Assembly (NCBI GenBank): GCA_938020525.1
Contig: CALIHW010000158.1
Coordinates: 1 to 44,224, forward strand
Reading direction: 5' to 3'
Length of the DNA: 44,224 bases
Source: an uncultured Granulosicoccaceae bacterium
GTDB lineage: Bacteria; Pseudomonadota; Gammaproteobacteria; Granulosicoccales; Granulosicoccaceae
Shown: positions 1-44,224 of the stretch, piece by piece
Numbering within the stretch: the first letter of the stretch is position 1
How the letters are laid out: every line of letters begins with the position of its first letter
Notes under the pieces: generated by a model
The model's input: the letters and a program-made list of their open reading frames with translations, nothing else
Database searches by the model: none
Told to the model about the DNA's origin: nothing
Program-made: the position numbers and the translations under genes

Positions 1-327
1 GGAGGGTGTCGCCAAAGCATTTTTGAAATCCTTTTCGGCTATATTTTAATACACGCGCCCAAAGCCAAAGTCACTCTCCCTATGGGAGAGTCCAATGCGT
101 AGTTTGCATTGGGAGAGGGATTCTTTTCAATAGAATTCAAAGTTTAAGCTTGAGGTCTTACGAATATCTAACCAGACACACCCCTCTTCCGGCGCAAACT
201 ACACGCCGGATTCTCCCCAGGGAGAATGGCAAAAGCGGCACTGGTTAACTTCATGTGATAGTCACTAAAACCTTTGACGACACACTCTCCGGGAGAATAC
301 AAAGCGTTGTTTGCTTTGCAAGAGGGA
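1..327. repeat. Palindromic repeat block, copy 1 (inverted partner at 20970-21304)
   Basis: Non-coding block matching, in inverted orientation and with only scattered differences, the block at 20970-21304. It contains three two-hairpin modules. At 73-119 (+), ACTCTCCC (73-80) pairs with GGGAGAGT (84-91), then CCAATGC/GCATTGG (92-98, 106-112) encloses the loop GTAGTTT. At 181-227 (-), ATTCTCCC/GGGAGAAT (210-227) is followed by CCGGCG/CGCCGG (189-194, 204-209). At 284-326 (+) there is an ACTCTCC/GGGAGAAT arm and a CAAAGC/GCTTTG stem with loop GTTGTTT. Copy 2 continues past the point matching base 1, so copy 1 probably extends left of the window. Short ORFs here are by-products of the repeats. 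Confidence 0.85.
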
Positions 328-392
328 TCAATATCTCGGACATAACAACTGTTCGTGTAAGCAAATACCCTCCTCGGCCGCTACCGCGTCTG

Positions 393-430
393 ACCCTCCC
401 AAAGGGAGGGTGGCTATTGAGTTGAACAAT
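393..430. repeat. Degenerate two-hairpin palindromic module
   Basis: A perfect hairpin ACCCTCCC/GGGAGGGT with loop AAA lies at 393-411. It is followed by a short ATTG/CAAT stem (416-430) and a CACTCTCC tail. The layout is that of the modules in copy 1, but the second stem is short. It lies just past the 3' end of nudB (which ends at 473 on the minus strand) and could act as a terminator-like structure, although no T-run follows. Confidence 0.55.
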
Positions 431-472
431 CACTCTCCTTGTTGGAATCACTCGACAGTGATCGTGTCAGAA

Positions 473-898
473 TCAGAGCACAAACTGCTCAATAGCCGCG
501 TGGTTCGTATGTGAACTAACCTTCGCCAGAGCAGATCGATAATCCAGCCATATATACTCGGTGTGTTCCTCGGGGCTGAGTATAATCTCCGCCCTGTCAG
601 GCAACGGGTAAAGAAAAACATGCTCTGTGTTGACGGTAACATGAGGCGGATAACGATCACGCCATTTGGGTGAGATTTCAAAATCAACCGAATACTGACA
701 GTCGATTAATTTGTCACCACCATCAATCCCGGTCTCTTCTTGCAGTTCACGCACAGCTGCATCAACAGGTTTCTCACCAGCTTCCAATGAACCAGTAACA
801 GACTGCCAGAACTCAAAGTCTGCGTTGCGCTTTAACAGCAGTATCTCTGTTGGCGTGTAGATCACCACCAACACCGATTCCGGTCTGCGCAATGCCAC
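473..898 (-). CDS. nudB: Dihydroneopterin triphosphate diphosphatase (Nudix hydrolase)
   Basis: A 141-residue Nudix protein. NudB removes pyrophosphate from dihydroneopterin triphosphate in cytoplasmic folate synthesis. The Nudix box runs from about G36 to G57: GSLEAGE, then seven residues, then RELQEETGI, with the metal-binding glutamates present. The length is normal for NudB (about 150). It follows aspS on the same strand after 29 bases, the order known from E. coli (aspS-nudB), which supports nudB over a generic Nudix call. The start is GTG (896-898) with no clear ribosome binding site, so translation may depend on coupling to aspS. A direct repeat of GTTAGCTGG lies in the junction. Substrate specificity is inferred from context. 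Confidence 0.85.
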   Translation of the reverse strand: MALRRPESVLVVIYTPTEILLLKRNADFEFWQSVTGSLEAGEKPVDAAVRELQEETGIDGGDKLIDCQYSVDFEISPKWRDRYPPHVTVNTEHVFLYPLPDRAEIILSPEEHTEYIWLDYRSALAKVSSHTNHAAIEQFVL

Positions 899-927
899 TT
901 TTAGTTACGGTTAGCTGGTCGTTAGCG

Positions 928-2724
928 TTAGCTGGTTTCAGGCTCTTTTCGAGCTTTGAGATTCAACTCTCTCATCTGACGCTCAGACACTTTACCAGGT
1001 GCACTGGTCAGCGGGCAGCTAGCGCTTTGTGTTTTAGGGAATGCCATGACATCACGTATAGAATCCGCACCCGCCATCAACATCACAACGCGATCAATAC
1101 CAAATGCAATTCCACCATGCGGTGGTGCACCATAGCGCAGCGCGTTGAGCAGAAATCCAAACTTATCCGTCGCTTCTTCTTCACTAATACCCAGCAACTC
1201 GAGCACTGCCTTCTGCATCGTGGCATCGTGTATACGAATTGATCCACCGCCAATTTCACTACCGTTAAGCACCATGTCGTAACCGCGTGATAACGCAGAG
1301 CCTGGATCAGCACGAAGCTCCTCTGGATCATTTGTTGAAGGTGCCGTAAAAGGATGATGCATGGAAGTCCAGCGCTTATCACGTTCGTCCCATTCAAACA
1401 TCGGGAAGTCCACAACCCATAGCGGCGCCCAGCCTTCGGCGACCAAGCCACAATCATTACCGAGCTTCAATCGCAACGCACCGAGTGAATCATTCACTAC
1501 ATTGGCATTGCCTGCGCCGAAGAAAATAATGTCTCCGGTTTCTGCACCAACCGTCTCCACAATCTTCTTGGCCACATCAAGTCGAGCTGACTCTTCTTCA
1601 CCAAAGAACTTTAAGATCGGTGACTGATAGCCTTCCAGACCACCAGACAGATCGTTGCACTTAATATAAGCCAGACCTTTGGCACCATAAACACGAACAT
1701 AGGCATCGTAGTCATCTATTTGCTTACGGGTAAGCTTATTACATCCGTCTTTAAGGCAAATGGCGGCAACCCGACCCTGTGGATCAGAGGCTGGTCCCGA
1801 GAATACTTTGAATTCAACATCTTTAACTACATCAGATAATTCAACCAGCTCAAGATCAATTCGCAAATCAGGTTTGTCTGAACCATAGCGACTCATGGCT
1901 TCTGCCCAGGTCATTTTTGGAAACTCAGGCAACTCTACATCCAGTTGATCCGCAAACAACTCTCGCATCATGCCTTCCATGGTTTCCATTACATCTTTCT
2001 CTTCTATGAAGCTCATTTCGATATCGAGCTGAGAGAATTCAGGTTGGCGATCAGCACGTAAATCTTCATCACGGAAGCAACGCGCAAACTGGTAGTACCT
2101 GTCAATGCCACTCATCATCAAGATTTGTTTAAAAAGTTGTGGCGATTGCGGTAGCGCAAAAAACTCACCCTGATGCGTACGGCTTGGCACCAAATAGTCA
2201 CGTGCACCTTCCGGTGTAGCACGGGTAAGAATAGGAGTCTCAACATCAAGGAAACCATTGGCATCTAAAAAGGTGCGTAGCTTTGCTGTCACTGCAGAGC
2301 GTAATCGCATACGCGCCTGCATTTCCGGTCGACGTAAATCAACATAGCGATAGCGCATGCGGGTTTCTTCCTGCACGTCTTCATCGTCCAGCTGGAACGG
2401 TGGTGTCTCTGCAGCATTCAAGACAACCAGATCCTTGGCAAGAACTTCTATCTGACCTGTTGGCAGATCGTCATTAGTGGTACCCGCCGGCCGCGCTCGA
2501 ACCCGGCCACTGACCTTCAGTACAAACTCATTGCGGACCTGCTCCGCAATTGCAAAAATCTCCGCCGTATCCGGATCGATCACCACCTGGATCAGACCTT
2601 CGCGATCACGCAGATCAATAAAAATCACGCCACCATGGTCACGGCGCCGATGCACCCAGCCACAAAGAGTCACATCCTGATCGATAAACCCGGCATCCAC
2701 GACGCCGCAGTAATGAGATCGCAT
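928..2724 (-). CDS. aspS: Aspartate--tRNA ligase (AspRS), probably non-discriminating
   Basis: A 598-residue class IIb aminoacyl-tRNA synthetase that charges tRNA with aspartate in the cytoplasm. The N-terminal OB-fold anticodon-binding domain covers about 1-105 ([12 protein letters not shown] at 21-32). The catalytic core has QSPQLFKQ (193-200), motif 2 [14 protein letters not shown] (217-230) and motif 3 with GIDR (542-545). A GAD insertion domain of the bacterial type lies between about 280 and 420. His30 and Gly81 occupy the positions reported to distinguish non-discriminating AspRS (H31 and G81 in Pseudomonas aeruginosa); E. coli has Leu at the first. The enzyme may therefore also load tRNA-Asn with Asp for GatCAB conversion. 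That is an inference. The family call is secure. Confidence 0.97.
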
Positions 2725-2989
2725 TAACTTAATTCCAAGTAAGATTTGTAAATTAGCAGTGCCCGCGCGTGGCGGAGCTGGAGATTATCACCCAATTTCC
2801 CCGTATTGCCTAACCCGGATTGGGCTTTTACCGGCTATTCTGCATTGTCTTCTCAAGCGGTAACCGATTATCACGTCGAAAGGCACGCTTCGTTATTGCA
2901 ACATCCTGAGAATAGACGCTGGGTTAAAGTGCGCAACGGTTTAATTAGACTACTCTTTTACCTAGCAGAATTATCCTACCGGAGAACTC

Positions 2990-3970
2990 ATGAAATACGA
3001 TTTGTACGGCATCGGCAACGCCCTCGTCGATATGGAATACCAGGTTTCAGACGACAAGCTGGCAGCACTCGGTGTCGACAAAGGCCTGATGACTCTAATT
3101 GAAGAGGACAGGCACCACGAGCTGGTCGACCAATTGAGTGATCTGGATCATAAAAAAGCCTCCGGTGGTTCGGCCGCGAATACCGTCATCGCCACGGCTC
3201 AGCTGGGTGGCAAGAGCTACTACAGCTGCAAAGTCTCGAATGACGAATTCGGCGATTTTTACCTCAAAGACATGCACGCCTGCGGTGTTGACACCAATCT
3301 CGATGGACAGACCCGAATTGATGGCACGACCGGCAAATGCATTGTAATGGTCACACCGGATGCTGATCGCACCATGAATACCTATCTTGGCGTCACCGTA
3401 GGCATCGACGAAGATGCAGTTTCTGCAGAGGCTATTCAAAACTCAAAATATGTATACATGGAAGGCTACCTGGTTGCATCACCCACAGGCAAAGCCGCCG
3501 CCTTAAAAGCAGCAGCAACTGCCAACAGTGCAAATGTTCCTACCGTACTGACATTGTCAGACCCCAATATGGTGGAGTTTTTCGGTGACGGTTTAATGGA
3601 AATGGCTGGCGACAACCTCGACCTGCTGTTCTGCAATGACTACGAAGCGAAGATGATGACTAAAACCGACAGCCCTGAAAAGGCGGTTGAAGCATTGAAA
3701 AAAATCGCCAGACGATTTGCGATCACGGTGGGTGCTGACGGCTCCCTGATTTATGACGGTGACAAGCTACACAAAGTCCCGGCACCTAGTGTTAATGTCA
3801 TCGATACCAACGGTGCCGGAGATATGTACGCCGGTGCATTCCTGTACGGATTGACGCATAACATGAGTTTTGTGGATTCTGCACAGCTGGCCAGCAAGGC
3901 AGCGTCAAAAATTGTCACGCATTTCGGCCCACGTTTACCTGCTGAACAGACGCGCGCGCTCGTAGCGTAA
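2990..3970 (+). CDS. PfkB-family kinase, adenosine kinase-like
   Basis: A 326-residue cytoplasmic sugar/nucleoside kinase of the PfkB (ribokinase) family. It starts with the usual strand YDLYGIGNALVD (4-15), has the substrate-side GGSAANT motif near residue 60, and the C-terminal catalytic signature DTNGAGD around 271-277, whose last Asp is the catalytic base. Adenosine kinase (adenosine + ATP to AMP + ADP) is the usual annotation for this alpha/beta-proteobacterial-type subgroup, but fructokinase or another sugar kinase cannot be excluded by reading. The ATG at 2990 follows CCGGAGAACTC, a good ribosome binding site. It is divergent from aspS, with about 265 bases holding both promoters. Confidence 0.85.
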   Translation: MKYDLYGIGNALVDMEYQVSDDKLAALGVDKGLMTLIEEDRHHELVDQLSDLDHKKASGGSAANTVIATAQLGGKSYYSCKVSNDEFGDFYLKDMHACGVDTNLDGQTRIDGTTGKCIVMVTPDADRTMNTYLGVTVGIDEDAVSAEAIQNSKYVYMEGYLVASPTGKAAALKAAATANSANVPTVLTLSDPNMVEFFGDGLMEMAGDNLDLLFCNDYEAKMMTKTDSPEKAVEALKKIARRFAITVGADGSLIYDGDKLHKVPAPSVNVIDTNGAGDMYAGAFLYGLTHNMSFVDSAQLASKAASKIVTHFGPRLPAEQTRALVA

Positions 3971-4117
3971 TGGACAGAGCCAACATGAGCTTGTAGAGTC
4001 CTTGCCTTCCCGCATTTCGGGAAGGTGTAACCAGCATTCCAACCAATGCCGCAGCTTATTCAAGATGTACCCGACATCCATCTGGACTCGCGCGTGAACT
4101 GTTTCACCCTGTGCCAT
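3935..4117 (-). CDS. Possible small protein, antisense to the end of the PfkB kinase gene
   Basis: A 60-residue reading frame whose ATG at 4117 is preceded by AGGAGG three bases away, a strong but closely spaced ribosome binding site. The product is rich in Trp, Leu, Glu and Arg (for example LRHWLECWLHLPEMREGKD) and matches no family I know. Its last 36 bases overlap the 3' end of the kinase gene on the opposite strand, and the hairpin at 4005-4025 lies inside it. It may be a genuine small gene or a chance frame. Confidence 0.25.
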   Translation of the reverse strand: MAQGETVHARVQMDVGYILNKLRHWLECWLHLPEMREGKDSTSSCWLCPLRYERARLFSR

Positions 4118-4285
4118 AAACCTCCTGCTGCTTCAGCCGCTAGCGATTGTTAGTGAGAACCATTTTTGTAATCCGGCGGTGGGTTGGCCCTTTCTGGATC
4201 GAACTGGACATTTATCAGCGTACAGGGACAATCGCACTAAACAATCAAACCACCGCCATATCAGCAAATAGCTGGAGAGTCACCC
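3971..4285. other. Intergenic region upstream of the glutamate dehydrogenase gene
   Basis: This 315-base gap holds the hairpin at 4005-4025 and the possible minus-strand small ORF up to 4117. The remaining 170 bases before the glutamate dehydrogenase start presumably carry its promoter. I could not identify a convincing -35/-10 pair or operator. Confidence 0.5.
4005..4025 (+). terminator. Hairpin after the PfkB kinase gene
   Basis: A perfect 8-bp stem, CCTTCCCG/CGGGAAGG, with the loop CATTT begins 35 bases after the kinase stop codon. No T-run follows, so it is either a weak terminator or a 3'-end stabilising hairpin. Confidence 0.45.
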
Positions 4286-7200
4286 ATGGCAGCCAGAAGC
4301 TCCCGATCAGAGCACATTGAAATGCCCGCATCAAATGATGAGCAGTTACAAAAGACTGCAAAGCACCTAGCCAGACAATCGAAACTGGTTAAACACTACT
4401 ACGCTCGAGTGCCGCTGGAGGACATTTCTCACCGCAGTGCAAAAGAGTTAAGTGCAGCTGCAATGTCACACTGGAACATGGCGGCCAGGCGCAAACCCGA
4501 CGAAAGTCTGGTTCGCATCTACAATCCGAACAAAAAACAACACGGTTGGGAATCTCAAAATACGATTATCGAAATTACCACCACGGATAAGCCTTTCCTG
4601 GTTCGGTCCGTTTCATTAGCTATCACCAATCTCGGGTTTGGCATAAACGAATTCATTCACCCAATCTTTTCCGTTGCTCGAAAAAAGAATGGTCAAATGG
4701 AAGGCCTGGTGACTGATTCAAGTAAAAACGCAATCCCTGAATCATTCATGCAGCTACACATTGACCGACACTACGATGAGACTTCGTTTGCGCAGTTAAA
4801 AAAAGATATTACGGAAGCTATTAACAACGTAAATCTGGTATGTGATGACTGGGAGCCAATGAAAACTGCCAGCATCAACGCCGTTGACAGACTTCGTGCA
4901 ACCAACCCCAATAGATTCGAGATCGCAGAAGCAGCAGATTTTGTTAAATGGCTACAGCGTTACTATTTTACGTTTACCGGCTACTGTGAGCTGAAAAAAT
5001 CAGCCAAGACTGCAAGCGTTACAGAAGCACACGGTATTTTCAGATCAGACAAACCGCTTGCCACGTTAAATAAGTACATAAATAAAGACGAACTGCTAAA
5101 AGCAAAAAAAACAGACGTACTAACAGTCACAAAATCGATATCAAAAGCACCGGTTATGTTGCCAGTGCATATGGACATCATCACATTCAAAAGAATAGAC
5201 AACAAGGGCAAGGAAAATGGTCGCTGTGTAATCGCTGGATTTTTTACCTCTCGAGTAGTAGGCGCTGAGCTTGAAAACATTCCACTACTGCGCCACAAGT
5301 CATTTAACATCATTGCCAAAGCCAATATCAGCCCCGGCGCACACGATGGCAAGCTATTGCTATCTACCCTTGAAAGCCTGCCAAAAGACTTGTTACTGCA
5401 GACTGATGACGACACTATCTCAGACATATGTCGCGGCATTATGAAACTGGAGCATCATCCACAGGTAAAACTCTTTGGCATTCAAGGCCATTACAATCGA
5501 TTTGCCACCTGTATGGTGTTTGTACCAAGAGACATGTACTCACGCGAACTCCGGCAACGTATTCAGCAGATACTTCAAACCGAACTGAAATCTGACACTA
5601 TAGATTTCAATGCCACATTCTCGTCCGAGAACGCTTTAGCCAGCATGCGCTTTTTTATGAGCATCCCCAAACCCGGGAAACATACCACTGACTTTACCCA
5701 TATTGAGAACCTTGTGATCGATGCGGTGCAGAATTGGGATGAGAACCTGCGTGAGGCACTTTATTCTGAGGTGGGCAAACAACAGGGAAGCAGCATTGCG
5801 TTGAATATGCTGCGTGGTGTCCCTGAAAGTTACAAAGAAACGCACAAAGTGACTGATGCAGCACGTGACCTGGCGCAGTTAAATGACCTTGAAAACTCAA
5901 AGATCGATGTGCTTTTGTATCGCGCGGACGATCAGCCAGACTACGAAGTGAACTTCAACATATACCATAAGGATGTCGAAGTTCCTTTATCTAAAACAAT
6001 TCATATCCTTGAGAACATGGGTTTCCAGGTCGATAGCGAAGATCCCTTTGTGATAACCACTGAAAACGAATCCGAAAATACCAAGCTGCACATTCGCGAA
6101 TTCAGACTCAGGAGCACAAGCGGTAAAGCATTCGACGTTGAAGAAATAGCAGATGACTTTCGCGCAGCCTTTCTGAAAGTATGGAGCGGCGATATCGAAG
6201 ACGACGGCATGAACCAACTCGTGATGGCCGCTGGACTCGACTGGCGACAAACAACCATTATACGTAGCTACGCCAAGTACCTCTTGCAAATAAACGTGCC
6301 CTACTCGTTCGACTATCTGATTACTTGTTTGATTAATAATCCGGGCATTGCAATCAATCTGGCTACACAGTTCGAAACACGTTTTGACCCATCACATAAG
6401 TCAAATAAAACTGACAAGCTATGCAATATTTTTATGGCACTTCTGGATGAAGTCGTCAGCCTTGATGAAGATCGAATACTGGCAACAATGCAAAGTGCCA
6501 TTAATGCAACAGTACGCACCAACTATTTTAAAGGTCATCAGCACGGCAAGCACGAGACACATGTTCAGCCGACAACTTATTTATCGCTCAAGCTTATTCC
6601 GTCTAAAGTCAACGGTATGCCACTACCCTGCCCGGCGTTTGAGATATTCGTCTGTTCGCCACGATTTGAAGCAACTCATCTGCGTGGTGGCAAAGTCGCT
6701 CGAGGTGGCTTGCGCTGGTCAGATAGACGCGAGGATTTCAGAACAGAAGTACTTGGCTTGATGAAAGCACAAATGGTCAAAAACTCTGTGATTGTACCCG
6801 TCGGCTCCAAAGGAGGCTTTGTTGTAAAACAACCACCTCTTAGTGGCTCACGCGATGAGTTGATGGCAGAAGTTATTTCCTGCTATCAAAACTTTTTGCG
6901 CGGTTTACTGGATATCACGGACAACTACGTAAAAGGCAAAATCGTCAGCCCGAAAGACCTAGTACTGCATGATGAACAGGATCCATACCTGGTTGTTGCA
7001 GCAGACAAGGGCACAGCGACGTTTTCTGATATCGCCAATGGTATCTCTGAGGAGTATAACTTCTGGCTTGGTGATGCATTCGCCTCAGGTGGTTCGGTTG
7101 GATACGATCACAAAGGCATGGGTATTACTGCAAAAGGTGCATGGGAGTCTGTCAAAAGACATTTCCGAGAGATGGAACACGATACGCAACAACAGGAGTT

Positions 7201-9130
7201 CACGGTTGTTGGAATCGGGGATATGGGTGGTGATGTATTCGGTAACGGCATGCTGCTATCGAAAAAAATAAAACTACTAGCCGCGTTTAACCATATGCAT
7301 ATCTTTCTTGATCCTGATCCGGATCCTGCAAAAAGCTTTGTAGAACGCCAACGTCTATTCAACCTTGAGCGCTCTACCTGGGAAGACTACAACAGTAAGC
7401 TGATCTCCAAAGGCGGCGGCATATTCAGCCGCTCAGCCAAATCAATCAAACTATCACCTCAAGTGCAGGGGATGATCGGTAACAATGTAAAAGAGATGAC
7501 CCCAACAGATCTGATGCATGCATTGCTCAAGACAAAAGTTGATCTGTTATGGAATGGTGGAATCGGCACATACATTAAAGCCTCTGGTGAAACCCATGCA
7601 GACGCACAGGACAAAGCCAATGACTCTTTAAGGGTTAACGCAAAGGATCTTGGCTGCAGGGTAGTTGGCGAAGGTGGCAACCTCGGTTGTACCCAGCTTG
7701 GCAGAATAGAGTTTGCAGCCGGCGGTGGAAAAATCTACACAGACGCTATCGATAATTCCGCAGGCGTGGATTGCTCTGACCACGAAGTTAATATAAAAAT
7801 TCTGGTAGACAGCCTGGTCAACAGCAAAAAGCTGCCCGTTTCAAAACGCGCTCGACTACTGGCAGATATGACAGAAAATGTGTCTGAACTGGTACTAAGA
7901 GATAACTATCAGCAAACTCAATGCATCAGCCTGACGCTTGCAGAAGCACCACAATGGCTCGACGAGCATAGTCGTTTTATCAGTGCACTTGAATCGGAAG
8001 GCAAACTCAATCGTGAGATTGAATTTCTACCGAGCACGGAGGAAATCAATGACCGTATTTCGAATGGCCGTGGTTTAACTGCACCAGAAATTGCGGTGCT
8101 GGTGGCCTACAGCAAAATGGATATCTATCAAAGACTGATGGATTCCACATTGGCAGATGATCCGTTTTTTGAAAAGGAATTGCTGAGCTACTTTCCACCG
8201 CAACTTTCAAAAAAATACCCGGATGCAGTCCGTTCTCATCAATTGCGCAAAGAGATCATTGCAACTCAGGTAACCAACAGTTTCGTTAACCGTCTCGGCC
8301 CGACTTACCTCAGACGCTTACGCGATGAACTCGGCGCTAACACCAGCGAAATAGCCAGCGCGTTCGTAGCGGTACGTTACCTATTTAAGCTGCGGGATCT
8401 ATGGAGTGAAATTGAAAATCTCGACAACGAGCTTACCAACGCTGCACAAACAGAGATGTTGCTACTGGTACAAGGTTGGGTAGAGCGAGGGGTCCACTGG
8501 CTGGTTAAGAACCGGCGCAGCCACTATGGTCCGCAGGATATCATCAACAAGTTTGAATCCGGCATTAACGAGCTGCGAACGCTTATACCGGATTCTCTAG
8601 CTAAACCAAACAAAAACAGCTACAAGTCGCGATGCAAGTACTTTAAAGGCGCTGGTGCGCCTGACAAGCTGGCAGCCACTGTTGCCGCCGTTGTTCCATT
8701 GTCGTCGTGTTTTGACATACAGGACATACACAACACATCTGGTAGTGATCTTAAGCTGATCACCAGCCTCTACTTCTACCTCGGTGATTTCCTGAAGCTT
8801 CAGTGGCTACGTGAGCAGATAGGTTTGCTCGATGTAGACAGTCACTGGCACATACTTGCAAAGTCTGCATTGCGACTGGACATTCACTACAGACAAAGAC
8901 ACCTCTGTGCGGAGATCCTTGAAAGCGCAGGCAAACGAAAATCTCCAGATGAAATTGTCAAAGCCTGGGCCGCAACTGAAACCAACGAAGAGCGCTTGTC
9001 TATCTACAGACAACGCCTGACAGAGATCATGCAAAGCAGCCACATTGACTACGCTATGCTTTCTCTGGCCGTGAATGAGGTGCAGAAGTTATTGAATTCT
9101 GACCGACCACTGGCAGGTAGCGAGTTGTAA
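4286..9130 (+). CDS. gdhB: NAD-specific glutamate dehydrogenase, large (about 180 kDa) type
   Basis: A 1614-residue protein of the large bacterial NAD-GDH family, which oxidises glutamate to 2-oxoglutarate and ammonium in the cytoplasm, usually for glutamate or arginine catabolism. The first ~700 residues form the N-terminal regulatory, ACT-like region. The catalytic domain includes RGGLRWSDRREDFRTEVLGL (about 808-827), with the substrate-binding lysines in the following KAQMVKN and VGSKGGFV. The NAD-binding loop GIGDMGGDVFGNGM lies near 976, followed by the DPDPDPAKSF stretch typical of the family. Length is close to the usual 1600-1620. The ATG at 4286 follows CTGGAGAG. It appears to be a single-gene transcript, flanked by a hairpin-containing gap on each side. 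Confidence 0.97.
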   Translation: MAARSSRSEHIEMPASNDEQLQKTAKHLARQSKLVKHYYARVPLEDISHRSAKELSAAAMSHWNMAARRKPDESLVRIYNPNKKQHGWESQNTIIEITTTDKPFLVRSVSLAITNLGFGINEFIHPIFSVARKKNGQMEGLVTDSSKNAIPESFMQLHIDRHYDETSFAQLKKDITEAINNVNLVCDDWEPMKTASINAVDRLRATNPNRFEIAEAADFVKWLQRYYFTFTGYCELKKSAKTASVTEAHGIFRSDKPLATLNKYINKDELLKAKKTDVLTVTKSISKAPVMLPVHMDIITFKRIDNKGKENGRCVIAGFFTSRVVGAELENIPLLRHKSFNIIAKANISPGAHDGKLLLSTLESLPKDLLLQTDDDTISDICRGIMKLEHHPQVKLFGIQGHYNRFATCMVFVPRDMYSRELRQRIQQILQTELKSDTIDFNATFSSENALASMRFFMSIPKPGKHTTDFTHIENLVIDAVQNWDENLREALYSEVGKQQGSSIALNMLRGVPESYKETHKVTDAARDLAQLNDLENSKIDVLLYRADDQPDYEVNFNIYHKDVEVPLSKTIHILENMGFQVDSEDPFVITTENESENTKLHIREFRLRSTSGKAFDVEEIADDFRAAFLKVWSGDIEDDGMNQLVMAAGLDWRQTTIIRSYAKYLLQINVPYSFDYLITCLINNPGIAINLATQFETRFDPSHKSNKTDKLCNIFMALLDEVVSLDEDRILATMQSAINATVRTNYFKGHQHGKHETHVQPTTYLSLKLIPSKVNGMPLPCPAFEIFVCSPRFEATHLRGGKVARGGLRWSDRREDFRTEVLGLMKAQMVKNSVIVPVGSKGGFVVKQPPLSGSRDELMAEVISCYQNFLRGLLDITDNYVKGKIVSPKDLVLHDEQDPYLVVAADKGTATFSDIANGISEEYNFWLGDAFASGGSVGYDHKGMGITAKGAWESVKRHFREMEHDTQQQEFTVVGIGDMGGDVFGNGMLLSKKIKLLAAFNHMHIFLDPDPDPAKSFVERQRLFNLERSTWEDYNSKLISKGGGIFSRSAKSIKLSPQVQGMIGNNVKEMTPTDLMHALLKTKVDLLWNGGIGTYIKASGETHADAQDKANDSLRVNAKDLGCRVVGEGGNLGCTQLGRIEFAAGGGKIYTDAIDNSAGVDCSDHEVNIKILVDSLVNSKKLPVSKRARLLADMTENVSELVLRDNYQQTQCISLTLAEAPQWLDEHSRFISALESEGKLNREIEFLPSTEEINDRISNGRGLTAPEIAVLVAYSKMDIYQRLMDSTLADDPFFEKELLSYFPPQLSKKYPDAVRSHQLRKEIIATQVTNSFVNRLGPTYLRRLRDELGANTSEIASAFVAVRYLFKLRDLWSEIENLDNELTNAAQTEMLLLVQGWVERGVHWLVKNRRSHYGPQDIINKFESGINELRTLIPDSLAKPNKNSYKSRCKYFKGAGAPDKLAATVAAVVPLSSCFDIQDIHNTSGSDLKLITSLYFYLGDFLKLQWLREQIGLLDVDSHWHILAKSALRLDIHYRQRHLCAEILESAGKRKSPDEIVKAWAATETNEERLSIYRQRLTEIMQSSHIDYAMLSLAVNEVQKLLNSDRPLAGSEL

Positions 9131-9148
9131 TACGCCACGCTTTCTTAT

Positions 9149-9169
9149 CAGGGATGAATCTCATCCCTG
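9149..9169. terminator. Hairpin after the glutamate dehydrogenase gene
   Basis: A perfect 9-bp stem, CAGGGATGA/TCATCCCTG, with loop ATC starts 18 bases after the glutamate dehydrogenase stop. It lies between convergent genes and could terminate from both sides. There is no T-run on either strand. Confidence 0.5.
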
Positions 9170-9211
9170 GTATCGCCTCTGGTAATGTTTCTGGTAATGT
9201 CCCTGGTAAGG
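9166..9211 (+). repeat. 12-bp tandem repeat, about 3.8 copies
   Basis: Four adjacent units related to TCTGGTAATGTT: CCTGGTATCGCC, TCTGGTAATGTT, TCTGGTAATGTC and the partial CCTGGTAAGG. They sit between the glutamate dehydrogenase and thioesterase genes and overlap the preceding hairpin. No function is evident. Such tracts can vary in copy number between strains. Confidence 0.7.
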
Positions 9212-9226
9212 AAGAGCCGATGGGTA

Positions 9227-9661
9227 TCAGCGCTCTATTTTAGCAAGCGCTGTGCGTAGCTCGCCAGGCACAAACACTGGCTTGTGCGATTTTGCGTCCA
9301 CGTAAACGTGAATGAAATGCCCTGCGGCACAGGCATCTGCCTCGTCACCTTTGAACACCGCGACTTCATAGCGCACGCTGCTGTTGCCCACTTTGGTGAC
9401 TGCAACACCGACTGTGATCTTGTCCGGGAACGCCACCGGCTTGAAATAGTTGCACTGAGTCTCAACTACGAGGCCAACTACCTCACCCGCTTTGAAGTCG
9501 AGAACGTTTTGCAGCAGCAGATAGCCGTTGACTGCCGTATCAAACCACGAATAGTAAACAACGTTGTTCACGTGACCATAGACATCGTTATCCCTCCATC
9601 GCGTCGTAATGGAATGTTTGTAGGGGAATTGATGAATTGTCGGTATGGTTTGTAAGCTCAT
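9227..9661 (-). CDS. Acyl-CoA thioesterase, 4-hydroxybenzoyl-CoA thioesterase-like (hotdog fold)
   Basis: A 144-residue single-domain hotdog protein of the YbgC/FadM type, which hydrolyses acyl-CoA thioesters in the cytoplasm. The signature is RWRDNDVYGHVNNVVYYSWFD at 21-41, matching the family pattern R-x-x-D-x-D-x-x-G-H-V-N-N; the second Asp is the expected catalytic residue. Length is typical (130-150). The gene is convergent with the glutamate dehydrogenase gene, and its ATG at 9661 has only a weak ribosome binding site. The substrate cannot be told from sequence. Confidence 0.88.
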   Translation of the reverse strand: MSLQTIPTIHQFPYKHSITTRWRDNDVYGHVNNVVYYSWFDTAVNGYLLLQNVLDFKAGEVVGLVVETQCNYFKPVAFPDKITVGVAVTKVGNSSVRYEVAVFKGDEADACAAGHFIHVYVDAKSHKPVFVPGELRTALAKIER

Positions 9662-10005
9662 ATTTACATTGTTTGTTGCGCCAGCAGATTAAAACAAGCT
9701 TTTTAACAATCTACCCTACTCGAAACAGAAAATTACTTTTACCGTAAAAAGACATCGAGCCTCGGTCAGATGGAAGATCAAGGTGTAAAAAATAGCACCC
9801 GGCTCACAGAACGCAGTGCTAAAAAGCCCTGCAGTAATACATCGACCCTCTTCGGATAACTAGCTGGCCCATATAGTGCACATACCCCCCGTGGACCGTC
9901 CAACCTTTACTGAAACAGGTCCCTTAATAAAAGTGCATGAAGGCCGCTGGTAAGTAGATACAGGCACAGAGCCGCTGGTTGATGTCAATAATTAGACAGT
10001 AATTT
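9662..10005. other. Divergent intergenic region, thioesterase / FtsZ-like gene
   Basis: This 344-base non-coding gap must hold the divergent promoters for the thioesterase and the ftsZ-like gene. I see no repeat module, strong hairpin or small ORF. The bases just before the ftsZ-like start (ACAGTAATTT) contain no Shine-Dalgarno match, so its translation start is unusual or weak. Confidence 0.5.
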
Positions 10006-11826
10006 ATGGATTCTCACAATTCGCCAAATCCAGAGTCTGATCGGACACAATCAGCTGTAATAAAAGTGTTCGGTGTAGGTGGTGGTGGCTGTAACGCAAT
10101 TGAGCAGATGATCGCCAGCGATATCCGTGACGTTGAATACAAGTGCGTCAACACAGATACCCAGGCACTTCGCCGATTCGCCCCTGAAAACGTTATCGAG
10201 CTCGGAAACAACCTGACCAAAGGTCTCGGTGCTGGCTCCAATCCGGACGTTGGCAGTGCGGCAGCCAAAGAAAGTACAGCAGAAATCGAAGCCGCGATTG
10301 GTGACGCCGATATGTTATTTCTGGCCGCCGGCATGGGTGGTGGCACCGGCACCGGCGCGATGCCACTGATAGCCAGCATTGCTCGCGAGATGGGCGTGCT
10401 TACTGTCGCAGTAGTCACTGAACCTTTTGCATTCGAAGGTGAGAGAAGAAGAGCTGCCGCTGCAGCAGGGCTTGACGCCCTGCGCGAATGCGCAGACTCA
10501 ATGATCGTTGTACCAAACGAAAATCTGTTGAACTACCTCGGCCCAGACGTCACTCTGGTTGATGCATTTGCCGCTGCGAATGATGTCGTTACCAAAGCGG
10601 TCCAAAGCATTGCGGAGCTCATCACCACAAGCGGCCTGATCAATGTCGATTTTGCCGACGTCAAAACAGTGATGGCAGAGATGGGTCATGCGATCATGAG
10701 TACCGGCACCGGTATGGGTGAACACCGCGCAGAAGAATCGGCCCTTGCAGCAATCAAAAGCCCTCTACTTACCAATATTGATCTAAAAGCCGCCAAAGGT
10801 ATTCTGGTCAACATTACTTCAAGCTCTGATCTCTCAATGGGTGAGTTTCAAACTGTCGGTGACATTATCCGCCAGATCACCGCAGATGATGCAACCGTAG
10901 TTATAGGTACCGTATTTGATGACAACTTCGGCCACGAGATGAAAGTTACGGTCGTTGCAACGGGATTGAACCCACCCGTTAACCAATTAGTCGAAAGAAA
11001 AAATGATGATATAGCTGCCAAGCTGGCTCAACCTACCCCGACAGCCAAAGAAAGGGCTGAAGCTGAAGCGCAAGCCGCTAAAGAGCGCGCTGCAAATCAG
11101 ACCCGTAACGAAGCGATGGCAGAAGCTGTTGCCGTGGAACACGAGCGCACACAACGAGCTGCAAGCCTGGCCAGGGCTCGACCAACAGCAGATATTGATG
11201 CTACTCAAAAACTCGAACATCCACAGCATGTTCAGGCAGCACCAGGACACGCTACCCCGCCCCCACTGCCTCGGCAATCGCCTCGGCAATCGCCACAAAA
11301 AGCTAGTGCCAGAACCGTTTCAGGCCCTGATGTATACGTCAGTGATGTCTGCATGATATGCGGTGTTACAAACGGCAGGCACCTCGCAAAATGTCCATGG
11401 CAAAACGGCCCGACACTTGATCAAAAACAAGAGTTGGCTGAAGCTCAGGCCAAAGCTAAAGCTGACGCCGAAGAAAGCGCGCAAACCGAAGCGAAGACAG
11501 GAGTTGCGCCTCTTAAAATAATCGAAGAGTTACAAAAGGTTAGAACGACAGCTAAAAAGCCACGTAAGAAGAAAAGCAACAACCTCGCAGTCGCCGCAGG
11601 GTTAATCGCAGTGGTATCCATTGCCTGGCTTATATTAGGCAACAACAAAGGTAAGCAAGACGACAGCACTATTGTTGAAAACGCGCCTGTGGAAAAAGTG
11701 CAGAAGCGCACCACGCGCATCAGCAGCGATCTTCGCCCAGGCGTACCGTACAATATTCCAACACTGACACTGGACCCTATAAAAGAAGATTCAGATACTG
11801 AGCTCACAGAGTTTTCAGACGAATAA
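10006..11826 (+). CDS. ftsZ: FtsZ-family GTPase with CCHC-type Cys/His motif and C-terminal transmembrane segment
   Basis: A 606-residue protein whose first ~325 residues are a full FtsZ: GVGGGGCNAIE (23-33), the tubulin signature GGGTGTG (111-117), PFAFEGERRR (140-149) and the synergy (T7) loop NVDFADV (213-219) with its catalytic aspartates. GTP binding and polymer-coupled hydrolysis should be intact. The remaining ~280 residues are not like ordinary FtsZ (about 390 aa in total). They comprise an Ala/Glu/Arg-rich probable coiled coil (about 344-390), a Pro/Gln linker, a C-x2-C-x6-H-x3-C cluster (C449, C452, H459, C463), a second charged helix (about 472-515), a basic patch KKPRKKK (517-523), one hydrophobic segment (about 527-545) and an acidic tail of about 60 residues. 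The positive charges predict N-terminus in, tail in the periplasm. It is not in a division-and-cell-wall cluster: the neighbours are a thioesterase and an MscS channel. It could be an extra FtsZ or the only one. Confidence 0.9.
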   Translation: MDSHNSPNPESDRTQSAVIKVFGVGGGGCNAIEQMIASDIRDVEYKCVNTDTQALRRFAPENVIELGNNLTKGLGAGSNPDVGSAAAKESTAEIEAAIGDADMLFLAAGMGGGTGTGAMPLIASIAREMGVLTVAVVTEPFAFEGERRRAAAAAGLDALRECADSMIVVPNENLLNYLGPDVTLVDAFAAANDVVTKAVQSIAELITTSGLINVDFADVKTVMAEMGHAIMSTGTGMGEHRAEESALAAIKSPLLTNIDLKAAKGILVNITSSSDLSMGEFQTVGDIIRQITADDATVVIGTVFDDNFGHEMKVTVVATGLNPPVNQLVERKNDDIAAKLAQPTPTAKERAEAEAQAAKERAANQTRNEAMAEAVAVEHERTQRAASLARARPTADIDATQKLEHPQHVQAAPGHATPPPLPRQSPRQSPQKASARTVSGPDVYVSDVCMICGVTNGRHLAKCPWQNGPTLDQKQELAEAQAKAKADAEESAQTEAKTGVAPLKIIEELQKVRTTAKKPRKKKSNNLAVAAGLIAVVSIAWLILGNNKGKQDDSTIVENAPVEKVQKRTTRISSDLRPGVPYNIPTLTLDPIKEDSDTELTEFSDE

Positions 11827-11989
11827 ATTACTCGTTCCGAGCCTCAATCCAGGCTATCGATAAGCGCTACTTGCCAGGTTGTGTTACCTCAAACCTCGCA
11901 ATACAAGATTGCGGTTTACCAATAGCCACAACACCGATCTCCCGAATCCAACGCAGCAGCCATGCCTCAGGGAATGCTATCCTTGCATT

Positions 11990-13075
11990 ATGATAAATGC
12001 TATCACTGATGTCCTGACTCGCTTCACCGCTTTACACTACCTGATAATTGCAGTCAATATTCTATTGATGTTGCTTGCCAAGCCGCTGATTCTGAAGACT
12101 GGTGGCAAATTATCTGAGCGACAGACTGACTTCCGCGTCAATGCACTCCGCGTATTGAATCTGGCCATACTTGCGACGGTTTGTTACAACGCAATTTACT
12201 CTGGTGGCGATCGCGGGCAAGGCTTTGCTATCAAGCTGATATCAATCCTTGTCGTGCTATACCTCGCCTACCTGGCATCCAATATTGCAAGCTACGTCAT
12301 GCGACGACGCTATGGTAAAACCAATACCAGCAACGAAGGCATTCAAGTATCGGATACTTACCATTCTCGAATGCTGACATTAGTGCTGAGCACGTTCATT
12401 GCGATAGTTGCACTGATTGCAGTTATAAGAATTGCCGGCTTCAGCAGCCTACTGGAAGCAGGAGGTGTTATTGGTTTTGTCGGAGTATTTCTGGCACTCA
12501 CACAACAGGCGTGGGCACCCGATATCATCAGCGGCCTTGTACTGCTAAATAGTGACATGCTAAGTGAAGGAGACTTAATTGAACTCGGTGATTCAAGTCC
12601 GATATTCGCCCGAGTTTTTAAAACCAAAATCTTTCACACAGTGCTAATCGACATAGTCAATAACCATCGCATTATGGTGAGCAATTCAAAGTTAAGAGAT
12701 CAGACTATACACAGTTTGTCTAAATTCGCCTCTGCAAAAGGACTGCGCGAAAAGCTGTCTTTCAAGATTGGTTACGATACAACTACAGAAGACGTGAAAA
12801 ATATGTTTAACGAAGCATTCGAAAATATTTCCAGAGATGCCAACAACAATATCGACGACTCAAATCCGCTCGAAATCCGGGTACTTGAAACTGGTGATCA
12901 TGCTGTTGAGTGGGGCATCTTTTACTACATAAAAGATGTAGGCAGTATCATCGCTGTCAGGCAAAGATTACTGGAAGAGATTCTTGAGACTTCGCACAAA
13001 CACAGTATTTCACTCTCTACTCCGCAGACCCATATTGTTACTACCGTCAGCGATGCTCCGGTTACACATACCTGA
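11990..13075 (+). CDS. MscS-family small-conductance mechanosensitive channel
   Basis: A 361-residue inner-membrane protein of the MscS family, which opens under membrane tension to release solutes. There are three to five hydrophobic segments in the first ~190 residues. The pore-helix/beta-domain region follows: GVIGFVGVFLALTQQAWAPD with ISGLVLLNSDMLSEGDLIEL, then a soluble alpha/beta C-terminal domain. The frame is open from TTG at 11879, but ATG at 11990 is chosen because the extra 37 residues are polar, Pro/Cys-rich and unlike a leader. It lies 163 bases after the ftsZ-like gene on the same strand. Co-transcription is possible but not shown. Ion preference is unknown. Confidence 0.85.
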   Translation: MINAITDVLTRFTALHYLIIAVNILLMLLAKPLILKTGGKLSERQTDFRVNALRVLNLAILATVCYNAIYSGGDRGQGFAIKLISILVVLYLAYLASNIASYVMRRRYGKTNTSNEGIQVSDTYHSRMLTLVLSTFIAIVALIAVIRIAGFSSLLEAGGVIGFVGVFLALTQQAWAPDIISGLVLLNSDMLSEGDLIELGDSSPIFARVFKTKIFHTVLIDIVNNHRIMVSNSKLRDQTIHSLSKFASAKGLREKLSFKIGYDTTTEDVKNMFNEAFENISRDANNNIDDSNPLEIRVLETGDHAVEWGIFYYIKDVGSIIAVRQRLLEEILETSHKHSISLSTPQTHIVTTVSDAPVTHT

Positions 13076-13397
13076 CTAGCTGAATCACAACTGTCAATTC
13101 AAAATTCGAGTAGACCCGCAAGAGAATCCAAAGCGCAGGTTGCAGCAGAAGTGATGCTGAAAAGCCCCAAAAGATACGTGGCAGCCTCATTCAAGATATA
13201 CAACTTCAACACTAAAACAATACAACTTGTTGTTTTTTATATTTTTTACCACCTCACCAACACCAAATTCCGGAGACGTCAATAGACAACAAATAGCCAC
13301 TCATTCAATTTCTCTTCAGGCCACAAGTGTTAATATGACCCCCATAAGATAAGCCGAAACGGCGTCTTACCTGGCAATCAAGAGGAATATATTCAGC
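13076..13397. other. Intergenic region upstream of the ABC-transporter operon
   Basis: This 322-base AT-richer gap holds no ORF or repeat module that I can see. It ends in AAGAGGAATATATTCAGC just before the binding-protein start, where AGAGGA is the likely ribosome binding site. The operon promoter should lie here. A T-rich stretch near 13225-13250 is the only obvious compositional feature. Confidence 0.5.
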
Positions 13398-14597
13398 ATG
13401 AAAAGAATACTCAGGCATTCACTATTGACTACAGCACTCGTGAGTGCTGCGCTCGCGGCTACATCGGCTCAAGCGGCAGACGAAGTTAAAATTGGATTTG
13501 TCACCACACTGACAACCGGCGGCGCATCCATCGGACAAGACCAGGAAAAAGCAGTCAAACTGGCTTTGAAACATATCGACAACACCATGGGCGGTAAACC
13601 GGTCAATCTGATCATGGCAGACGACGGTTTCAAGCCGGAAGTTGGCAAGCAGGCAACCGACAAACTGGTAAAACAGGACGATGTTGATTTCGTAGCAGGT
13701 TATATCTGGTCACATGTTCTGTTGGCGTCACGAAAGTCAGTACTCGATGCCGATAAATTCCTGATCAGCGCCAATGCAGGCCCTTCACCAGTGGCAGGCA
13801 AGCTGTGCCACCCGAATTTCTTCTCTACATCATGGCAGAATGATCAAACCCCGATGGCTATGGGTGAAACCTTGAATCAGCAAGGCGTTAAATCACTCTA
13901 TGTCATGGCGCCGAACTATGCAGCAGGAAAAGACATGGTTGCAGGTGTTGAACGGACGTTCAAGGGTGAGATCATGGGTAAGGATATGACCAAGTGGGGC
14001 AAAGACGCGCAACTGGATTTCTCTGCAGAACTTGCCAAAGCCAAAGCATCAGGTGCCGAAGGTATCTTTGTCTTCTACCCGGGAAAAGCCGGTCCTGCTT
14101 TTATTAAACAGTACCAGCAAGCAGGTCTTCGAGACACACTACCGCTCTACACCGTCTTCACAGTAGATTCGATATCACTTCCAAAACTGCAGGCAGGCGG
14201 CATGGAAGGCGTACTGGGTTCTGTAAGCACGGGTCACTGGGGTCCGGATCTCGATAACGAAGCAAACAAAAAATTTGTTGATGACTTCCGTGCTGAGCAC
14301 GGCACCTATCCTTCTTTCTACGCGGCACAAGCGTATGATTCCATATTGCTAATAAAATCCGCAGTAGATGCAGTAAACGGAGACTTAAGTGATAAAGATG
14401 GCATGCGCGCAGCCATGAAAGAAGCCAGCTTTGCTTCTGTGCGTGGCGACTTCACTTACGGCAACAACCACATGCCAGTACAGGACTTCTACAGCCGCAA
14501 GGTAGTTGAGGACACTGATGGCAACTGGACAACCCAGATTGAAAAAGTAGTACTGGACGACCATCAGGACACCTACGCTTCTGAATGTAGTATGTAG
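13398..14597 (+). CDS. ABC-transporter periplasmic substrate-binding protein, branched-chain amino acid (HAAT) type
   Basis: A 399-residue type I periplasmic binding protein. A signal peptide (MKR, hydrophobic core, ATSAQA; cleavage about after residue 26) is followed by DEVKIGFVTTLTTGGASIGQ, the usual first strand and ligand loop of LivJ/LivK-like proteins. The ADDG strand and the YAGK-like hinge (YAAGKDM) also fit. It delivers a ligand to the LivHMGF complex encoded just downstream. The ligand could be branched-chain or aromatic amino acids, amides, or small aromatic acids; sequence alone does not decide. Cysteines near 138 and 397 may form a disulfide. The first gene of the operon is followed by a hairpin that may raise its level relative to the permeases. 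Confidence 0.88.
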   Translation: MKRILRHSLLTTALVSAALAATSAQAADEVKIGFVTTLTTGGASIGQDQEKAVKLALKHIDNTMGGKPVNLIMADDGFKPEVGKQATDKLVKQDDVDFVAGYIWSHVLLASRKSVLDADKFLISANAGPSPVAGKLCHPNFFSTSWQNDQTPMAMGETLNQQGVKSLYVMAPNYAAGKDMVAGVERTFKGEIMGKDMTKWGKDAQLDFSAELAKAKASGAEGIFVFYPGKAGPAFIKQYQQAGLRDTLPLYTVFTVDSISLPKLQAGGMEGVLGSVSTGHWGPDLDNEANKKFVDDFRAEHGTYPSFYAAQAYDSILLIKSAVDAVNGDLSDKDGMRAAMKEASFASVRGDFTYGNNHMPVQDFYSRKVVEDTDGNWTTQIEKVVLDDHQDTYASECSM

Positions 14598-14613
14598 TAC
14601 ATCTTTGATGGCA

Positions 14614-14639
14614 GGCAGGGGGTAGTTGTGCTCCCTGCC
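14614..14639 (+). terminator. Hairpin between binding-protein and permease genes
   Basis: A GGCAGGG/CCCTGCC stem with a 12-base loop starts 16 bases after the binding-protein stop and is followed by CCTGTTTGTC. It is a likely partial terminator or mRNA-stabilising hairpin, a common way to make more binding protein than membrane components. Confidence 0.5.
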
Positions 14640-14714
14640 CCTGTTTGTCGCCCTATTCTATTGCTTCGGTCGTACCATCTAAACCACAAATAAAAAATGC
14701 AAACAGAGAACGAC

Positions 14715-14760
14715 ACCCTCCCGCCTGCGGGAGGGTCGGCGTCTAAGCGCCGGGGAGGGT
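14715..14760 (+). repeat. Two-hairpin palindromic module, TCTAAG-loop subtype
   Basis: Hairpin 1 is ACCCTCCCGC/GCGGGAGGGT (14715-14736). Hairpin 2 is CGGCG/CGCCG (14737-14741, 14748-14752) around the loop TCTAAG. It ends in GGGAGGGT (14753-14760), an exact second copy of the right arm of hairpin 1. The left arm could therefore pair with either copy. It lies inside the livH leader, downstream of the binding-protein hairpin. The same subtype recurs at 20899-20934. Confidence 0.8.
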
Positions 14761-14921
14761 TTACTTTTAGAAGCATTGGAAGCTTAAGTCTCAAAACTCG
14801 TGTGAGTCTGCCACGGCATACAAATATCACAATGAAAGTAGGCAGCATTGTTTTATGATTCAAATGTCCACCGTTGCATTGCACCCTGCTGCGAAGCAAA
14901 CAACCCTATGATGGATCATTG

Positions 14922-15845
14922 ATGGAAACATCTCTTCTTCTGATTCAGCTGATCAACGGATTGCAACTTGGCGTTCTGCTGTTTTTGTTATCCGCCGGAC
15001 TAACACTCACCTTCGGCATTATGGACTTCGTCAATCTCGCACATGGATCGCTGTATATGCTTGGCGCATTCATTTGCGCATCACTAACCCAACTGACCGG
15101 TTCATTTGCATTGGCGACTATTCTCGCCTTACCACTGACAGCGCTCTGTGGAGTGATCATAGAGTTGGTTGTAGTCCGACAACTCTATTCACGCAATCAC
15201 CTGGATCATGTACTTGCCACCTTTGGACTAATTCTTTGTTTAGATACTCTGGCAGAGTTGATCTGGGGCCCTGCAGGAATAGCAGTACTGTTACCCGGCA
15301 TACTTAATGGCGGGGTTGAGATCCTGCCTGGTGTGGTTGTCCCTGCTTTCAGACTGTTGATAATAGCTGTCGGACTTATGGCAGCAGCAGGCTTGTACAT
15401 TGTTGTCAATCATACAAAGCTGGGTATGTTAATTCGCGCTGGTGCATCCAATCGCACCATGGTCGGTGCACTTGGAGTAGACATCAAAACACTATTCACC
15501 GGTGTCTTTGCAATGGGTGCAGCACTGGCCGGTCTTGCAGGTCTTCTGGTCGCACCAATCGCAGAAGCATCAATTGGCATGGGCAATGAAATAATCATCA
15601 CCACCTTTGTGGTAATTATTATCGGTGGCATCGGATCCATGAAAGGTGCTTTCATCGCAGCGCTGTTGATTGGTCTGATAGATACCTTAGGCCGATCATA
15701 CCTCGATGATTTTTTTAACCTGTTTATGTCACACGAGGCTGCAGAAACAGCGGCACCAGCCGTCTCTGCCATGCTCATCTATCTAATGATGGCTGTCATT
15801 CTGGCGATACGTCCGCAAGGCCTCTTTCCAGCAGCAAGTCGTTAG
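14922..15845 (+). CDS. livH: Branched-chain amino acid-type ABC transporter permease LivH
   Basis: A 307-residue integral inner-membrane protein, the first of two permeases forming the translocation channel of a LivHMGF-type importer. About eight hydrophobic helices are visible. LINGLQLGVLLFLLSAGLTL near the N-terminus and the conserved loop LGMLIRAGASNRTMVGALGVD (about 182-202), which contacts the ATPases, are typical of LivH. The frame is open from TTG at 14874, but ATG at 14922 gives a normal LivH length and removes a hydrophilic leader. livM starts four bases after its stop. Confidence 0.9.
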   Translation: METSLLLIQLINGLQLGVLLFLLSAGLTLTFGIMDFVNLAHGSLYMLGAFICASLTQLTGSFALATILALPLTALCGVIIELVVVRQLYSRNHLDHVLATFGLILCLDTLAELIWGPAGIAVLLPGILNGGVEILPGVVVPAFRLLIIAVGLMAAAGLYIVVNHTKLGMLIRAGASNRTMVGALGVDIKTLFTGVFAMGAALAGLAGLLVAPIAEASIGMGNEIIITTFVVIIIGGIGSMKGAFIAALLIGLIDTLGRSYLDDFFNLFMSHEAAETAAPAVSAMLIYLMMAVILAIRPQGLFPAASR

Positions 15846-15849
15846 ACAT

Positions 15850-16845
15850 ATGTCAGACCACACGCCAGCAACTCGTTCTCCGGCATTCTGGATCAATGCC
15901 GCACTGCTTGCTCTGTTAGCACTGGTGCCACCAATACTATTTATAACCGGTCAACCATTCTGGCTGGATGTGTTTACCAGACTGGTAATTCTGGCTATTG
16001 CCGCTACTGCACTTAACCTGATTCTGGGCTTTGGTGGACTGGTATCTTTCGGTCACGCCGCCTACCTCGGGCTTGGTGCCTATGCCGTCGGCATACCAAC
16101 TTACCATGCACTCTATGGCGGCATGGATGCAATCGCCTCATTCAACGGCTTTTTACATTTGGGACTCGCCATCGCAATCAGTGCGCTCTTTGCACTGTTA
16201 ACCGGTGCTATCTCACTACGTACCCGTGGCGTCAATTTCATTATGATAACCATGGCATTCGGCCAAATGGTTTTCTATGCGATAGTGGCACTTGAAAATT
16301 ACGGCGGTGATGATGGACTCACCATTGATGTACGGTCAGAATTTCCACTAATCAGTCTGGACAATCCCCTAACACTCTACGCAGTAGGTTATCTATCGCT
16401 GCTGTTGGTACTGTTTATTGTCTACAAAATCACCCGTTCTCGCTTTGGACTGACTCTGCAAGGCGCTCGCTCCAACGAAGAACGAATGCGCTCCCTTGGT
16501 GTTGATTGCTATCGCTATCAACTAGTAGCATTCGTAATTTCAGGAGCACTGTGCGGCTATGCAGGCTTTTTACTTGGCAACTTCACCACTTTCATATCAC
16601 CGGAAATGATGGACTGGACTCGCTCAGGTGAACTGATGTTTATGGTTATCCTTGGTGGTGCCGCATTTCTGCTTGGCCCGGTAATTGGCGCTGCTGCATT
16701 TATACTGTTGGAACAATTGCTACGCGAAGTCACCATCCACTGGCATCTGCCATTCGGCATACTGTTGATTTTATCCGTGCTGTTTTTTAAAGGTGGTCTT
16801 GCCGGAATTGTTGATCGCCAGCGTTTAAAAGGCAACCGGCAATGA
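15850..16845 (+). CDS. livM: Branched-chain amino acid-type ABC transporter permease LivM
   Basis: A 331-residue inner-membrane protein with about eight to ten hydrophobic segments, the partner permease of LivH. Family hallmarks are ALNLILGFGGLVSFGHAAYL (about 55-74) and the cytoplasmic ATPase-contact loop SRFGLTLQGARSNEERMRSLG (about 197-217). The start codon comes four bases after the livH stop, and its stop overlaps the livG start by four bases (ATGA), so the operon is translationally coupled. Substrate is not inferable from this subunit. Confidence 0.92.
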   Translation: MSDHTPATRSPAFWINAALLALLALVPPILFITGQPFWLDVFTRLVILAIAATALNLILGFGGLVSFGHAAYLGLGAYAVGIPTYHALYGGMDAIASFNGFLHLGLAIAISALFALLTGAISLRTRGVNFIMITMAFGQMVFYAIVALENYGGDDGLTIDVRSEFPLISLDNPLTLYAVGYLSLLLVLFIVYKITRSRFGLTLQGARSNEERMRSLGVDCYRYQLVAFVISGALCGYAGFLLGNFTTFISPEMMDWTRSGELMFMVILGGAAFLLGPVIGAAAFILLEQLLREVTIHWHLPFGILLILSVLFFKGGLAGIVDRQRLKGNRQ

Positions 16846-17609
16846 ACACAGCTAGCCAGCAACCGATATTAAAAACCACCGATCTATGTAAACGATTCGG
16901 AGGAGTCTTTGCAACTGACAATGTAAACCTCGATGTACTCGATGGCGAGGTACACGCGCTGATAGGACCAAATGGCGCAGGTAAAACCACTTTAATCTCA
17001 CAACTCTCCGGGCTGTTGAAACCAGATAGTGGCCGCATTGAGTTTAAAACCAGAAACATGACCGGCAAACCCGCACACAAGTTCGCCCGTGCCGGTCTCG
17101 CCAGATCATTTCAGATCACTTCTCTGTTCGCAGATATGACTTTGCTGCAGAATGTAGCGCTGGCGGTACAGGCACACGCCGGGCACTCTTTCAACTTTTG
17201 GCGCAACGCTACGCTCGACAAAAAACTGCTCGACCCGGCGCTCAGCTACCTGGAAACCACAGGACTTGCTAATAGTGCAGGCAAGCAAGTCTCAGAGGTA
17301 TCACACGGTGAACGCCGGCAACTCGAAGTTGCAATGGCGCTCGCTACTGAACCATCATTGCTGTTACTTGATGAACCAATGGCCGGCATGGGTTCCGAGG
17401 AATCCAACCTAATGATTAACATTCTACAGAAGCTCAGCGGCAGCAAAACCATTCTGCTTATTGAGCACGATATGGATGCCGTATTCACTCTGGCAGACCG
17501 TATCTCAGTACTCGTGTACGGCCGTATCATCGCAACCGGCAAGGGTGATGAAATTAAAGCAAACCCGGACGTCAGAGCCGCATACCTCGGTGAGGAGGCC
17601 AATGCTTAA
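16842..17609 (+). CDS. livG: ABC transporter ATP-binding protein LivG
   Basis: A 255-residue cytoplasmic ATPase of the HAAT importer. Walker A is GPNGAGKTT (42-50). The signature region is VSHGERRQLEVAMAL, Walker B is LLLLDEPMAGM with its catalytic Glu, and the switch is IEHDMD with the H-loop histidine, so the active site is complete. It overlaps livM by four bases and livF by eight. The shape (insertion after Walker A, ending in an AYLGEE-like tail) is that of LivG rather than LivF. Confidence 0.93.
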   Translation: MNTASQQPILKTTDLCKRFGGVFATDNVNLDVLDGEVHALIGPNGAGKTTLISQLSGLLKPDSGRIEFKTRNMTGKPAHKFARAGLARSFQITSLFADMTLLQNVALAVQAHAGHSFNFWRNATLDKKLLDPALSYLETTGLANSAGKQVSEVSHGERRQLEVAMALATEPSLLLLDEPMAGMGSEESNLMINILQKLSGSKTILLIEHDMDAVFTLADRISVLVYGRIIATGKGDEIKANPDVRAAYLGEEANA

Positions 17610-18318
17610 CATTAACGATCTCACGGCGCACTATGGCAGCAGCCAAGCGTTGTTTGGCATATCGCTGCAATTAAACGAAGGAGAAGTCGTCACACTGCTC
17701 GGCCGTAACGGCATGGGTAAAACCACCACACTACATTCCGTTATGGGTATTTTGCCTTCTGTCGGTGGCAACGTTTCCGGTGGTAGCATTAGCTACAAAT
17801 CTAACAACATCGCAAAAGCCCACGCTTTTAAAATAGCCAGACTGGGCTTGGCCATTGTTCCGGAAGGCAGACAGATTTTCCCTAACCTCACCGTTAGAGA
17901 GAATCTTGTCGCGACCGCAGCCAACAGACAGCAACATAAAGACACCTGGACAGAAGAAAGCGTGCTGGCGTTGTTTCCACCGCTCGCCGAACGACTATCC
18001 AGCATGGGGAATCTTCTCTCCGGCGGTGAACAACAGATGCTCGCAATCGGTCGAGCTTTAATGACAAACCCGGATCTACTCATTTTAGATGATGCTACTG
18101 AAGGACTCGCACCTTTAGTCCGTCAGGAGATCTGGCGCTCTATTTCCAAACTTAAGCAACAAGGTTTATCTATTTTGCTGGTAGATAAAAACCTGAGTGA
18201 CTTGTTGAATATTGCAGACCGACACTACGTGGTAGAAAAAGGCCAGGTAGTCTGGAGTGGTGACAGTGCAACTCTTCGCAATGAGAGTTGGGTTAGAGAC
18301 GAATACCTCAGTGTTTAA
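17602..18318 (+). CDS. livF: ABC transporter ATP-binding protein LivF
   Basis: A 238-residue second ATPase of the importer. Walker A is GRNGMGKTT (34-42) and the signature is LSGGEQQMLAIGRAL. Walker B reads LLILDDATEGLAP, so the usual catalytic Glu after the Walker B Asp is an Asp here. The switch segment is LVDKNLSDL, without a His; LivF proteins usually lack it. ATP hydrolysis may therefore rest mainly on LivG. The frame is open further upstream, but ATG at 17602 follows GGTGAGGAGGCCA, a strong ribosome binding site, and overlaps livG by eight bases. It is the last gene of the operon; a short A-run follows the stop. Confidence 0.92.
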   Translation: MLNINDLTAHYGSSQALFGISLQLNEGEVVTLLGRNGMGKTTTLHSVMGILPSVGGNVSGGSISYKSNNIAKAHAFKIARLGLAIVPEGRQIFPNLTVRENLVATAANRQQHKDTWTEESVLALFPPLAERLSSMGNLLSGGEQQMLAIGRALMTNPDLLILDDATEGLAPLVRQEIWRSISKLKQQGLSILLVDKNLSDLLNIADRHYVVEKGQVVWSGDSATLRNESWVRDEYLSV

Positions 18319-18350
18319 AAAAAAACGGTTGTGACAGAAAAGACTGAACG

Positions 18351-18518
18351 CTAGGAGTCTGCGCGGTAGAAATCCGCGTAGCGAGAACGTGCCATGGCGA
18401 GGACGTTTTTACTATCATTTGAGGCGCATAGTTGTTCATACGTAACGAAAATGATCGATAAAAACGTACCGTCAGGGCGCGTTCGCAGTTGCGGATGTTC
18501 TGCCGCGCAGACTCCTAG
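18351..18518. mobile_element. Fold-back MITE with CTAG at both ends
   Basis: A 168-bp non-coding inverted repeat. The ends are CTAGGAGTCTGCGCGG (18351-18366) and its exact complement CCGCGCAGACTCCTAG (18503-18518). Pairing continues inward with mismatches: GCGGTAGAAATCCGCG against the complement of GCGGATGTTCTGCCGC, and ACGTTTTTA.TATCATTT against AAATGAT.GATAAAAACGT. Outer CTAG on both sides suggests a 4-bp target duplication or a palindromic target. No transposase is encoded. It lies downstream of livF. The frame that reads through it into the next gene is not a real N-terminus. Confidence 0.75.
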
Positions 18519-18529
18519 TCTGCATTATC

Positions 18530-18575
18530 ATTCTCCAGCGGAGAATCTGGAGCGTCGTTCTTCTCTCCAGAGGGG
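18530..18575 (+). repeat. Two-hairpin palindromic module, GTNGTTY-loop subtype
   Basis: Hairpin 1 is ATTCTCC/GGAGAAT (18530-18546, loop AGC). Hairpin 2 is CTGGAG/CTCCAG (18547-18552, 18565-18570) with a loop containing GTCGTTC. A closing AGGGG follows. The layout is that of the modules at 73-119 and 181-227, but the second stem has a different sequence that still pairs. A more degenerate partial module follows at about 18576-18620. Confidence 0.7.
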
Positions 18576-18705
18576 CTGTTCTGTAAGCAAGACGGGTGTT
18601 CCGTACGCAAGAGGGGTCAACACTGCAATAAGTTCAGAATGTATTAAGCGCCGGTGTAGTCATATACAGTTTACAATACTATTCAGCCAGTTCGGACTCA
18701 CCCGC

Positions 18706-19446
18706 ATGCAAATCATACAAACAAAACCTGCCGCAGTATTTCTGCTATCCCTGCTGCTTGTCGGTGTGGCTAGCGCAGAATCCACAACCAGAAAATCTAC
18801 TTCAATTATCAACGGCCAGGTAATAGAAAGCGAATATCCGGCATTTCAAGGATCCGGGGGAGCTGATACTCCAAAAGCTCGAAGAAAAGACCGCACCGTC
18901 CTGAATTTCGGTCATGGGTTGTGGATCTACGACCTTTTGATCGACCTTACAATAGACAATGATGCAGATGGTCACTACTCGGCATTCTCGATCACACTGG
19001 ATATAGACAACAGCTTTTCTCCAAGAGACGTGTATGCCGTTTTCTATTTAAGTCAGGATAACGGACCATGGTTCGAATACGCGGTAACGGGCAACTTTAC
19101 GGTTAGCGGCAACAGCACGAACGACTCGATCAGTATAGAAACCAGCCTCGATACCGGTTACCCGAGCGACTACTATGATCTGTATGCAGAAATCTACGAC
19201 GCACAAACCGGTGCGCTACTGGTGACTTATGGTCCAAATCAAAGCGGCCATGTTATAGGCATTCCATTCGAGAGCACATATAACGACCGGTTCAATTCGT
19301 CAGTGAGTGTTCAACTGTCTTTCAGTGGCAGCGGGTCATTATCCTGGTTTACTCTACTGTTTTTTGTAGGTCTGGTGGCTTATCGAGGTCTCAGGAATTC
19401 TGGGGTTACAGCCAAAAGCCTGCGGACTGCAAAAAGATTTCGATAG
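18706..19446 (+). CDS. Surface-sorted protein, choice-of-anchor H-like, with GlyGly-CTERM-type tail
   Basis: A 246-residue exported protein. A signal peptide ends at VASAE (about 24). The central domain (about 70-180) is rich in Asp, Tyr and Ser, with DNDADGHYSAFSITLDID, YAVFYLSQDNGPW and TGYPSDYYDLYAEIYDA. I recognise this as resembling the gammaproteobacterial 'choice-of-anchor H' family, from memory. The C-terminus has SGSGSLSW (207-214), a hydrophobic stretch (213-226) and a basic tail, the plan of GlyGly-CTERM signals processed by rhombosortase. ATG at 18706 is used; the open frame back to 18394 runs through the MITE and a repeat module. Function is unknown; probably a surface or secreted structural protein. 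Confidence 0.75.
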   Translation: MQIIQTKPAAVFLLSLLLVGVASAESTTRKSTSIINGQVIESEYPAFQGSGGADTPKARRKDRTVLNFGHGLWIYDLLIDLTIDNDADGHYSAFSITLDIDNSFSPRDVYAVFYLSQDNGPWFEYAVTGNFTVSGNSTNDSISIETSLDTGYPSDYYDLYAEIYDAQTGALLVTYGPNQSGHVIGIPFESTYNDRFNSSVSVQLSFSGSGSLSWFTLLFFVGLVAYRGLRNSGVTAKSLRTAKRFR

Positions 19447-19553
19447 CTTTAGCCAAAGCTACTACCGCATAGCTACTTGATGGCGATGGAGTTTCGTCAA
19501 TTTAATTCGCACTGTTGCAATTGACGTACTCAAAAACCTGACATGATAGCCGG

Positions 19554-20609
19554 ATGAATAGACGCATTCGCTTTTTACTTATTTCCACACCGATTATCTG
19601 GCTGATAACAGCCGCTCCAATAGCCAAACTGACATCCTGGTGGCTCTCGACCTCATCGCTCAAAGCATTAGGCTGGAGTCTGCTGGCAGCACCTCTGGTA
19701 TCACTGTGGATTTTCCTGTCGTTCCAGACCGCCAACATTGCCACAAAGTGGCCAGCCACTCAATTCATTGGTTTATGTACTGTACTGATGAACGTGGTCA
19801 TATTCAGTTCACCACTAACGCTCCTGATGAATTCAATCACCGTTGCCGTAATAGCTACCGGACTATGGATTTTGCTTAGCTGCTACGCGGTATGGAAAGC
19901 TCTGAATGTAGAAAATACTCATCTAAAAATAGAAAGTACTAAGTTGAGTAAGGGTTATCGCATCATGCATCTGAGTGACTTGCACGCCGGCAGCCGCAGT
20001 AGCGCGTTTATCAATAGAATGGTAAAGCAGACGAATTCGCTGCAACCGGATCTTGTATTTATAACCGGTGACTTAATCGACTCAAGCGCAGTAGATAGCA
20101 AATACCTGCAACCACTATCTGGACTTAACTGCCCAGTCTACCTGTGCCTCGGCAATCACGAACGCTATGTCAACCTGGAAAAAGCCATTATGGCCATCGA
20201 AGCTAACAACATCAAAGTACTTCGCAACGAAAGTGTCACCATTGAAGAGCTTGAAATTACTGGCATTGATGACGAGGATAATCCCGCTCAGGTCGCTAAC
20301 ACGCTTCCTGAAATCATACGCGATGACAATAATTTCCAGATTCTGTTGTACCACCGGCCACACGGATTTGAAGATGCTGCAAATGCAGGAATTGACTTAA
20401 TGCTGTGCGGCCACACCCACGCTGGTCAAATGTGGCCATTTGGCATTCTGGTGAAGCGCCAATTTCCCTATATCAAAGGGTTGTATAAGTCTGGCGATGC
20501 GTCGCTTTACGTTTCTCAGGGTACCGGCACCTGGGGGCCCACTATGCGTCTTGGTACATCGAGTGAAATGACACTAATAGAAGTCGATACCGTCCAAACC
20601 GGAGCATAG
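19554..20609 (+). CDS. Membrane-anchored metallophosphoesterase (YkuE/YaeI-like)
   Basis: A 351-residue protein with about four N-terminal transmembrane helices (residues 8-115) and a calcineurin-like phosphoesterase domain. Metal and active-site motifs are all present: D142-L-H144, G172-D173, G200-N-H-E203, H267 (LYHRPH) and GHTHAGQ (286-292). It probably faces the cytoplasm or periplasm at the inner membrane and hydrolyses phosphoester substrates. Relatives act on lipid or cell-wall intermediates, but the substrate is not known here. ATG at 19554; no strong ribosome binding site. No close operon partner: 107 bases separate it from the preceding gene. Confidence 0.88.
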   Translation: MNRRIRFLLISTPIIWLITAAPIAKLTSWWLSTSSLKALGWSLLAAPLVSLWIFLSFQTANIATKWPATQFIGLCTVLMNVVIFSSPLTLLMNSITVAVIATGLWILLSCYAVWKALNVENTHLKIESTKLSKGYRIMHLSDLHAGSRSSAFINRMVKQTNSLQPDLVFITGDLIDSSAVDSKYLQPLSGLNCPVYLCLGNHERYVNLEKAIMAIEANNIKVLRNESVTIEELEITGIDDEDNPAQVANTLPEIIRDDNNFQILLYHRPHGFEDAANAGIDLMLCGHTHAGQMWPFGILVKRQFPYIKGLYKSGDASLYVSQGTGTWGPTMRLGTSSEMTLIEVDTVQTGA

Positions 20610-20645
20610 CGGGTCAGGTATTTCCATGACCAGTCGTGGACCAGT

Positions 20646-20819
20646 TTACGTATCAATATCCGAATTCTGTTTACTCAAAAAAGCAAATGGTATTGCCAAC
20701 GGTCCGAATAACGCCCCCATCACTCCCCAGAATACAGGATTTGCACCACGCTTCTTTGCTATGTAGTGGCATGTTGCAATGCTCAATATTGCCACCAAAA
20801 ATATACCAGCTATATACAT
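20646..20819 (-). CDS. Small membrane protein, 57 residues
   Basis: A clean minus-strand frame from ATG (20817-20819) to TAA (20646-20648), preceded by GCAGGAATTATTT, a good ribosome binding site. The product starts MYIAGIFLVAILSIATCHYI, has a short basic-polar turn (AKKRGANPVFWG) and a second hydrophobic stretch (about 31-49), then a polar tail. It is a two-helix hairpin membrane microprotein with PVFWGVMGALFGPLAI in the second helix, a pattern common in small inner-membrane proteins. Homologues and function are not known to me. It is convergent with the phosphoesterase gene, 36 bases away. Confidence 0.7.
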   Translation of the reverse strand: MYIAGIFLVAILSIATCHYIAKKRGANPVFWGVMGALFGPLAIPFAFLSKQNSDIDT

Positions 20820-20845
20820 AAATAATTCCTGCGTCAGTTATTGCA

Positions 20846-20886
20846 AAGCAAAATACGTTTGTATCTCCTCAAGAGGGAGAATGTCT
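20846..20886 (-). repeat. Degenerate two-hairpin palindromic module
   Basis: A minus-strand relative of the module at 20970-21020: CAAAGC, then AAAATAC, then GTTTGTAT, followed by CTCCTCAAGAGGGAGAAT. Pairing is partly eroded. It abuts the next module, of the TCTAAG subtype. Confidence 0.5.
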
Positions 20887-20898
20887 CTTTCAGAAGAC

Positions 20899-20934
20899 AC
20901 CCTCCCCAGGGAGGGTCGGCATCTAAACGCCGGG
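20899..20934 (+). repeat. Two-hairpin palindromic module, TCTAAG/TCTAAA-loop subtype
   Basis: Hairpin 1 is ACCCTCCC/GGGAGGGT with a CA loop (20899-20916). Hairpin 2 is CGGC/GCCG (20917-20920, 20929-20932) around ATCTAAAC. It matches the element at 14715-14760 apart from a shorter first arm and a lost closing arm. Confidence 0.7.
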
Positions 20935-20969
20935 CAAGAATGCAGCTCGAGACTAATTGATAGCTCAGC

Positions 20970-21304
20970 CCCTCTTGCAAAGCAAACTACGCTTTGTATT
21001 CTCCCGAGGAGCGTGTCGTCAAAGGTTTTAGTGACTATCACTTAACCATAACCCGTGCCGCTTTTGTCATTCTCCCTGGGGAGAATCCGGCGTGTAGTTT
21101 GCGCCGGAAGAGGGGTGTGTCTGGTTAGATATTCAATAAGTCTTCGAGCTTAAACTTTGAATTTATTACCAAAAGTATCCCTCTCCCAATGCAAACAACG
21201 CATTGGACTCTCCCATAGGGAGAGTGACTTGGCTTTGGGTACGTGGTACGTGCATTAAAATATAGTCGAACAGGATTTCAAAAAATGCTTTGACGACACC
21301 CTCC
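20970..21304. repeat. Palindromic repeat block, copy 2 (inverted partner at 1-327)
   Basis: Reverse-complement counterpart of the block at 1-327, with roughly one difference per ten bases and a few small indels. It contains three modules in the same relative order: CAAAGC/GCTTTG near 20978-20996; ATTCTCCC/GGGAGAAT at 21069-21086 with CCGGCG/CGCCGG at 21087-21107; and ACTCTCCC/GGGAGAGT with the CCAATGC/GCATTGG stem near 21185-21225. The spacers between modules are conserved too, so the whole block was copied as a unit. A further arm (ACCCTCCCGAGGGAGAAT) continues to about 21315. Confidence 0.85.
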
Positions 21305-21466
21305 CGAGGGAGAATGTCTGTTGGTGGCTCGAATGATACCCCACTCCAATGGACACTGAGAAACTACACAAGACTTCAGACCTCAAAACACCTAACATCA
21401 CTATTATAGCAGAATGCCCAACAGGCACTGTTCGGGTACCGCAGCTTCAGAAACCGTAGTTTTACG

Positions 21467-22708
21467 CTATCTCAACTTCATTGGTTGCAACCGCAGATAA
21501 GTAAGCGTGCGCCAGAGCCATTCAACCGGACCAAACCTGAACTTATGCAACCATAAGGGTGAAAAATAGAGTTGCAAGCAACATATCAACAGTACAACCA
21601 GCAGCTGCCCCCATCTTGGTACGGCACCAAACAAGCCCAGGCCGTGCCCGTAAAAAATAAATGTGGCTGCAACGGTATGCATCAGATAATTGGTCAATGC
21701 CATTCGCCCGACTGCTGCCAGCCGACGCTTAAGGTTTGCGAATAGTTCAGATTGAACAACACGCATCACTACACCCACATATGCCATAGCAATGAACATA
21801 CTGCCAAAATAGTTATACAAGGAACCGGGGCCCATCAGCGCATAGAGTGCATCCCACTGATGAGAAAAATTATCTAAAATGCCATAAACCACTAGCGGCA
21901 ATCCGAATACGAATCCAAATAAGATAAGTTTGTAATAAAACCTCACGCTGCAAGTTGCAGAGAATACACCCCACTTATAAAGCGCCATACCGACAAGCAT
22001 CAGTCCACCTGCACGCCAAAGTAGATAAAACAACATAGCTGTAGTCTGCATTGACACGGTAGCCGGCACCCTGGCCTGCATCTGAGTTAACCAATCACCT
22101 TGATACGCGGCAATTTCTGCACTTATGGCAGTCTGGGATGGATCAAACTTAGATAAAAGATCCGCAAGGACTTCTGGTGGTCCAGACGGAAGGCTTAAAT
22201 ATGAACCGGTATTCAGCAAAGGCACAACCAGTAAGACACAGCAGCCCGCTAACAATAATTTTCGTGGCGAGCAGTTTCGACAACAGAAAATCAGAGCGCC
22301 ACAAATTGCATAGGTGACTAAAATATCACCAGACCACAATAGATAGGCATGAGCCAACCCGATCAATAGCAGCCAAAATATTCGCCTATAGTACAAACCG
22401 GTAGCGCCACGATTTTCAAGCCTCACGGTCTGCAACACCAGACCAGCGCCAAACAGCATTGAAAACAACGCCATAAATTTTTGATCAAAAAAGATATGGC
22501 TAAATGCCCAAACCCATAGATTGACTCCTTCCAGGCTTCCATACACGGTCGGCAGGAAATACGCGGCTTCAGGCATTGAAAATGCCTGAATATTCATTAC
22601 CAGGATTCCCAGTAACGCAAAGCCCCGAAGCACATCCAACGCTATTACTCTTTCAACAGATTCGACCGGCGCTGCGGTCAAAGCAGCTAAAGGTGTTTCC
22701 GTACACAA
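21467..22708 (-). CDS. DUF418-family membrane protein (YeiB-like)
   Basis: A 413-residue polytopic inner-membrane protein with roughly nine or ten hydrophobic helices. It opens with ERVIALDVLRGFALLGILVMN, the usual start of DUF418/YeiB proteins, and has the C-terminal GRMALTNYLMHTVAATFIFYG segment typical of the DUF418 region. The family resembles acyltransferase-type membrane proteins, but its role is not established. The only suitable start is TTG at 22708, placed by GTAGGAGAATTGAG in front of it; no ATG exists before the first helix. It lies 107 bases downstream of the flavin monooxygenase on the same strand. Confidence 0.85.
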   Translation of the reverse strand: MCTETPLAALTAAPVESVERVIALDVLRGFALLGILVMNIQAFSMPEAAYFLPTVYGSLEGVNLWVWAFSHIFFDQKFMALFSMLFGAGLVLQTVRLENRGATGLYYRRIFWLLLIGLAHAYLLWSGDILVTYAICGALIFCCRNCSPRKLLLAGCCVLLVVPLLNTGSYLSLPSGPPEVLADLLSKFDPSQTAISAEIAAYQGDWLTQMQARVPATVSMQTTAMLFYLLWRAGGLMLVGMALYKWGVFSATCSVRFYYKLILFGFVFGLPLVVYGILDNFSHQWDALYALMGPGSLYNYFGSMFIAMAYVGVVMRVVQSELFANLKRRLAAVGRMALTNYLMHTVAATFIFYGHGLGLFGAVPRWGQLLVVLLICCLQLYFSPLWLHKFRFGPVEWLWRTLTYLRLQPMKLR

Positions 22709-22815
22709 CTCAATTCTCCTACAACCTGTTTTTATTAGTATTTAGTGTACTTCGGTACTACTCTGATTCAGGAGCATCCTTTTGTTGGGTAATGCCATCC
22801 GCCATTAGAGCTCTG

Positions 22816-24627
22816 CTATCCGTTATGATGAACCTCCTTCAAGTTATAGACTTTTGTATCAACTCCCTCCATTCGAGCCTTGAGCTGCAACGCAAGATAC
22901 AATGAATAGTGTCGTGACTGATGAAGATTGCCACCGTGAAACCACAATGCCTCCTGCTGAGTAGGCTTCCACATATTACGCAACTCACCTTCCCACGGGC
23001 CTGGATCTTTCTTTGTATCTGATCCTAACCCCCAACACTTACCCACCTTATCTGCCACTTCCTGAGAGATCAGCTTCGCAGCCCAGCCATTCATTGAACC
23101 GTAGCCTGTTGCACAAACTATTAGGTCTGCGGGTAGTTCACTACCATCATCAAGACTTATCGAATTGGCATTAATACCAGTAACATTGACTCCACTTTTT
23201 ATTTTGATTTTCCCATCTATAATCAACTGGGACGCACCCACGTCAATGTAATAACCCGACCCTCTGCGAAGATACTTCATAAAAAGTCCGGACCCGTCCT
23301 CTCCGAAATCGAGCATAAAGCCTGCCTTCTCGAGCCCTTTGTACATATCGGCATCGCGCTTTGCCATTTCATCGTAAACAGGGATTTGCAGTGTATGCAG
23401 TATCTTGTAAGGCAGTGATGCAAAGATAAGATCCGCCATATCAGTGGTAACACCATTGGCTACTGCCTCACGTGAATACAATCCACCTAACGCCAGCTCC
23501 ATCAACGTATCCGATTTGGCAATATGCGTTGAAGAACGCTGCAGCATAGTGACATCAGCACCGCTTTCCCAGAGATCTGCAGAAATATCGTGTGCAGAGT
23601 TATTGGAACCGATTACGACACATTTTTTACCAGTCCAGTCCTCACCGCCCTTATGTTGACTGGAATGGCACAGAGTTCCTTTAAAGTCATTCATACCTGG
23701 GATGTCAGGCATATTAGGAACTCCAGACATCCCTGTTGCAAGCACTACTTGCTGTGGCTTCAGCACCAGTTCTTCACCGTTGCGGTTAACTGTCACCGTC
23801 CATTCTTTTTTCGCATCGTCATAACTGGCACTCAGTGCTTCGCTGTTTGTCCAGTAGTTAAGCTCCATAACCTTGGTATACATCTCAAGCCAGTCACCGA
23901 TTTTATCTTTTGGTGAAAACACCGGCCAGTGATCCGGAAATGGCAGATAGGGAAGATGGTCATACCAGACAGGATCATGAAGGCACAGGGATTTATAACG
24001 TTTGCGCCATGAGTCACCGGGTTTTTCGTTCTTTTCAAGAATAATGGTTGGCACACCAAGTCTCTTCAAGCGTGCTCCTAGACCAATACCACCCTGACCA
24101 CCACCAATCACAAGACAATACGGCTGACGGCTTATACCAAGCTCGGCTTCCTCCTGCTGCCTGCGTTCGATCCAGTTTTTACGATCTTTAAATGCACCAT
24201 GCTCAACACCCATCTCACGGGTACCATGCTGATCATTTTTCTCCTCATACCCCTTCAATTCCAACATGGTGGTGAGTAACGTCCAGCACTTGTCACCCTT
24301 TAAACGAACGTGTCCGCGCCCGCGCGCGACTTCTGTCTCAAAGGTTAACCAGCCTTCAGTAATACCGTCTGCAGAAGTGCCATCTCCCTCCAGTTGCCAG
24401 TTCAACGGTTTGGTATGACCTAAGGTGCTATCGAGCATCTTGCGAATACTGTCCGGCCCTTCCGCGGTATCAAGATTCCAGGTAAACGTAAGGAAGTCCC
24501 GCCAGTAGCAGTCTTCATCAAATAAATTCAGTACGGCGTCGATATCAGAACCGGAAAGTGCATTGTCAAAAGCGCTGATCCACACTTCCAGTTGCTTGTT
24601 CACCAGATTTTCGGCTGGAACGGCCAT
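22816..24627 (-). CDS. Flavin-containing monooxygenase with N-terminal NTF2/SnoaL-like domain
   Basis: A 603-residue two-domain protein. Residues about 8-130 form an NTF2/SnoaL-like fold (VWISAFDNALSGSDIDAVLNL... DCYWRDFLTF). Residues about 168-590 form a class B flavoprotein monooxygenase with the FAD motif GGGQGGIG (175-182), the FMO fingerprint FKGTLCHSSQHKGG (315-328) and the NADPH motif VIGSNNSAHDIS (338-349). It would oxygenate a soft nucleophile or ketone using NADPH and O2 in the cytoplasm. ATG at 24627 follows CAGGAGGAGAAAC; the upstream extension to 24669 is ignored. This fused layout is known for putative bacterial FMOs of the YUCCA-like group. Substrate unknown. Confidence 0.9.
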   Translation of the reverse strand: MAVPAENLVNKQLEVWISAFDNALSGSDIDAVLNLFDEDCYWRDFLTFTWNLDTAEGPDSIRKMLDSTLGHTKPLNWQLEGDGTSADGITEGWLTFETEVARGRGHVRLKGDKCWTLLTTMLELKGYEEKNDQHGTREMGVEHGAFKDRKNWIERRQQEEAELGISRQPYCLVIGGGQGGIGLGARLKRLGVPTIILEKNEKPGDSWRKRYKSLCLHDPVWYDHLPYLPFPDHWPVFSPKDKIGDWLEMYTKVMELNYWTNSEALSASYDDAKKEWTVTVNRNGEELVLKPQQVVLATGMSGVPNMPDIPGMNDFKGTLCHSSQHKGGEDWTGKKCVVIGSNNSAHDISADLWESGADVTMLQRSSTHIAKSDTLMELALGGLYSREAVANGVTTDMADLIFASLPYKILHTLQIPVYDEMAKRDADMYKGLEKAGFMLDFGEDGSGLFMKYLRRGSGYYIDVGASQLIIDGKIKIKSGVNVTGINANSISLDDGSELPADLIVCATGYGSMNGWAAKLISQEVADKVGKCWGLGSDTKKDPGPWEGELRNMWKPTQQEALWFHGGNLHQSRHYSLYLALQLKARMEGVDTKVYNLKEVHHNG

Positions 24628-24766
24628 GTTTCTCCTCCTGATTGTTGTCGCACTTTGACGATAACACAATCAATCCCACGATCAAATATGCGGCACATCG
24701 CTAACGCCATAGCCACCTCGACCACTCCACTACAGCAATGGTACAGCAATCTTTCCAGGACTCTCG

Positions 24767-25228
24767 TCAGGGAGTCAGTTGCTTCGTCATAAATACACTG
24801 TACGGATCAAACGTATAGCTCGCAAACGGGTCGCAATGTGTAAAACCAAAATTTTCGTATAATACTCGCGCTGGTTGAAACGCATCTGCGGATCCGGTTT
24901 CAAGCCACAGATGCCGGTAGCCACGCTCTATCGCACAATCGATCAGGTGCGTCAGTAGTCGACTTGCCACCCCTTGCTGTAAAAACTGCTGTGTAGTTCG
25001 CATGGATTTTATCTCGGCATTGGAACTATCGATCTCTTTTATCGCGCCACAGCCCATTAGCTGATCTTCCTGCCACATACTAAAAAAACTTACTTCAGAT
25101 GATCTAAGTGCATCAAGATCAAGCGCGTGTATGCTATCTGGTGGCGAGCTCAATGCCATCTCTTCAAGATGTTGTTGCAAGAGAGCCGCAACCTCTGGAG
25201 CAGAGAGCCCACCTTCGATAATTTTCAT
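24767..25228 (-). CDS. GNAT-family N-acetyltransferase
   Basis: A 153-residue single GNAT domain, transferring an acyl group from acyl-CoA to an amine. The acetyl-CoA loop is QQFLQQGVASRLLTHLID (about 80-97), a slightly divergent Q/R-x-x-G-x-A motif. ARVLYENFGFTHCDPF (about 118-133) is the typical late helix and strand. Length is normal. The ATG at 25228 stands alone with no operon partner; the monooxygenase lies 140 bases further on the same strand. Substrate not inferable. Confidence 0.85.
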   Translation of the reverse strand: MKIIEGGLSAPEVAALLQQHLEEMALSSPPDSIHALDLDALRSSEVSFFSMWQEDQLMGCGAIKEIDSSNAEIKSMRTTQQFLQQGVASRLLTHLIDCAIERGYRHLWLETGSADAFQPARVLYENFGFTHCDPFASYTFDPYSVFMTKQLTP

Positions 25229-25851
25229 AACAACAATACGCTCGTAACTTTCAATCGTCGCGCACCGACCATCCTTGCTATTCTAGCTATATCGCCCTAC
25301 TCTCTGGATAACACGACTTCTCGACTCTACAATCGAACGAGCCTGCCGCGTAATTTCCAATCAAATTATTTGATACACTGGAATACATAACACCACATAA
25401 GAATTATCAAATTCAACGTTAACGGATGATTAAACGCAGGGAGACGTAGGGGGGATCAGCTTGCGCATCCACCAACTATAACTCGATTGGTTTATGATTA
25501 TAACAACTGACTTCCCGTGAGCGGCATTGGTGGATGCGCTTTTGAGACCGTAGAAACCAATGGAAGGTTCACGGAGACTATTCGGCTCTAGCGTGAACTT
25601 ATCCCCTTACGCACCCTACGTCCCCCCAACGTGAAGCGTGAAAACGCACCGGAACCTGGCAGAAAATTCGTAGAACATTAGCCTCCCGAGCACGCAACTC
25701 AGATCTGCATGACAGCAACTGACAAATTGATAGTAGAAATTAAATTGGCAAGTGCTTCGACTGGTGTTAACTTTATGGATCCAAGCACACCACTGTATCG
25801 AATCTGATACTCAGATCGCAGTACCTGTTTGACTAAAACCCGGAGGAATAC
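25229..25851. other. Intergenic region upstream of the PhoX-like gene
   Basis: The 623-base gap holds a MITE (25445-25620). Bases 25229-25444 and 25621-25851 show no ORF I can support. Just before the PhoX-like start is CCCGGAGGAATAC, a strong ribosome binding site. I looked for a Pho box and did not find a convincing one. Confidence 0.5.
25445..25620. mobile_element. MITE of the GCGCATCCACC family, with an interrupted right arm
   Basis: The left terminal repeat CGTAGGGGGGATCAGC, TTGCGCATCCACCAA (25445-25475) is matched on the right by TTGGTGGATGCGCTTTT (25528-25544) and, further out, CTTATCCCCTTACGCACCCTACG (25598-25620). About 53 bases separate the two halves of the right arm, so this copy seems to have an internal insertion or is composite. 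Related copies lie at 37156-37215 and 42695-42840. It encodes nothing. Confidence 0.7.
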
Positions 25852-27738
25852 ATGAAAAACCTGGATGACATTTCGTTTGACGAGCACGACGAGCTTATCA
25901 ATCCCAGACCTGAAGAAACAGATTTTGATCGCATCATGAACAGGGCGCTTTCGCGCCGTGATTTAATGAAAGGCGTGATGGTTTTCGGCGGCGTTGCCGC
26001 ACTCGGCAATACGCTTATGCCCGCCATTACGCAGGCAGCCCCGCACCGTTTCGCGTTTGACGGCATAGATGCAAGCACAACTGACGATATTTCTCTTCCG
26101 CCGGGTTACAGCGCCCAGGTGGTGGTACGTTGGGGTGATCCGCTTTGGTCAGACGCTGAAGAATTCGACCATGCAACACGCGGAACCGGAGCCAGTCAGG
26201 CGAAATCATTCGGTGACAATAACGACGGCATGGAAGTCTATGCACACGGCGATAAAACCATACTGATTGCCAACAATGAATACACCAACAAAGGCATCAT
26301 TTGGGGTAATCGTGAGGACGGTAAGGCAGAAAACGATGACGATATTCTCAAGGGTATGAATGCCCATGGCCTGACTGCCGCAGAAATCGAACAAAAAGAC
26401 GGACAATGGTCCGTTGTTAAAGACAGCCCGTACAATCGTCGCTTTACTCCTGATGTTGAAATGGACATTACCGGCCCTGCTGCAGGTCACGACCTGATGA
26501 AAACAAAAAGAGACCCGGATGGCGTGGTGGCGCAAGGTACCTTCAATAACTGCGGTAACGGCTCAACACCGTGGGGCACTTATCTCGCTTGTGAAGAAAA
26601 TTTCAACGGCTACTTTGCCGCTGAAGATCAAGAGATGGAAGTGACAGCAGAAATGAAAAGATACGGCGTATCACCCAAAGGCCGTGGCTACGGCTGGGAG
26701 AAAATCGATGACCGTTTTGATCTTGCAAAAGAATCCAACGAGTGCAATCGCCATGGCTATGTCACCGAAGTAGATGCAAGAGATCCGACCAGCCGCCCCA
26801 AAAAGCGATCCGCATTAGGCCGCTTCAAGCATGAAAACGCAGAAGTCGTGGTGAACGGTGACGGTCACATCGTCGTGTACATGGGTGATGATGAACGCGG
26901 CGAGTTCCTCTATCGATACATTTCAGATGGTGTCTATGCTCCGGGTGCTGAAACTGATTCACTACTTGAAGAAGGTAAACTATATGCCGCCAGATTTAAT
27001 GATGATGGGTCCGGTGAATGGCTGGCGCTGACTCCGGAAGCCACCGGCATGGCAAACATGGCTGAGATTTGCATACATACTCGTATTGCGGCGTCGGCTG
27101 TTGGTGCCACTACCATGGATCGCCCTGAATGGGTCAGCGCCAACCCGAAAGCTGCAGAAGTATATTGTTGCCTGACTAACAATAAAAACCGCGGTGTAAA
27201 ACCAAACGCTGGTGGAGATGAAACACCGGTTGGCGGCCCTAACCCACGTGAAGCTAACCCTTACGGCCAGATTGTTCGCTGGCGCCCGGCCTCAGCCGAT
27301 CACACAAGCGATGCATTCGAGTGGGATCTATACGCACTGGCAGGTAATCCGAACTTACACAACGATCTCTATGGTGGCTCTGACAACATAACCAAAGACA
27401 ATATGTTCAATTCACCTGACGGACTGAGATTTGATTCCAACGGCATCCTATGGATTCAAACAGACGGCAACTACTCCAATGAGAAGAACTTTGAAGGACA
27501 AGGCAACAACCAGATGCTTGCCGGGGATCCTGCAACGGGTGAAATCCGACGCTTCCTGACTGGCCCTAAACAGGCTGAAGTAACCGGCCTTACCTGGAGC
27601 CCTGATCGCCGCACCATGTTTGTCGGCATTCAACACCCGGGCGAGCGTGGTGAAGGTAACTGGCCGGACGGCGGTGATTCTGCACCCCGCTCTGCCATCC
27701 TTGCCATTACACGTGACGATGGTGGGTTAGTCGGTTAA
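25852..27738 (+). CDS. Tat-exported PhoX-family (DUF839) phosphatase-like protein
   Basis: A 628-residue protein with an internal twin-arginine signal, S34-R35-R36-D-L-M-K, followed by a hydrophobic segment and a cut near AITQAA (about 62). The long acidic segment before the RR is typical of PhoX. The mature part is the DUF839/PhoX beta-propeller: EENFNGYF, an RFKHENAEV stretch, VYMGDDERGEFLYRY and PDGLRFDSNGILWIQTDG. PhoX enzymes are Ca/Fe-dependent periplasmic or extracellular phosphomonoesterases active under phosphate limitation, but many DUF839 proteins have no assigned activity. The ATG at 25852 has an excellent GGAGG site. Single gene; hairpin at 27772-27796 follows. Confidence 0.88.
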   Translation: MKNLDDISFDEHDELINPRPEETDFDRIMNRALSRRDLMKGVMVFGGVAALGNTLMPAITQAAPHRFAFDGIDASTTDDISLPPGYSAQVVVRWGDPLWSDAEEFDHATRGTGASQAKSFGDNNDGMEVYAHGDKTILIANNEYTNKGIIWGNREDGKAENDDDILKGMNAHGLTAAEIEQKDGQWSVVKDSPYNRRFTPDVEMDITGPAAGHDLMKTKRDPDGVVAQGTFNNCGNGSTPWGTYLACEENFNGYFAAEDQEMEVTAEMKRYGVSPKGRGYGWEKIDDRFDLAKESNECNRHGYVTEVDARDPTSRPKKRSALGRFKHENAEVVVNGDGHIVVYMGDDERGEFLYRYISDGVYAPGAETDSLLEEGKLYAARFNDDGSGEWLALTPEATGMANMAEICIHTRIAASAVGATTMDRPEWVSANPKAAEVYCCLTNNKNRGVKPNAGGDETPVGGPNPREANPYGQIVRWRPASADHTSDAFEWDLYALAGNPNLHNDLYGGSDNITKDNMFNSPDGLRFDSNGILWIQTDGNYSNEKNFEGQGNNQMLAGDPATGEIRRFLTGPKQAEVTGLTWSPDRRTMFVGIQHPGERGEGNWPDGGDSAPRSAILAITRDDGGLVG

Positions 27739-27771
27739 GTCGTACCTTGGTATCGAAAAACGCCAATGAAT

Positions 27772-27796
27772 CAGCAGCCTCTGCCCGAGGCTGCTG
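27772..27796. terminator. Bidirectional hairpin between PhoX-like and lipoprotein genes
   Basis: A perfect 10-bp stem, CAGCAGCCTC/GAGGCTGCTG, with a 5-base loop lies between two convergent genes. On the plus strand it is followed by CATTTAAAG. The stem is strong and the T-run short, so it is a plausible terminator for the PhoX-like gene and perhaps for both. Confidence 0.65.
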
Positions 27797-27852
27797 CATT
27801 TAAAGAAAAAATTGGGTAGTACATAGCTGCAACTGCACCCAACAGATCCAAG

Positions 27853-29799
27853 CTAAGGTAACACCCACAAGGAAGCATCTCTAATCCAGAATTCATTACG
27901 AAAATCCGGATTGTCCGCCGTGATCCATACCACCTGAGTTCCAGCTGGCACATAAGACCCCGTGTCAGATCCGGTAAAGTAGTTGCGGAATTTACTAAAG
28001 TTATTTTGTGGTTCGTATTGCAGCGATGGCGTGTGCCACGTAGCGCCTTCGTCATAGGAAACACGCATACTTGTTTCGCCATTTTCCGCACCAGTCAGTG
28101 CGGTAAACCTAAATTTCGAATTGGCCGGCGCAGGCTCTGCGAATTGCACAATCATTGGCACAGCTTCATTAGCATCTGTAGACTGCGTTCGCTTAAGAGC
28201 CTTTATTATCTGGAATGGTTTACCTGGTGACAGGTAGAAATTGTCCCAATGATAAGTATTTGGATGACAGAGACTTTGAAAAGCTGCACCTGGTTTATCG
28301 TGTGGTTGGTTAACATTAGTACACGATTTGGTGGTGTTATAAGCATAATGGGTGAACTGCACTACCAGTTCGCTATAAAGCTCTGGAACGATATACTCCC
28401 CGACACAACCATTACCGTAGTCAGGCATACACAGTGAGACTTGATCCCATAGTTCAGCAGCCCAGAGACTATTTTCAGGTGTCTTTTTTATTGTTAATCT
28501 GAATCGGGCCCGGGTTCGGTTGTCTGTGATGTTATGCGGTGTGATATCCGGATCGTTCTCTCCATCAAGATAGTCATACATCACCTCGTTATAACTGCGG
28601 TGAGTCAACACCCAGTCCTCGCCCAACGGTGCACTGGCATAGACTACAAGTCTTTCAGGATTGCCAGGGTTAGCTATCTGTGCACGCGTGTATTCCGCAG
28701 CGTTGTCATCGGGCTGTATGTAGTTGCCATCGATCAAAAACCTGTTGTCTTTCATAAAAAGAGTTCGGAAGGCATTTATTTTACCGAGAATATCTGCGAT
28801 GCCGTTCGGGCCTTCATCAAGCGCGGTATTTATATTGAACCCGTTAACCGCTTTACCATTGGCATCGGCAACAACATCGCCCTCGGGCAATTGCAAGTGG
28901 GTTTCGAGTGGCGTCAGATCCAGTTGCCAGTAATCCCGTCCTGCCGTTCGGTAAGTAGATACTGAAAATTCAACAGTGCCAGTGCCGGATGAGGTATCTA
29001 AAAGCTGATTAGGGGTCAGGGTAAGCTTGGAAGCGCCGCCCGCATAGGCGGCAGTCATCAAGTGGTCAGCGCAAACGTATATCATATCTTCATAACGAAG
29101 CACCGGATGCAATCCGATAGCATCGGAAGTCTCTTCTTCGAACTCCGGCGCCCAGTAGTCAGACAAGGTATTCTCATCACCATTGTAGCTATCAGGAATT
29201 GAGAAAAATTCCTGCATAAAGGTAAACCCGCGCTGATTGTTTCGCGATGAGTCCACACGTTGTGAAAGATCGATTGGCGAACCACAGCGATCGCCATGAT
29301 CAGCCATCAGGAACTGTTCGTTCCAAAAGTAGCTGTCGTCAGAACCAGATCCGCTACCGGGTCGAATGTATCCATCTCTGGAGTGAGCTGTGATATCCCA
29401 CTTTTTAGAGACAGCTTCAAGCTGCAAAGCGTGCTGGCTAAAATCCATTCCATCCACCTGATCAGTGTGCAGATTAAACACGTTATGTTCCTGTGTCTGT
29501 TCCTCAGGGTCATCAAGGTTAAACAATTCTCCCCGGGTATACTCCCGGTAAGTTTGATCTCGAAAAGACATTGGCGGGATAAAACCTGCCAGCAAAGATG
29601 GACTGGTATCCGTGAAGTCCTCACAAAAATAGGAATCAGTTAGCGCTAAATACTGCGAGCAGTAACTGTCGGTGGAATCTACCAATGCACCACTGCCAGA
29701 TATCGAGTCACCGCTGGGTGATACTGCATCGTCTGCGTTTCCGCACCCTGACAGAGGAAAATAAATCATTCCGGCAATAACCAGCGGTAATATTCGCAT
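27853..29799 (-). CDS. Large lipoprotein of unknown function
   Basis: A 648-residue protein with a type II signal peptide: MRILPLVIAGMIYFPLSGC, lipobox LSGC, lipidated Cys19. Asp does not follow the Cys directly (CGNADD), so outer-membrane sorting is likely. The mature protein is rich in Asp, Tyr, Asn and aromatic residues and reads as mostly beta-strand, with no repeat structure. Several paired cysteines (for example in CMPDYGNGC and KSCTNV...SLCHPN) suggest disulfides. The C-terminal ~110 residues, with VSYDEGATWHTPS and FWIRDASLWVLP, look like a beta-sandwich. I do not recognise a family. The upstream frame to 29847 is ignored in favour of the signal peptide. Divergent from the triple-RidA gene with 108 bases between starts. 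Confidence 0.75.
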   Translation of the reverse strand: MRILPLVIAGMIYFPLSGCGNADDAVSPSGDSISGSGALVDSTDSYCSQYLALTDSYFCEDFTDTSPSLLAGFIPPMSFRDQTYREYTRGELFNLDDPEEQTQEHNVFNLHTDQVDGMDFSQHALQLEAVSKKWDITAHSRDGYIRPGSGSGSDDSYFWNEQFLMADHGDRCGSPIDLSQRVDSSRNNQRGFTFMQEFFSIPDSYNGDENTLSDYWAPEFEEETSDAIGLHPVLRYEDMIYVCADHLMTAAYAGGASKLTLTPNQLLDTSSGTGTVEFSVSTYRTAGRDYWQLDLTPLETHLQLPEGDVVADANGKAVNGFNINTALDEGPNGIADILGKINAFRTLFMKDNRFLIDGNYIQPDDNAAEYTRAQIANPGNPERLVVYASAPLGEDWVLTHRSYNEVMYDYLDGENDPDITPHNITDNRTRARFRLTIKKTPENSLWAAELWDQVSLCMPDYGNGCVGEYIVPELYSELVVQFTHYAYNTTKSCTNVNQPHDKPGAAFQSLCHPNTYHWDNFYLSPGKPFQIIKALKRTQSTDANEAVPMIVQFAEPAPANSKFRFTALTGAENGETSMRVSYDEGATWHTPSLQYEPQNNFSKFRNYFTGSDTGSYVPAGTQVVWITADNPDFRNEFWIRDASLWVLP

Positions 29800-29907
29800 T
29801 GTCCTGCACCCCGCGATCCTGTGGCGTTCTCTTACACTATAGTGCAACTACTGATACTGTATGCAAAGCAAAAGGTAGCAAAGGCGAACCACGTTGGAAA
29901 CCGTAAA

Positions 29908-31122
29908 ATGAAACACCACAGCTGGCCAGAGAACCATTGGCACTGGCCCGTAGAGCTAAACCACCAGCATGGTGTCAGGTGTGGGGATCTGATATTCACC
30001 GGCGGCCAGGCAGATCTGAATCAAACGGGTGAAGTGGTTAACTCCGATGCCCTTGATCTTCAGAGTGCTAATGTCATTCGCTTTGTGGAAAATATCCTTC
30101 TTGATCTTGATGCATCACTTGCCAATATAGTCAGATGGGTCGCGTATTTTGTTGGTGATGAAAAAGACGAAGCACATATTCTTTCCCTACTTGATAAAGC
30201 CACTCCAGATACCTGCAAACCGACAGTAACAACAATCTGTTTACCTGCACTGTGTTATCCGGGTATGCGAATCGAACTCGAAGCTGTCGCTTTTTGCCCG
30301 GAAGATATCTCCTCACAAAAAATGCAATATGCCCGTGGTGACAATTTACCCGCACTGCCAGACGGTTTTTCGCATGCTGTTAGATGTGGCGATTTGGTGT
30401 TTACCAGCGATTGTTCTGCGATCTCCCCTCAAGGAGATGTACAAATGCCTGATGACCTGACTGCACAAACCACGCTTATGATGAATTGTCTTGGCAACAC
30501 ACTGGCATTGGTTGATGCATCAATAGATGATGTATTGAAGCTGAATGTATTCTATTTGGGTGATGGCACAGCCGCTAACTGGAGTGAGCCTGCGCTGATT
30601 CGTGCATCACATTTTAAAGACCCGGGGCCTGCCGCTACAGGAATCTCTGTACAAGGCTTTGCCATACCCGGCCTGATGACAAAAATCGCGGTCACTGCAG
30701 GTGCAGGGGTTAGCAAAAAGCCTCGAGACTACTCATGGCCTGAGAACCATTGGGACTGGACCGAAAAGCTACCATACAAACATGGAAATCGCTTTGGCAA
30801 TATCATACATCTTGGTGGACAGGTTGCACTTGATCAAAACGCTGAAGTACTTCATCCGGACAATATGGTAGAGCAAACCCGTATTGCTATGCACAACATA
30901 AAATTGGTGTTGGCTGAGTTTGGTGCAACGCTGGATGAGGTAGTAAAGGTAACAACTTTTTATCAAGGGAGTGCGTCAGCCGAAGCACTACACAAAAACC
31001 TGCTGATTCGATCAGGCTCTTACAACAAACCAGGGCCTGCAACATCGGGAATACCAGTGACCAGTCTCGTCTATGAGTCTATGGTTATCGAGATCGAAGT
31101 GATAGCTATCATAGACAACTGA
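29908..31122 (+). CDS. Triple RidA-domain protein (three fused YjgF/YER057c/UK114 domains)
   Basis: A 404-residue protein built of three tandem RidA-like domains: about 1-130, 145-265 and 274-404. Domains 1 and 3 both begin with SWPENHW.W and share HG.R.G..I...GGQ..L.Q..EV; domain 2 has HAVRCGDLVFTSD and GDVQMPDDLTAQT. Each ends in a strand like M.IE.EV.A. Ordinary RidA is about 130 residues and forms a homotrimer with active sites at subunit contacts, so this is plausibly a single-chain trimer. The catalytic Arg of RidA (R105 in E. coli) is Val, Ala and Thr in domains 1-3 by my alignment, so it is unlikely to be a standard enamine deaminase. ATG at 29908 is chosen; the frame is open upstream from GTG at 29821. 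Confidence 0.85.
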   Translation: MKHHSWPENHWHWPVELNHQHGVRCGDLIFTGGQADLNQTGEVVNSDALDLQSANVIRFVENILLDLDASLANIVRWVAYFVGDEKDEAHILSLLDKATPDTCKPTVTTICLPALCYPGMRIELEAVAFCPEDISSQKMQYARGDNLPALPDGFSHAVRCGDLVFTSDCSAISPQGDVQMPDDLTAQTTLMMNCLGNTLALVDASIDDVLKLNVFYLGDGTAANWSEPALIRASHFKDPGPAATGISVQGFAIPGLMTKIAVTAGAGVSKKPRDYSWPENHWDWTEKLPYKHGNRFGNIIHLGGQVALDQNAEVLHPDNMVEQTRIAMHNIKLVLAEFGATLDEVVKVTTFYQGSASAEALHKNLLIRSGSYNKPGPATSGIPVTSLVYESMVIEIEVIAIIDN

Positions 31123-31175
31123 TCAATATCCAAAAAATTCAGGTCTAAAAACATTCTGGTCTAACAACATTTCGG

Positions 31176-31550
31176 TCAAACAGCATTCAGAATCAACGGC
31201 ACAAACAAAAGCATTCCACCTACTACCGCCGTTATTGACGCGATCAATACCCCTGCTGCTGCAACATCTTTGGCCTTGCCAATCAAAGGATCATGTTCAA
31301 CAGTAACTCTGTCACACAGGTATTCCACAGCGGAGTTCAAAGCTTCCGCCACCCACACTAATGCAATCAGTAACAGCAATGCAATCCATTGAATAGCAGA
31401 CATCGACAAAACCAGCCCGACCAGTATAACCACAATAGTCGCCAACAAATGAACTCTGGAGTTGTGCTGCTCTTTCCAAAGAATTTGCAAACCGTTGATT
31501 GCGAAACGCATACTATGAAAGCGAGCCTTTACAGAAAATCTATCACTCAT
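31176..31550 (-). CDS. dgkA: Diacylglycerol kinase family protein (DgkA-like)
   Basis: A 124-residue small trimeric-type membrane kinase with three hydrophobic helices (about 35-50, 52-68, 98-120). The family signature E69-A-L-N-S-A-V-E76 and KAKDVAAAG (92-100) are intact. It phosphorylates diacylglycerol or undecaprenol with ATP at the inner membrane; the exact lipid cannot be decided. Wording such as EALNSAVE and AKDVAAAGVL resembles the Gram-positive-type subgroup more than E. coli DgkA. Its start overlaps the end of the upstream phosphatidate phosphatase gene by four bases, so the two are translationally coupled. Confidence 0.9.
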   Translation of the reverse strand: MSDRFSVKARFHSMRFAINGLQILWKEQHNSRVHLLATIVVILVGLVLSMSAIQWIALLLLIALVWVAEALNSAVEYLCDRVTVEHDPLIGKAKDVAAAGVLIASITAVVGGMLLFVPLILNAV

Positions 31551-32677
31551 ACTTTTTTCTGCCTGATCATATCGTGAATCTGGGTGATTAGTTCATCAGT
31601 AGGTTCATGAAAAACGTGAAAGCCCTGTCCCGCATCTAGTTCAGTTTTTATTTTCTCCCAACGTTTATTATGCTGAAAATCCCGTAGTTCAGTACCACTA
31701 TAAACTTCACGAATTAGAATCTTACGTATCTGTTCTGTGTGTCTGCGAGCAACTTGCAGATAAACTTCAGGGTCTTTCTCTCCACTGTCACCAATCAGAA
31801 TAAACTTTCTCTTCGGGTAACGTTGCAACAGTTTTTCTATGGTTCTAATTTTGTATTCCATCGAACTGCGAAAAAAATCGACAAAGCTTCTATCGCCGAC
31901 GTAAAAATGCCTTTGAGACAAACACCCAAACGGAAAGTACTTTTCAAGAAACGGTTCCAGACTCGGGTACAACTGCCACGGCGATGCAGAAATATAATGA
32001 AACATTGCGCCATGCTCCAACAGGTTCTGATAAAAACCAGGCATACCAGGTGCGGGCTTGTACTTGTCAAAAAACAAGCCTCGAACCAACTGACGCCTGT
32101 CAGTGACATCACTAATTTTGATCGTATCGTCAATATCAGAAATAATGGATAGCCCCTCCTCTGGCACCAACTGTACTTTCCCGTGCACCGGTGGTTTTCC
32201 CTCTGGGAGGTCTGCCAGGTGACATTTGATAATACTCCCGGGTGGAGCATCGCCACTATAGGTAATATCAAACCTGACATGCCCATTCAAACCGGTACGC
32301 GGAGAAACAAATGTTTCATCACCTGCCGTTACCCGGACTTTCTTATTCATCTCACGATCAGCCATAAACCAGCTGAGGCGATTTTCAAAAACCGGCGTGG
32401 AAGTTCGACGATTAACTACTCCGATTAAATCCAAAAACGAAAGCAGACTAACCCGGCCAAAAAATCGGCTAAATGTACCGCTTTCTTTTTCAACAACCCA
32501 TGCGTGAACTGGTACTACCCAATGTGTTTTAGCGGCAGTATTTTCCTGTATACTGACTTCTGCCTTAATGTGGGCAGACTGGGGGAAAAGAACTACTGTT
32601 TCGTCAGCTTTTACAGGAGACCCATAACGCAGCCATAAATACGGAAACTTGATCCACTTTACGATAGAAAACCACAT
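31547..32677 (-). CDS. App1-type phosphatidate phosphatase (DUF2183)
   Basis: A 376-residue protein with the catalytic domain of the yeast App1 family, HAD-like phosphatases converting phosphatidate to diacylglycerol. The DxDxT motif is D181-I-D183-D-T185; further motifs are ISASPW (229-234), a MEYK lysine near 276 and GDSGEKDPE (296-304). The N-terminal ~175 residues are a beta-rich domain of the type seen in bacterial homologues (VVPVHAWVVEKESG, ENRLSWFMADRE). No signal peptide is clear. The downstream gene, overlapping by four bases, is a diacylglycerol kinase, which performs the reverse conversion, strongly supporting a lipid substrate. Phosphatase activity is inferred from the family. 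Confidence 0.88.
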   Translation of the reverse strand: MWFSIVKWIKFPYLWLRYGSPVKADETVVLFPQSAHIKAEVSIQENTAAKTHWVVPVHAWVVEKESGTFSRFFGRVSLLSFLDLIGVVNRRTSTPVFENRLSWFMADREMNKKVRVTAGDETFVSPRTGLNGHVRFDITYSGDAPPGSIIKCHLADLPEGKPPVHGKVQLVPEEGLSIISDIDDTIKISDVTDRRQLVRGLFFDKYKPAPGMPGFYQNLLEHGAMFHYISASPWQLYPSLEPFLEKYFPFGCLSQRHFYVGDRSFVDFFRSSMEYKIRTIEKLLQRYPKRKFILIGDSGEKDPEVYLQVARRHTEQIRKILIREVYSGTELRDFQHNKRWEKIKTELDAGQGFHVFHEPTDELITQIHDMIRQKKV

Positions 32678-32773
32678 ACCCTATACTTTAATTTCTCACG
32701 TATTCTTAGAAATAGCTTCAGAGATAAAGCTTCAGAGGTAAAGCTACAGAGACACAGCTACAGGCAACATGAT

Positions 32774-33613
32774 TCAGCCATTTTTAACAACCGGCAGATC
32801 CTCCCTGCCACCCCACTCTGTCCATGATCCATCATACAAAGCCGTATTACTTGTACCGATGCAATGCAAGCCAAGTGTCAGCACGGCCGCTGTAACGCCG
32901 GATCCGCAGCTTGTATAGACAGGCTTATCTGTTGCAAGGTTGAGTGCTGTAAATATTGCTTTTAATTCATCATTCGACTTCAGCTTGCCATCGTTCAACA
33001 AGGTAGTAAATGGAAGACACTTACTACCTGGAATATGCCCACCACGCAGCCCTTTCCTTGGCTCTGGATCAACTCCATCAAACCTACCCTGCGAACGCGC
33101 ATCCAGTATCTCTGCCGCACCACTACCTGATGCATTTAGTACGTCCGCAGCACTCACCACAGCAGTCTCATCCAGCGATGCCTCAACCACTATCGGCTCT
33201 CGATTCACCTCACCACTCTCCAGCTCAAACCCTGCCTTCTCCCAGGCAGGCAATCCACCATCCAGAATTTTGACATTCCCAAATCCAAATACAGACAAGG
33301 TCCACCACACGCGAGCAGCAGAAAACAATCCCTTCGTATCATAAACTATCACTGTATTGTTTTTCTGTAAGCCGAGCTTGCCAACAGCGGCAGTAAAGAC
33401 CTCTGCAGTTGGTACCATATGGGGTAGATCACTCGGATTGCTGATCGCGTCGATATCAAAAAACACTGCACCAGGTATATGGCTTTGCAGATATTCAGCT
33501 TGCGGGTCGCGCTTCTCTGTTGGTAAGTGCCATGACGCATCTACAATACAAACCGCGCTATCATTTAAATGCGACTGTAGCCAATCAACAGACACAATTG
33601 GACGCGTACTCAT
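32774..33613 (-). CDS. sseA: 3-mercaptopyruvate/thiosulfate sulfurtransferase
   Basis: A 279-residue tandem rhodanese protein. The first domain (VSVDWLQSHLNDSAVCIVDASW) is the inactive one and the second carries the catalytic loop C236-G-S-G-V-T-A, the CGSGVTA form typical of mercaptopyruvate sulfurtransferases (thiosulfate-type loops read CRxGxR/T). It transfers sulfur from 3-mercaptopyruvate to cyanide or thiols in the cytoplasm. Length matches E. coli SseA (281). ATG at 33613 overlaps the end of the upstream cvfB-like gene by four bases (ATGA), so the two are co-translated. Confidence 0.92.
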   Translation of the reverse strand: MSTRPIVSVDWLQSHLNDSAVCIVDASWHLPTEKRDPQAEYLQSHIPGAVFFDIDAISNPSDLPHMVPTAEVFTAAVGKLGLQKNNTVIVYDTKGLFSAARVWWTLSVFGFGNVKILDGGLPAWEKAGFELESGEVNREPIVVEASLDETAVVSAADVLNASGSGAAEILDARSQGRFDGVDPEPRKGLRGGHIPGSKCLPFTTLLNDGKLKSNDELKAIFTALNLATDKPVYTSCGSGVTAAVLTLGLHCIGTSNTALYDGSWTEWGGREDLPVVKNG

Positions 33614-34458
33614 GATTCACCCTTCTGATTAACCAGCGTTATTTTTTCCTTACTCAATGATACAAGTCGATTCTTGTACAATCCACCAATCGCATTCTTA
33701 AAAGCTTTTTTACTAATACCGAAGGTTTTATATATCTCCTCAGGCGGGCTTTTATCTGTGAGTCGTGATTCACCACTGTGCTTCTTCAGGTAATCAAGAA
33801 TTTTTATCTCTGCATCTGTTCTGGCGCTGGCACCAGGCTGCTGTAGAATCAAATCAATTTTTTTATCTTCGCGAGGCTCTTTGATATAACCCTTAACTTC
33901 ATCCCCAATCTGAATATCAGTGAAGATTTCACTGCTGTATAGAACCCCCAGATGGGTACCATTGACTACCGCCTTGTATCCAAGATCTGTTTTCTGACAA
34001 ACAAGCAGATCTACCCGCTGATTCTTTTTAAATGAGTTGTTATTTTCATCTTGCAGATACTTATACAATCGTGTGCTGGCAATCATTCGATCGTTGGTTT
34101 TATCAAGCATGGCGTAGGCCACGCATTGCGTACCCACTGACATCTCTCCAAGTTGCTCTGAGCGCGGTACGAATAAGTCTGATTTAAGGCCCCAGTTCAG
34201 GAACGCACCGTTATTCGTTAGTGCGACAACACTTAATGCAGCACAACCACCCGCTACTACTCGCGGGATCGTTGTGGTACCGATTAAAGTGTCATCAGCA
34301 TCTATATAGATAAAGACTTCAAGTTCATCGCCAACAACTGGCGTATCTATATCACTATCTGTCAGCAATATCTCGCCACTCTCGCCACCATCCAGGTAGA
34401 TATCGTAAGCACCGATCCTGCTAATTGACAGTCGGTTAGTATGGCCAAGTTTAATCAT
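33610..34458 (-). CDS. CvfB/YitL-family S1-like RNA-binding protein
   Basis: A 282-residue protein matching the CvfB/YitL family, made of S1-like beta-barrels followed by a winged helix. Visible: LSISRIGAYDIYLD (10-23) and GDELEVFIYID (first S1-like barrel), AFLNWGLKSDLFVPRSEQ (second), YKAVVNGTHLGVLYSSEIF (third) and the C-terminal winged helix with ISKKAFKNAIGGLYKNRLV, which is very typical. CvfB of Staphylococcus binds RNA and affects virulence gene expression; in Gammaproteobacteria the role is not well studied. ATG at 34458 is chosen; the frame is open 33 codons further. First gene of the cvfB-sseA unit. Confidence 0.85.
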   Translation of the reverse strand: MIKLGHTNRLSISRIGAYDIYLDGGESGEILLTDSDIDTPVVGDELEVFIYIDADDTLIGTTTIPRVVAGGCAALSVVALTNNGAFLNWGLKSDLFVPRSEQLGEMSVGTQCVAYAMLDKTNDRMIASTRLYKYLQDENNNSFKKNQRVDLLVCQKTDLGYKAVVNGTHLGVLYSSEIFTDIQIGDEVKGYIKEPREDKKIDLILQQPGASARTDAEIKILDYLKKHSGESRLTDKSPPEEIYKTFGISKKAFKNAIGGLYKNRLVSLSKEKITLVNQKGES

Positions 34459-34611
34459 TTTCCAGTGTTCGTCACTAATATTGCCTGGTTGTTTGCCACC
34501 GGACAATCGATTGCAATGGGCGCTATCACGTAGCAGGTCAAGCTCACAGTTTAACAATATGGCATTCGGGTTGTCAGATTTCCCCGATCAATTAAGCGTG
34601 CAAGCCCTAAA

Positions 34612-34648
34612 CAAAAAAACGGCCGCCCCTAACTAAAGTGGCGACCGT
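34612..34648 (-). terminator. Rho-independent terminator of the spondin-lipoprotein gene
   Basis: On the minus strand, ACGGTCGCC/GGCGGCCGT (one G-T pair) encloses a 12-base loop and is followed immediately by TTTTTTT. It begins about 25 bases after the stop of the spondin-domain gene. This is the clearest intrinsic terminator in the window. Confidence 0.85.
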
Positions 34649-34672
34649 CTTCGGGGTATGAAATTAAGTATT

Positions 34673-35590
34673 TTACTGGATTCTGGTAAAGACCAGGCTT
34701 CCGACTGAGGGCCGCCCATCCACAAAGTCTGAATCGTTCGGGAAAGAATTCACCAGCATAATTGGTGATCGCGGAATATCCTCATCAGCGGAAGTAAACC
34801 GCAGACCGCCATCGGTTCCCGAATCATAAAGATTCAGTTCAACCGTAAGAGAGTCCACAAAGTTTCCATTTGCATCAAACAAAGACAAACTGTTAATGCC
34901 GATAAACCAATCCGGACTTGGTGCAAGCATTGAAACCAAAGTTACTAACGAGTAGTCACGGTTAACCAAAAAATCGACTGATGTGGCGCCAGGTGACAGC
35001 GGTATACCGCCGCCCTCAATGCTGGAAAGCGCATAGCCCTGGTCAATTGCAAATTGTATTTCTGGCAGCAATTGCCCGGTACCACCAGTCTCTGCCATGT
35101 CTTCTATCCCGTCGGTGGCATTCTGACCGCGCTGCCAAATAACTACCTGCTCGTTGTGAACAGCACCGGTTAGCGGAGAAAAGTGCGGATCGGAGGGGAA
35201 GTTAGTCGGGTGAGTAGCTGCACTCCATGACGCTTCAAAGCGAGCTGAGTACATGGCCTCAAATTCACGATTATCGTCCGTTACCACCGGCAAGCCAGTA
35301 TCCGGATTAGAGCCATCGACCGGACCAGTATCGCTATTTGTGTCGTTACCGGTACCATTGTTATCAGTACTGTCCGAGGTATCAACCGTATCCTCACCAC
35401 TGTTTTCATCTGTGGTTCCGGTAGCCTCACCCTCCCCACCTGCAGAGCCATCAGCATTTGTGTCCGCTGTGCTATCTGTCGGGGTTTCACTAACAACAGC
35501 TGCACCATTGCTGTCGGAGTCACATCCGCTGGTTATCAACGCAGCTACCAGAATAGCTGCAGCTATTGAAATTCTTTTATATTTAAACAT
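34673..35590 (-). CDS. Spondin-domain lipoprotein
   Basis: A 305-residue lipoprotein. The signal peptide MFKYKRISIAAAILVAALITSGC has lipobox ITSGC with Cys23. It is followed by a low-complexity linker (about 24-92) of Ser, Thr, Asp, Asn, Gly and Glu. The remaining ~200 residues match a Spondin_N domain: MYSARFEASWSAATHPTNFP, the HFSPLTGAVHN loop, SPDWFIGINSLSLFD and LYDSGTDGGLRFTSADEDIP. Spondin_N is best known from animal extracellular matrix proteins; in bacteria it occurs in exported proteins of unknown role. The acidic metal-binding residues of the domain appear present (DSGTDGG). An adhesive or matrix role is inferred. Single gene, with its own strong terminator. Confidence 0.85.
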   Translation of the reverse strand: MFKYKRISIAAAILVAALITSGCDSDSNGAAVVSETPTDSTADTNADGSAGGEGEATGTTDENSGEDTVDTSDSTDNNGTGNDTNSDTGPVDGSNPDTGLPVVTDDNREFEAMYSARFEASWSAATHPTNFPSDPHFSPLTGAVHNEQVVIWQRGQNATDGIEDMAETGGTGQLLPEIQFAIDQGYALSSIEGGGIPLSPGATSVDFLVNRDYSLVTLVSMLAPSPDWFIGINSLSLFDANGNFVDSLTVELNLYDSGTDGGLRFTSADEDIPRSPIMLVNSFPNDSDFVDGRPSVGSLVFTRIQ

Positions 35591-35822
35591 TTTCTCGTAC
35601 GCTCCTAAGACATTACCGACGATCTGGTTCATGAATAACATGATCAGCTCTACTATACGACCAGTCTCTCCCATCACGCTGCACAGAACAGTTAACTCTT
35701 TAACACGCTCGCCCAGGTAATGTTGCCAGTCACTCTTCGTACACGGAATCTTGCTTAAGATACACCCTGAGTTAATTCCGATCATCACATTTTGATCACA
35801 GAAACATTACCGGGCCACATAT

Positions 35823-36908
35823 ATGAGATCTGCTCAGAGATTGGCACGCGCACGCGCTGCACTGGAATCATTTTTTGTCGGCGATGCGTTGTCCATGCCA
35901 GTTCATTGGTACTACAACCCGTTAGACATTCAACGCCAGTTTCCGGGTGGGGTACGCAAAATGGAAGCAGCACCAGCGGTTCACCCATCCTCTATTATGT
36001 CTCTGCACTCTACAAATGCTGGCGGCAGAGGCAAACAAGGCAAAAACGCGCAAGGAGAAATAGTCGGCGACGTCATTTTAAAAGACAAACGCAAATTCTG
36101 GGGTGTAGGCAATCAACACTATCATCAAGGCATGCCAGCTGGCGAGAACACACTCAACGCCTGGTGCGCCAGACTATTGATGCGCAGCATAAGCACACAC
36201 GGCGGGTACGATCAAAGCTGTTTTTTGCAAGACTATATCAGTTTCATGACATCTGAAAAGCCACAACATCCGGATACCTACGCAGAGTCCTATCACCGAG
36301 GCTTTTTCGCCAACCTGCAAGCAGGTAAACCGCAGGATCAGTGCGGCGCTGTCACTCATGACACTCCTTCTATTGGTGGCTTGGTAACAATCATACCCCT
36401 TGCTATATATCTACTCCTCAAACACACAACCATCGACAACGTACAGCTGGTTTGCAGACAACACTTGTACCTGACCCATCCGGATGAAACGCTTGGCAGA
36501 GTTTGTGATTCGCTTGTTATGCTAATTTACGAGCTACTAGAAAGACCAGACGGTCAGGACCCGATGCCGTTGCTTTCTACAGCTGGTAAAGCAATCCCTA
36601 AAACGGATATCGCAACACTGGTTAAAAAAGCCCCAAGTGATCTTCATGTCATTGGCCGGCTCTATTCTAGCGCCTGCTACATAACCGATTCTTATCCTTG
36701 CATGTTATTTCTTGCAGGCAAGTACCAGCCAGATATAAAAGCCGCATTAATTGCGAATACTAACGCCGGCGGTGAAAATGCACACCGCGGTGCAGTGCTT
36801 GGCAGTATTGTCGGGTTAATCAGTGGGAATGGTTGCGGCGAATTGTACGATCAGTTGCAGCACAAAGAATCTATTACCTCAGAAATTGACAGATTAATTT
36901 TGATTTAG
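35823..36908 (+). CDS. ADP-ribosylglycohydrolase-fold protein with divergent metal motifs
   Basis: A 361-residue protein of the ADP-ribosylglycohydrolase (DraG/ARH) superfamily, which removes ADP-ribose from proteins or small molecules. Recognisable parts are AALESFFVGDALSMPVHW (12-29), D-T-P-S near the middle (HDTPSIGGLV), the late helix DSYPCMLFLAGKY (about 293-305) and the C-terminal NTNAGGENAHRGAVLGSIVGL (about 315-335). The usual first metal motif T-D-D-T reads G-E-N-T here, and the usual D-T-D after GG reads E-N-A-H. So metal binding may use Glu or be lost. No signal peptide. ATG at 35823 has no obvious ribosome binding site. Single gene, divergent from the spondin gene. Substrate unknown. 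Confidence 0.8.
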   Translation: MRSAQRLARARAALESFFVGDALSMPVHWYYNPLDIQRQFPGGVRKMEAAPAVHPSSIMSLHSTNAGGRGKQGKNAQGEIVGDVILKDKRKFWGVGNQHYHQGMPAGENTLNAWCARLLMRSISTHGGYDQSCFLQDYISFMTSEKPQHPDTYAESYHRGFFANLQAGKPQDQCGAVTHDTPSIGGLVTIIPLAIYLLLKHTTIDNVQLVCRQHLYLTHPDETLGRVCDSLVMLIYELLERPDGQDPMPLLSTAGKAIPKTDIATLVKKAPSDLHVIGRLYSSACYITDSYPCMLFLAGKYQPDIKAALIANTNAGGENAHRGAVLGSIVGLISGNGCGELYDQLQHKESITSEIDRLILI

Positions 36909-37155
36909 TACCTGATCCCCTAATATCCAACTTTACAGTGCAGCTGTGATCTGTGATCAAAATATCAACGCGAACTTGCGTATAACACACACCAAACTCA
37001 CGGCATAAATAAAATGAAAAACGCACTCCTCAGTAGCGGCGTATGCGATGACCGTTTGCATAAGTATGCTGGGGTACGACCATTCATACAAACGGCCAAC
37101 ACAACGCCGATAATCTATAAGAGAATAGTTTGGTTCAAGCATCCCCATAGGCACA

Positions 37156-37215
37156 CGTAGGGAGGATAAGCTTGCGCATCCACCAATGTACAGCACGGAA
37201 GATATGTAACCCCAC
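37156..37215. mobile_element. MITE left-end fragment (GCGCATCCACC family)
   Basis: CGTAGGGAGGATAAGC followed by TTGCGCATCCACCAATGTACAGCAC matches the left end and inner sequence of the intact element at 42695-42840. The matching right end is absent, so this is a decayed or deleted copy. It lies three bases from the stop codon of the remnant on the minus strand. Confidence 0.65.
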
Positions 37216-37217
37216 GA

Positions 37218-37433
37218 TCAATCTGGAAATTTAATTCGCTGGAAGTCTTCAGCGCTTGTTGTGGCAGTTACATGCACTCCAACAAATAAGAACTCACAGT
37301 CATCACAGCTACCATCATAACGCGGCCAGTCATCAGCTATGTTAAGCCAACGAACCATCGGGTAAAGCGCATGTTCGCCTCCACCGAGAATCTCATCTGG
37401 TCCGCCAAACTTGACGTAATAAGTAATGCTGGT
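37218..37433 (-). pseudogene. Probable gene remnant or start-less small gene, 71 codons
   Basis: A minus-strand frame bounded upstream by TAA (37434-37436) and ending in TGA (37218-37220). It reads like a real protein: TYYVKFGGPDEILGGGEH, then ALYPMVRWLNIADDWPRYDG, a C-D-D-C pair, and FLFVGVHVTATTSAEDF to the end. There is no ATG, GTG or TTG near the front; the first ATG is in the middle (MVRW). I do not know the family. Either the N-terminus was lost, with the nearby MITE a possible cause of rearrangement, or an ATT start is used. Confidence 0.45.
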
Positions 37434-37769
37434 TTATTGAGCTATAGAACTGCGTTAGCTTTGTCCAGCCAGCGTTTTCGAAAAAGCAGTCATGGCATTC
37501 TGCATGTCGAGACGTCGGTTTGAGTGATTGTTCATTCCGCAGAGTTATGCACACAAGAATTTCCGTATTTCGCCGGTAGCTATGACAAGTCTTTGTTAAA
37601 ACTTAGAACACACTTGGGCTTTAGCCCCGGTCAACAGTTTAGATACCCCTAGCGAGCATTTTCCTCGCTAAGAAGTCATTGAAACAGGGTCTTTTCTGGC
37701 AGCTTGCGCGAGCGATCGTGTTCTTGCGGCTGCCGGGTAGGAAAATTGCGCAGGTGATATCTACGCTGA

Positions 37770-37988
37770 TCAGCAGACAGCCGCGAGGTTTGCAACTTCC
37801 GACTGTTTCTCTTGCTCTTGCTCTTGCTGCGATGCTATACGCTGATAGATTTCTTCGCGATGCACTGAAACTTCTTTCGGAGCATTGATCCCGATGCGTA
37901 CCTGGTTACCTTTTACGCCAAGCACTGTGACGGTGACTTCGTCACCAATCATTAGTGTTTCGCCGGATTTTCTAGACAAAATAAGCAT
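37770..37988 (-). CDS. csrA: Carbon storage regulator CsrA
   Basis: A 72-residue dimeric RNA-binding protein that binds GGA motifs in mRNA leaders and controls translation. [20 protein letters not shown] (1-20), [16 protein letters not shown] and [10 protein letters not shown] are near-identical to E. coli CsrA, including the RNA-contact residues L4 and R44. The C-terminal tail (about 55-72; [19 protein letters not shown]) is longer and Gln/Glu-rich compared with the usual 61-residue form. The ribosome binding site in TATAGGGACTTATAC contains AGGGA, an ANGGA core, so autoregulation is plausible. It is not beside alaS or a tRNA-Ser gene as in E. coli. Confidence 0.96.
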
Positions 37989-38101
37989 GTATAAGTCCCT
38001 ATACTGTAGTGTGAGGCCGGAGGATATCTTTATTATCGGCCAAAATGTTGATAGTTTGGGCTTTCTTTACAAAGTCTGACATTCCTGTTTTCTGGCATTA
38101 G

Positions 38102-38136
38102 AGTACAGGCTGTCCTGCTGGTAGGACAGTAGTACT
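38102..38136 (-). promoter_or_regulatory. Strong hairpin in the csrA leader region
   Basis: AGTAC, an internal loop, then CTGTCCT/AGGACAG around a 6-base loop, and the closing GTACT form a 35-base hairpin about 115 bases upstream of csrA. A second hairpin, CCCGGA/TCCGGG, sits at 38173-38191. Both lie in the gap between csrA and the upstream small gene. They could be part of the csrA 5' leader, a terminator-like element for the upstream gene, or a small RNA. No T-run marks a terminator. Confidence 0.4.
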
Positions 38137-38213
38137 GTGCTTACCGTTGCTATACGGGACTAAACTTCTGCCCCCGGAGTTAATGTCCGGGTGAGAGTAC
38201 ACGGGGAATACCA

Positions 38214-38495
38214 TTAGAGATTGTCTCCCGTGATGTTGATGCTGTGTGCAAGGCATACGAGGTGACTCATTACGCGATCCGCACTACGTAGCAACCGACC
38301 CTCTAACTCAGGGTACTTATCCATAAATCGCAAAATCTCTGTTGCGTAAGCGTCCTTAACATTCGATTTACAAACACCCTCCGCATGATTTTGCCTAACG
38401 CATAGTGCGGCGGTAGTAGAAGTTGTGCGAGGTTGTGGCTCAATCAGATTCTTGCATACGTCAATCGCCCGTCGCAATGTGATGTTAAGTGACAT
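38214..38495 (-). CDS. Hypothetical protein, 93 residues
   Basis: A small frame 12 bases downstream of the P-loop gene on the same strand, so possibly co-transcribed. The second half (KDAYATEILRFMDKYPELEG to SADRVMSHLVCLAHSINIT) reads as two amphipathic helices and the first half as a mixed-charge region with scattered cysteines. No ribosome binding site is evident and I recognise no family. It may be real because of its spacing, but could be chance. Confidence 0.4.
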   Translation of the reverse strand: MSLNITLRRAIDVCKNLIEPQPRTTSTTAALCVRQNHAEGVCKSNVKDAYATEILRFMDKYPELEGRLLRSADRVMSHLVCLAHSINITGDNL

Positions 38496-38507
38496 CGTAT
38501 GCGATAA

Positions 38508-39158
38508 CTATTGTTTTTTGGCCGCATGTTGCAAGAACTCCAAATGGGTTTCTATCCAGCTACGATCCGAGTGACTTTGTATTCGTTTTGTGACCACGGA
38601 GTTGCGCAGCAACTCAAGACAAACCGATTGATACCTGGACCAGAACTCTATTGCTCCACTATTCCCGGTAAGGCCGTGCTCACGGCCAAAGGGCGTGGCC
38701 GACACATATGATGAAATTTTTCGACACCAATCCTCGCCACGCAACGGAAACACAAAATCGCGAAAATGGCTTTCAGTGTCTTCAACTTTTAGAAATACGA
38801 TTGAAGAATTAGATTTACCGATTTCCTGCCACGTCTGGAAGTACCGATGGAGCGTATGCTCCGGCGCATTCATCGCGAAGAGAAAGCGTACCGTACTTTG
38901 TAGCGCATAGGCGTCCAGAATGGCGATCTGAGAATTTTCCTTAACAAAGGCTCTCCACGCATCCAGATAAGAAGCAGCGAGATTCTCTATTCCAACTGTG
39001 CGAGGCAGCCTGGAAGTTCCAATCGGATGATCTCGCGCCTCCTCTCGAACCCAATAGGAGCTAAGTCCGGCAGAACGAAACAAACCGTCCAGCTGAGTCG
39101 CAGCTGTAGACTTTCCAGAGCCTGGTATACCCTCAACATTCAGGATATGGTTCTTCAC
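38508..39158 (-). CDS. P-loop nucleoside kinase-like protein
   Basis: A 216-residue protein with a Walker A motif at its start, G10-I-P-G-S-G-K-S-T18, preceded by the strand HILNVE. The downstream layout (IAILDAYALQSTVRFLF, VFLKVEDTESHFRDF, then basic residues in SRYQSVCLELLRNSVVTKRI) resembles the nucleoside/nucleotide monophosphate kinase group, in which a second Asp-containing strand and a lid follow. It would phosphorylate a small molecule using ATP in the cytoplasm. The substrate is not identifiable; antibiotic- or sugar-phosphorylating relatives exist. Single gene or first gene before the 93-residue protein. Confidence 0.7.
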   Translation of the reverse strand: MKNHILNVEGIPGSGKSTAATQLDGLFRSAGLSSYWVREEARDHPIGTSRLPRTVGIENLAASYLDAWRAFVKENSQIAILDAYALQSTVRFLFAMNAPEHTLHRYFQTWQEIGKSNSSIVFLKVEDTESHFRDFVFPLRGEDWCRKISSYVSATPFGREHGLTGNSGAIEFWSRYQSVCLELLRNSVVTKRIQSHSDRSWIETHLEFLQHAAKKQ

Positions 39159-39293
39159 AAATACCTGATCCCATTAGCAGTCTGCATTAGCTTGCTATGA
39201 ACCATATACCAACTAAAGATACATACAAGGAGAATCAATAACCAACGGAATTTAGTTATGACTTGGTTGTTTGATTAAATCTCCCCCAAAACT

Positions 39294-39782
39294 CTACACT
39301 AACTCAGCAGAAGGTAATATTTGCCGAAAGTAATCAGCGAGATTTTCTGTTGGTGTTCCCACCCCGCTGAGCATAGTCTCCTTCCATGCTTGCGTCTCAA
39401 AACAAAGTATCTGCATTTCCCATATGCAACCTACAACTTCTTTGAACCCGGTTTCAAATCTATTCGGGGATTCCCATTGCGCTCTCATCTGGTGTGTATT
39501 TGCCAGAACACTGCCCCAGACCCAATAGAAGACCGGTGATACCACTGCAACTTCAGCAAAATGAATCAACTGGACACCCACACCATGATTCCCGTCAGGA
39601 TCATTAATATTTCCGGCTATCGGTAAACGCTCAATTGCAGCTGATAATGCCGATGACGCTACTCGAGGATCGAAGAATTTTTGATCCGCTAAAATTCCAT
39701 AGCGCTTTAATTGCCACCCATCTGATTCAACAGTGGGCAAAGCCAATATTTTTCTGGCAATAAATGGTTTTAGGTGACTCAA
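39294..39782 (-). CDS. Hypothetical protein, 162 residues
   Basis: A soluble-looking protein without signal peptide or transmembrane helix. It has a mixed alpha/beta pattern: LKRYGILADQKFFDPRVASS, LIHFAEVAVVSPVFYWVWG and ETGFKEVVGCIWEMQILCFE. The Trp-rich, strongly patterned sequence and normal amino-acid balance argue that it is real. The start is TTG at 39782, the first possible in-frame start after a TAA; GGGA lies just upstream. I do not recognise the family. It lies 75 bases from the end of the aldolase gene, on the same strand. Confidence 0.6.
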   Translation of the reverse strand: MSHLKPFIARKILALPTVESDGWQLKRYGILADQKFFDPRVASSALSAAIERLPIAGNINDPDGNHGVGVQLIHFAEVAVVSPVFYWVWGSVLANTHQMRAQWESPNRFETGFKEVVGCIWEMQILCFETQAWKETMLSGVGTPTENLADYFRQILPSAELV

Positions 39783-39857
39783 GGTAGTCCCGACTATTTA
39801 CGACCTATACCGCTAAGGTATCCAGACATTGTGATCCCTGCTGGTGTTGACCCATCC

Positions 39858-40670
39858 TTAATAAACACCAGTCTTAGCGTCAGAATTAATCGATTGCCCA
39901 AGCAGCTCACGGGTTTTCTTAACACTGGCACTCGCGGCAGTCGCAAGAAACCGTGCATCACTGTTCAGCGTACAAAGATTAAACCCCCAGCCAAAAGCTT
40001 TGGCAGCATACTCCGGACTGCCACAATGCAAGCACGCAGCAATACCTGCATCCTTACATGCCGCGAGTATCTTTTTAATCGCTTCAACAATTTCAGATTC
40101 TTCGTAGTCAGCCCCCGGTGCTAACCTGCCGTTGGTCAACCCCAGTGTCAGATCAGCCGGCCCAATATAAATACCGTCGAGACCGGGAGTGCTGACAATC
40201 TCATCCAGATTCTTCATGCCTTCTGCGGTTTCAATCATTGCGATGCACAGAATTTCTTCATTCGCTTTAGATGCATAGTCACTACCTGCCGAGATACCGA
40301 TACGAGTCGGGCCAAAGCTGCGGGTGCCAAGTGGTGGATAACGCATATAAGAAACAAGCTCTGCGGCTTGCTCTCTGTTATTAACCATCGGGCATATAAC
40401 ACCATAAGCACCGGCATCCATTGCCTTCATAATTGCCCCCGGCTCAAGCCATGGCACCCGAACCAAAGGAGTCACATCATAGGCGTGTGTCGACTGCAGG
40501 ATAGACAACATCTCGCTGTATCCCATAACGCCGTGCTGACCATCAAGCACGATACTGTCAAAGCCCTGTGCTGCGACCACCTCTGCCGCAAAGCCATTGC
40601 CTATTGTCAGCCACGCATTAAGCGCAGGCTCCCCAGACGCCCATTTTTGTTTGAGTTTATTTGGCTTCAT
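39858..40670 (-). CDS. HpcH/HpaI-family aldolase/citrate lyase
   Basis: A 270-residue cytoplasmic class II (metal-dependent) aldolase of the HpcH/HpaI family, splitting 4-hydroxy-2-oxo acids to pyruvate plus an aldehyde. Key pieces are LDGQHGVMGYSEM (about 42-54; the family's catalytic His is present, with Gln in place of Glu before it), LVRVPW (about 69-74), metal ligand Glu in MIETAEGMKNL and Asp in GIYIGPADLTLGL. Length is typical (250-270). ATG at 40670. Substrate unassigned: relatives act on 2,4-dihydroxyhept-2-enedioate, 2-keto-3-deoxyrhamnonate and others. Confidence 0.9.
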   Translation of the reverse strand: MKPNKLKQKWASGEPALNAWLTIGNGFAAEVVAAQGFDSIVLDGQHGVMGYSEMLSILQSTHAYDVTPLVRVPWLEPGAIMKAMDAGAYGVICPMVNNREQAAELVSYMRYPPLGTRSFGPTRIGISAGSDYASKANEEILCIAMIETAEGMKNLDEIVSTPGLDGIYIGPADLTLGLTNGRLAPGADYEESEIVEAIKKILAACKDAGIAACLHCGSPEYAAKAFGWGFNLCTLNSDARFLATAASASVKKTRELLGQSINSDAKTGVY

Positions 40671-40818
40671 GCTCTGCTATCGATTGGATTAAAAAAGTAT
40701 TGTCTCGCACAATAGGCGGAAAAGCCAAAGGATTCAAGCTGCCTATGCCATTAACTTATTCAGAATACCACTGGTCATTATTTCACTGAATTGACACATT
40801 GCGCCCCGCCAGAATGGT

Positions 40819-41430
40819 TTACAGCGCAAGCAAATAGAAACCAATCCAAACCAGCGGAATGCAAACCAGCAACAGCTCGATCTTACTGCGCAATGTAAAC
40901 AGCACCAAAGCTACAGTTCCAAGAGCTGTTTGCTCTGCCCCGTAACCAAAAAGCAAGATTGATTCTTTTGTATTCAGCAGCACATAGCTCAAAGGGATAA
41001 ATGCACTGATCCCATAAACACACAGTGCTGTCCGCCGTAACCATCGATAACTCTCTGGAGATTCCGGCTGCTGATCTTTTAGCTGTTGATATTCCTGCTG
41101 TTGAAGTTCCGGTTGCTGAAGTTCCGGTCGCGGTCGAAGCGACTTGATATACAACACCGCAAGTCCCTGAAAGACAAAAGCACCACCCATTAAAAATGCA
41201 ATCGTATGCACTTGATCGATAAAGTGCATAAAATAGTAGACACCCAGAAACACCCAGCAGCAAGCAACATAGATAAAAAACAGCGGCCGTTGGCTTTTCA
41301 ATAAGACAAGTAAATTAAGCAGCAAAAAAACCAGCCACCATGGCCAAAGTGATTCTACATAGCGCAGATGTAAATCCTGCCACACCTCTGGTGAGACCAT
41401 TACGAACTGTTGCAGCTCATAGCCAGACAT
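40819..41430 (-). CDS. Integral membrane protein, possibly DUF6064-like, with a Gln-rich loop
   Basis: A 203-residue protein with about six hydrophobic helices. The N-terminal stretch (VSPEVWQDLHLRYVESLWPWW, then a long Leu-rich helix) resembles DUF6064 proteins from memory, which I cannot verify. A loop (about 100-125) is a Gln/Glu/Pro-rich repeat, PELQQPELQQQEYQQ and so on, mirrored in the DNA by imperfect 15-18-base repeats, so it may vary in length. It begins 23 bases after the end of the aldo/keto reductase on the same strand and may be co-transcribed. Function unknown. Confidence 0.6.
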   Translation of the reverse strand: MSGYELQQFVMVSPEVWQDLHLRYVESLWPWWLVFLLLNLLVLLKSQRPLFFIYVACCWVFLGVYYFMHFIDQVHTIAFLMGGAFVFQGLAVLYIKSLRPRPELQQPELQQQEYQQLKDQQPESPESYRWLRRTALCVYGISAFIPLSYVLLNTKESILLFGYGAEQTALGTVALVLFTLRSKIELLLVCIPLVWIGFYLLAL

Positions 41431-41452
41431 TATGTTTCCCGAGTTGGGGTGC

Positions 41453-42361
41453 TCAGAGGGTGTTGATATAGTCCGACATCAATTTTCGTCCGGCTGCATC
41501 TGGCAAATTTCCATAACAGGCCCCCATATTCTCTTCCATGTGTTCCACTTGTGAAGTTGCCGGTATCGCGCAGGTCACGGATGGGTGTGACACAATAAAC
41601 TTCAGAAACACTTGTGCCCAGTTTTGACAATCATAATCTGCAGCCCACGCAGGTAATGGTTTGCCTTGAACTGCATTAAACAGATTACCACCATCTACCG
41701 GACGGTTAGCAATAACTGCAACACCCTTTTCAGCTGCAAGCGGCAACAGGCGTTGTTCTGCTTCTCTGTGGGTTATGTTGTATGTCAGCTGGATAAAATC
41801 GAGTGATTGGGTTTGAAGAATTTGCTCACACTCCTGATGACGCAGTCCGTGTGAGGTGGTGATGCCGATATACCTGACCTTACCCTGCTGTTTAAATTCT
41901 CTGAGTGTCTCAAGATGAGACTGCCAGTTAACAAGATTATGTACCTGCACAAGATCGAGTTGGTTTAATCCCCAGAGCTCCTGCATCTCGTTGTATTGTG
42001 CTATCCCCTCGGCTGTTGAGTTTGTCCAGACTTTGTCAGCGCTGAATAAGCCTTCAGGATATTCAAGCTTGCGTAAGCCCTCCCCAACAACGGAACGCGC
42101 TGATCCATACATGGGTGAGGAATCCACCATGCCACCACCTAATTCGAAAAAGCGTTTTAACACCTCAGACCGTTTGTCACGCAACCGTTGGCTGTCGCCG
42201 ACATTAAATGTAATCCAGGTGCCCATTCCTATCACCGGCACCAACTCGCCACTGGAGGGGATGGGCTTGCTGATTTTTGTTGTGCTGGACTCAGCACGGC
42301 CTGCTGACAATGATGACAGAGACACGACTGACATCATTGCAAGAAAAGTTCTTCGATCCAT
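41453..42361 (-). CDS. Tat-exported aldo/keto reductase
   Basis: A 302-residue NADPH-dependent aldo/keto reductase. M-D-R3-R4-T-F-L followed by a hydrophobic stretch and an AGRAES region (about 20-25) is a twin-arginine signal, so the folded, cofactor-loaded enzyme should be exported to the periplasm. The catalytic tetrad is present: D80, Y85, K110 and H141 (VVDSSPMYG-type, SADKVWT, VQVHNL). ATG at 42361 is chosen over the open frame to 42418 because it gives the clean Tat leader. Periplasmic members of this fold are uncommon but known. Substrate unknown. Confidence 0.88.
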   Translation of the reverse strand: MDRRTFLAMMSVVSLSSLSAGRAESSTTKISKPIPSSGELVPVIGMGTWITFNVGDSQRLRDKRSEVLKRFFELGGGMVDSSPMYGSARSVVGEGLRKLEYPEGLFSADKVWTNSTAEGIAQYNEMQELWGLNQLDLVQVHNLVNWQSHLETLREFKQQGKVRYIGITTSHGLRHQECEQILQTQSLDFIQLTYNITHREAEQRLLPLAAEKGVAVIANRPVDGGNLFNAVQGKPLPAWAADYDCQNWAQVFLKFIVSHPSVTCAIPATSQVEHMEENMGACYGNLPDAAGRKLMSDYINTL

Positions 42362-42475
42362 TGGAAGTTTTCGCACTGTGTGTTGAAAGTTAAGGATATC
42401 AACTAAGCATTGCCACAACGAGTTGCCAGGATACTCTTAAATGTCCTCGCAATCAGTCGATATTACCGCATTTAC

Positions 42476-42685
42476 CTAACGAGGCAGTATAGCCAGTCTA
42501 AATAGACCTTCATCGGGGGCGCTACTCACCGTTATCCTGTTACTGAGCGGCAATTCGGGGATCGATTGATCAATCCAGGTCCAAGTTAGGGAGCGGGATG
42601 TTGAATCGCCACGAAAAATCCGGCCTCTAAGGCCTGCCCTACCACGGACTAATGTAATACTTTCATTCCGTGGGGCGAAACCCAT
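42476..42685 (-). pseudogene. Gene fragment bordering a MITE, 69 codons
   Basis: A minus-strand frame reading MGFAPRNESITLVRGRAGLR, then GRIFRGDSTSRSLTWTWIDQ and a tail ending FRLAILPR. The even mix of charged, Ser/Thr and hydrophobic residues reads like the C-terminus of a real protein. Its front end lies within ten bases of the MITE left end (42695) and the ATG has no ribosome binding site. I think a gene was cut by the element or by a linked deletion. I found no matching N-terminal part on the far side of the element. Family not recognised. Confidence 0.35.
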
Positions 42686-42694
42686 TCATCACAG

Positions 42695-42840
42695 TTAGGG
42701 GGATAAGCGTAAAGCGCATCCACCAATGTGCAGCACGTCAGATGCATAATTACCCGGTCAACTCGGCGATTATGTTAGTTGTAAATTATGTAGCTTTGTT
42801 CCGACTACTTGGTTGGATGCGCTTACGCTTATCCCCCTAC
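42695..42840. mobile_element. MITE, complete copy (GCGCATCCACC family)
   Basis: An element of about 146 bp with imperfect terminal inverted repeats of about 32 bp. The left end is TTAGGGGGATAAGCGTAAAG then CGCATCCACCAA (42695-42726). The right end is TTGGTTGGATGCGCTTACGC then TTATCCCCCTAC (42809-42840). The interior is AT-rich and encodes nothing. The most intact of the three copies in the window. Confidence 0.85.
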
Positions 42841-43021
42841 GACGAGAATATGACATCATCACTGTACGCATTTCATAAAAACGTTTCGCGTATCTTCTAT
42901 TGCTCATACTAATGATCATAGAACTCGTAACAGTAGATAGACGTATAGCAGCTATGTGCCCTTTGCTGTCGTTCGCTCATTTTTTACGAACCACAGCTTT
43001 ATGGGTTGAAAAACTACTACT

Positions 43022-43900
43022 TCACTGGCGGGTTAACCTCAGTATTGGGTTTTCAGCATTAACGGAAGAGTAGTACTCGACTGTATCGCCACCGAATTCG
43101 ATGAAAAATGTGAACATTCTGCCGACAGAGCTCTCAGTTTCCCCGTCGCATCCTGGTTCTTGATTATCAGAAAGAACTTCAATATTCAGGATGTTTCTAT
43201 TATTTCCAACAGCGGCAGTACTGAGCGAATACGTGGCACTTTGAATTTCACCTAAATCGACTATATCGAGAGTATTGTCGGAATTGAACGTCAGAGTTTC
43301 GAAGCACCCACCTTCAAACGTTAGCCTCCAAGCTCCAACTAGTCTATTACCTGGTATTCCTAAAGTATCAGCTAAATGGCTGACAGCAACATCAGAGTTT
43401 AAAAGCTCGGTACGAGCGCTTCCTGAATTCGCTACAAGGTTTTTTACATCGGCATTTTGAGTAAATTCTTCCTGCGATACGGAAAAATCTAACGGAGCGG
43501 AAACAGCGCCTGCACTATCTGAAATACTTATACCGTTGCTTGTGTTATCGTCGCTGTCCAATGATTGTAACAAACGCGCTATGTTGATAGCCGTATCATC
43601 ATCAATGGACTTTGTGGGAGATAGCGATACCGGAGTTATTGTTTCTTCTGCTGGAACCGTCGGGAGAATCAGACTACCGATAGCAAACGTTATGTTTTCA
43701 CCATTCAAATATTCAAACTCTCCAAGAGAGTTTGTAGTACCCGAAAAGGTCTCAGTTTGATACGAAAGTCCAGATACTGCGCTATCGATAAATACTCCAG
43801 TAAGAACTGTATCCGCAGAGCCCTCCCCGTTGTCACTAGATGAACCACCACAAGCCGATAGTGCAAGGCAGCATATTGCAGCTGTTAACTTAGTTCTCAA
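43022..43900 (-). CDS. Lipoprotein of unknown function
   Basis: A 292-residue protein with a lipoprotein signal, MRTKLTAAICCLALSACGG, lipobox LSAC with Cys17. A Ser/Gly/Asp linker leads into a beta-rich domain (about 33-95: GVFIDSAVSGLSYQTETFSG, TTNSLGEFEYLNGENITFAI) of a type often seen in exported gammaproteobacterial proteins with a carboxypeptidase-regulatory-like fold. The second half (about 185-290) reads as an up-and-down beta-barrel (LVGAWRLTFEGGCFETLTF, YSLSTAAVGNN) with two cysteines. Position in the outer membrane is likely. Function is unknown. Single gene at the right end of the window. Confidence 0.75.
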   Translation of the reverse strand: MRTKLTAAICCLALSACGGSSSDNGEGSADTVLTGVFIDSAVSGLSYQTETFSGTTNSLGEFEYLNGENITFAIGSLILPTVPAEETITPVSLSPTKSIDDDTAINIARLLQSLDSDDNTSNGISISDSAGAVSAPLDFSVSQEEFTQNADVKNLVANSGSARTELLNSDVAVSHLADTLGIPGNRLVGAWRLTFEGGCFETLTFNSDNTLDIVDLGEIQSATYSLSTAAVGNNRNILNIEVLSDNQEPGCDGETESSVGRMFTFFIEFGGDTVEYYSSVNAENPILRLTRQ

Positions 43901-44224
43901 TTCATTCCCTCGTTTATTTTCTGTAAATATATGTCTGCTAAAATTCCTATAACATATTGCTGCATAAATTGACTACAGTCCGTTAGTGAATTGGCAAATG
44001 GAGTGGCAGCGGGAAGATAATAACCATAACTGTGACACTTATTTCGGTAATGCTTTCAAATAGTGTTAACTGTTTCGATTAAACATGTAAGTCGTCGTTC
44101 ATAAAATCTACCTGTCCGGCAGCAATTGGCCGGTCAGGGACGGTAGTCTCATGTTGCCTGATTTTCTAGCCTTAACCCCTCGTATGGATTGAGTACACAA
44201 TAGAAATTAGCGCACTTCAACAAT
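43901..44224. other. Right-end non-coding region
   Basis: The last 324 bases, upstream of the lipoprotein gene, show no ORF, repeat module or convincing terminator. A short CGGC/GCCG inversion near 44115-44136 is the only structure. The promoter of the lipoprotein gene should be in the first part. Confidence 0.5.

Follow-up and report, generated by a model that had tools for sequence, protein, structure and literature searches.

In the FtsZ proteins studied so far, contact with the membrane is made by an adaptor or, rarely, by a peripheral sequence, as presented in the available text of PMC12583498. An ftsZ gene from an uncultured Granulosicoccaceae bacterium raises the question of whether an FtsZ could be built into the membrane by its own C-terminal tail, as a sequence-only reading of this locus had proposed. 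The gene lies in a stretch of 44,224 nucleotides (hereafter the window), which is an entire contig of a 4.53-Mb genome that is 93% complete. Its product, a long FtsZ paralog, is named FtsZ-TM here, and the canonical copy is named FtsZ1. A second FtsZ with a membrane-built tail would suggest that division filaments can be anchored without the usual helpers.

The ftsZ-TM gene (10006..11826, on the forward strand, as are all its features given below) is a single intact ORF that starts with ATG and encodes 606 aa. Residues 1-322 (10006..10971) form the FtsZ GTPase core, which was matched by TIGR00065 at 378.3 bits (curated cut-off 295.2) and by PF00091 and PF12327 with E-values of 1e-42 and 7.5e-28, both above the gathering score. 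The two FtsZ motifs were found exactly where the sequence-only reading had placed them, with the GGGTGTG signature (T4) at residues 111-117 (10336..10356) and the T7 catalytic loop NVDFADV, which fits NxDxxD, at residues 213-219 (10642..10662). Both are invariant in an alignment of 11 FtsZ-TM sequences that omits the G007 copy, split over two contigs, and the T7 loop has the same residues in FtsZ1 of the same genome. By domain content, FtsZ-TM is an FtsZ.

Downstream of the core, a fast-evolving linker that is rich in Ala, Glu, Arg and Pro and differs in length among copies (residues 323-448, 10972..11349) leads to a C-x2-C-x6-H-x3-C cluster formed by C449, C452, H459 and C463 (residues 449-463, 11350..11394), which might bind zinc and is predicted to face the cytoplasm. 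A basic patch with seven K/R among its 15 residues (residues 512-526, 11539..11583), a predicted transmembrane segment (residues 527-545, 11584..11640) and a 61-residue tail (residues 546-606, 11641..11823) complete the protein; the positive-inside flank would place the tail in the periplasm. With a mean Kyte-Doolittle hydropathy of 2.52, the segment is the most hydrophobic 19-residue stretch of the entire protein. The cluster, the basic patch and the single hydrophobic segment were thus all present as the sequence-only reading had described them, the last two by K/R count and hydropathy. No Pfam family matched the 284 residues beyond the core at E up to 1, and nothing else similar to residues 433-606 was found in the same genome at E up to 10. 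Across the 11 FtsZ-TM sequences, no third Pfam family was matched by more than one member, the best being Caldesmon (E 0.0017, one member). A match of residues 339-522 to an NCBIfam DNA polymerase III model (E 0.53) was weak, far under the cut-off, and was disregarded.

The canonical ftsZ that the sequence-only reading had suggested looking for was found on another contig of the same genome, beside ftsA. It encodes 427 aa from its ATG and ends in DLPTFLRKQAD, and the locus order reads ftsA-ftsZ-lpxC, with FtsA also assigned by PF02491 and lpxC by reading. FtsZ-TM, which lacks the C-terminal peptide and does not adjoin ftsA or lpxC, was accordingly rejected as the canonical divisome FtsZ. The idea that it lies outside any division cluster was borne out, since, by reading, the genes around it in the window are gdh and those for a thioesterase and an MscS-like protein, the last scoring 20.1 bits against Pfam MS_channel_2nd, slightly below the cut-off of 20.2.

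To define the distribution of FtsZ-TM, 48 genomes of the family were compared. Within the window's genus, 12 of the 14 genomes had it, compared with none of the 34 others, one of which (G021) gave no FtsZ match whatever. The two genus genomes in which it was not found, G002 (86% complete) and G012 (92%), reflect either loss or an assembly gap, and on their account FtsZ-TM may be dispensable. G001 (80% complete) and G007 (77%) carried FtsZ-TM, and canonical FtsZ and FtsA were not found in them; FtsA was present in the other 12 of the 14 genomes. ZipA was present in 13 of the 14, G004 being the one in which it was not found. Given this retention of FtsA and ZipA, a replacement of either by FtsZ-TM was rejected. 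In a scan of 276 class genomes (second matches of G230 and G263 set aside) and 150 phylum genomes, none but the window's own gene passed model position 459/567 among the matches listed. In three class genomes (G169, G267 and G175), long open frames were traced to canonical FtsZ preceded by open sequence. Relatives of the gene occurred in nine named records, eight from uncultured Granulosicoccaceae MAGs and one from a Chromatiales MAG; NCBI taxonomy places the family in Chromatiales, Gammaproteobacteria.

Two further observations were made during this survey. MinC_C scored above its cut-off in 8 of the 14 genus genomes, the window's own not being one of them, and showed no clear tie to FtsZ-TM; this patchiness may be real for the Min system or stem from gaps in the assemblies. 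G035, from another genus of the family, has a second FtsZ of 367 aa (L044, 3237-4340) ending in DIPVFLRHTKNAG, which was rejected as an FtsZ-TM, because it has the C-terminal peptide and groups with the canonical copies.

All 11 full-length FtsZ-TM copies contained the hydrophobic segment, with mean hydropathy from 1.56 (G005, the weakest) to 2.52. K/R residues were in excess in the 15 residues before the segment relative to the 15 after it in 10 of the 11, G005 being a tie. Judged from hydropathy and charge, FtsZ-TM is therefore predicted to be a single-pass protein, its one hydrophobic segment being about 19 residues long and flanked by positive charge on the inside. In a strict tail-anchored protein, about 30 residues or fewer follow the segment. 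FtsZ-TM of the window, with 61, was rejected as one; the range among full-length copies is 30 to 121. In the split G007 copy, the tail piece has both segment and cluster by eye. The C-terminal part is thus retained in the relatives, and topology, as far as hydropathy and charge can tell, speaks for rather than against residues 527-545 as an anchor. At the level of sequence, the proposed self-tethering was upheld.

The peptide that binds FtsA and ZipA, [DE][ILV]PxFLR, was found in none of the 11 full-length FtsZ-TM copies, and inspection of the G007 tail piece by eye revealed none either. Of 29 canonical copies, 28 had it; the remaining one, from G002, is truncated where its contig ends. These canonical tails, from the family and one outgroup, reached a hydropathy of at most 0.54, under all 11 FtsZ-TM. 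A comparison set of 20 FtsZs of other Pseudomonadota was also assembled, chosen for long open frames rather than at random and drawn in 19 of the 20 cases from outside the class, with tails of 91 (G278) to 314 residues. Their tail hydropathy peaked at 1.27, again under all 11 FtsZ-TM; they had no tail cysteines, and [IV]PxFL stood near the end in 20 of 20. These long-linker proteins are presumably of the alphaproteobacterial type. The membrane segment and the absent C-terminal peptide ruled out FtsZ-TM as a protein of that kind.

The cluster was less uniform than the segment. Its exact spacing was present in 9 of the 11 full-length copies, whereas G011 had no cluster and G013 only CxxC, so that the cluster would be dispensable for the tether itself. 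Kept ligands with fixed spacing, as in a Cys3His site of the zinc type, thus characterize those nine and G007, and not G011 or G013. One weak zinc-finger match was obtained from Pfam (zf-P11, E 0.065, in 1 of 11). The cluster is possibly a zinc or redox site, on the predicted cytoplasmic side. The putative coiled coil of the sequence-only reading, an Ala/Glu/Arg-rich stretch, had a counterpart in G003 and G005 only, as judged from the alignment. The tail had been described as acidic, which fits the window's protein (net charge -5) and does not hold as a general trait, since the 11 copies range from -11 to +2. YNIPTLTLD (residues 582-590, 11749..11775), which had been likened to the FtsZ C-terminal peptide, is present on the predicted periplasmic side as described. 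Its counterparts were confined to G003 and G005, with Y[NT]IPTL in the tails of G000, G003 and G005 alone, and the resemblance may be due to chance.

A phylogenetic tree of 41 rows, built with 15 of the 34 family genomes from outside the genus and one class outgroup, showed that FtsZ-TM forms one clade with support of 100/100. G011 and G013 were the earliest branch inside this clade; therefore, the cluster was either gained after their split or lost in them. In the 10 genomes with both paralogs, mean pairwise core identity was 73.5% for FtsZ-TM vs 90.7% for FtsZ1. Within the same genome, the nucleotide loops, T7 and the start of H8, with limits set from motifs by the analyst, shared 81-89% identity between FtsZ1 and FtsZ-TM, compared with 49-67% for the remaining core. 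Core positions 60, 173, 201 and 232 differed consistently between the paralogs, for example by K to N at 173 (T6).

The core is under purifying selection, with dN/dS of 0.01-0.06 in six FtsZ-TM pairs, dS often being near saturation. With the ORF intact as well, a frameshift or fusion of two genes, raised as a possible refutation, was not borne out. Between G008 and G009, dN was 0.02 in the core, 0.32 in the linker, 0.11 in the cluster, 0.47 in the basic stretch, 0.08 in the membrane segment and 0.10 in the tail. The cluster had a lower dN than the linker in all four pairs having a cluster, and so did the C-terminal tail in 5 of 5 pairs. In the four pairs other than G008/G009, the membrane segment evolved with dN of 0.20-0.92 while its hydrophobicity was kept, and dN/dS in G000/G005 was 0.62 for the segment and 0.63 for the preceding basic stretch, indicating little sequence constraint. 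Such turnover with hydrophobicity kept is as expected of an anchor, but equally of weak constraint.

The genetic context analysis indicated at least five different neighbourhoods of FtsZ-TM, some on short contigs, each shared within small groups only. The order gdh, thioesterase, FtsZ-TM, MscS-like (names by reading) was common to G000, G003 and G005; the other groups were G006/G007, G004/G008/G009 with G001 in part, G011/G013, and G010 alone. Elsewhere in the window, an ORF at 29821-31122 (+) encodes a single chain with three stretches matching Ribonuc_L-PSP (RidA) (Pfam, scanned from 29908); RidA proteins usually have a single domain. The product of the ORF at 22816-24669 (-) resembles a flavin-dependent monooxygenase; its N-terminal part has a weak likeness to SnoaL that falls short of the Pfam cut-off. 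A gene for a PhoX alkaline phosphatase (25852-27738) adjoins one at 27853-29847 (-) for a protein of 664 aa that is lipoprotein-like by reading and unmatched in Pfam at E up to 0.001.

Upstream of ftsZ-TM, an element resembling a sigma-54-type (-24/-12) promoter, TGGCCCATATAGTGCA (9865..9880, +), begins 141 nt before the start codon. The available text of PMC12316311 gives the sigma-54 promoter as TGGCAC and TGC, 5-7 nt apart; TGGCCC-N6-TGCA fits this spacing, with one mismatch in the first box. The pattern TGGC-N8-TGC[AT] occurred at 102-141 nt in 11 of 12 FtsZ-TM upstream regions of 300 nt, the exception being G010, in which the GG is lost. It was present in 2 of 110 upstream regions of other ORFs (from the window and ten loci), three times in the whole window on both strands (that is, twice elsewhere), and in a mean of 0.17 and a maximum of 2 of the 12 upstream regions over 1000 shuffles. 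These statistics overstate its significance because the pattern was tested after being seen in the alignment and the copies are related. Nevertheless, the element is kept though the flanking genes differ, which favours constraint, and its sigma-54-like form suggests conditional expression. The sigma-54 gene rpoN was present in 11 of the 14 genus genomes, including the window's own; G002, G004 and G007 yielded no rpoN match, and the latter two carry the element. Furthermore, a conserved leader block directly against the start codon (9980..10005, +), reading TGTCAA...TCAGGCAGAGTCAT in relatives, could be aligned between copies in different neighbourhoods. It showed no obvious Shine-Dalgarno sequence by eye and could be a regulator site or a leader. 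A search for 9-mers common to the upstream regions gave none of use.

Taken together, we think it reasonably probable that FtsZ-TM is a genus-specific FtsZ duplicate that anchors itself, lacks the adaptor-binding peptide, mixes into FtsZ1 filaments and is perhaps made conditionally. The duplicate would have retained the whole GTPase and polymerization core and dropped the C-terminal peptide for FtsA and ZipA. The place of that peptide would be taken by a single membrane-spanning helix, reached through a variable linker and, in most copies, a small Cys3His site. With the N-terminus in the cytoplasm and a short tail in the periplasm, FtsZ-TM would most likely reside in the inner membrane. As the nucleotide loops and T7 are kept, it should bind GTP and polymerize, probably with FtsZ1, and would add a permanent tether alongside FtsA and ZipA rather than replace them. 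The cluster might bind zinc and thereby recruit a partner or mediate dimerization, and a redox role is conceivable. Production would occur under particular conditions, apart from the division operon. However, copolymerization might be harmful if a subunit fixed permanently in the membrane slowed treadmilling.

In one alternative, FtsZ-TM is a regulator or brake: produced under the control of sigma-54 and held at the membrane, it would retard or stop the turnover of the Z ring in some conditions. The sigma-54-like element and the possible metal or redox site would suit such a role, and a permanently anchored subunit may be expected to hinder subunit exchange, but the GTPase motifs are retained and we regard a brake as improbable. 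It is also conceivable, though on balance unlikely, that FtsZ-TM forms membrane-bound filaments of its own that serve something other than division, such as cell shape, internal membranes or the placement of envelope machines. Archaeal CetZ forms filaments with such a non-division job. A separate role would agree with the gene's own locus, which has its own conserved upstream element, no conserved division neighbours and at least five neighbourhoods, with the quicker evolution of its core (73.5% vs 90.7% identity) and with the four consistent paralog differences, residue 173 among them. The nucleotide and T7 loops, however, are nearer to FtsZ1 than the remaining core is, as would fit shared filaments, although catalysis alone could account for that likeness.

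Two other alternatives concern the extension itself. The hydrophobic segment might not span the membrane but form a helix that contacts other proteins or binds peripherally, given that its assignment comes from hydropathy, which falls to 1.56 in G005. That all 11 copies exceed the 20 Pseudomonadota tails (maximum 1.27) and the 29 canonical tails (maximum 0.54), and that 10 of 11 have the K/R excess on the N-terminal side, makes this quite improbable. An artefact, either a frameshift or assembly join of two genes or a duplicate in decay whose tail is random, could be read from the fast evolution of the linker, but is hard to reconcile with one architecture across separate genomes with differing neighbours, with strong purifying selection on the core, or with the lower dN of cluster and tail than of linker in every pair compared; its probability is very small. 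The self-anchored partner of FtsZ1 is thus the reading we retain. If true, it would make testable whether treadmilling and constriction can proceed with a permanent tether, and what a cell gains from one, perhaps under certain conditions only. More tentatively, and with somewhat more doubt than trust, FtsZ-TM could represent a natural FtsZ that is an integral membrane protein with a metal site and a sigma-54 switch, changing the tether or building a second skeleton on demand.

Compared with known systems, FtsZ-TM shares the whole GTPase and C-terminal domain and the motifs with canonical gammaproteobacterial FtsZ (TIGR00065), but differs in the missing C-terminal peptide, the extra cluster, membrane segment and tail, and the location outside the division operon. 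FtsZl1 and FtsZl2, described in the accessible part of PMC2875224 as the most structurally diverged superfamily members, are likewise extra proteins of the superfamily with long C-terminal additions. According to the same part of PMC2875224, the addition in FtsZl1 is a coiled coil, its context ties it to membrane remodelling, it has no detected likeness to the FtsZ C-terminal domain and it occurs in vWA operons. FtsZ-TM was rejected as an FtsZl1 (Makarova and Koonin), since PF12327 scored above cut-off and the neighbours are not vWA genes. FtsZl2 has an alpha/beta C-terminal region of ~300 aa (PMC2875224, accessible part). The extension of FtsZ-TM has a low-complexity look and a membrane segment.

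Direct membrane contact by FtsZ is known in other forms. In Odinarchaeota, OdinFtsZ1 resembles FtsZ-TM as one of two paralogs and in binding the membrane directly, while its fellow paralog uses an adaptor (PMC12583498, available text). It differs in using an N-terminal amphipathic helix, and the main text of PMC12583498 does not contain the word 'transmembrane'. The available text of PMC12583498 also cites Mycoplasma FtsZ and Arabidopsis chloroplast FtsZ1 as touching the membrane without an adaptor, through membrane-targeting sequences or an amphiphilic motif rather than a membrane-spanning segment. Within the open-licence literature, no natural FtsZ with a membrane-spanning C-terminal segment was recognized.

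FtsZm of Magnetospirillum is not known to have a membrane-anchored tail. It is, like FtsZ-TM, a second FtsZ, and by a title listed in PMC7676999 it is required under nitrate deprivation and probably interacts with the generic FtsZ. Unlike FtsZ-TM it is a magnetosome gene, and it may be a functional analogue of FtsZ-TM. In the engineered FtsZ-YFP-mts, FtsZ carries a C-terminal membrane-targeting sequence (mts), which is amphipathic. As with FtsZ-TM, FtsZ itself is attached to the membrane C-terminally, although by a short targeting sequence that does not span it, and the protein self-organizes into dynamic rings on supported membranes (PMC5979038, available text). Ring formation by such a construct implies that a self-anchored arrangement is workable. 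If the favoured reading is true, FtsZ-TM would be the natural counterpart of this engineered membrane-targeted FtsZ, kept across the genus beside FtsZ1, FtsA and ZipA.
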